Origin: an uncultured Brevundimonas sp.
GTDB lineage: Bacteria; Pseudomonadota; Alphaproteobacteria; Caulobacterales; Caulobacteraceae
DNA: 36,949 bases
NCBI RefSeq assembly: GCF_937863155.1
Contig: NZ_CALMFB010000064.1
Span: forward strand, 1 to 36,949
Direction: 5' to 3'
Both the position numbers and the translations under genes were made by a program. This document shows, one piece after another, positions 1 through 36,949 of this stretch (the stretch's first letter is position 1; every line of letters begins with the position of its first letter). The notes beneath the pieces were generated by a model, which saw nothing but the letters and a program-made list of their open reading frames with translations, was not told where the DNA came from and did no database searches.

Positions 1-551
1 ATCTCGCGGTCGCGGACATTGCGCGGGGCGCCAGACACCATGACCACGCCCGGATCGTGGGTCAGGGCGCGGGCGCCCACGGCCTCGAAATCCAGGCCGG
101 TGGGGTTCACACGGGCGCCCACGAAGGCGTAGGCGCTGGCCGCGCGCGGATACATTTCGACCACATCGACGCGGAAGATCCAGCCGGCGGCCAGAAGGCC
201 CACGAAGACGCTGGCCAGACCGGCCCAGGTCACCCCATGGGCAGCGGCGCGGCGCAGGCGGCGCTGATGTTCGGCCCGGGCGCGGAAGGCGCGCGGCAGT
301 TCCGGCGCCGGGGTTTCGGCCAGGTTTTCGTTCGGGGCTTCGGGGTCCGCATCCCCCTCGAACTCGGGTTTCGGATCGGGCCGGGGCGTGAAGCCGGGCG
401 CGGGCGCGGCGGCCGTCAGCTCCAGCGGGTCTTCAGACAAGGCCTTCCAGGTTTCGCCGCAGGACTGGCAGCGGACCTTGCGCCCCATCGGGCCGATCAC
501 GTCGTCGGGGGCGAAATAGCTGGTGGCGCAGGCGGGGCAGGTCAGTATCAT
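1..551 (-). CDS. MJ0042 zinc-ribbon domain protein (partial, runs off left edge)
   Basis: Reading leftward from an ATG at 549-551, the frame stays open to the window edge (at least 183 codons). The N-terminus holds two CxxC pairs (CPAC at residues 5-8 and CQSC at about 32-35) spaced as in the MJ0042 / zinc_ribbon_5 finger common at the start of alphaproteobacterial envelope proteins. An acidic, proline-rich linker follows, then one hydrophobic segment (AGLASVFVGLLAAGWIF), so the zinc ribbon is probably cytoplasmic and the C-terminal part periplasmic. The C-terminal domain is cut off. It is divergent from ftsE across a 74-base gap, an arrangement common in this group, but the function is unknown. 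Confidence 0.8.
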   Translation of the reverse strand, partial: MILTCPACATSYFAPDDVIGPMGRKVRCQSCGETWKALSEDPLELTAAAPAPGFTPRPDPKPEFEGDADPEAPNENLAETPAPELPRAFRARAEHQRRLRRAAAHGVTWAGLASVFVGLLAAGWIFRVDVVEMYPRAASAYAFVGARVNPTGLDFEAVGARALTHDPGVVMVSGAPRNVRDRE

Positions 552-625
552 GGCGGCTGACTGCGAGGCGTAACGCCCCCTCCCGTGCGGCGCGCGGCGG
601 CCCCGCTGAACCTAGCTGAAACCCG

Positions 626-1330
626 ATGACGCCCGAAACCCGCCGCGCCGCGACCGCCGCTTCGACCCCGACCGCCCGACTGGACGGCGTGGGTTTCGGC
701 TATGCGGAAGCGCCCCAGGTGCTTCGGGACGTTAACCTGATTTTGCCGCGCGGCTCTTTCCACTTCCTTACCGGGCCGTCGGGGGCGGGAAAATCGACCC
801 TGCTGAAGCTGCTGACCCTGGCCGAACGGCCGACCGAGGGGCGAATCACCCTGTTCGGACAGGATGCGACCCAGGCGCCGCGCGCCGCCCTGCCCGGATT
901 TCGCCGCCGTATCGGGGCGGTGTTCCAGGATTTCCGCCTGCTGGATCACCTCAGCGTCTTCGACAACGCCGCCCTGCCGCTGCGGCTGGCGGGGGATCGG
1001 GCGGCCGACTACGCCGGGGATGTGCGCGAAATGCTGGCCTGGGTCGGACTGGGCGACCGGCTGGAGGCGCAGCCCCCGGCCCTGTCCGGCGGCGAGAAGC
1101 AGCGGCTGGCCATCGCCCGGGCGGTGCTGGCCCGGCCCGAACTGATCGTGGCGGACGAGCCGACCGGCAGCGTCGACGCCGCCATGGCCCAGCGCCTGCT
1201 GCGCCTGTTCCAGACCCTGAACCGCCAGGGGACCACCCTGTTGATCGCCAGCCACGACCAGGATCTGGCCGGGCGTTCGGGGGCGACGGTGCTGCGCCTG
1301 AGCGGCGGGCGACTGGAGGCGGCGGCATGA
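626..1330 (+). CDS. ftsE: Cell division ATP-binding protein FtsE
   Basis: A 234-residue ABC-type ATPase. It has Walker A GPSGAGKST (residues 50-58), Q-loop Q101, the signature LSGGEKQR (153-160), Walker B ending in ADEP (about 176-179) and a switch histidine at 210. With FtsX it forms the divisome-associated FtsEX complex, which in studied bacteria couples ATP hydrolysis to septal peptidoglycan hydrolysis. The partner ftsX follows with a 4-base ATGA overlap, which separates it from the similar LolD/MacB ATPases. The roughly 18-residue alanine- and threonine-rich N-terminal extension is not part of the usual core; no better internal start is evident. Confidence 0.92.
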   Translation: MTPETRRAATAASTPTARLDGVGFGYAEAPQVLRDVNLILPRGSFHFLTGPSGAGKSTLLKLLTLAERPTEGRITLFGQDATQAPRAALPGFRRRIGAVFQDFRLLDHLSVFDNAALPLRLAGDRAADYAGDVREMLAWVGLGDRLEAQPPALSGGEKQRLAIARAVLARPELIVADEPTGSVDAAMAQRLLRLFQTLNRQGTTLLIASHDQDLAGRSGATVLRLSGGRLEAAA

Positions 1331-2232
1331 GACGGGGGGCCGATCTGGGGCGGACCGGTCTGGGGCGGGCCGATCTTCTGCCGCGCGATGCGGCGGGCGA
1401 GCCATGGCTGGCGGCGGTCATCGCCGTGCTGTGCCTGCTGGCGGGCTTGGCGGGCGCGGGCGGACTGGCGGCGGACCGGGCGGCGCACGGCTGGGCCGGG
1501 CGGCTGCGGGCCGAAGCGACCGTCCAGGTGCGGCCCCGCGCCAATGAGACCGAGGCGACCGCCGCGGCCCGCGCCGCCGAGGTTCTGTCGGGCGTGGACG
1601 GGGTGGCCGAGGCCGAGGCCCTGGACCGGCGCGCGTCCGAGGCCCTGCTGCGGCCCTGGCTGGGCGAAGCCATCCTGCCGGACCTGGCCCTTCCCATGCT
1701 GGTGACGGTGCGGCTGGACCCCGAGGCGCCGGCCGGGATCGCGACCTTGAGCCGCGCCCTGGCCCAGGCGGGGCTGGACGCCACGGTGGACGACCATTCC
1801 CAGTGGCGCGGCGAGGTCCAGCGGGCGGCGGCTCTGATCACCGCTCTGGCGGCGGCGGCCTTCCTGCTGACGGCCGGAGCGGCGGGCGCGGCGGTGGTCT
1901 ATGCGACGCGCGCGGGACTGGCGGCCAATCGGACGGTGGTGGAGACCCTGCGGCTGAACGGCGCGACCGACGGGGCGATCGCGGCCCTGTTCATGCGCCG
2001 CTATGGCCTGCTGGCGGCGGGCGCGGGCGCAGGCGGGGTCGGAACGGCGGCGCTCCTGCTGGCGGGGATGCGGCTGCTGGGCGGGGCCGAGGGGCTGACC
2101 CCCGCCCTGCCGGTGGCGTGGAGCGACCTGATGCTGCTCTCGCCGATCCCGCTGATCGCCGCTACGGTGGCGCTTGTCGCGGCGCGAATCGCCGTGCTGA
2201 GCGATCTTGGCCCCCGCCACGCCCGGCGGTAG
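1327..2232 (+). CDS. ftsX: Cell division protein FtsX (permease of FtsEX)
   Basis: A 301-residue membrane protein with the FtsX layout: a first hydrophobic segment at about residues 20-50, a periplasmic domain of roughly 100 residues, then three clustered C-terminal segments (starting near AALITALAAAAFLL, RYGLLAAGAGAGGVG and LMLLSPIPLIAATVAL). It is the membrane partner of FtsE and transmits the ATPase cycle to periplasmic amidase activation in characterised species. Its ATG overlaps the ftsE stop by four bases (ATGA), implying translational coupling. The sequence is poorly conserved and alanine-rich, as is normal for FtsX, so the assignment rests on topology and the ftsE neighbour. Confidence 0.88.
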   Translation: MRRGADLGRTGLGRADLLPRDAAGEPWLAAVIAVLCLLAGLAGAGGLAADRAAHGWAGRLRAEATVQVRPRANETEATAAARAAEVLSGVDGVAEAEALDRRASEALLRPWLGEAILPDLALPMLVTVRLDPEAPAGIATLSRALAQAGLDATVDDHSQWRGEVQRAAALITALAAAAFLLTAGAAGAAVVYATRAGLAANRTVVETLRLNGATDGAIAALFMRRYGLLAAGAGAGGVGTAALLLAGMRLLGGAEGLTPALPVAWSDLMLLSPIPLIAATVALVAARIAVLSDLGPRHARR

Positions 2233-2241
2233 GAAGGACCG

Positions 2242-2898
2242 ATGAAATTCCTGGCCCTGATCGGCATCGTCGCCCTGGTCTGGCTGGTGGGGCTGTTCGC
2301 CTTCGCCGAGCGGGTGCGCGGCCTGACGCCTGCCGAGGAGCCGGCGCGCGCCGACGCCATCGTGGCCCTGACCGGACCGTCGGCCGAGCGGGTCAATGTC
2401 GCCATGCGGCTGCTGGAACAGGGCAAGGGCAAGCGGCTGCTGATCTCGGGCGTCAACCGCGAGGTGCGCCGCCAGGAACTCAGCGCCCTGACGCCGGGGT
2501 CCAAACGGCTGTTCAACTGCTGCGTCGATCTGGGGTTCGAGGCCGAGACCACCACCGGCAACGCCCAGGAGATCGCCGCCTGGGCGCGGGCGCGCGGCTA
2601 TGACCATCTGATCGTGGTGACGTCCGACTATCACATGCCGCGCAGCCTGGTGGAGATCCGCTCGGCCGCGCGCGGGGTGCAGCTGACGCCCTATGCGGTG
2701 TCCACCCCGTCGCTGGACGACAGCGGCTGGTGGCGGGCCGCCGTCACCGCGCGGCGCATGACATTGGAATACATGAAGTATCTGGCCGTTCTGGTGCGCG
2801 AGGGCGTGCGGCGGCTGACCGGCGGCTCGGTCGATCCCCAGCCCGCGTTCGAGGCGGCGGCCAAAAAGGCGGGCGTCAAGGCGGGCGCGCGGCCGTGA
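2242..2898 (+). CDS. YdcF/SanA/ElyC family (DUF218) envelope protein
   Basis: A 218-residue protein with one N-terminal membrane segment (residues 2-22) and a DUF218 domain. Family landmarks visible are ADAIVALTG near residue 40, ERVNVAMRLLEQG, the strand KRLLISGVN and VVTSDYHMPRS near residue 130. DUF218 proteins such as ElyC and SanA affect cell-envelope integrity, with no firmly established reaction. It starts 9 bases after ftsX with an AGGAAGG ribosome site (2232-2238) and its stop overlaps the next start, so it is part of the ftsEX-plsC operon, which fits an envelope role. Confidence 0.82.
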   Translation: MKFLALIGIVALVWLVGLFAFAERVRGLTPAEEPARADAIVALTGPSAERVNVAMRLLEQGKGKRLLISGVNREVRRQELSALTPGSKRLFNCCVDLGFEAETTTGNAQEIAAWARARGYDHLIVVTSDYHMPRSLVEIRSAARGVQLTPYAVSTPSLDDSGWWRAAVTARRMTLEYMKYLAVLVREGVRRLTGGSVDPQPAFEAAAKKAGVKAGARP

Positions 2899-3602
2899 TC
2901 GTTCTGCGTTCGCTGGCCTTCACCCTGTGGCTGTATCTGTCGATGGTGATCTATGCGGTCGGCCTGTCGCCGGCGCTGCTGATGCCCCACCGCTACGCCA
3001 TGGGGGTGATCAAGCTGTGGTCGCGGTTCGTGCTGTTCGGCCTGCGCTGGATCGCCGGGGTGCGGGTCGAGGTGCGCGGGCTGGAGCATCGGCCGACCGG
3101 CTCGGCCCTGATCGCGGGCAAGCACCAGGGCATGCTGGACGTGGTGGCGCCCTTCGCCATGCTGGACGACCCCTGTTTCGTGCTGAAGAAGGAGCTGATG
3201 CCCCTGCCCTTCTTCGGCTGGTTCGCCTGGAAGACACGGATGATCGCCGTGGACCGTTCGGCCCATTCCAAGGCGCTGAAAGGCATGGTGCGCCAGGCGC
3301 GCGATCGCCACGCAGAGGGCCGGCAGATCCTGATCTTTCCCGAAGGCACCCGCCAGGCGCCGGGCGCGGCCCCCGACTACAAGCCCGGCATCGCCGCTCT
3401 TTATCGCGACCTGGACAGCCCCTGCTGGCCGCTGGCGACCAATTCGGGCGTGCACTGGCCCGCGCACGGCTTCATCCGGCGGCCGGGGCTGGTGGTGTTC
3501 GAATTCCTGCCGCCCATTCCGGCCGGGCTGAAGCGGGCCGAGTTCATGGCCGAGCTGGAGACGCGGCTGGAGGCCGCCTCGACCGCCCTGCTCAAGCCCT
3601 GA
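2895..3602 (+). CDS. plsC: 1-acyl-sn-glycerol-3-phosphate acyltransferase (PlsC family)
   Basis: I place the start at GTG 2895, which overlaps the previous stop as GTGA and gives a 235-residue protein starting MIVLRSLAF; the frame is open further upstream, but that part overlaps the DUF218 gene. The first 30 residues form a membrane segment. The acyltransferase motifs are present: HQGMLD (HX4D, residues 77-82) and FPEGTR (148-153). The expected reaction is transfer of an acyl chain to lysophosphatidic acid at the inner membrane, giving phosphatidic acid. Its 3' end overlaps the convergent pyrF by 11 bases. Another lysophospholipid substrate cannot be excluded. Confidence 0.88.
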   Translation: MIVLRSLAFTLWLYLSMVIYAVGLSPALLMPHRYAMGVIKLWSRFVLFGLRWIAGVRVEVRGLEHRPTGSALIAGKHQGMLDVVAPFAMLDDPCFVLKKELMPLPFFGWFAWKTRMIAVDRSAHSKALKGMVRQARDRHAEGRQILIFPEGTRQAPGAAPDYKPGIAALYRDLDSPCWPLATNSGVHWPAHGFIRRPGLVVFEFLPPIPAGLKRAEFMAELETRLEAASTALLKP

Positions 3603-4320
3603 GGCGGACTTCGCTCATTTCCGCCGCGATGCGGGCGGCGGCCATCATCGGGCTGGCGTCGGCGATCACCGGCCGGGCCACGACCAGATGGCTGGCCCCC
3701 GCCGTCAGGGCGGCCGCGGGCGTCGCCACCCGCTGCTGATCGCCCAGGTCCGCGCCGGCCGGCCGCACGCCGGGGGTGACGATCAGGAAGTCGGGCCGTC
3801 CCGCCGCATCGGCCGCCGCGCGCGCCGCCGCCGCCTCCAGCGGGCTGGACACCACGCCGTCGACGCCGCAGTCCAGCGCCTGATGCACCCGCCGCGCCAC
3901 CAGTTCGGCCGCCGTGGCGCCATAGCCGATGGCCTTCAGATCGTCGTCCGACAGGCTGGTCAGGACGGTGACGGCCAGAACCTTCGTCCCCGACCCGGCC
4001 GCACCCCTGGCCGCCGCCGTCATGACCTGAGGCTCGGCATGGACGGTCAGCAGGTCGCAGCCGCCGTCGGCCACGGCGCGGGCGGCCCCTTCGACCTGGG
4101 CGCCGATGTCATGCAGCTTCCAGTCCTGAAACACCTGTTTGCCCCGCGCCCGCAGGTCGTGGGCGAAGGCGACGCCGCCGGGCCGGGCCAGCAGGGTCAG
4201 CCCCACCTTGTAGAAGGTGACCACATCGCCGATGCGATCCACCATGTCGCGCGCGACCTCGACCGAGGGCAGGTCCAGCCCGACGATCAGGCGCGGGTCA
4301 TTCAGCAGCGGCGAGGTCAT
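3592..4320 (-). CDS. pyrF: Orotidine 5'-phosphate decarboxylase
   Basis: A 242-residue TIM-barrel enzyme catalysing the last step of de novo UMP synthesis. The N-terminal strand LIVGLDLPS, the lysine in FYKVG (K38) and the catalytic DxKxxD array DWKLHD (D66, K68, D71) are intact, as is the phosphate-binding VTPGVRP stretch near the C-terminus. The usual sequence at the catalytic loop is DLKFHDIP; the W and L substitutions here are conservative. It is transcribed alone, divergent from marC and convergent with plsC, with an 11-base 3' overlap. Confidence 0.93.
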   Translation of the reverse strand: MTSPLLNDPRLIVGLDLPSVEVARDMVDRIGDVVTFYKVGLTLLARPGGVAFAHDLRARGKQVFQDWKLHDIGAQVEGAARAVADGGCDLLTVHAEPQVMTAAARGAAGSGTKVLAVTVLTSLSDDDLKAIGYGATAAELVARRVHQALDCGVDGVVSSPLEAAAARAAADAAGRPDFLIVTPGVRPAGADLGDQQRVATPAAALTAGASHLVVARPVIADASPMMAAARIAAEMSEVRLRA

Positions 4321-4384
4321 CGACGGGCTCCCGCCGAACGGCTAAGCAGTTCGACGCAATTCGGTTTGAGGGCGAGGGCAGGTC

Positions 4385-5083
4385 ATGGACGCGGTCGATC
4401 TGGGGGTCAACCTGTTCGTGGCGCTGTTCGCCCTGGTCGATCCGATCGGCAACATCCCCATCTTCGCCGCCGCCACCGCCGGGGCCAGCACCCGGCAACG
4501 GCTGTCGGTCGCCGCCCTGATCTGCGTCTTCGTGGCGGCGTTTCTGGCCTTCTTCTTCTTCACGGGCCTGAGCCTGCTGCAATTCTTCGGGATTTCGCTG
4601 GCGGCCTTCCGCATCGCAGGCGGCATTCTGCTGCTGCTGCTGGGCCTGGACATGACGCGGGAGGACTTCTTGAAGTCCTTCACCGATTCCGACGCCGCCC
4701 ATGACGCCATGGACGTGCGCGGTTACGCCCGGCGGCGGTTCCAGCGGCTGGTGGTGCCCTTCGCCATTCCGCTGATGATCGGGCCGGGCGCCATCTCGAC
4801 CATCATCATCCAGGCGGGCGAGGCCGAAAAGGTCGGGCCGGCGGGCACGGCAGCGGGGGTGATCGCCATCGCGGCGGCGGCGGCGGTGTCCTTCCTGTGT
4901 TTCGCCTTGACCGGGCCGATCAGCCGCATCCTGGGCGATGTGGGCATGTCGATCATCGTGCGGGTGCTGGGCCTGATCCTGTGCGCCCTGGCCATCCAGT
5001 TCATCCTGATCGGCCTGTCCGAAGCCCTGCCCGGCATGATCAGCTCGGGCGTCACCACCCCCTATCCGCAGGGCGGGCACTAG
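4385..5083 (+). CDS. MarC family integral membrane protein
   Basis: A 232-residue polytopic protein of the MarC (UPF0056) family. The diagnostic N-terminal motif FVALFALVDPIGNIPIF is present at about residues 10-26, and hydrophobic segments recur at about 40-65, 68-85, 115-130, 150-175 and 188-220, giving around six membrane spans. Family members were once linked to multiple antibiotic resistance, but no transport substrate is established. A GAGGGCAGG ribosome site precedes the ATG. It is a single gene, divergent from pyrF and convergent with the SDR gene. Confidence 0.88.
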   Translation: MDAVDLGVNLFVALFALVDPIGNIPIFAAATAGASTRQRLSVAALICVFVAAFLAFFFFTGLSLLQFFGISLAAFRIAGGILLLLLGLDMTREDFLKSFTDSDAAHDAMDVRGYARRRFQRLVVPFAIPLMIGPGAISTIIIQAGEAEKVGPAGTAAGVIAIAAAAAVSFLCFALTGPISRILGDVGMSIIVRVLGLILCALAIQFILIGLSEALPGMISSGVTTPYPQGGH

Positions 5084-5106
5084 CCACCCGCGCCAGGCTG
5101 GACGCC

Positions 5107-5898
5107 TTAGACCCGGCCCAGCCGTTTGGCGTGGCCGCCGACCATCTTCAGCGCCATCCCGTCAGGCAGGTGTTTGACCAGGCCGCCCAGGATGTTGTTC
5201 ATGACCCCCGGCGTCACCGCCGCGCGGTTCGCCTCGACCGCCGCCCAGCCGATCCGGGCCACATCGGGCGACCGCATCCACATCCAGCCGGGATAGGCGG
5301 CCGACACCTGGTCGCGGGTGCCGTTGGCGTCGTGAAACTCGGTCAGGGTGTAGCCGGGGTTCAGCACGGTGACATGCACGCCGGTCCCGGCCATTTCCAG
5401 ATGCAGGCCTTGCGACCATTTGATCAGGAAGCTCTTGATCGGCCCGTACAGGGTGTCGCCGCCGGTCGCCGGCATGCGCCCGGCCAGGGAGGCGACGTTC
5501 AGGATGCGGCCGTATCCCCGCTCGACCATGCCTGGCGCGAAGATCCGCGCCAGTTCGACCGGCGCCGACAGCATGACCCGCACCATGGCGGCGTGATCGG
5601 CCGGGTCGGTATTCAGAAAGCCCGCGGTGCGGGAAAAACCCGCATTGTTGACCAGGCCGTCCACCGTCAGACCGCGATCCGCCACCGCCTGGGCCAGACG
5701 CCGGGGCGCGGCGGGATCGGCCAGATCCTCCACCAGCACGGTCACCTGCGCGGCGGCGGCGATTTCAGCCGCCAGGGCCTGCATCGGGGCCTCGCGCCGC
5801 GCGGTCAGGATCAGGTTGTGACCGCGCCGGGCGCATTCGCGCGCCAGATCGGCGCCGATGCCGGCCGAGGCGCCGGTGATCAGAACGGTGCGCTTCAA
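5107..5898 (-). CDS. SDR family short-chain dehydrogenase/reductase
   Basis: I set the start at a TTG (5896-5898) whose first base starts a TTGA overlap with the stop of the upstream Rrf2 gene; this gives 263 residues starting MKRTVLITGAS, right at the cofactor fold, whereas longer versions would run through the Rrf2 gene. Classical SDR features are TGASAGIG (residues 8-15), NNAG (84-87), and the catalytic set S137, Y151 and K155 (YGPIK). An NAD(P)-dependent oxidoreductase is certain; the substrate is unknown. The tight coupling suggests control by the Rrf2 regulator. Confidence 0.85.
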   Translation of the reverse strand: MKRTVLITGASAGIGADLARECARRGHNLILTARREAPMQALAAEIAAAAQVTVLVEDLADPAAPRRLAQAVADRGLTVDGLVNNAGFSRTAGFLNTDPADHAAMVRVMLSAPVELARIFAPGMVERGYGRILNVASLAGRMPATGGDTLYGPIKSFLIKWSQGLHLEMAGTGVHVTVLNPGYTLTEFHDANGTRDQVSAAYPGWMWMRSPDVARIGWAAVEANRAAVTPGVMNNILGGLVKHLPDGMALKMVGGHAKRLGRV

Positions 5899-6347
5899 GC
5901 CGGAACCTTGATCCCGGCCAGACTGGCCGGATCGGCCGCCAGCAGATCGGCGATGGTGATGCGGTTCAGGGCGTCGGCCGCCGCCGCATCGGCCGCGGTC
6001 AGGGCCTTGGCCACCTGGCGCGGGATATGCTCGCCCACCGGACAGCCCTTGGCCCCCGCAGGCGGCGACCCCAGGTGGGCGCAACCGTTGACGGCGCGCA
6101 GCACCTCGTCCAGCCGAATGTCCTCGGGTTTGCGCAACAGCCATGAGCCGCCAGACGCGCCGGACCGCGTGGCGATCAGCCCCGCCTTGGCCAGCATGGC
6201 GGTGACGCGCCGGATCACCACCGGATTGGTCGGCACCGAGGCGGCCAGCACCGCGCTGGGCGCCGCCTGGGCGGGACCATAGGCGCCCTTGTGGGCCAGA
6301 TAGGCCAGGGCGTGGGCGGCGACGGGAAAGCGTTGGCTGTCGGACAT
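5895..6347 (-). CDS. Rrf2 family transcriptional regulator
   Basis: A 150-residue winged-helix protein of the Rrf2 family. The N-terminal helices (QRFPVAAHALAYLA), the recognition-helix region (about residues 38-60: VPTNPVVIRRVTAMLAKAGLI) and the wing SGASGGSWLLRKPEDI match Rrf2/YwnA-type proteins. Only two cysteines (C89 and C102) sit in the loop where Fe-S Rrf2 proteins such as IscR carry three, so a canonical three-cysteine cluster is unlikely; thiol-based or ligand sensing is possible. It is divergent from kup and followed directly by the SDR gene, its likely target along with itself. Confidence 0.86.
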   Translation of the reverse strand: MSDSQRFPVAAHALAYLAHKGAYGPAQAAPSAVLAASVPTNPVVIRRVTAMLAKAGLIATRSGASGGSWLLRKPEDIRLDEVLRAVNGCAHLGSPPAGAKGCPVGEHIPRQVAKALTAADAAAADALNRITIADLLAADPASLAGIKVPA

Positions 6348-6405
6348 GGCGTTTCTGGCTTCAATTTAGGCGTTCGGCGCCGGATTCACAAACGCCGGAA
6401 CCCCA

Positions 6406-6434
6406 GCGCCCCGCCGCGCGATTGAACGGGGCGC
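6406..6434. other. 8-bp inverted repeat between Rrf2 gene and kup
   Basis: GCGCCCCG (6406-6413) and its exact reverse complement CGGGGCGC (6427-6434) are separated by 13 bases in the divergent intergenic region. It could be a hairpin in a kup leader transcript or part of a regulator site. In such GC-rich DNA an 8-bp match may be chance. Confidence 0.35.
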
Positions 6435-6502
6435 AGAAAGGGTCTAAAGGCCCGCCGCTCTTGATGGGCCCGCCCCTCCCCGGCGACGCCTGGAGAAACC
6501 GC

Positions 6503-8443
6503 ATGGCCGGGCCCGACGCCCGCGACGAGGCCGCCCCGCCCGCCGCCCCCACCGAACCGACGCCGCAGGCCGGCGGTCACGGCCATGGCGGCTTCTGGCT
6601 GTTGACCATGGGCGCCATCGGCGTGGTCTTCGGCGACATCGGCACCAGCCCGCTCTACGCCCTGCGCGAGGCCCTGGCCCATTCGCGCGGCGGCGGGGCC
6701 GACGATCTGGCGGTGCTGGGGGTGCTGTCGCTGGTGTTCTGGGCGCTGTTCCTGGTGGTGACGGTCAAATACGTCGTCTTCCTGATGCGGGCCGACAACA
6801 AGGGCGAGGGGGGCACCCTGGCGCTGATGGCCCTGGCCCAGCACGCTCTGGGCCGGCGGTCGGCCTTGGTCTTCCTGCTGGGGGTGTGCGGGGCGGCGCT
6901 GTTCTATGGCGACGGGGTTCTGACGCCGGCGGTGTCGGTGCTGTCGGCGGTCGAGGGGCTGGGCGACGCGCCGGGCCTGAACGGCGGGCTGGACCCGTTC
7001 ATCCTGCCGATCGCGGCGGGCATATTGATCGCCCTGTTTTTGGTCCAGTCGCGCGGCACGGCCAGCATGGCGCGCTTCTTCGGGCCGATCACGGCGGTGT
7101 GGTTCCTGGTCATGGCCGGCCTGGGGGTGCTGCACATCTTCGACGATCCGTCGGTGCTGCGGGCCCTGTCGCCCCACTATGGGCTGATGTTCCTGTTCGA
7201 CAGCGGCCCCATGGGCTTCATCGTGCTGGGCAGCGTCTTCCTGGCCGTCACGGGGGCCGAGGCGCTGTACACCGACATGGGCCATTTCGGTAAGGCGCCG
7301 ATCCGGTTCGGATGGGTCGCCTTCATCCTGCCGTGCCTGATGCTGAACTATCTGGGCCAGGGCGCCCTGGTGCTGAGCGATCCTTCGGCGCGGGTGAACC
7401 CCTTCTGGGAGATGATCCCCCAGGCGATCTACTGGCCGGTGCTGATGCTGGCCACCTGCGCCACGGTGATCGCCAGCCAGGCGGTCATCACCGGCGCCTT
7501 CTCCCTGACCCAGCAAGCGGTGCAGCTGGGTCTTCTGCCGCGCCTGACCATCCGCCAGACCAGCGAGAGCCAGGCGGGCCAGATCTATGTGCCCACGGTC
7601 AACGGCCTGATGCTGGTCGGGGTGCTGCTGCTGCTGGCCATGTTCCCGTCGTCGTCCCAGCTGGCGGGCGCCTATGGGGTGTCGGTGACCGGGGCCATGC
7701 TGGTGGACAGTCTTCTGGCCTGGTTCATCGTGCGGCGGCTGTGGAAGTGGAGCCTGCCGCTTTCGATCGTGGCCATCACCCCCTTCCTGATCATCGATGC
7801 GGCCTTCTTCGGCTCCAACCTGCTTAAGATCCCGCAGGGGGCCTGGGCGCCGCTGGTGCTGGGCGGGGGGCTGGTGCTGGTCATGTGGACCTGGGTGCGC
7901 GGGTCGCAGATCCTGGCGGCCAAGACGCGCAAGGACAGCCTGCCGATGGGCGATCTGATCGAGATGCTACGCGCCCGGCCGCCGCATCGCGCGCCCGGCA
8001 CGGCGGTGTTCCTGACGTCCGACCCCGAGGTCGCGCCCGTCGCCCTGATGCACAACCTCAAGCACAACAAGGTGCTGCACGAGAAGAACATCATCCTGAC
8101 CGTCCGCACCGCCGATCGGCCGCGCGTGCCGGAGGCCAAGCGCGTGGCCTTCGAACCGGTCAGCGACGACTTCAAGCGCATCGTCGTCACCTATGGCTTC
8201 ATGGAGACGCCCAACATCCCGCGCGCCCTGGGCCTGTGCCGCAAACAGGGGCTGAAGTTCGACATCATGTCGACCAGCTTCTTCCTGGGCCGCCGCTCGC
8301 TGGTGCCGTCGGCGCGTCAGGGCATGCCCCTGTGGCAGGATCGGCTGTATATCTTCCTGATGAGAAACGCCGCCAACCCGACCGACTTCTTCCACATCCC
8401 GCCCGGCCGCGTGGTCGAAATGGGCACGCAGGTGTCGGTTTGA
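6503..8443 (+). CDS. kup: Kup-type potassium uptake protein
   Basis: A 646-residue transporter starting at ATG 6503, chosen because GGAG (6492-6495) lies 7 bases upstream; an upstream TTG (6422) would add 27 unconserved residues. The Kup signature GVVFGDIGTSPLYALREAL starts near residue 38, with about twelve membrane spans following (including ADNKGEGGTLALMAL and SVFLAVTGAEALYTDMGHFG) and a C-terminal cytoplasmic domain from about residue 480 that ends HIPPGRVVEMGTQVSV. It imports K+, probably with protons. The next gene begins at or just beyond its stop. Confidence 0.95.
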   Translation: MAGPDARDEAAPPAAPTEPTPQAGGHGHGGFWLLTMGAIGVVFGDIGTSPLYALREALAHSRGGGADDLAVLGVLSLVFWALFLVVTVKYVVFLMRADNKGEGGTLALMALAQHALGRRSALVFLLGVCGAALFYGDGVLTPAVSVLSAVEGLGDAPGLNGGLDPFILPIAAGILIALFLVQSRGTASMARFFGPITAVWFLVMAGLGVLHIFDDPSVLRALSPHYGLMFLFDSGPMGFIVLGSVFLAVTGAEALYTDMGHFGKAPIRFGWVAFILPCLMLNYLGQGALVLSDPSARVNPFWEMIPQAIYWPVLMLATCATVIASQAVITGAFSLTQQAVQLGLLPRLTIRQTSESQAGQIYVPTVNGLMLVGVLLLLAMFPSSSQLAGAYGVSVTGAMLVDSLLAWFIVRRLWKWSLPLSIVAITPFLIIDAAFFGSNLLKIPQGAWAPLVLGGGLVLVMWTWVRGSQILAAKTRKDSLPMGDLIEMLRARPPHRAPGTAVFLTSDPEVAPVALMHNLKHNKVLHEKNIILTVRTADRPRVPEAKRVAFEPVSDDFKRIVVTYGFMETPNIPRALGLCRKQGLKFDIMSTSFFLGRRSLVPSARQGMPLWQDRLYIFLMRNAANPTDFFHIPPGRVVEMGTQVSV

Positions 8444-8490
8444 GCCGTCCGCCGCGCCCCGGAACCAACTCCGACGCCCGTGGCCGCCGC

Positions 8491-9834
8491 ATGGCCGACA
8501 AGGCGCGCGGGCCGCGTCCCCCGCGCCGCGAGCCGACGCCGCGTGTCGATGAAGGCCCCGAGGTCGGGGTCGAGGCCCGCATCGCCGCGGGCGTGCTGCT
8601 GAACGCGGCTCTGGAGAAGCGCAACGGCGTGGACGAGGCCCTGGCCTTCCGCGAGGTGGCGTCCCTGCCGCCGGCCGACCGCGCCTTCGCCCGCGCCGTG
8701 GCCATGGCCGCCCTGCGCCGCCTGGGCGAGATCGACCAGATCCTGGACCGCCGGCTGAAGGCGCGACCCAACGATCAGGTGGTGACCATATTGCGCATCG
8801 CCCTGGCCCAGATTCTGGTGCTGGAGACGCCCGCCTTCGCCGCTGTCTCCACCGCCGTGAAGCTGGCCGAACGCGACGCCAAGACCCGGCCGTACAAGGG
8901 TCTGGTCAATGCGGTGCTGCGCACCATCGGCCGCGAGGGGCCGGGCCTGACCACGGCCGAGGCCAATCTGCCCGACTGGATCGCGGCCCGCTGGCGCGCG
9001 ACCTATGGCGAGCCGGTCATGATCGGCCTGGCCCTGGCCGGGCGCGACGAACCGCCGACCGATCTGAGCCTGAAGCCCGGTGCAGACGCCGCCGCCCTGG
9101 CCCAGGCGCTGGACGGCTTCGTTCTGCCCGGCGGTACGGTGCGCACCGGGCGGCGCGGCGACATCGCCCAATGGCCTGGCTTCGACACCGGCGACTGGTG
9201 GGTTCAGGACGCGGCCGCCGCCGTTCCCGCCCGGCTGCTGGACGTGCGCGCCGGCGAGACCGTGCTGGACCTGTGCGCCGCGCCGGGGGGCAAGACGCTG
9301 CAGTTGGCGGCGACAGGGGCCGCCGTCACGGCCCTGGACCGGTCAGAGGCGCGGCTGAAACGCCTGTCGGCCAATCTGGCTCGCACGGGGCTGGACGCCC
9401 AGGTCATCGCCGTTCCGGCCGAGGACTGGGACGACGCCCGCACCTTCGACGCCGTTCTGCTGGACGCGCCCTGCACCGCCACCGGCACCTATCGCCGCAA
9501 TCCCGAGGCGCTGCGCGCCACCCGCCCGACCGAGGTGGCCAAGCTGGCCGATGTTCAGCACCGCCTGCTGGATGCGGCGGCCGAACGGGTCAAGCCCGGC
9601 GGCCGGCTGGTCTATTGCACCTGTTCGCTGGAGCGCGAGGAGGGCGAGACCCAGGTGCTGGCCTTCCTGCGCCGCAACCCGGCCTTCCGCACCGTTCCAG
9701 CCGACCCCGCCGCCATCGGCGCCCCGCCCGAGGCCCTGACCCCCGAAGGCTGGCTGCGCCTCCTGCCCAGCCAATGGCCCGAACACGGCGGCCTGGATGG
9801 CTTCTTCGCCGCGCGGCTGGAGCGCGTCGGTTAA
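8491..9834 (+). CDS. rsmB: RsmB/NOP family RNA (cytosine-C5)-methyltransferase
   Basis: A 447-residue protein from ATG 8491: a basic, proline-rich N-terminus, a NusB-like helical domain (about residues 25-150) and a SAM-dependent methyltransferase domain. Motifs are CAAPGGKT (262-269), APCTATGT with the product-release cysteine C328, and YCTCS with the catalytic cysteine C378. The NusB-like domain marks the RsmB type, expected to methylate 16S rRNA C967. A TTG at 8440, overlapping the kup stop as TTGA and preceded by AGGTG, is a real alternative start adding 17 residues. The 3' end overlaps the convergent RhuM gene by 4 bases. Confidence 0.88.
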   Translation: MADKARGPRPPRREPTPRVDEGPEVGVEARIAAGVLLNAALEKRNGVDEALAFREVASLPPADRAFARAVAMAALRRLGEIDQILDRRLKARPNDQVVTILRIALAQILVLETPAFAAVSTAVKLAERDAKTRPYKGLVNAVLRTIGREGPGLTTAEANLPDWIAARWRATYGEPVMIGLALAGRDEPPTDLSLKPGADAAALAQALDGFVLPGGTVRTGRRGDIAQWPGFDTGDWWVQDAAAAVPARLLDVRAGETVLDLCAAPGGKTLQLAATGAAVTALDRSEARLKRLSANLARTGLDAQVIAVPAEDWDDARTFDAVLLDAPCTATGTYRRNPEALRATRPTEVAKLADVQHRLLDAAAERVKPGGRLVYCTCSLEREEGETQVLAFLRRNPAFRTVPADPAAIGAPPEALTPEGWLRLLPSQWPEHGGLDGFFAARLERVG

Positions 9835-10904
9835 GGTTTCGGCTTGCGGCGACTGGGCTTGGGCAGGGCCTCGGACTGTTTCCGAAGGTCTGCATACTCC
9901 TGATCCACACGAGCCTTTTCGGCGGCTTTTCGTCGTTGGTCGAAAAGCTTGTAGTGGCGACGCGCCTCGTGATCCGCGCGATCCTTGCTCACTTCGCCGC
10001 CGTGGGTCAGGGGGATGCGATTCAACTGGCGCAACTGTCGGTCCAGCAGAATCTCCGCCTCAGCCATCGTGGTCAGCCGCCCGATCTCCAGCTGATCCTC
10101 GAAAATCGACAACAGAATGTCGGTCAGGCGGTTAAGCTCCTTGATCTCCGGCGGCCTCAAATAATTTTTGGCGATCGTCACATCCGCAGACTTCACCGCG
10201 TCACCCGACCAGACCTGTAGGCCCATGTTGTCCTGTCCGGCGTCGGCGCGTGAAATGATGACCTGGGCCGGCGTGAGGTTCGTCACCGCGTAGCAGAGCT
10301 TGGCCTGGGTGTTCCGGTAGAACTCGCGCCACCGTTCAGATTTGGGATCATAGTCCTGGCAGAAGGCGCATATCTGACGGATTTCAGCATAGACGTTCGC
10401 TTCCGAACTGCGGATGTCGCGGATGATCTCGCGCAGTTCGGCGATGCGATCCTGTTCGCCGCCCGACTTGAGCCGCTCGGTATCGACGACAAAGCCCTTG
10501 GTGGCGAACCGGACCAGCACCGCCGTCGCCCATCGCCGAAACAGGGTCGCCTGTGCGGAACTCACCCGGTAACCGACCGAGATCACCATATCGAGGCTGT
10601 AGGCGGTGACGCTGCGTCCGGCCGGCCCCTTAATTTGCAAAAAATGCAAATCGGGGATGCCCTCGAGCTCACCTTCCTGAAGGATCGCTGCGATGTGGCG
10701 CGACACGACCGAGACGTCCCGGCCGAACATCTGCGCGATCTGGGCCTGGGTCATCCATAACGCCTCGCCGTCGAATTTCAGCTCGGCGCGGACCCCTGCC
10801 GCCGTGCTGTAGATCAGGAAGCGATCTCCGGTGTCGCCATCTTCATAGACGCGCACCGGTTCGACGCCGGACAGGTCGGTGATGGAATCATCGTCGTCAT
10901 TCAT
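9831..10904 (-). CDS. RhuM family protein (probably acquired)
   Basis: A 357-residue protein from the ATG at 10902-10904. The N-terminal half has the RhuM hallmark order: FDGEALWMTQAQIAQMFGRD (about residues 43-62, an HTH-like segment), then SVVSRHI and the SLDMVISVGYRVSS segment. The second half carries FYRNTQAKLCYAVT and NMGLQVWSGDAVKSADVTIAKNYL and a lysine/arginine-rich coiled tail. The family is named after a Salmonella pathogenicity-island gene and is common in genomic islands; its biochemical role is not established. Its codon use is visibly more AT-tolerant than its neighbours (for example the AT-rich stretch near 10160), and it interrupts the rsmB-rpe pair, so recent acquisition is likely. 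Confidence 0.85.
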   Translation of the reverse strand: MNDDDDSITDLSGVEPVRVYEDGDTGDRFLIYSTAAGVRAELKFDGEALWMTQAQIAQMFGRDVSVVSRHIAAILQEGELEGIPDLHFLQIKGPAGRSVTAYSLDMVISVGYRVSSAQATLFRRWATAVLVRFATKGFVVDTERLKSGGEQDRIAELREIIRDIRSSEANVYAEIRQICAFCQDYDPKSERWREFYRNTQAKLCYAVTNLTPAQVIISRADAGQDNMGLQVWSGDAVKSADVTIAKNYLRPPEIKELNRLTDILLSIFEDQLEIGRLTTMAEAEILLDRQLRQLNRIPLTHGGEVSKDRADHEARRHYKLFDQRRKAAEKARVDQEYADLRKQSEALPKPSRRKPKP

Positions 10905-10982
10905 GGAACAAGTGTAGAACACGGATGGGCTGCTGCTCCAAGTCGCCTTGCCCCCCGGCGCGACCCGCCTTATCCCCGGATC

Positions 10983-11645
10983 ATGGCCACGCCCCTGATC
11001 TGTCCGTCGATCCTCGCCAGCGACTTCGCCCGTCTGGGCGAGGAGGTGCGGGCGCTTGAGGCGGCGGGCGCCGACTGGGTGCATGTGGATGTGATGGACG
11101 GGCATTTCGTGCCCAACATCACCCTGGGCCCCGACATCGTGAAGGCCATCCGGCCGCATACGTCCCTGCCGTTCGACGTGCATCTGATGGTCGCGCCGGT
11201 CGATCCGTGGCTGAAGGCCTATCGCGACGCCGGGGCCGACATCCTGACCGTCCATCCCGAGAGCGGGCCGCACCTGCACCGCACCCTGGGCGCCATCCGC
11301 GAGCTGGGGGCCAAGGCGGGGGTGGTGTTCAACCCCGGCACGCCGCTGTCGAGCCTGGAAGATGTGGTCGATCTGGTCGATCTGGTGCTGATCATGTCGG
11401 TCAATCCGGGCTTCGGCGGCCAGAAATTCATTCCCTCGGCCCTGGACAAGATCGCCCGCGCCCGCGCCATCCTGGACCGTGCCGGGTCGTCGGCGCATCT
11501 GCAGGTCGATGGCGGGGTCACCGTCGACAACGCCGCCGCCTGCGTCGCAGCCGGGGCCGACGCCCTGGTGGCCGGCACCGCCGTGTTCCGGGGCGGGCCT
11601 GACGCCTATGGCGCCAATATCGCGGGGCTGAAGCGCCCGGCATGA
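10983..11645 (+). CDS. rpe: Ribulose-phosphate 3-epimerase
   Basis: A 220-residue TIM-barrel enzyme of the pentose phosphate and Calvin pathways, interconverting ribulose-5-phosphate and xylulose-5-phosphate. Family motifs are intact: PSILASDFARLGEE near residue 6, HVDVMDGHFVPNITLG (about 34-49, with metal ligands H and D), HLMV, MSVNPGFGGQ (about 137-146) and the second catalytic aspartate in QVDGGV (about 175). Its stop overlaps the next ATG by four bases, coupling it to the heparinase-family gene. Confidence 0.95.
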   Translation: MATPLICPSILASDFARLGEEVRALEAAGADWVHVDVMDGHFVPNITLGPDIVKAIRPHTSLPFDVHLMVAPVDPWLKAYRDAGADILTVHPESGPHLHRTLGAIRELGAKAGVVFNPGTPLSSLEDVVDLVDLVLIMSVNPGFGGQKFIPSALDKIARARAILDRAGSSAHLQVDGGVTVDNAAACVAAGADALVAGTAVFRGGPDAYGANIAGLKRPA

Positions 11646-13468
11646 GTCCCATGGGTCCGTTCGCGCGCGAGACGCCCTCGGTCGGGCCGGGCCAGATTCC
11701 GGGCCTGCACGGGGCGCCGGTGCGCACCCCGGTGCGGACAGGCGGGGCGACGACGGGGCCGGGCCTGTGGCCCGCCCTGGCCGGACGGATGCTGACGCGC
11801 CAGCTGTGGATCGAGCTTTATGGCCTACCCGGCTACGCCCTGACGCTGAAGGGGCGCCGCGCCACCGGTTTTTCCGCCACCCCGCGCGACTTCCGACCCG
11901 TCGATCCGGCGGCGGGCAAGGCGATCCTGTCGGGCCGGTTCACCCTGGCGGGCCTGAGCCAGGACATCGAGGCCGGGGCTTACCCCTGGAACCGGCCCAG
12001 CCCCAGCCGCGCCTTCGCCGTCGAACTGCACGCCTTCGCCTGGCTGCCCAGCCTGATGCTGCAGGGCGAACGGGGCGCGCGTCAGGCGCTGGATTTGACC
12101 CTGGCCTGGGGCCAGACCTTCGCCCGCTGGTCCCCCTTCGCCTGGGGGCCGGAAATCCTGGCGCGGCGGGTGTTCAATCTGTCGGCCGCCGCCCGCCGCA
12201 TGGGGCAGGTGGCGGATGAGGCCGAGCGTCAGCGTTTAGCCGACATCCTGGGCCGTCAGGCGCGCCAGCTGCTGCGTCCGCCGGGCGGAACGGCGGGCCG
12301 GGCCGAGCGGTTGACCGCCGCCGCCGTGGCCGGATGCGTGCTGGGCGGGTCGCCCGGCGTCCGTCTGCGCAAGACCGCTCTGGCGCGTCTGGGCGGCGCC
12401 CTGCGCCAGACGGTGGCCGCCGACGGCGCCCACGCCTCTCACGCGCCGGAAGCGGGCCTGGAGCTGCTTCTGGACCTGCTGACGCTGGACGACGCCCTGG
12501 GCCAGCTGTCGGAGCCGACGCCCGCGCCGGTGACCGAGGCCGTAAACCGCCTGACCGCCGCCCTGGACATCCTGGCCCTGCCGGACGGCCGGCTGGCGAC
12601 CTTCCACGGCGGTGGGCCGTCCAGCGCGGCGCGCGTGGCCGCCGCCCGCAGCCAGGAAGACGTCGGCGACGGCGCCTTCGAACCGGGCGTGACGGCGGGC
12701 CTGGATCGGATCGGCGGCTTCGTGCGTCTGCGCAGCCCGCTGTTGACGGTGATGGCCGATACGGCCGCGCCGCCGCGCGGGGCCTGGGCCGGCGCGGCCT
12801 GCGCCCAGCCGCTGGCGCTGGAGATCGTCTGTGGACGCGATCGGCTGATCACCGGCTGCGGCTGGACCCCGCGCGCGGCCGAGCGTCAGGGTCTGCGGCT
12901 GACGCCCGGTCATTCGACCCTGACCCTGGGCGAACATTCGACGGCCGAACCTCTGGGCGGCTGGAAGGCCGAACTGCTGGGGCCCCGCCTGGTCGGCCGC
13001 GCCCTGCATGTGGAAGCCGAGGCGCGCGAGGGCGACGGCGCCCTGTGGCTGGAGATGGAGCATGACGGCTGGGCCGCGGCCCACGGCCTGTTGCACCAGC
13101 GGCGGCTGTATCTGGATCAGCGGCTGGACGAACTGCGCGCCGAAGAGCGGCTGCATCCCGCGCCGGGCCAGGACAAGGTGGTGCGCGCCATCGCCGCCCC
13201 CTATGCGATCCGGTTCCAGCTGGAGCCGGGGGTGTCGGCGTCCCTGGCGCGAGACCGGCGGTCGATCCTGCTGCGCGGCGCCTCGGGCCGGGGCTGGTGG
13301 TTCCGCACCGACGGGCCGGACGTGGCCATCGAGCCCAGCGTCCATATCGACGAGGGCCTGACACGCCGGTCGCTGCAGATCGTGGTGCGCGGCTCGGCCC
13401 GCACCGACGCCGAGAGCAAGATCCGCTGGAAACTGAGCCCCGCCGGCGCGCCGGGCGATCCGGCCTAG
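11642..13468 (+). CDS. Heparinase II/III family protein
   Basis: A 608-residue protein beginning with ATGA overlapping the rpe stop. Lacking a signal peptide, it has an alpha-helical N-terminal part (residues 1-310, with AYPWNRPSPSRAFAVELHAFAWLPSLML and LARRVFNLSAAARRM) and a beta-rich C-terminal part (from about 360, with RLRSPLLTVMADTAAPPRG and HDGWAAAHGLLHQRRLYLD), as in the heparinase II/III-like family found between rpe and purH in related genomes. The substrate is unknown. A role in envelope or exopolysaccharide turnover is a family-based guess. No secretion signal is visible, which is odd for a polysaccharide lyase. Confidence 0.78.
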   Translation: MSPMGPFARETPSVGPGQIPGLHGAPVRTPVRTGGATTGPGLWPALAGRMLTRQLWIELYGLPGYALTLKGRRATGFSATPRDFRPVDPAAGKAILSGRFTLAGLSQDIEAGAYPWNRPSPSRAFAVELHAFAWLPSLMLQGERGARQALDLTLAWGQTFARWSPFAWGPEILARRVFNLSAAARRMGQVADEAERQRLADILGRQARQLLRPPGGTAGRAERLTAAAVAGCVLGGSPGVRLRKTALARLGGALRQTVAADGAHASHAPEAGLELLLDLLTLDDALGQLSEPTPAPVTEAVNRLTAALDILALPDGRLATFHGGGPSSAARVAAARSQEDVGDGAFEPGVTAGLDRIGGFVRLRSPLLTVMADTAAPPRGAWAGAACAQPLALEIVCGRDRLITGCGWTPRAAERQGLRLTPGHSTLTLGEHSTAEPLGGWKAELLGPRLVGRALHVEAEAREGDGALWLEMEHDGWAAAHGLLHQRRLYLDQRLDELRAEERLHPAPGQDKVVRAIAAPYAIRFQLEPGVSASLARDRRSILLRGASGRGWWFRTDGPDVAIEPSVHIDEGLTRRSLQIVVRGSARTDAESKIRWKLSPAGAPGDPA

Positions 13469-13479
13469 ACCCGTTCGCT

Positions 13480-14124
13480 CTAGGCGGCCGCTCGGGACCG
13501 GCGCTGAAGCCGCCACGCCGCGCCGCCCGCCAGAGCCAGAGCGAACAGGATCATGGCCCATTCGCTCAGAGTGGGAATAGGCGACGGCCCGGGCGGCGCA
13601 TCGAAGACGGCGCTGAAATGCAGTTCGCCCCCCAGCGACCGGCCCCAATCGGCCGTCGCCGCCCGGCGATAGGCATAATAGCCGTTCGGGTCATTATCGG
13701 CGATGCCGGCGTCCAGAAGACCGAACTCGCCAGGGTTCACCTGAGCGACCGCCAGCCAGTAATTCTTGGTCGGGTCCAGAAACACATTCGGCGTGAAAAA
13801 CGTCTCGGTGAAGGTCGGGCTGGTGATTTCGGTTACCGGCCCGGTCCAGACCGGCGCACCCGTCGGGGCCAGATTGTCCCACTCATAAATGACTGGCCGA
13901 ACGAACAGGGTCGCCGATCCGCGCTGTATCCAAACCGAATACTGCGACAGATTGCCGAGATAGGGCGGACGCACGACCTCGCCCGGCATGGGGAAGGAAT
14001 CGTTGAAGCTGGCCGCATCCCCTGTCGCATTGCTGCTGATGGTCACTTGAGCGGCCGCAGGCTGGGCCAGGCCCAGAACGATCGCGAGCGCCAGGCCCGC
14101 CATAACCGAAAGCTGTCTGAACAT
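13480..14124 (-). CDS. Secreted IPTL-CTERM sorting-domain protein
   Basis: I place the start at ATG 14122-14124, preceded by GGGGAG seven bases upstream; this exposes a clean signal peptide (MFRQLSVMAGLALAIVLGLA, then QPAAA/Q). The 214-residue protein then has a beta-rich extracytoplasmic domain with no known fold that I recognise (residues 26-180) and a textbook tripartite C-terminus: IPTLSEWAMILFALAL, membrane span, then RLQRRSR. This is the IPTL-CTERM exosortase-type sorting tail, which predicts membrane tethering and processing by a dedicated exosortase encoded elsewhere. Composition is less GC-rich than its neighbours. It converges with the heparinase gene and diverges from purH. Confidence 0.85.
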   Translation of the reverse strand: MFRQLSVMAGLALAIVLGLAQPAAAQVTISSNATGDAASFNDSFPMPGEVVRPPYLGNLSQYSVWIQRGSATLFVRPVIYEWDNLAPTGAPVWTGPVTEITSPTFTETFFTPNVFLDPTKNYWLAVAQVNPGEFGLLDAGIADNDPNGYYAYRRAATADWGRSLGGELHFSAVFDAPPGPSPIPTLSEWAMILFALALAGGAAWRLQRRSRAAA

Positions 14125-14158
14125 TCCAACGCTCCCCAAACACGATTTTGTCGCAGAC

Positions 14159-14201
14159 GGCCGACGCATCGGCAAGCTGAGCCATTGCCGATGCGTCGGC
14201 C
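14159..14201. repeat. Perfect 17-bp inverted repeat, 9-base spacer
   Basis: GGCCGACGCATCGGCAA (14159-14175) is followed after GCTGAGCCA by its exact reverse complement (14185-14201). It lies in the 149-base divergent region between the IPTL-CTERM gene and purH, upstream of both starts. Neither side has a T tract, so it is not a normal intrinsic terminator; operator, extruded cruciform or leader hairpin are the options. No second copy was noticed in the window. Confidence 0.85.
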
Positions 14202-14203
14202 GG

Positions 14204-14232
14204 GGTGACCTGAAACGCCGGGGATGCTAGAC
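14204..14232 (+). promoter_or_regulatory. Possible purH promoter
   Basis: GTGACCT followed after 14 bases by GCTAGACG resembles the Caulobacter housekeeping pattern TTGACGS-N10-14-GCTANAWC (four of seven and about six of eight positions). It sits about 40 bases ahead of the purH ATG and just past the inverted repeat. Weak evidence. Confidence 0.3.
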
Positions 14233-14273
14233 GCGCCGCGCGCCTCCCCAATTTCAGCTCACGGACATCTCCC

Positions 14274-15875
14274 ATGCCCGCCGCTCCCGATTTTCCGCCC
14301 GCGCCCGACCGCGTGGCGCCGCGCCGCGCCCTGATCTCCCTGTCCGACAAGGCGGGGCTGGAGGATGTCGTTCGCGCCCTGGATGCGGCGGGGGTCGAAC
14401 TGGTGTCGACCGGCGGCACGCGGGCGGCCATCGCGGCCCTGGGCCTGCCGGTCAGGGACGTCGCCGATCTGACCGGCTTCCCGGAGATGATGGACGGCCG
14501 GGTCAAGACCCTGCATCCGGTGGTGCATGGCGGCCTCTTGGGCGTGCGCGACGCCCCCGCCCACGCCCAGGCCATGACCGACCATGGCGTCGGCCCGATC
14601 GATATCGTCTGGATCGACCTTTATCCGTTTGAATCAACCGTTGCCTCGGGCGGCGGTTTCGAGGCGGCGGTCGAGAATATCGACATCGGCGGCCCGGCCA
14701 TGATCCGCTCGGGCGCCAAGAACCATGGCTATGTCGCCGTCTGCGTTGATCGCGCCAGCGCCGAAGCGGTGGCCCAGGCCGCATCGCAGGGCGGGACGAC
14801 GCTGGACCAGCGCAAGCGTCTGGCCGCCGCGGCCTTCGCCCGCACCGCCGCCTATGACGCCGCCGTGTCCGGCTGGTTCGCCGGTCAGGTCGAGGACGCC
14901 GCCCCGGCGCGCAAATCCATCGCCGGCGCCCTGGCCCAGACCCTGCGCTATGGCGAGAACCCGCATCAGGCCGGGGCCTTCTACCGCACCAGTGAAACCC
15001 GCCCCGGCGTCGCCAACGCCCGCCAGCTTCAGGGCAAGGAACTGGGTTACAACAACATCGCCGACGCCGACGCCGCCTATGAGCTGGTGGCCGAGTTCGA
15101 GGCGCCGGCCTGTGTGATCGTGAAACACGCCAACCCCTGCGGCGTGGCGGTCGGGAATGATCTGTCCGAGGCCTACGCCCGCGCTCTGGAATGCGATCCC
15201 GTCTCGGCCTTCGGCGGGGTGGTGGCGGTCAACCGGCCCCTGACCGAAGCCGATGCACGATTGATCACCGATATCTTCACCGAAGTGGTCATCGCGCCGG
15301 GCGCCGACGAGGCGGCCCAGGCCGTGTTCGCGGCCAAGAAGAACCTGCGCCTGCTGCTGACCGATGGCCTGCCCGATCCGCTGGCGGCGGGTCAGGTGTT
15401 CCGCTCGGTCGCCGGGGGCTTCCTGGTCCAGTCGCGCGATACGGCGCGGATCACGGCGGCGGACCTGAAGATCGTCACCCGACGCCAGCCGACCCCGACC
15501 GAGATCCAGGACATGCTGTTCGCCTTCGTGGTGGCCAAGCACGTCAAGTCCAACGCCATCGTTTACGCCAAGGACGGCCAGACGGCCGGCATCGGCGCCG
15601 GCCAGATGAACCGCAAGGATTCCGCCCGCATCGCCGCCATCCGCGCCAGGGAGGCCGGCGAAGCCAAGGGTCTGGCCCATTCGCTGGCCCAAGGCTCGGC
15701 CTGCGCGTCCGAGGCCTTCTTCCCGTTCGCGGACGGTCTCTTGGAAGCCGCCGCCGCCGGGGCCACGGCGGTGATTCAGCCGGGCGGGTCGATGCGCGAC
15801 GCCGAGGTGATCGCGGCGGCCGACGAGGCGGGCCTGACCATGGCCTTCACCGGCGTGCGGGTGTTCCGGCACTAA
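14274..15875 (+). CDS. purH: Bifunctional AICAR transformylase/IMP cyclohydrolase
   Basis: A 533-residue enzyme for the last two steps of IMP synthesis. The N-terminal cyclohydrolase domain (about residues 15-210) shows [27 protein letters not shown] and [14 protein letters not shown]. The C-terminal formyltransferase domain shows [15 protein letters not shown], the catalytic [22 protein letters not shown] and the terminal TGVRVFRH. Length is normal. It has its own divergent promoter region and ends 9 bases before the convergent mltA. Confidence 0.96.
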
Positions 15876-15884
15876 AATCTCAGG

Positions 15885-17039
15885 TCAGGGCTTGGGGACC
15901 AGCCGCCACATCCGCAGGGGGTGGCGCACGGCCCCCGCCTCCAGCCCCGCCGCCTCGCCTCGGCCCAGATACAGGTCCGCCCGCACCGGCCCACGGATGG
16001 CCGAGCCGGTGTCCAGCGCCATGACCAGGCCGCGATAGCTGGCGCGCGCGCCGATCAGATTGCCGCCGTCCGCCTCGATCCACACGGCGTCGCCATAGCG
16101 CCACGAGGCCGGGTCGACGGCGATGGCCCGGCGTTCGGGCAGGGGAACCGCCGCCGCCCCGTTCGGCTGGCCGCCGTCGTCTGGGTCCATGCGGAAGAAG
16201 ATGTAGCGCGGGTTCAGCGCCATGACGGCCCGCGCCTCGGCCCCCCGGCGCGCGGCCAGCCAGGCGCGGATGGCCTCTCCACTGGTCCCGTTGGGGGGCA
16301 GCAGGCCCCGGTCGGCCATGGGCCGGGCGATGCCGGTGAAGGGCAGGCCGTTGTCGGCGGCGTATGCGGCGCGGGCGCGGCCCCCGTCCTCGAACGTCAG
16401 ATAGCCGGACCCCTGAATCTGCATGAAGAACAGGTCTTCGGCCCGCATCCAGGCGATAGCCTGTTCGGGACGGGCGGCGCCCTCGATGGCCGCGCGGTCG
16501 TCATAGGGCGCGATCGATCCGTCGGCCCGGCGGCGCATGAAACGGCCGTCCACCCGCTCCAGATCGGCGGGCCGGGCCAGGACCGGGGCGTCGAACTCGG
16601 GCGACCAGGCGCGACGGGCGGGATATTCCGGCGCGAAATAGGCGGTCAGCAGGCCGGGGCGGCCATCGGCCGTCTCGGCCGGGGCGGCGTCGAAATTCTG
16701 TTCGAAAAAGGCCCGCGCCTCGGTCGGGGTCGGCAGGCGCGCGCCCCGTGTGATCATGGCCCGCGCCTGGTCGCACAGGCTTTGCGCCTCGCGCCCGACA
16801 CGGCAGCCGTCCGCATAGGCATACAGGGCCGCCAGGTGGTTCTCCTGATCCCAGCCGGGCAGGGCGGCCATCGGAACCGTGCGCGCGACCGGCCGCACCG
16901 GCGGCGCCGGCTCGGGGCGCGGCGCGGGCGATGGCGCGGGTGAGGGTGAGGGCGAAGGACTGGGTCTGGGCGTCGAGGCGCAACCGGCCGCCAGCGCCGT
17001 CAGGGCCAGGGCGACGAACCGGCCGCCCAGGCGGCTCAC
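15885..17039 (-). CDS. mltA: Membrane-bound lytic murein transglycosylase A (lipoprotein)
   Basis: A 384-residue protein with a type II signal peptide and lipobox LAAGC (lipidated C20), then a low-complexity Pro/Ser linker (about residues 24-50), which probably spans from the membrane toward the wall. The MltA domain follows, and the C-terminal 3D domain carries the conserved ALDTGSAIRGPVRADLYLG with aspartates expected in catalysis. It cleaves peptidoglycan to 1,6-anhydro products in the periplasm. Its ATG overlaps the stop of the Tim44-like gene by 4 bases, so they are co-expressed. Confidence 0.93.
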   Translation of the reverse strand: MSRLGGRFVALALTALAAGCASTPRPSPSPSPSPAPSPAPRPEPAPPVRPVARTVPMAALPGWDQENHLAALYAYADGCRVGREAQSLCDQARAMITRGARLPTPTEARAFFEQNFDAAPAETADGRPGLLTAYFAPEYPARRAWSPEFDAPVLARPADLERVDGRFMRRRADGSIAPYDDRAAIEGAARPEQAIAWMRAEDLFFMQIQGSGYLTFEDGGRARAAYAADNGLPFTGIARPMADRGLLPPNGTSGEAIRAWLAARRGAEARAVMALNPRYIFFRMDPDDGGQPNGAAAVPLPERRAIAVDPASWRYGDAVWIEADGGNLIGARASYRGLVMALDTGSAIRGPVRADLYLGRGEAAGLEAGAVRHPLRMWRLVPKP

Positions 17040-17656
17040 GCCGACGCCGGCTCGACGCGGGCCAGGACCCAGTTGGGATCGGCGGCGCCCAGGGCGCGCT
17101 CGAAGGTCCAGTTTTCGGCCGTGCGGCGTTCGTCCACGGTTTCGGCCTCGCCCTTGGTCAGGCGGCTGCGCAGCTCGGCCAGGAACCGCACCCTGGCCAC
17201 CGCCCGCTCGCCCTCGGCGGTGGCGACCTCCAGATCGGCGCGGGGCGGATGGACGAATTCGACCTGTTCGGTCTCGCCGCGGGTCTCACGCGCCGCCATC
17301 CCGGCCTCGAACGAGGTCATGACCGCCGGGGTCAGCAGCGGGCGCAGGGCCTCGCGGTCGCCGGCGGCGTAACCGCGCACGATGGTCTCATAGGCCTGGC
17401 GCGCGCCGTCCAGGAAGCGGGCGGGATCGAACGACGGATCGCGCGCCTTCAGTCCAGCCACCGCCGCCAGAGCCGCCGCATCCAGGGCCGGGGCGCGCGG
17501 GGCGCCGTCTGCGGGCGCGCCGGGGCCCGCCGCAACGGGGGTCTTGGCGTCCTCCTGCGGCTGGCGACCGACCTTCTTGCCCAGCACATTGTACAGCTGG
17601 AACAGCACGAAAGCCGCGATCACGGCGAAGACGACGATGGAGAAATGCGTGGGCAA
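17036..17656 (-). CDS. Tim44-like domain membrane protein
   Basis: A 206-residue protein with one N-terminal membrane anchor ([22 protein letters not shown], residues 5-26), a charged alanine-rich linker and a C-terminal Tim44-like domain (about residues 65-200: [38 protein letters not shown], and the final WTFERAL strand). Related alphaproteobacterial proteins (TimA in Caulobacter) are anchored in the inner membrane, facing the cytoplasm; the bacterial function is not settled. The only plausible start is TTG (17654-17656), with a weak ribosome site. Overlap with mltA places it in an envelope operon. It is divergent from secB. Confidence 0.83.
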
Positions 17657-17817
17657 GGGGCGTCCAGGGGCTGCGAGAGGGCCGAGCGTCGCCTTCAGGA
17701 TTAGGCGCCCGTCTCGCCCGACGCAAGGCGCGGCGTTGCGGCGTGACGCCGCCCCGTGCTAGTCGCCACGCCTCGTTTCACCGCGCCCTCCGGCCGAACA
17801 CAGCCCAAAGTTCCGAC

Positions 17818-18345
17818 ATGACCGACGCCACGCCGCCCGCCAATCCGCCCGCCGACACCCCGCCCGCCGGCGCGCCCGAACAGGGCCAGCCGGCCGGTCC
17901 GGGCTTCCGTATCCTGGCCCAATACGTCCGGGACCTGTCGTTCGAGAACCCGCGCGCGCCCGAAAGCCTGCGTCTGGAAGGCAAGCCCCAGATCGACATG
18001 GGTGTCGAAATGGGCGCGCAAGGGCGGCCCGACGGCCTGTTCGAAGTCGACCTGAAGATGTCGGTCAAATCGACCAGCGAAGACGGCAAGCCGGTCTTCC
18101 AGGTCGAGCTGGTCTATGGCGGCCTGTTCGCCCTGTCGGGCGTGTCCGAACAGGACATCGAGCCGATGCTGCTGATCGAATGCCCGCGCTATCTGTTCCC
18201 CTACGCCCGCGAAGTGATCTCGCGCGCCACGGGCGACGGCGGCTTCTATCCGCCCTTCCTGATCGACCCGATCGACTTCGCCGCCATCTATATGTCGCGC
18301 CAGGAGCAGATCGCCCGCAGCCCGGCCGAGCCCGGTCAGGCCTGA
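17818..18345 (+). CDS. secB: Protein-export chaperone SecB
   Basis: From ATG 17818 the protein has 175 residues; an upstream start would add 25 unconserved residues. After a proline/alanine-rich N-terminal tail (residues 1-28) comes the SecB core with [19 protein letters not shown], the DLKMSV and [13 protein letters not shown] strands, [17 protein letters not shown] and the conserved [14 protein letters not shown] near the C-terminus. SecB tetramers hold preproteins unfolded and hand them to SecA. It is transcribed alone and overlaps the convergent dnaQ by 10 bases. Confidence 0.95.
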
Positions 18346-19052
18346 TCGATCACCACGCCGTGGGCGGCCCATAGGGAGCCGTCCTTCAGCGTCCGTTTCA
18401 GAAAGTCCGCATGGGCGGCCCGCTCGATCTCGGTCGAGGCGGGCGCCAGCGGGCGCGGGCGGGGCGGATAGCCGCCCGCCGCCTGGGCCGACGCTTGAGC
18501 GCGCGCCGCCGGGCCGGCGGTCAGGTCCAGCGCCCGCTCCTTGCCGCCCTTCAGCTCCAGATAGACTTCGGCCAGCAGACGCGCGTCGATCAGGGCGCCG
18601 TGCAGGGTCCGCTCGACCAGCGAGATCTTGAACCGCTTGCACAGGGCGTCCAGCGAATTGGCCATGCCCGGAAACCGCTTCTGGGCCAGTTGCAGCGTGT
18701 CGATCCAGCGGTCGCGCTCGGGCGCCGGACGACCGGCTTGGGCGCACTCGAAATCGATGAAATTCCGGTCGAACGACGCGTTGTGGGCGATGATCGGCGC
18801 ATCGCCGATGAATTCCAGCAGGTCATCGACCACCGCCGCGAATTTCGGCGCATCGCGCACCTTGTCGTCGGTGATGCCGTGCACGGCGATGGCGCCGGGG
18901 GGGATCAGCCGCTCGGGATTGACCAGGGTATGATAGGTGCGCCCGGTCGGCAGCAGATCCTCGATCTCGATACAGCCGACCTCGATCAGCCGGTCGCCCG
19001 TCTTGGGGTCGAAGCCGGTGGTTTCCGTATCCAGAACGATCTCGCGGGCCAT
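18336..19052 (-). CDS. dnaQ: DNA polymerase III epsilon subunit (3'-5' proofreading exonuclease)
   Basis: A 238-residue DEDDh exonuclease. Exo I is DTETTG (D8, E10), Exo II is HNASFD (ending D95) and Exo III is [10 protein letters not shown] (H151, D156); all four metal-binding acidic residues and the catalytic histidine are present. The C-terminal 60 residues, rich in Ala/Pro/Arg, would contact the alpha subunit. It starts 6 bases after coaE, so it is the last gene of the ppsR-maf-aroE-coaE-dnaQ run leading away from the origin. Confidence 0.95.
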
Positions 19053-19058
19053 GACCCC

Positions 19059-19700
19059 TTATTGGGCCGGTTCGGCGCCGGGGTGAAGCCTGCGGCGCGG
19101 CGGCGTCCACAGGGGATCGGTCACGGTGGCCACGATATCCGCCACCGCCGCGCGCGCCGCCTCCAGTCCGTGGCCGGTGTCGATGATGAAGTCGGCGCGG
19201 CGGCGCTTTTCGGCGTCGGGCGTCTGGCGCGTCAGGATGGCGTCCAGCCGTTCACGCGTCATGCCTGGCCGGGCCAGGACCCGCGCCCTCTGCACCTCGG
19301 GATCGGCCGTCACCACCACGACCGCGTCCACCAGGGCCTCCAGGCCGTTTTCGAACAGCAGGGGAATGTCCAGCACCGCCAGGCGCACGCCCACCGCCTC
19401 GGCCTCGGCCAGATCGTCCAGCCGATGCTCGGCCACCAAAGGATGCACCGCCGCCTCCAGCCGCGCGAAGGCGGCGGCGTCCGACCCCAGGGCGCGGGCC
19501 AGTTTCGTGCGGTCCACAGCCCCATCGACGACCACCCCGGGAAACAGGGCGCCGACCGGTTCGACCGCCTTGCCACCCTTGGCGTAAAGCGCATGCACGG
19601 CCGCATCGGCGTCCCAGGCGAAGGCGCCGGCGTCGCGGAACAGGGCCGTGGTCGTGGACTTGCCCATGCCGATGGAGCCGGTCAGGCCCAGAACGATCAT
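19059..19700 (-). CDS. coaE: Dephospho-CoA kinase
   Basis: A 213-residue P-loop kinase: [14 protein letters not shown] with Walker A at residues 8-16, then [14 protein letters not shown], the LVAEHRLD helix region, [12 protein letters not shown] (about 113-124) and [16 protein letters not shown]. It phosphorylates dephospho-CoA in the last step of CoA synthesis. The ATG overlaps the aroE stop by 4 bases and dnaQ starts 6 bases after its stop. Confidence 0.95.
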
Positions 19701-20506
19701 GGCGCCTCTCCCAGGATGGACAGCGCCCGCGCCCGCACGTCCACGGCGGGCGGCGGTTCGACCCCGAACAGGGCGCGGAACGACGGTCGCGCCTGGCCGA
19801 TCAGCATGGCCAGGCCGTCCACCGTCGGCAGGCCCCGCGCCTGCGCCGCCGCCAACAGGGGCGTGACCAGCGGCCGATAGGTCATGTCCATGACCACCGT
19901 CCCGGTCTCCAGCGGGCCCACATCCAGATCGGGCGGGGCGCTGAGGGCGTTGACGACCAGAACCGCATCGCCGAACGCCTCGGGGCTGCGGCTGACGATC
20001 ACCGCCGGGCCAATGTCGGCGGCCAGGCGTTCGGCGCGCTGGGCCGTGCGGTTGACGATGCGCACCGCCGCCCCGGCCTGGGCCAGGGCATGGGCCGCCG
20101 CTCGCGCCGCGCCCCCGGCCCCCAGGATCACCACCGCCTGACCTAGGACGCTGAGGCCCGGCGCCTGTTCGGCCAGAGCCAGCATCAGCCCTTCGCCGTC
20201 CGTGCTGTCGGCCTGGATGCGGCCGTCGCGGAACAGCAGCAGATTGGCCGCCCCGACGGCCCTGGCCGTCTCGGTCGCCTGATCGGCGGCGGCCAGGGCG
20301 GCTTCCTTATAAGGCGCGGTCACATTCAGTCCGGCCAGGGCGCCGGACCGGCCCTGTCGCAGCAGGTCCACGAACGCGTCTTCATCGACGGGTTCATGGG
20401 CGCCGTAGTGGGCGTCCAGACCGGCGGCCTCGATCCAGGCGCCGTGGATCGCCGGGCTGAGGGAATGGCCGATCGGACGGCCCGCGACGCCGGCCCGGAT
20501 CGTCAT
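19697..20506 (-). CDS. aroE: Shikimate dehydrogenase
   Basis: From the ATG at 20504-20506, overlapping the maf stop as ATGA, this gives 269 residues. The shikimate site shows [12 protein letters not shown] (about 12-23) and [11 protein letters not shown] with the catalytic lysine (about residue 70); the NADP-binding fold shows [13 protein letters not shown] (about 128-140) and [11 protein letters not shown]. It reduces 3-dehydroshikimate in aromatic amino-acid synthesis. The YKEAA variant of the usual HKE motif is common in alphaproteobacteria. Confidence 0.93.
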
Positions 20507-21099
20507 GCCGCGATCACCCCGTGACGACGCAGCTGGTCCAGCACTGTCCACAGCGGCAGGCCCAGGACGGTGAAATAGTCGCCGTCGATCCGGTCGAACA
20601 GCTGCGACCCCAGACCTTCCAGCCTGTACGAACCGACACAGGCCAGCAGCGCGGTCCCTTCAGCCGCCAGATAGGCGTCCAGGAAGCCGTCGCTGAAATC
20701 GCGCACCTGCATGGTCGCCGTATCGACGCCGGACCACAGCACCCGGCCGTCCCGCGCCAGGGCGGCGCCCGAGTGCAGCTGATGCGGCCGCCCCCGCATG
20801 GCGGACAGACGCGCGCGCGCGGCGCCCAGATCCGGCGCTTTTGAGATCAGGGCGCCGTCGAAGGCCAGGGTCTGGTCCCCGCCCAGCACCCAGGCGCCGG
20901 GTGTCCGCTCGGACACCGCCAGGGCCTTGGCGGCCGCCAGTTCCTGCGCCAGTTCTGCCGCGCGGGCGGCGTCGAACCGGGCCTTGACCGCGCCCTCGTC
21001 CACATCGGCGACCTGCACCTGAAACGCCACGCCGGCGTTTTCCAGCATGGCGCGGCGGGCGGCGCTGGCCGAGGCCAGAATCAGCGGGGCGTGGGTCAC
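20503..21099 (-). CDS. maf: Maf family nucleotide pyrophosphatase
   Basis: A 198-residue Maf/HAM1-fold protein: LILASASAARRAMLENAG at the N-terminus, DEGAVKARF, the WVLGGDQTLAFDG motif with the expected catalytic aspartate (about residue 73) and IDGDYFTVLGLPL near the C-terminus. Family members hydrolyse non-canonical or modified NTPs and some affect septation. The start is GTG (21097-21099), overlapping the ppsR stop as GTGA. Substrate subclass cannot be read from sequence with certainty. Confidence 0.9.
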   Translation of the reverse strand: MTHAPLILASASAARRAMLENAGVAFQVQVADVDEGAVKARFDAARAAELAQELAAAKALAVSERTPGAWVLGGDQTLAFDGALISKAPDLGAARARLSAMRGRPHQLHSGAALARDGRVLWSGVDTATMQVRDFSDGFLDAYLAAEGTALLACVGSYRLEGLGSQLFDRIDGDYFTVLGLPLWTVLDQLRRHGVIAA

Positions 21100-21986
21100 C
21101 AGTGGCTGGCCAGTCTGCGGCTGCGGCGCTCGCTCAACAGGTTGATGATGGCCGCGGCCGTCTCCTCGACCGAGCGGCGGGTCACGTCGATGACCGGCCA
21201 GCCGCGCCGCTCGAAGGCCCGGCGCGCCTTGACCGTCTCGTCGCGCACGGCGTCATGGTCGACATAGCTGGAGGCGCGGCTGGCGTTCAGCCCGTCCAGG
21301 CGGTTGCGGCGGATCTGGACCAGACGGTCCGGCGACACGGTCAGGCCGACCACCAGCGGGTTTTTCAGCGCCGTCAGACGTTCGCCGTCCTCCTGGCCCG
21401 GCACCAGGGGGACATTGGCCGCCCGGATGCCCCGGTGGGCCAGATAGATGCAGGTCGGGGTCTTGGAGGTGCGGCTGACCCCGCACAGCACCACATCGGC
21501 GGCCTCCAGATCCTGGGTCGCGCCCTGGCCGTCGTCGTGGGCCATGGCGAAGTCCAGGGCCGCGATCCGCTCGAAATAGTCGTGGTCCAGGGCATGCTGG
21601 GCGCCGACGCGCGTGGACAGGGCCGCGCCCAGATAGCGCGACAGGGCGCCGACCAGCGGGTCCAGCGCCCCGATCTGGGGCATGTCCAGACGCCGGCAGC
21701 CTTCCTCCAGCTGTTCGCGCAGATCGCGGTCGACAATGGTGTGCAGGACCACGCCGGGGGCGGCGGCCACCTCTTCCAGCACCCGCTCCATCTGCTTGTC
21801 CGACCGGACCAGGGCGTAGATGTGCTCGATGGGGATGACGCCGTCGAACCGGGCCGTCACCGCCTTGGCCATGGCGTTCAGGGTCTCGCCGGTGGAATCC
21901 GACACCAGATGGACGTGGAAATAGGTCGCCAGCCGCGCGGGTCCGGGACGGGCGGGGCCGGGACGATTGGGGTTGGCGGGCGTCAT
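21096..21986 (-). CDS. ppsR: Kinase/pyrophosphorylase of the PPDK-regulatory (DUF299) family
   Basis: A 296-residue protein with the DUF299 landmarks: FHVHLVSDSTGETLNAMAKA (about residues 23-42), a P-loop-like GVSRTSKT (169-176), YLAHRG and NVPLVPG. The family phosphorylates and dephosphorylates pyruvate phosphate dikinase or PEP synthase. The N-terminal 20 residues (PNRPGPARPGPAR) are a basic low-complexity extension. The gene borders the proposed origin and is transcribed away from it. In Caulobacter and Rickettsia the homologous gene (RP001) sits at the same side of the origin. Confidence 0.9.
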   Translation of the reverse strand: MTPANPNRPGPARPGPARLATYFHVHLVSDSTGETLNAMAKAVTARFDGVIPIEHIYALVRSDKQMERVLEEVAAAPGVVLHTIVDRDLREQLEEGCRRLDMPQIGALDPLVGALSRYLGAALSTRVGAQHALDHDYFERIAALDFAMAHDDGQGATQDLEAADVVLCGVSRTSKTPTCIYLAHRGIRAANVPLVPGQEDGERLTALKNPLVVGLTVSPDRLVQIRRNRLDGLNASRASSYVDHDAVRDETVKARRAFERRGWPVIDVTRRSVEETAAAIINLLSERRSRRLASHW

Positions 21987-22004
21987 GCGGGGATGGGCCG
22001 ATCC

Positions 22005-22013
22005 TGTGGATGG
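22005..22013 (-). promoter_or_regulatory. DnaA-box-like site
   Basis: The minus strand reads CCATCCACA, matching seven of nine positions of both TTATCCACA and the Caulobacter G-box TGATCCACA, with the ATCCACA core intact. Confidence 0.45.
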
Positions 22014-22020
22014 TCTGTGA

Positions 22021-22035
22021 GAAGCGGATCGCTTC
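22021..22035. repeat. Small palindrome inside origin region
   Basis: GAAGCG and CGCTTC flank a GAT spacer, a perfect 6-bp inverted repeat between two DnaA-box-like sites. Function unknown; could be chance. Confidence 0.35.
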
Positions 22036-22079
22036 CCTGGGCGCCGATCAGCATAGCGACAGGCAGGGCGGCTCGCGAG

Positions 22080-22088
22080 TGTGGATCG
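22080..22088 (-). promoter_or_regulatory. DnaA box (G-box type)
   Basis: The minus strand reads CGATCCACA, one mismatch from the Caulobacter G-box TGATCCACA. It is the best DnaA-box match in the region. Confidence 0.6.
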
Positions 22089-22164
22089 GGCGGGAAGATC
22101 GGCCCGGTTCGACCCCCGTTCATCCCCCGGCCCAAAAGCCGGCCAATCTCGGCTGGGGAGAAGG

Positions 22165-22179
22165 TTAACGAAACCCTAA
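22165..22179. promoter_or_regulatory. Imperfect CtrA box
   Basis: TTAA-CGAAACC-CTAA matches seven of the eight fixed positions of the CtrA recognition pattern TTAA-N7-TTAA. It lies 53 bases before the perfect box. Confidence 0.55.
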
Positions 22180-22217
22180 CGGCGCCCAGGCGGCGAGGAG
22201 GCTGGGACGGCGGCGGA

Positions 22218-22232
22218 TTAAGACTTTCTTAA
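22218..22232. promoter_or_regulatory. CtrA box
   Basis: TTAA-GACTTTC-TTAA is a perfect match to the CtrA binding pattern TTAA-N7-TTAA. In Caulobacter such boxes in Cori let phosphorylated CtrA block initiation. Three bases separate it from a DnaA-box-like site. Confidence 0.7.
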
Positions 22233-22235
22233 CGC

Positions 22236-22244
22236 TTATCCCCG
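22236..22244 (+). promoter_or_regulatory. Weak DnaA-box-like site next to CtrA box
   Basis: TTATCCCCG matches seven of nine positions of TTATCCACA, including the TTATCC start, directly downstream of the CtrA box. Confidence 0.4.
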
Positions 22245-22289
22245 GTTTCGACAGGCGTCATGATGACCGTTCCATGACAGGGCGCATCC

Positions 22290-22298
22290 TGTGCAGAA
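22290..22298 (-). promoter_or_regulatory. Weak DnaA-box-like site
   Basis: The minus strand reads TTCTGCACA, seven of nine matches to TTATCCACA. Low specificity. Confidence 0.3.
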
Positions 22299-22310
22299 CG
22301 CCGTCGGGCC

Positions 22311-22319
22311 TCTGGATCA
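22311..22319 (-). promoter_or_regulatory. DnaA box (G-box type)
   Basis: The minus strand reads TGATCCAGA, one mismatch from the Caulobacter G-box TGATCCACA. It lies about 40 bases from the AT-rich tract. Confidence 0.5.
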
Positions 22320-22360
22320 GGCCCCAGTTCTCCCCGCCGTCCCGCGCCCTACCGACTACT

Positions 22361-22400
22361 TCCATCTCTCTTTTCTTCTTTGATCTGAAATAGGGATTGA
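22361..22400. other. AT-rich tract, candidate DNA unwinding element
   Basis: Counting bases gives 26 A/T of 40, including a pyrimidine run TTTTCTTCTTT, against a window background well above 60% GC. It lies beside the DnaA-box-like sites, where an unwinding element would be expected; it may also serve the hemE promoter. Confidence 0.45.
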
Positions 22401-22432
22401 GCCATGCGGCCGGGGACCGTATCAGCCGGGCG

Positions 22433-23467
22433 ATGAGCACGCCTGACCTGATCCGCGTTCTGAACGGCGAGACGATGGCCCGGCCGCCGGTGTGGTTCAT
22501 GCGTCAGGCCGGGCGTTACCTGCCCGAATACCGCGCCCTGCGCGCCCAGGCGCCGGACTTCATCGCCTTCTGCCTGAACCCCGAGATGGCGGCCGAGGCG
22601 ACCCTGCAGCCCATGCGGCGGTTCCCCTTCGATGCGGCCATCGTCTTCGCCGACATCCTGTTGATCCCCGGCGCCCTGGGTCAGAAGGTCTGGTTCGAGG
22701 CGGGGGAGGGGCCGCGTCTGGGCGCCCTGCCGGAGATCGCCGCCATGCGCGACCGGGCGCCAGCCGCCGGCCAGGCGCTGAAGGCCGTGGGCGAGACCCT
22801 GTCGATCGTCCGGGCGGCGCTGGAGCCGGAACGGGCGCTGATCGGCTTTGCAGGCGCGCCCTGGACGGTGGCCACCTATATGCTGGACGGCGAGGCTCGC
22901 ACGATCGGCAAGGGCGAGCGGGCGCAGGCGCGCACCTATGCCTATGCCGAACCCGACAAGGTCGCGGCCCTGCTGGAGGTGCTGGTCGAGGCGACGGCCC
23001 ATTATCTGAAGATGCAGCAGGACGCCGGCGCCCAGGTGCTGAAGATCTTCGAGAGCTGGGCCGAGGGCCTGCCGGACGATCTGTTCCACAGTCTGGTCCT
23101 GGCCCCGCATCAGGCCCTGGTGCGCCGCGCGCGAGAACTGGGCGTCACCGTGCCCATCATCGGCTTCCCGCGCGGCTCGGCCGCCCTGGCCGAACACTAT
23201 GCGGCCCAGGCGGGGGTGCAGGGCGTGGCGCTGGACACCGCCTGTCCGCTGGAGGTTGGCCGCCGGGTCCAGGCGATCCGGCCGATCCAGGGGGCGCTGG
23301 ATCCTCTACTGCTGCGCGCGGGCGGACCGATGCTGGACCGGCGCATCGATCAGCTGATGGCGGCCTGGAACGACGGGCCGTGGATCTTCAACCTGGGTCA
23401 CGGCATCCTGCCGGACGTGCCCATCGCCCATGTCGAACAGGCGCTGAAGCGGATCGGGGCGGGATGA
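22433..23467 (+). CDS. hemE: Uroporphyrinogen decarboxylase
   Basis: From ATG 22433 the protein has 344 residues; a TTG 36 bases upstream would add twelve unconserved residues. The family N-terminal signature RPPVWFMRQAGRYLPEYR (18-35) and the second motif GFAGAPWTVATYML (about 138-151) are present, together with the invariant FDAAIVFADIL aspartate stretch. It decarboxylates uroporphyrinogen III to coproporphyrinogen III. It borders the origin, and its stop overlaps the hemH start (ATGA), forming a haem operon with hemH and hemJ. Confidence 0.96.
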   Translation: MSTPDLIRVLNGETMARPPVWFMRQAGRYLPEYRALRAQAPDFIAFCLNPEMAAEATLQPMRRFPFDAAIVFADILLIPGALGQKVWFEAGEGPRLGALPEIAAMRDRAPAAGQALKAVGETLSIVRAALEPERALIGFAGAPWTVATYMLDGEARTIGKGERAQARTYAYAEPDKVAALLEVLVEATAHYLKMQQDAGAQVLKIFESWAEGLPDDLFHSLVLAPHQALVRRARELGVTVPIIGFPRGSAALAEHYAAQAGVQGVALDTACPLEVGRRVQAIRPIQGALDPLLLRAGGPMLDRRIDQLMAAWNDGPWIFNLGHGILPDVPIAHVEQALKRIGAG

Positions 23468-24516
23468 CCGGGGCGGTCGGGCAGAGGATCGCCGTCGTCC
23501 TGTTCAACCTGGGCGGGCCGGACGGACCCCAGGCGGTCAAACCCTTTCTGGCCAATCTGTTCAGCGACCCGGCCATCATCGGCCTGCCGGCCCTGGTGCG
23601 GCGGCCCCTGGCGCGGCTGATCGCGGCACGACGGGAAAAGGGCGCCCAGGCCAACTATGCGCTGATGGGCGGCGGCTCGCCCCTGTTGCCCGAAACCCGC
23701 GCCCAGGCGGCGGCCCTGTCGGCGGTGCTGAAACAGGCTCGGCCGGACGACCGGATCGGCGTCTTCATCGCCATGCGCTACTGGAACCCTCTGACCGAAC
23801 AGGCGGCGGCCGAGGTTCAGGCCTTTGCGCCGGATCGGGTCGTCCTGCTGCCGCTTTATCCCCAGTTCTCGACCACCACGACCCAGTCGTCGCTGAAACG
23901 CTGGCGCGAGGTCTATCGCGGGCCGGGCCGGGAACATGCGGTCTGCTGTTATCCGCGCGCCGAAGGCTGGATCGCCGCCCAGGCGGAGGGGGTGAAGGCG
24001 GCCCTGGCCCAGGCGGGCGAGGCGCCCGTGCGGGTGCTGTTCTCGGCTCACGGCGTGCCCGAACGGGTCATCACCGGCCGGGGCGATCCCTATCAGGAAC
24101 AGGTCGAGGCCACGGCCACAGCCATCGCCGTGGCGGCGGGTCTGGTGGACTGGCAGGTCTGTTACCAGAGCCGGGTCGGGCCGTTGAAATGGCTGGGGCC
24201 GTCGACGCCCGAGGCGATCGAACAGGCGGCGGCCGACGGCGTCGGCGTGGTGGTGGCCCCCATCGCCTTCGTGTCCGAACATATCGAGACCCTGGTCGAG
24301 CTGGATATCGAATATGCGGAACTGGCGCACCGGCTGGGCGTGGCGCCCTATCTGCGGGTTCCGGCCGTGGGGGTGACGCCGGTTTTCATCGAGACCCTGA
24401 AACAGGCGGTGATCCAGGCGCTGGACCGCGACGGGGTTTCGCCCCACGGTCCCGGCTGCGAAGGACGATGGGCGGCCTGCCCGGTCCGGGGCAGCTGTCG
24501 CAAGGAGGCGGCGTGA
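23464..24516 (+). CDS. hemH: Ferrochelatase with C-terminal cysteine cluster
   Basis: A 350-residue ferrochelatase starting at ATG 23464. Motifs are FNLGGPD (14-20), LLPLYPQFSTTTTQS, the catalytic histidine in FSAHGVPE (H196) and SEHIETLVELD with the acidic proton-shuttle residue near E272. C332, C339 and C345 in the last 20 residues plus C161/C162 inside the domain are placed as in the [2Fe-2S]-containing ferrochelatases, a type reported from Caulobacter crescentus. It inserts Fe2+ into protoporphyrin IX at the inner membrane. Its stop shares a base with the hemJ ATG (TGATG). Confidence 0.95.
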   Translation: MTGAVGQRIAVVLFNLGGPDGPQAVKPFLANLFSDPAIIGLPALVRRPLARLIAARREKGAQANYALMGGGSPLLPETRAQAAALSAVLKQARPDDRIGVFIAMRYWNPLTEQAAAEVQAFAPDRVVLLPLYPQFSTTTTQSSLKRWREVYRGPGREHAVCCYPRAEGWIAAQAEGVKAALAQAGEAPVRVLFSAHGVPERVITGRGDPYQEQVEATATAIAVAAGLVDWQVCYQSRVGPLKWLGPSTPEAIEQAAADGVGVVVAPIAFVSEHIETLVELDIEYAELAHRLGVAPYLRVPAVGVTPVFIETLKQAVIQALDRDGVSPHGPGCEGRWAACPVRGSCRKEAA

Positions 24517-24980
24517 TGGACTATGATCTGGTGCGCGGCCTGCACATTCTGGCGGTGATCGCCTGGATGGCCGGCATGCTGTTCCTGCCGCGCCTCTATG
24601 CCTATGACGCCGAACAGGCCGACAAGCCCGAGCCGCTGCGGTCCGAGATGCGCGCCCTGTTGCGCCTGTGGCAGGTGCGGCTGCTGCGGATCATCGTCAA
24701 TCCGGCCATGATCGCCGCCTTTGTGTTTGGCGGCTGGCTTCTGTGGATCCGCAGCGGTTATGGCGCGGACTGGAGCGTGGCCCATCAGCCGTGGATGATC
24801 GTCAAGCTGGCGGGGGTGTTCGCCCTGTCGGCCTGGCACGGTTTCCTGGCGGGCCAGAGGAAGAAGATTCTGGCCGGGACGTCGAAATGTTCGGGCCGCT
24901 TCTGGCGCATGACCAATGAAATCCCCTTCCTGATCGCCATCGTCATGGTGATCGCCGTCACGACGGAATGGGCCTTTTAA
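24516..24980 (+). CDS. hemJ: HemJ-type protoporphyrinogen IX oxidase (CopD/UPF0093 family)
   Basis: A 154-residue integral membrane protein from ATG 24516, with AAGGAGG at 24502-24508 ideally spaced. Four membrane spans are visible: VRGLHILAVIAWMAGMLFLPRLY with the family-conserved HILAVIAWMAG, IIVNPAMIAAFVFGGWLLW, WMIVKLAGVFALSAWHGFLAG and IPFLIAIVMVIAVT. The WHG histidine and early histidine are typical of HemJ. It supplies protoporphyrin IX to the co-operonic ferrochelatase, which explains the gene order hemE-hemH-hemJ. Confidence 0.92.
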   Translation: MDYDLVRGLHILAVIAWMAGMLFLPRLYAYDAEQADKPEPLRSEMRALLRLWQVRLLRIIVNPAMIAAFVFGGWLLWIRSGYGADWSVAHQPWMIVKLAGVFALSAWHGFLAGQRKKILAGTSKCSGRFWRMTNEIPFLIAIVMVIAVTTEWAF

Positions 24981-25247
24981 GGCGCTATCGGTCGACGCGC
25001 GGCGTCTCCCGGCTTGAGCGCCTGATGGGGCGCAGACGACCTCATGCTTGACCCGAACGGGCGGGCGTGGTTTGCCTGCGCTCGAACCGGTCCTGGCGTT
25101 CCGCCGGACGGTCCCCCTCTCTCAGCGATGCCGCTTCCCTTCTCTCGAAGCCGAGGCGGAGACCATCGCCCTTCCTGCCGGCCGCAAGGCCATGAATCGC
25201 CAGCCGTCTCGACCTCGCTTGGTGCGAGCGTTCGGGCGTGCGCCTGA
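24981..25247. other. Long rho leader region, no gene seen
   Basis: These 267 bases separate hemJ from rho. Short overlapping frames exist but lack ribosome sites and family features. A TTGACC at 25048 could be a -35 element, but no matching -10 was seen. Many bacteria autoregulate rho through its leader; nothing here proves it. Confidence 0.4.
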
Positions 25248-26672
<1,425 letters not shown>

Positions 26673-26676
26673 TTTT

Positions 26677-26718
26677 GGCCCTAACGCTCGGCTCGCGGAG
26701 CCTCGCTGCTTGAGGGCC
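26677..26718 (+). terminator. Possible rho transcript 3' stem-loop
   Basis: GGCCCT (26677-26682) pairs with AGGGCC (26713-26718), enclosing the hairpin GGCTC-GCG-GAGCC (26690-26702). There is no T tract; C residues and a parS site follow. Whether it terminates or only protects the 3' end is open. Confidence 0.4.
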
Positions 26719-26722
26719 CCCC

Positions 26723-26738
26723 TGTTTCACGTGAAACA
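26723..26738. promoter_or_regulatory. parS centromere site
   Basis: TGTTTCACGTGAAACA, a perfect match to the ParB-binding palindrome, in the rho-DUF6489 intergenic space about 4.3 kb from the origin region. Confidence 0.95.
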
Positions 26739-26762
26739 GGGCGAAGACAGAGGAGCCGTCCT

Positions 26763-27002
26763 ATGAAGGTCAACGTGGAAGTCGACTGCACCCCGGCAGA
26801 GGCGCGGGCCTTTCTGGGCCTGCCGGATGTGGCGCCGCTGAACGAGGCCATGGTGGCCGAGATGCAGAAGCGGATGCAGGCCAATGTCGCCGCCATGCAG
26901 CCCGAAGAGCTGATGAAGACCTGGACCAGCTTCGGCCTTCAGGCCCAGGACCAGTTCCGCCGTCTGATGGAATCGGCCGTCACCGGCGTCGGCAAGCCGT
27001 AG
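26763..27002 (+). CDS. Small conserved protein (DUF6489-like)
   Basis: A 79-residue protein starting MKVNVEVDCTPAEARAFLGLPD, with AEMQKRMQANVAAMQPEELMKTW in the middle and FRRLMESAVTG at the end. It has no signal peptide or membrane span and appears mostly helical. It resembles the DUF6489 family of alphaproteobacteria, whose function is unknown and which is recurrent beside mnmE. Strong spacing from parS upstream: its start is 25 bases past the site, with AGGAG just ahead of the ATG. Confidence 0.8.
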   Translation: MKVNVEVDCTPAEARAFLGLPDVAPLNEAMVAEMQKRMQANVAAMQPEELMKTWTSFGLQAQDQFRRLMESAVTGVGKP

Positions 27003-27036
27003 TGACCGCGCTCCTCCCTGTTGTGCGAGGATTGCC

Positions 27037-28344
27037 ATGACCGACACCATCTTCGCCCTGGCCACGCCGCCGGGCCGGGGGGCGATCGCCGTCATCCGCA
27101 TATCGGGGCCGGATACGGAAAGAACGCTGGAGGCGCTCGGGGTCGCTCGCCTGAAGCCGCGCCTGGCCATGCTGCGCGACCTTGCGCATGGCGGCGATTA
27201 CATCGACCAGGGGCTGGTGCTGTGGTTTCCTGCCCCGGCCTCCTACACCGGCGAGGACTGCGCCGAGCTGCAACTGCATGGCGGCCGGGCGGTGGTCGAG
27301 GCGGCGTCGCGCGCTCTCCTGGCCCTGGGGCTTCGACCGGCCGATCCGGGCGAGTTCACCCAGCGCGCGTTCCAGAACGGCCGGATGGACCTGGCCCAGG
27401 CCGAGGCGGTGGCCGATCTGATCGACGCCGAAACGCAAGGACAGGCGCGCCAGGCCCTGGGCCAGCTAGGCGGCGCCCTGTCGCATGTCTATGCCGGGTT
27501 CCGCGCCGATCTGCTCCGCGCCCTGGCCCTGGTCGAGGCCGAGATCGATTTTCCCGATGAAGAGACGCCCGACAATCTGGCGCGGTCGGCCGGGCCGATC
27601 CTGGATGGCCTGATCGCGCGGCTGGAGGCAGCCCTGGCCGATGCGCGGCGAGGCGAGCGGGTGCGAGACGGCTATCGCATCGTCCTGATCGGCGAGACCA
27701 ACGCTGGCAAGTCGTCGCTGTTCAACGCCCTGGTGGCGCGCGAGGCGGCCATCGTCACCCCCATCGCCGGGACAACCCGCGATGTTCTGGACGCCGAACT
27801 GGTCATCGGGGGCTATGCGGTGACCCTGTCGGACACGGCTGGCCTGCGCGACAGTAACGATCCGGTCGAGGCCGAGGGGGTGCGTCGCGCGCGGGCGCGG
27901 GCTGAGGCTGCCGATCTGCGGCTGTGGGTGCGGGCGCCGGGCGATGCGCCGGGCGTGGCCGCCGACTATGCGCAGGCCGATGATCTGGTAGTCCTGACCA
28001 AGGCCGATCTGGGCGAGGCGCCCCAGGTCGCGGGACATGAGACGCTGAGCCTCAGCACCTCGACGGGGCAGGGGCTGGATCGCCTGCATGACTGGATCGC
28101 CGCGCGCTTGGCCCGAGACCTGTCCGGCGCCGACTTCCCGGCCGTGACCCAGGAACGGCACCGGCGTCGGCTGCAGGAGGCGCTGACGGCCCTGAGTGCC
28201 GCGGGCGCTCTGCTGGACCGGGCGCCCGAAATGGCGGGCGACGATCTGCGCCGGGCCAATGACGCCCTGGCGCGGGTAACGGGCGAGATCGGCGTCGAGG
28301 AGATCCTGGGCGAGGTCTTCGCCAGCTTCTGCATCGGCAAGTGA
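27037..28344 (+). CDS. mnmE: tRNA modification GTPase MnmE
   Basis: A 435-residue GTPase that, with MnmG, installs the (carboxymethyl)aminomethyl group on wobble uridine 34 of tRNA. The N-terminal folate-binding domain shows [19 protein letters not shown] and [15 protein letters not shown]. The G domain has G1 GETNAGKSS (219-227), TTRD (246-249), DTAGLR (266-271) and the NKxD-type TKAD. The C-terminal FCIGK (431-435) carries the essential cysteine. MnmG follows 61 bases downstream with a parS between them. Confidence 0.96.
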
Positions 28345-28360
28345 TGTTTCACGTGAAACA
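28345..28360. promoter_or_regulatory. parS centromere site
   Basis: TGTTTCACGTGAAACA, perfect match, starting one base after the mnmE stop. About 5.9 kb from hemE. Confidence 0.95.
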
Positions 28361-28405
28361 GCGGCTCAGGTGGCGTTTCGGGCCCATTTCGCCTATGTGC
28401 GCGCC

Positions 28406-30262
28406 ATGAGTTCCTTCGACGTCATCGTCATCGGCGGCGGGCATGCCGGTTGTGAGGCCGCGGCGGCCTCCGCGCGTCTGGGCGCCCGGACGGCGCTGCT
28501 GACCCAGAAGCTGTCGACAATCGGCGAAATGAGCTGCAACCCCGCCATCGGCGGCCTGGGCAAGGGCCATCTGGTGCGCGAGATCGACGCCCTGGACGGC
28601 GTCATGGGGCGTCTGGCCGACCGGGCGGGCATCCAGTTCCGCCTGCTGAACCGGTCCAAGGGCGCCGCCGTGCGCGGTCCACGCAGCCAGATCGACCGCA
28701 AACTTTATCGCCAGGCCATGCAGGCCGAGATGGCGGTCACGCCCAATCTGACCCTGGTCGAGGGCATGGCCGAGGGTCTGATCCGCGATGGCGGCCGCGT
28801 GGCCGGGGTCGAACTGGCCGACGGTCGGCGGCTGACGGCCGCGTCGGTGGTGCTGACCACCGGCACCTTCCTGAACGGCGTCATTCATCGTGGCGACGAG
28901 CGCCGGGCGGCGGGACGGGAGGGGGACGCCCCCTCCACCGGCCTGGCGGCGGACCTGTATGGAACCGGCCTGATGATGGGCCGGCTGAAGACCGGGACAC
29001 CGGCGCGGCTGGACGGGCGCACCATCGCCTGGGACCGGCTGGAGATGCAGGCGGCGGACGATCAGCCTGTGCCCTTCAGCTTCCTGACCGACCGGATCAC
29101 GGTTCCCCAGATCGCCTGCGGCGTCACCCACACGACCGAGGACACCCACCGCATCATCGCCGAGCGTCTGGGCGAAAGCGCCGTCTATGGCGGCAAGCTG
29201 TCGGGGCGGGGGCCGCGATACTGCCCGTCGATCGAGGACAAGGTGGTCCGTTTCGCCGACAAGACCAGCCACCAGATCTTCCTGGAGCCGGAGGGGCTGG
29301 ATGATCCCACCGTCTATCCGAACGGCATTTCGACGTCGGTCGGAGAGGCGACGCAGAGGGAATTTCTGCGCACCATTCCGGGCCTGGAGAGCGTCGAGGT
29401 GTTCCGCTTCGGCTACGCCATCGAATACGACTATGTGGACCCGCGCGAGCTGACGTCGGGGCTGGAGGTCAAGCGCCTGCCCGGCCTGTGGCTGGCGGGC
29501 CAGATCAATGGCACCACGGGCTATGAAGAGGCGGCGGCTCAAGGTTTGATCGCGGGGGCAAACGCCGCGCGGGCGGCCGGCGGCGGCGATCCGCTGATCC
29601 TGGGCCGGGACCAGGCCTATATCGGGGTGATGATCGATGACCTGGTCACACGTGGCGTGACCGAGCCCTACCGCATGTTCACCAGCCGGGCAGAGTACCG
29701 GCTGACGCTGCGTGCCGACAATGCGGACCAGAGGCTGACCCCCCTGGGCGTCCATGCGGGTCTGGTCGGGGCCGAGCGGCGCGACGCTTACCAGGCGAAG
29801 GCCGACGCACTGGCAGCCGCGGGCGCCGTGGTTCGCGAGACCCGTTTCACGCCGCGCGAAGCGCAGGCCCTGGGCATCGCCGTCAACAATGACGGCCAGC
29901 GCCGCTCGATCCGCGACCTGTTGGCCTATCCCGGCGTGGATCTGTCGGTGTTCGAGGCGGACCAGCCGGTCATCGCGACCTGGAGCGCGGCCGTGCGCGA
30001 ACAGGTCGAGATCGAGGCGGGATATGCCGGATACCTGGACCGCCAGGCGGCCGACATCGCCGCCCTGTCGCGCGAAGAGGATCTGATCCTGCCCGCCGAC
30101 ATCGACTATGGCGCCATCGCCGGCCTGTCGCATGAACTGCGCGAGAAGCTGGTGATGATCCGGCCGCGCACCCTGGGCCAGGCCAACCGCATTGAAGGGA
30201 TGACGCCGGGCGCCCTGACGGCCCTGATGGGCCATGTGAAACGCGGGCGCGTCGCGGCCTGA
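28406..30262 (+). CDS. mnmG: tRNA uridine-5-carboxymethylaminomethyl modification enzyme MnmG
   Basis: From ATG 28406 the protein has 618 residues, the family's usual length; a GTG at 28370 would add twelve. The FAD-binding GGGHAG (10-15), [31 protein letters not shown] and [15 protein letters not shown] signatures are all present, with the C-terminal helical domain ([19 protein letters not shown]). It works as a complex with MnmE. Its stop shares one base with the rsmG ATG (TGATG). Confidence 0.96.
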
Positions 30263-30894
30263 TGACCGAAGCCGCCCTTCTGGATGCGGCGGGCTTCCAG
30301 GCCCGCACCGGGGTTTCCGACGCCGTCATGGCCGATCTGGAGACCTTTCGCCAAAGGCTGGAGACGGCCAACGCCCATATGAATCTGGTCGGCCCGGCCA
30401 GCCTGCCCGACTATTGGAACCGGCATGTTCTGGACAGCGCCCAGCTGCTGGATCATGCGCCGGACGCCCTGACCTGGGCTGATCTGGGGGCGGGGGCCGG
30501 GTTTCCCGGCGTGGTTCTGGCCATACTGTTGAAGGGGCGGCCGGACGCCCATGTCTGGCTGATCGATAGCCTGAATAAGCGGTGCAAATTCCTTCAGGCG
30601 GTGGTCGACGAGCTGGCCTTGCCCGCCACGGTGATCTGGGGGCGGGCCGAGGAACAGCGGGTGACGGTGGACATCGTCACCGCCCGCGCGGTGGCGGCGA
30701 TGGAGACCCTGCTGGGTTATGCACAGCCGTGCTTCGATCGTGGTGCACAAGGCCTGTTCCTGAAGGGAGAGAAGGCCGAGGCGGAGTTGACCCAGGCGTG
30801 GAAATCCTGGCGTTTCGAGGCGGAAGTTCTGCCGTCCGTCAGCGACGCGCGGGGCCGTATCGTCAGCATCGGGAATCTGAAACGTGTCCGCTGA
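30262..30894 (+). CDS. rsmG: 16S rRNA (guanine-N7)-methyltransferase RsmG
   Basis: A 210-residue SAM-dependent enzyme methylating G527 of 16S rRNA. The typical YWNRHVLDSAQLL (51-63), the SAM motif DLGAGAGFPGVVLAI (74-88) and TARAVAAMETLL are intact. Loss of this gene gives low-level streptomycin resistance in many bacteria. It is coupled to mnmG upstream (TGATG) and overlaps parA by 11 bases. Confidence 0.94.
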   Translation: MTEAALLDAAGFQARTGVSDAVMADLETFRQRLETANAHMNLVGPASLPDYWNRHVLDSAQLLDHAPDALTWADLGAGAGFPGVVLAILLKGRPDAHVWLIDSLNKRCKFLQAVVDELALPATVIWGRAEEQRVTVDIVTARAVAAMETLLGYAQPCFDRGAQGLFLKGEKAEAELTQAWKSWRFEAEVLPSVSDARGRIVSIGNLKRVR

Positions 30895-31690
30895 ATCCAA
30901 ACCGATGCGGGTGTTGGCCGTGTCGAACCAGAAGGGCGGCGTGGGCAAGACGACCACGGCCATCAATCTGGGCACCGCCCTGGCCGCCATCGGTGAACGG
31001 GTGTTGATCGTCGACATGGACCCCCAGGGCAATGCCTCCACGGGCTTGGGTGTTCCACGTGAAACACGCCGGGTGACCATCTATGATGTGGTGGTGGACG
31101 GCCGCTCCATCGCCGATGCGGCGGTCGAAACGGCCGTACCGGGTCTGTCCATTGTGCCGGCCGACGCCGACATGTCCGGCGTCGAGATCGAGCTGAGCCA
31201 GGCGGACCGGCGTTCGTACCGCCTGCGCGACGCCCTGGCGGCGACGGGCGCCGGTCAGACCGGGTATGACTATGTGCTGATCGACTGTCCGCCGTCGCTG
31301 AACCTGCTGACGCTGAACGCCATGGCGGCGGCCGATGCGGTGCTGGTGCCGCTGCAATGCGAGTTCTTCGCCCTGGAGGGCCTCAGCCAGCTGATGCGGA
31401 CCATCGACATGGTGCGCCAGAGCCTGAACCCCGCGCTGGAGATCCAGGGGCTGGTCCTGACCATGTACGACCGGCGCAACGCCCTGTCGGGCCAGGTCGC
31501 CAACGATGTGCGCAGCCATTTCGGCGACAAGGTCTATGACGCCGTGATCCCGCGCAATGTTCGGGTGTCCGAGGCGCCGTCGTTCGGCAAGCCGGCCCTG
31601 ATCTATGATCTGAAATGCGCGGGCAGCCAGGCCTATCTGCGGCTGGCGCGCGAAGTGGTGGCGCGCGAACGGCTGCGCCGCGCCGCCTGA
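30884..31690 (+). CDS. parA: Chromosome partitioning ATPase ParA
   Basis: A 268-residue ATPase starting at GTG 30884, inside rsmG. It has the deviant Walker A KGGVGKTT (17-24), the A' motif IVDMDPQGNAS (about 45-55), Walker B YVLIDCPPSLNLLT and the LVPLQCEFFALEGLSQL stretch. No N-terminal DNA-binding domain precedes the ATPase, so this is the chromosomal (Ib-like) type. ParA-ATP on the nucleoid pulls ParB-parS complexes apart; a parS site lies inside its own coding sequence. Confidence 0.96.
   Translation: MSAESKPMRVLAVSNQKGGVGKTTTAINLGTALAAIGERVLIVDMDPQGNASTGLGVPRETRRVTIYDVVVDGRSIADAAVETAVPGLSIVPADADMSGVEIELSQADRRSYRLRDALAATGAGQTGYDYVLIDCPPSLNLLTLNAMAAADAVLVPLQCEFFALEGLSQLMRTIDMVRQSLNPALEIQGLVLTMYDRRNALSGQVANDVRSHFGDKVYDAVIPRNVRVSEAPSFGKPALIYDLKCAGSQAYLRLAREVVARERLRRAA
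31051..31066. promoter_or_regulatory. parS-like site inside parA
   Basis: TGTTCCACGTGAAACA, one mismatch from the parS palindrome TGTTTCACGTGAAACA. It lies in the parA reading frame and is about 8.6 kb from hemE. Confidence 0.88.
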
Positions 31691-31703
31691 ATGAAACGGA
31701 ATC

Positions 31704-32582
31704 ATGCAAGTGTCTGAACGTCAAAGAGGTCTGGGGCGCGGTCTGTCGGCCCTGCTGGGCGAGCCGGTGGCGGCCGAGGGTGGGGCAGTGGCCCCGGCGG
31801 GCGTGCAGACGGTTCCGATCGAGAGCCTGAAACCCAACCCCGACCAGCCGCGCAAGGTTTTCGCCCGCGAGGAGCTGGAGGAGCTGACCGCCTCGATCCG
31901 CGACAAGGGGGTGCTGCAGCCCATCCTGGTCCGGCCCCAGCCGGGCGAGGACGGCGTCTGGCAGATCATCGCCGGCGAACGCCGCTGGCGGGCCGCCCAA
32001 GGCGCGCGTCTGACCAGCGTACCGATCGTGGTGCGCGAGATGGACGACCGCGAGGTTCTGGAGGTCGCCATCATCGAGAATGTCCAGCGCGCCGACCTGA
32101 ATCCGGTCGAGGAGGCCCAGGCCTATGGCCTGCTGATGGAACGGTTCGGCCGCACCCAGGACGCCCTGGCCGGGGTGGTGGGCAAGAGCCGCAGTCACGT
32201 GGCCAACACCCTGCGCCTGTTGCAATTGCCGGACGATGTGCTGGAGCATGTGTCGCAGGGCCGGCTGTCGGCCGGTCACGCCCGCGCCCTGATCACGGCG
32301 CGCGATCCGTCCGCTCTGGCCGAGGCGGTGCTGAAGGACGGGCTGAATGTGCGCCAGGCCGAGGCCCTGGCCCGGCGGTCGGCCGAAGGTCCGAAAACCG
32401 CCAAGACCACGGCGGTCCGGCCCGAAGGCGACGCCGACATCGCGGCCCTGGAGCAGGATCTGTCCGACGCCCTGGGCCTGCGGGTCGCCCTGACCGACCG
32501 GGGCGGCAAGGGCGAACTGAACATCGTCTATTCCAGTCTGGAACAGCTGGACGACCTGTGCCGCCGGCTGATGCGGGGCTGA
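31704..32582 (+). CDS. parB: Chromosome partitioning protein ParB
   Basis: A 292-residue CTPase and DNA-binding protein. The basic N-terminal [11 protein letters not shown] motif that stimulates ParA is at residues 9-19. The CTP-binding box GERRWRA (91-97) and ENVQR (125-129) are intact, the helix-turn-helix is at about 152-175 ([12 protein letters not shown]) and the dimerisation domain closes the protein. It loads at parS, spreads and is expected to interact with MipZ and PopZ in this group. It follows parA after 13 bases. Confidence 0.96.
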
Positions 32583-32676
32583 TGCGGCTTTCGCCCCATT
32601 CTGGCCCTTGCATATGGGGGCGTGTGGCCCTTTAAGCGCGCGAACCGCCTCCCCGCGTTGGTCCAAGGATACCGCC

Positions 32677-33906
32677 GTGTCGAAAGCCGCCCCGAAGAAA
32701 GTCGTCCTCGCCTATTCCGGCGGTCTGGACACCTCGATCATCCTGAAATGGCTCCAGACCGAATACGGCGCCGAGGTCATCACCTTCACCGCCGACCTGG
32801 GCCAGGGCGAGGAGTTGGCCCCGGCCAAGGAGAAGGCGCTGAAGCTGGGCATCAAGCCCGAGAACATCTTCATCGACGACCTGCGCGAGGAATTCGTGCG
32901 GGACTATGTCTTCCCCATGTTCCGCGCCAATGCGGTCTATGAGGGCCAGTATCTGCTGGGCACCTCGATCGCCCGGCCGCTGATCGCCAAGCGCCAGATC
33001 GAGATCGCCCGCCAGATGGGCGCCGACGCCGTCTGTCACGGCGCGACCGGCAAGGGCAACGACCAGGTGCGGTTCGAGCTGGGCTATTACGCCCTGGAGC
33101 CGGACATCCGTGTCATCGCGCCCTGGCGGGAATGGGAGTTCCGCAGCCGCGAGGCCCTGCTGGACTTCGCCGAGAAACACCAGATCCCCATCTCCAAGGA
33201 CAAGCGCGGCGAGGCGCCGTTCAGCGTCGACGCCAATCTTCTGCACTCGTCGTCGGAAGGAAAGGTGTTGGAGGATCCGGCGGTCGAGGCGCCCGAGTTC
33301 GTGCACCAGCGGACCATCAGCCCCGAAGACGCCCCCGACAAGGCCACGGTCATCGAGATCGGCTTTGAAAAGGGCGACCCGGTCTCCATCGACGGCAAAC
33401 GCCTGTCGCCGGCCGCCCTGCTGACCGAGTTGAACCGCCTGGGCCACGACAATGGCGTCGGCCGCCTGGACCTGGTGGAGAACCGCTTCGTCGGCATGAA
33501 GTCGCGCGGGGTCTATGAGACGCCGGGCGGGACCATTCTGCTGGCCGCGCACCGGGGCATGGAGTCCATCACCCTGGACGGCGGGGCCATGCATCTGAAG
33601 GACGAGCTGGCGGTCAAATACGCCCACCTGATCTACAACGGCTTCTGGTTCGCCCCCGAGCGCGAGATGCTGCAGGCGGCCATCGACCACAGCCAGCAGC
33701 GCGTCAACGGCGTGGTGCGGGTCAAGCTGTACAAGGGCAACGCGACGGTGATCGGCCGCGAAAGCCCCGACAGCCTGTACGATCAGGATCTGGTGACCTT
33801 CGAAGAAGGCGTCCAGGCCTATGACCACCGCGACGCGGAAGGCTTCATCAAGCTGAACGCCCTGCGTCTGCGGGTTCTGGCGCGGCGCGACGGCCGCCGG
33901 GCGTGA
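32677..33906 (+). CDS. argG: Argininosuccinate synthase
   Basis: I choose GTG 32677, with AAGGAT at 32665-32670; a longer frame from 32608 adds 23 unconserved residues. The 409-residue enzyme has the PP-loop AYSGGLDTS (12-20), [32 protein letters not shown] and the citrulline/aspartate-binding [13 protein letters not shown]. It condenses citrulline and aspartate in arginine synthesis. Its position after parB is preserved enough to suggest no functional tie with partitioning. Confidence 0.96.
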
Positions 33907-33977
33907 TGCGACGCCGCGACGGCTTGATCCTGGCGCGGGCGACATTAGGTTGAAGAGACAGAGGGTTGCTGGGCGCC

Positions 33978-34002
33978 GGAACCGCGGCGTTCAGCTACCG
34001 TT
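33978..34002 (+). promoter_or_regulatory. EcfG/SigT general stress promoter
   Basis: GGAAC (33978-33982) and CGTT (33999-34002) are separated by exactly 16 bases, the GGAAC-N16/17-CGTT pattern of alphaproteobacterial general stress sigma factors (EcfG; SigT in Caulobacter). It is oriented toward the lipoprotein gene and ends 48 bases before its ATG. Confidence 0.72.
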
Positions 34003-34009
34003 CACCTGA

Positions 34010-34023
34010 GAAGATCGATCTTC
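34010..34023. repeat. 14-bp palindrome in lipoprotein leader
   Basis: GAAGATCGATCTTC is a perfect palindrome located at or just past the expected transcription start of the stress promoter. It may be an operator or form a short 5' hairpin. Confidence 0.5.
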
Positions 34024-34050
34024 GTCGTTTCTCCAACAGGAGACTGCCCC

Positions 34051-34590
34051 ATGCCTCGTCTTGTTCGCCCCGCCCTGATCCTGGTCGCGGCCGGCGCGCT
34101 GCTGGCCGCCTGCGCCACCGCGACGCCCTACGGCCCGGCGGGCCAGGGTTCGCGTTACGGCTATTCCGAACAGCAGGTCGAACGCGACCGCTATCGCGTC
34201 ACCTTTTCGGGCAATTCGGTCACCTCGCGCGAGCAGGTGGAGATGGGCCTGCTGCTGCGGGCGGCCGAGCTGACGGTCCAGAGCGGCGGGGACTGGTTCA
34301 CCACCGTCAACCGCGCCACCGACGTCGACAGCCGCTATACCGCCATGTCCAATCCGATGTCGGCCCGTTACCGCTACTGGAGCCCCTACTGGCGCTATTA
34401 CCGGGGTGGGGTGTGGAGCTCGGCCAATCCCTTCTGGGACCGCGACGTCGACATCCACCGCATCGACCGCTTCGAGGCCTCGACCGAGATCGTGGTGGGC
34501 CGCGGCGCCAAGCCGGCCAGCGACCCGAACGCCTTCGACGCGCGCGATGTGGTTCAGAACCTGAGCGGCCGGGTGCCGCGCGGCCAGTAG
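34051..34590 (+). CDS. CC0125/CC1285-family lipoprotein
   Basis: A 179-residue protein with a lipoprotein signal peptide (lipobox LLAAC, C21). The mature part has the GYSEQQVERDRYRVTFSGNSVTSREQVEMGLLLRAAELT block seen in Caulobacter CC0125/CC1285 proteins, a Tyr/Arg/Trp-rich insert (YRYWSPYWRYYRGG), then EASTEIVVGRG. The function is unknown; a periplasm-facing outer-membrane location is expected. AGGAGA lies 7 bases ahead of the ATG. A general stress promoter precedes it and a strong terminator follows, so it is a self-contained stress-responsive unit. Confidence 0.85.
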   Translation: MPRLVRPALILVAAGALLAACATATPYGPAGQGSRYGYSEQQVERDRYRVTFSGNSVTSREQVEMGLLLRAAELTVQSGGDWFTTVNRATDVDSRYTAMSNPMSARYRYWSPYWRYYRGGVWSSANPFWDRDVDIHRIDRFEASTEIVVGRGAKPASDPNAFDARDVVQNLSGRVPRGQ

Positions 34591-34610
34591 GCGCGATTTA
34601 AGCCCTGTTC

Positions 34611-34650
34611 GAGGCTCCGCTGGATGCAGGTTCAGCGGAGCCTCTTTCAT
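34611..34650 (+). terminator. Intrinsic terminator of the lipoprotein gene
   Basis: GAGGCTCCGCTG (34611-34622) is the exact reverse complement of CAGCGGAGCCTC (34633-34644), with a 10-base loop, followed by TTTCATT. A 12-bp GC-rich stem with a partial U tract 21 bases past the stop is a good rho-independent terminator. Confidence 0.85.
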
Positions 34651-34651
34651 T

Positions 34652-35392
34652 CTAGCCCACGCGCGGCGACTTCAGGCGACGCTTGTTGACGTGGGTCTCG
34701 GGCGCATTGCCCATGTCTTCCGGCAGCTCGCCCTTGAAATAGAAACGTTGCCACGCTTCCTTGGCCGCGTCCGGGTCGCCGCCCGCCAGGCGTTTGTTGA
34801 AATCCGTCCGCTGGCGGTTCCAGGCCTCGAACTGTCCGTGCATGACGGGGTTGGATTCCAGCGACCGGATCACCGGCTGGAAGCCCTCGACCTTGCGGTG
34901 TTCCAGCGGGGTTATGAAACAGAAGGGTTCGCCCTTGTCGAAACGAATTCGTCCCGGCCGGGTGAAGATCCAGTTCATGGTGAAGGGAAACGGCAGCCAG
35001 TCGGTCTCGATCAGGCCGACCAGGGGCTGGATGCCGTCCTTGACGTGATTGGGCGAGCCGGAAGCCATCAGGCCCCAACCCGGCGGCGTGCGGAACAGAT
35101 ACTGCGGATGCATGGTCAGCACCCCGCGCGAAAAGTGCGACACCACAAAGGTCTTCAGGTCCGGCACCGGCCGGTCGGGCGTGATGGTGATGTCCTCCTG
35201 TCGGGGGCCGCCGGTCCATTCGGCGGTGAAGCCATAGGGGCACAGGATCTCCCACCCGGTCGTATTGGCCATGTTCAGCGGCAGGCAGCGATAGGGGTGC
35301 CGGCTGGCGAAGGCGTCCATCCAGTCGCGCGACTGCCGGCCGGGCACCAGGTCCGGCGGCTGGGGGATCATCGGATAGCATTCCAGTTCCAA
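34652..35392 (-). CDS. DUF6065 family protein
   Basis: A 246-residue soluble protein with ATG at 35390-35392. The DUF6065 features are ELECYPMIPQPPDL at the N-terminus, RDWMDAFASRHPYRCLPLNMANTTGWE (about 22-48), the VVSHFSRGVLTMHPQYLF strand, NWIFTRPGRIRFDKGEPFCFI and a C-terminal RRTDFNKRL / WQRFYFKG region. It has many tryptophans and aromatics but no signal peptide. Function unknown. Family members are reported near peptide and natural-product genes in some genomes, but no such partner is present here, and it is an isolated gene convergent with the lipoprotein. Confidence 0.8.
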   Translation of the reverse strand: MELECYPMIPQPPDLVPGRQSRDWMDAFASRHPYRCLPLNMANTTGWEILCPYGFTAEWTGGPRQEDITITPDRPVPDLKTFVVSHFSRGVLTMHPQYLFRTPPGWGLMASGSPNHVKDGIQPLVGLIETDWLPFPFTMNWIFTRPGRIRFDKGEPFCFITPLEHRKVEGFQPVIRSLESNPVMHGQFEAWNRQRTDFNKRLAGGDPDAAKEAWQRFYFKGELPEDMGNAPETHVNKRRLKSPRVG

Positions 35393-35450
35393 GGCGGCGC
35401 TCCGAAAGGTATCGACAGGGACTGATCCTCCCTATCCCCGCGCCCGCATC

Positions 35451-35477
35451 CCCGTCAAAGCCCGCCCGTCAAAGCCC
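35451..35477. repeat. Short tandem repeat ahead of the prolyl-tRNA editing gene
   Basis: CCCGTCAAAGCCC occurs at 35451-35463 and again at 35465-35477, a 14-base period tandem duplication ending two bases before the ATG at 35480. The site offers no purine-rich ribosome signal, so it may alter translation initiation. Confidence 0.7.
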
Positions 35478-35479
35478 CC

Positions 35480-35998
35480 ATGATCGAACCCACGCCCGCC
35501 TATGATCCCGACGCCCTGCTGGCCTGGCTGGAGGCGAAAGGGATCGACCATGTCACCCATCGTCATCCCGCCGTCTTCCGGGTGGAGGAGGGGCTGGAGC
35601 TGAAGGCCGCCATGCCCGGCGCCCACACCAAGAACCTGTTCCTGAAGGACAAGAAGGGCCGCCTGTGGTTGATCTCGGCGCGGCAGGACACTCTGGTGGA
35701 CCTGAAACGGGCGCCCAGGGTGATCGGTTCGGACCGGCTGTCGTTCGGCAATGAGGCCCTGATGTGGGAGACGCTGGGCGTGCGCCCCGGCTCGGTCACC
35801 GCTCTGGGCCTGATCAACGACGCAGACCGGCGCGTCACCTTCGTGCTGGACCGCCGCCTGTGGGAGGCGGATATCGTCAACTTCCATCCCCTGATCAACA
35901 CCGCCACCACGGCCCTGGACCAGGCGGCGTTCCGACAGGTGCTGTCGGCCCTGGGGCGCGACCCTATGGTCATCGACTTCGACACGCTTCAGGCTTGA
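35480..35998 (+). CDS. Prolyl-tRNA deacylase ProXp-ala (YbaK/PrdX family)
   Basis: A 172-residue single-domain editing protein of the INS/YbaK superfamily. The conserved [19 protein letters not shown] (about residues 47-65) holds the catalytic lysine K51; [14 protein letters not shown] and the [13 protein letters not shown] motif near residue 138 complete the ProXp-ala signature. It hydrolyses Ala-tRNAPro in trans, correcting mischarging by prolyl-tRNA synthetase; the Caulobacter homologue is the studied example. YbaK-type (Cys-tRNAPro) activity is less likely because of the HPLxNTAT motif. It lies alone, divergent from DUF6065. Confidence 0.88.
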
Positions 35999-36065
35999 GA
36001 AGCGGCGCGGACGGGACCATCTGTCGCCTGCCGCGTTGAGAGCCTTATCCCCCGCAGGAGCCTTC

Positions 36066-36949
36066 ATGACCTTCGCCGACCCGACCCGCCTGCCCGACGA
36101 CCTGATCAAGGATGGCTCGGACGCCGGTTTCATGGCCGATGTGATCGAGGCGTCCAAGACCCAGCCGGTCATCGTCGACTTCTGGGCCACCTGGTGCGGA
36201 CCGTGCCGCCAGCTGACGCCCATGCTGGAAAAGGCCGTGCGCGCGGCGCAGGGGGCGGTGAAGCTGGTCAAGATCGATGTCGACGCCAACCCGGCCTATG
36301 CGGGCCAGCTGCGGGTCCAGTCGATCCCCACCGTCTACGCCTTCGTCAACGGCCAGCCGGTCGACGGCTTTCAGGGCGCGGTGCCGGAAAGCCAGATCAA
36401 GGCCTTCATCGACAAGCTGACCGGCGGAACCAGCGCCAGCTCCGACATCGAACAACTGTTGAGCCTGGGCGAGGAATCGCTGGGTCTGGCCGATTACGGC
36501 GGAGCGGCCCAGGCCTTCGCCCACGTCCTGTCGATCGAGCCTGAGAATGAAAAGGCCATCGCCGGACTGGCGCGGGTCTATCTGGCCGGCGGCGACGCGG
36601 ACCAGGCGCGCCAGACCCTGGCCATGGCCCCGGCGGAATCCAAGGAGCCGGCGGTGGTCAGCCTGCGCGCCCAGCTGGCCCTGGCGTCCTCGGCCCCGGC
36701 GGGCGAGGCGGCGGCGCTGGAATCGTGGCTGGCGGCCGATCCGAACGACCATCAGGCGCGCTTCGACCTGGCCCAGGCCCAGGCAGCGGCCGGCGATTTC
36801 AAGGGCGCGGCCGACAGCCTGCTGGCCATCGTCGCGGCCGACCGTGACTGGAACGACCAGGCCGCGCGCAAACAGCTTCTGACGGTGTTCGAGGCGGCGG
36901 GCGCCGCCAGCGACGTGGCCCGCGACGGGCGACGCCGTCTGTCGTCCAT
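36066..36949 (+). CDS. cnoX: CnoX/YbbN thioredoxin-TPR chaperone (partial, runs off right edge)
   Basis: Starts at ATG 36066 with AGGAG five bases upstream and is still open at the window edge (294 codons), so the true end is missing. Residues 30-130 form a thioredoxin fold with WCGPC (C44, C47) and the cis-proline loop SIPTV (P88). The remainder consists of TPR-like helical repeats (for example DYGGAAQAFAHVLSIEPENEKAIAGLARVYLAGGD). In Escherichia coli this chaperedoxin lacks the second active-site arrangement; an intact CXXC, as here, is the Caulobacter-type active thioredoxin plus holdase working with GroEL and DnaK. Confidence 0.9.
   Translation, partial: MTFADPTRLPDDLIKDGSDAGFMADVIEASKTQPVIVDFWATWCGPCRQLTPMLEKAVRAAQGAVKLVKIDVDANPAYAGQLRVQSIPTVYAFVNGQPVDGFQGAVPESQIKAFIDKLTGGTSASSDIEQLLSLGEESLGLADYGGAAQAFAHVLSIEPENEKAIAGLARVYLAGGDADQARQTLAMAPAESKEPAVVSLRAQLALASSAPAGEAAALESWLAADPNDHQARFDLAQAQAAAGDFKGAADSLLAIVAADRDWNDQAARKQLLTVFEAAGAASDVARDGRRRLSS

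Follow-up and report, generated by a model that had tools for sequence, protein, structure and literature searches.

The intergenic gap at positions 21987–22432 of a contig from an uncultured Brevundimonas species is very probably where the Brevundimonas chromosome starts replicating. It very probably both works like, and is, a Caulobacter-type origin, in which the features that define Cori, the origin of Caulobacter crescentus, are partly present. The explanation that best covers the observations as a whole, and in which we have high confidence, is an origin homologous in place to Cori, served by DnaA at weak sites and repressible by CtrA. The window, that is, the whole stretch of DNA that was analysed, is an entire contig (C64) of 36,949 bases from a 2.79-Mb genome that is 99.6% complete in 77 contigs. 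A sequence-only reading had placed a candidate origin between ppsR and hemE, and this proposal is now supported by position, motifs, an AT-rich tract, synteny, nearby parS-like sites and parAB, and the GC skew of some complete relatives. That reading had not mentioned the TCCCC-type sites as a class, the two GGCGCC palindromes or the three parS-like sites.

Features of Cori were drawn from several sources (PMC4468827, PMC4285127, PMC8959179, PMC1914354), and by analogy with C. crescentus a mechanism of binding, unwinding and repression can be proposed for the gap. DnaA would bind mostly to weak, W-box-like TCCCC sites, together with one or two TCCACA-type sites, and would open the AT-rich tract beside hemE. 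CtrA~P on two boxes, each 2–3 bases from a W-box-like site, would keep DnaA off, and removal of CtrA would lift this block. Steric exclusion of DnaA by CtrA has been proposed in C. crescentus (PMC4468827).

Gene neighbourhood

The gap separates a divergent pair, a ppsR-type gene on the minus strand and hemE on the plus strand (Table 1). This context had been likened to the location of Cori, and profile matches to both border genes bear out the comparison: Cori is likewise flanked by hemE and, on its left, by a COG1806/DUF299 gene. Further to the left, maf-like and aroE-like genes (both slightly below curated cut-offs), coaE and a dnaQ-type exonuclease gene all lie on the minus strand, and the genes to the right include rho, mnmE, gidA, rsmG, parA and parB on the plus strand. 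The suggestion that genes are mostly transcribed outward from the gap holds in the main, with an exception in secB (17743–18345), which lies on the left side on the plus strand. The interval between rho and mnmE was considered as a second gap of more than 300 bases and dropped; a small DUF6489 gene (26763–27002) fills the space and adjoins a parS-like site. With this one other candidate gone, nothing observed speaks against the earlier remark that the gap is the only one longer than 300 bases.

Table 1. Features of the candidate origin and its surroundings (window coordinates)
Feature	Position	Strand	Basis
ppsR-type kinase/pyrophosphorylase gene, DUF299/COG1806	21096..21986	-	PF03618, E 3.3e-86; NF003742 over cut-off
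DnaA-type site CCATCCACA, two mismatches to TGATCCACA	22005..22013	-	TGTnG core in at least 90% of 15 aligned gaps
GGCGCC palindrome, left conserved copy	22040..22045		Alignment, counts
CATAGC, conserved	22052..22057	-	Alignment
G-box-like CGATCCACA, one mismatch to TGATCCACA	22080..22088	-	Scan, alignment
W-box-like TTCTCCCCA, 2 bases left of CtrA box 1	22154..22162	-	Scan, alignment
CtrA box 1, TTAACGAAACCCTAA, one mismatch	22165..22179		TTAA-N7-TTAA scan
GGCGCC palindrome, right conserved copy, adjoins CtrA box 1	22181..22186		Alignment, counts
CtrA box 2, TTAAGACTTTCTTAA, perfect	22218..22232		TTAA-N7-TTAA scan
W-box-like TTATCCCCG, 3 bases right of CtrA box 2	22236..22244	+	Scan, alignment
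G-box-like TGATCCAGA, one mismatch to TGATCCACA	22311..22319	-	Not conserved in aligned relatives
W-box-like TTCTCCCCG	22328..22336	+	Position conserved in alignment
AT-rich tract	22353..22400		Holds the window's only 40-mers with at least 65% AT
hemE, right border	22433..23467	+	TIGR01464 over cut-off; PF01208
parS-like site, exact match to the search consensus	26723..26738		Motif scan
parS-like site, no mismatch	28345..28360		Motif scan
parA-parB, chromosome partition genes	30884..32582	+	Profile matches
parS-like site, one mismatch	31051..31066		Motif scan

Within the named collection, the most similar HemE (94% identity) comes from a draft genome of a Brevundimonas sp., followed by named Brevundimonas records. 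The divergent ppsR–hemE arrangement occurs in 57 of 80 HemE loci overall and in all 30 loci in which HemE is at least 62% identical (L003–L032). Within the genus, 121 genomes were searched and all but two gave a HemE hit; loci were fetched for all but nine of these, and the resulting 110 genomes, our own included, all keep the pair. In 22 of these 110 gaps the hemE end was set from the place of the search hit. A contig filed as Bordetella sp. (L005, JAFKFS010000033.1) also carries a Brevundimonas-like hemE–ppsR locus, with 86% HemE identity; this record is probably misnamed or contaminated.

A consensus search of the window found three parS-like sites against 0.01 expected. They are spread over about 4.3 kb around mnmE-gidA-parA, 4–9 kb from the origin, and together with parAB they lie 4–10 kb from the gap. 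In Caulobacter, parS and parAB are near Cori as well. The genome also encodes dnaA, one ctrA (416 bits; curated cut-off 350), gcrA and a RAMA-domain ccrM candidate.

DnaA-type sites

Several DnaA-like boxes had been read in the gap, two of them one mismatch from the G-box TGATCCACA, and a scan finds both (22080 and 22311). At this threshold two sites stand against 0.07 expected, and two of 200 shuffles reach that number. The idea that they are the key DnaA sites was nevertheless abandoned: in an alignment of our gap with 14 Brevundimonas-type gaps (15 gaps) they are not conserved, whereas the W-box-like TCCCC sites are, and only 21 of the 110 genus gaps have any G-box within one mismatch. At site 22080, which is G-box-like in the window, seven of the 14 aligned relatives carry CGGGGAT, and the corresponding W-box-like GCGAGCGGGGAT is present in 53 of the 110 genus gaps. 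The exact G-box of Cori is absent from the gap, from 57 relatives and from 109 of the 110 genus gaps, one gap holding an exact copy. The sole exact TGATCCACA of the window lies at 9901–9909, far from the origin.

The TCCCC motif occurs at least twice in each of the 110 gaps, even where the CtrA boxes are gone. Three copies of TTNTCCCC are found in our gap (0.12 expected; none of 200 shuffles reaches this), and sites within two mismatches of TTATCCACA are located at 22154, 22236 and 22290. The exact weak W-box consensus of Cori, TCCCCA (PMC4285127), occurs once against 0.45 expected, a number reached by 77 of 200 shuffles, and is not enriched. Conservation in the alignment covers TCCTGTGGA near ppsR (TGTnG in at least 90%), CATAGC, CTGGGGA ahead of CtrA box 1, the two CtrA boxes, TTATCCCCG following box 2 and again further to the right, and the AT-rich tract. 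The leftmost DnaA-type site may also serve the ppsR leader. Since the TCCCC sites are conserved and the near G-boxes are not, the DnaA part looks, by its motifs, like the weak W-box class of Cori, mainly in the form TCCCCG, and unlike its G-boxes.

CtrA boxes

One perfect and one imperfect CtrA box had been noticed from the letters, and scanning returns exactly these two, against 0.01 expected in the gap at one mismatch or fewer; none of 200 dinucleotide shuffles reaches two. No further site within one mismatch exists in the whole window (0.16 expected; one of 100 shuffles reaches two), and the perfect TTAA-N7-TTAA pattern occurs five times in the 2.79-Mb genome, compared with two occurrences of a reversed-pattern control. 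Enrichment extends to the relatives, with 22 boxes within one mismatch in the 14 Brevundimonas-type gaps (0.51 expected) and 38 in 16 other gaps, L013–L029 (0.91 expected). Across the genus there are 169 such boxes in 90 of the 110 gaps, and 20 gaps have none. Cori shares this feature with our gap, which holds two boxes, fewer than its five.

Both boxes of the window sit next to W-box-like sites, at distances of 2 and 3 bases. As a general rule, closeness of CtrA boxes to TCCCC was rejected: 80 of the 169 boxes lie within 10 bases of TCCCC, slightly above the 39% obtained at random. In 48 of the 169, which are not independent of one another, the start of the nearest TCCCC is exactly 6 bases downstream, a spacing also found at box 2.

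Instead of serving repression, the boxes could drive a noncoding RNA like CcnA, leaving DnaA alone to set the timing. Cori is the source of the CcnA transcript, which has CtrA boxes close to its start and also at its end (PMC8959179), weakening the CtrA sites of Cori caused only a mild perturbation in laboratory culture (PMC4468827), and one Brevundimonas clade lives without such boxes. Against this stand the position of both boxes, 2–3 bases from DnaA-type sites, and the lack of any Rfam match at E ≤ 1 in 20500–24000, on which ground a noncoding RNA in the gap was set aside. We consider this account unlikely; it is also compatible with repression by CtrA, which we continue to prefer.

AT-rich tract, GANTC and IHF sites

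The 65% AT tract of 40 bases that had been described proved exact: 40-mers of this composition start only at 22353–22361 in all 36,949 bases. In sequence it corresponds to the AT-rich region of about 40 bases in Cori, and we regard it as a candidate DNA unwinding element. The remark that GANTC is missing was also correct, with zero copies in the gap. CcrM sites of this kind are present in Cori and are missing here. Their absence is unremarkable in number because composition leads to an expectation of 2.5 (shuffles). As a lineage trait it was rejected: 108 of the 110 genus gaps have at least one GANTC, just one other gap shares the absence, and a ccrM candidate is present in the genome. A search of the gap for IHF sites, a further feature of Cori, found no match to WATCAANNNNTTR (up to one mismatch) or to TAACGCTCTGTT (up to three mismatches; from PMC4285127).

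GC skew and the place of initiation

As our genome is in 77 contigs, GC skew was followed in complete relatives, sampled in 20-kb stretches. Within the window itself, the running G–C sum reaches its low point at 21033. In G087, where hemE is at 1.113 Mb, the cumulative curve has its minimum in the sample at 1.05–1.07 Mb and climbs from 1.20 Mb onward, although the best two-arc split begins at 1.65 Mb, away from hemE. In G070, the minimum lies in the sample at 2.40–2.42 Mb and the best split starts from 2.55 Mb, with hemE at 2.563 Mb. None of 500 shuffles reaches the best split of either genome. These two clear results come from origins without CtrA boxes, because both genomes belong to the clade described below. 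In Brevundimonas albigilva (G001) the minimum is broad (1.70–2.0 Mb, low at 1.70 and deeper at 1.98), with hemE at 1.737 Mb; its best split is significant (0 of 300 shuffles) but starts at about 2.0–2.1 Mb. The complete, CtrA-bearing genome G054 has no significant split (108 of 300 shuffles), and its lowest sampled point, at 2.69–2.71 Mb, is about 0.05–0.2 Mb from hemE (2.911 Mb).

These data bear on the suggestion that the gap is merely a divergent ppsR/hemE promoter under CtrA control, with the origin at another place such as dnaA. The failure of skew in G054 and B. albigilva to pinpoint the locus would suit this, as would the role of CtrA as an activator too in Caulobacter (PMC8959179) and the conserved CATAGC, a candidate −10 element of the ppsR promoter. 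It accounts poorly for the skew that turns at hemE in G087 and G070, for the three parS-like sites and parAB nearby, and for the TCCCC copies that persist in every gap, including those without CtrA boxes. Furthermore, the place between hemE and COG1806 is that of the experimentally identified origin of C. crescentus (PMC1914354). In B. albigilva, dnaA (C1:1119142) is 0.62 Mb away from hemE and sits on an arm along which the skew mostly falls. In our own genome dnaA is on another contig (C70:192720), outside C64. In C. crescentus, dnaA is close to Cori. Taken together, we judge a mere promoter very improbable and retain the gap as the very probable origin.

Relatives without CtrA boxes and the GGCGCC palindrome

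A tree based on the 5' portions of ppsR and hemE unites 18 of the 20 gaps without CtrA boxes in one clade (support 99/96), which consists of 15 Brevundimonas diminuta-like members and three sisters (L157, L158, L160–L164, L166–L169, L171, L173, L175, L179, L210, L213 and L241). Even at two mismatches, CtrA-like sites in this clade do not rise above chance (3 against 6.6 expected and 4 against 4.1). The remaining two, L187 and L193, are probably threshold cases, holding together three two-mismatch sites against 0.26 expected. Of the 20 genomes, 19 have a ctrA gene and the one without it is 66% complete; a RAMA protein (ccrM candidate) was found in all 20.

The gaps of this clade are rich in other motifs. 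GANTC occurs 98 times in the 15 diminuta-like gaps (5–9 each; 39.6 expected), eight times in the three sister gaps (6.6 expected) and 224 times in the 90 CtrA-bearing gaps (248 expected); eight gaps outside the 15 also hold 5–6 copies. The palindrome GGCGCC is present at 6–11 copies per gap, giving 123 in the 15 gaps (8.8 expected) and 29 in the three (1.4 expected). The other 92 genus gaps average 2.2 (205 in total; 49.5 expected), with one outlier, L156, at seven. Two copies, as in the window, were dismissed as significant by themselves, since 15 of 200 shuffles reach two; both positions are conserved across the aligned Brevundimonas origins. A causal link between CtrA loss and a gain of GANTC or GGCGCC was set aside, as the tree, with 18 of the 20 CtrA-less origins in one clade, gives only two or three independent pairs.

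The density of GGCGCC was compared with that of other parts of the genomes. Sampled stretches of two clade members (G087 and G070) contain 2.3–2.6 copies per kb. Elsewhere in these genomes, 526-base windows with at least six copies make up 0.17% in G087 and 0.56% in G070, and those with at least eight were absent from G087 and made up 0.02% in G070. Intergenic-like pieces carry 1.5–2.4 copies per kb; at least five copies are found in none of 104 such pieces in G087 and none of 92 in G054, in one of 98 in G070 (1,506 bases long) and in one of 240 in B. albigilva (980 bases long). Among the 64 palindromic hexamers GGCGCC is the commonest in both groups of gaps; when 6-mers are ranked against a fourth-order Markov model built from the gaps, it falls outside the top 22 of either group. 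Triplets of GGCGCC were rejected as unique to the origin, with 3–53 per strand in 13 genomes searched. The mean is 1.25 in the 16 gaps L013–L029 and 0.11 in 27 more distant gaps, and for this reason the motif looks, from these counts, specific to Brevundimonas.

Several studies have dealt with GGCGCC in other contexts. In Brevundimonas subvibrioides it is predicted to be the m5C target of Bresu_0174, which has a homologue in C. crescentus and is listed with no partner restriction enzyme; the same study detected no methylation of GGCGCC (PMC7987155). The motif is methylated in Rhizobium leguminosarum, with methylases encoded beside restriction genes (PMC8709438), and one cyanobacterium carries it as an iterated palindrome across its genome (PMC4390886). 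Our searches found at least one PF00145 methyltransferase in each of 17 Brevundimonas-genus genomes. The single one of our own genome, on C49, has among the matches listed counterparts of 68–73% identity in at least six other genomes and of 47–52% in others. Hypothetically, GGCGCC could have a role in methylation or binding at the origin.

A wider scenario can be built on these observations, and we hold it as possible but doubtful. GGCGCC would be a functional origin element, read by a partnerless cytosine methyltransferase or by a palindrome-binding protein. In the CtrA-less clade it would have multiplied and replaced CtrA as the brake on initiation, with CcrM (GANTC) sites joining later in the diminuta-like members and ctrA being kept; the window would then show the ancestral arrangement, in which CtrA control and two GGCGCC copies stand side by side. 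On this view, an origin would have passed from two-component control to control of the methylation type without loss of ctrA.

Relation to previous work

Some marine Caulobacter strains are Brevundimonas, and L010 is B. halotolerans MCS24. Shaheen and colleagues (2009) reportedly compared the origins of freshwater and marine Caulobacter, and are said to have described a pairing of CtrA and DnaA sites, as well as IHF and CcrM sites whose conservation does not extend beyond close relatives. Since some of the marine strains are Brevundimonas, part of the genus may already be covered by that comparison. Our literature search, which covered titles and abstract openings and included few subscription journals, gave among the matches listed none on the Brevundimonas origin or on a GGCGCC array there.

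As of 2007, Cori was the only alphaproteobacterial origin identified by experiment, and CtrA sites had been predicted in the origins of Rickettsia and its kin (PMC1914354). Another paper states that CtrA sites are not seen in origins outside Caulobacter, with Rickettsia a possible exception (PMC4468827). Conserved boxes in 90 of 110 origins of the genus show, at the level of sequence, that such an arrangement is common in a genus next to Caulobacter. The clade that has ctrA and no boxes provides a natural experiment on the purpose of CtrA at the origin, with the GGCGCC array as a concrete candidate for its replacement. Loss of CtrA boxes as such has precedent, because origins predicted in a Wolbachia strain and in Ehrlichia ruminantium lack them despite the presence of ctrA (PMC1914354).

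Comparison with known origins

The closest likeness is to Cori, with the same gene borders (PMC1914354), CtrA boxes, candidate weak DnaA sites of the TCCCC type and a 40-base AT-rich region. The differences are of number and kind: Cori has two G-boxes, whereas the gap has no exact TGATCCACA, TCCCCG prevails over TCCCCA, and the IHF consensus and GANTC are lacking. The two GGCGCC palindromes may be a further difference.

Origins predicted in Rickettsia, Wolbachia, Ehrlichia and Anaplasma share the hemE border, with CtrA and DnaA sites in varying number; CtrA sites range from zero to seven, some of these origins having none although ctrA is present (PMC1914354). They differ in the IHF sites reported there, and the available text mentions no GGCGCC array (PMC1914354).

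The CtrA-less Brevundimonas clade shares with the window the locus, the W-box-like sites and both conserved GGCGCC positions. It differs in having no CtrA box, 6–11 GGCGCC and, in 15 of 18 members, 5–9 GANTC, where the window has two, two and zero, respectively. In Escherichia coli, oriC contains a cluster of Dam GATC sites and is served by SeqA. Its motifs are different, and both a SeqA-like reader and methylation would be hypothetical in Brevundimonas; the likeness, confined to the CtrA-less relatives, is that target sites of a methyltransferase are clustered in the origin.
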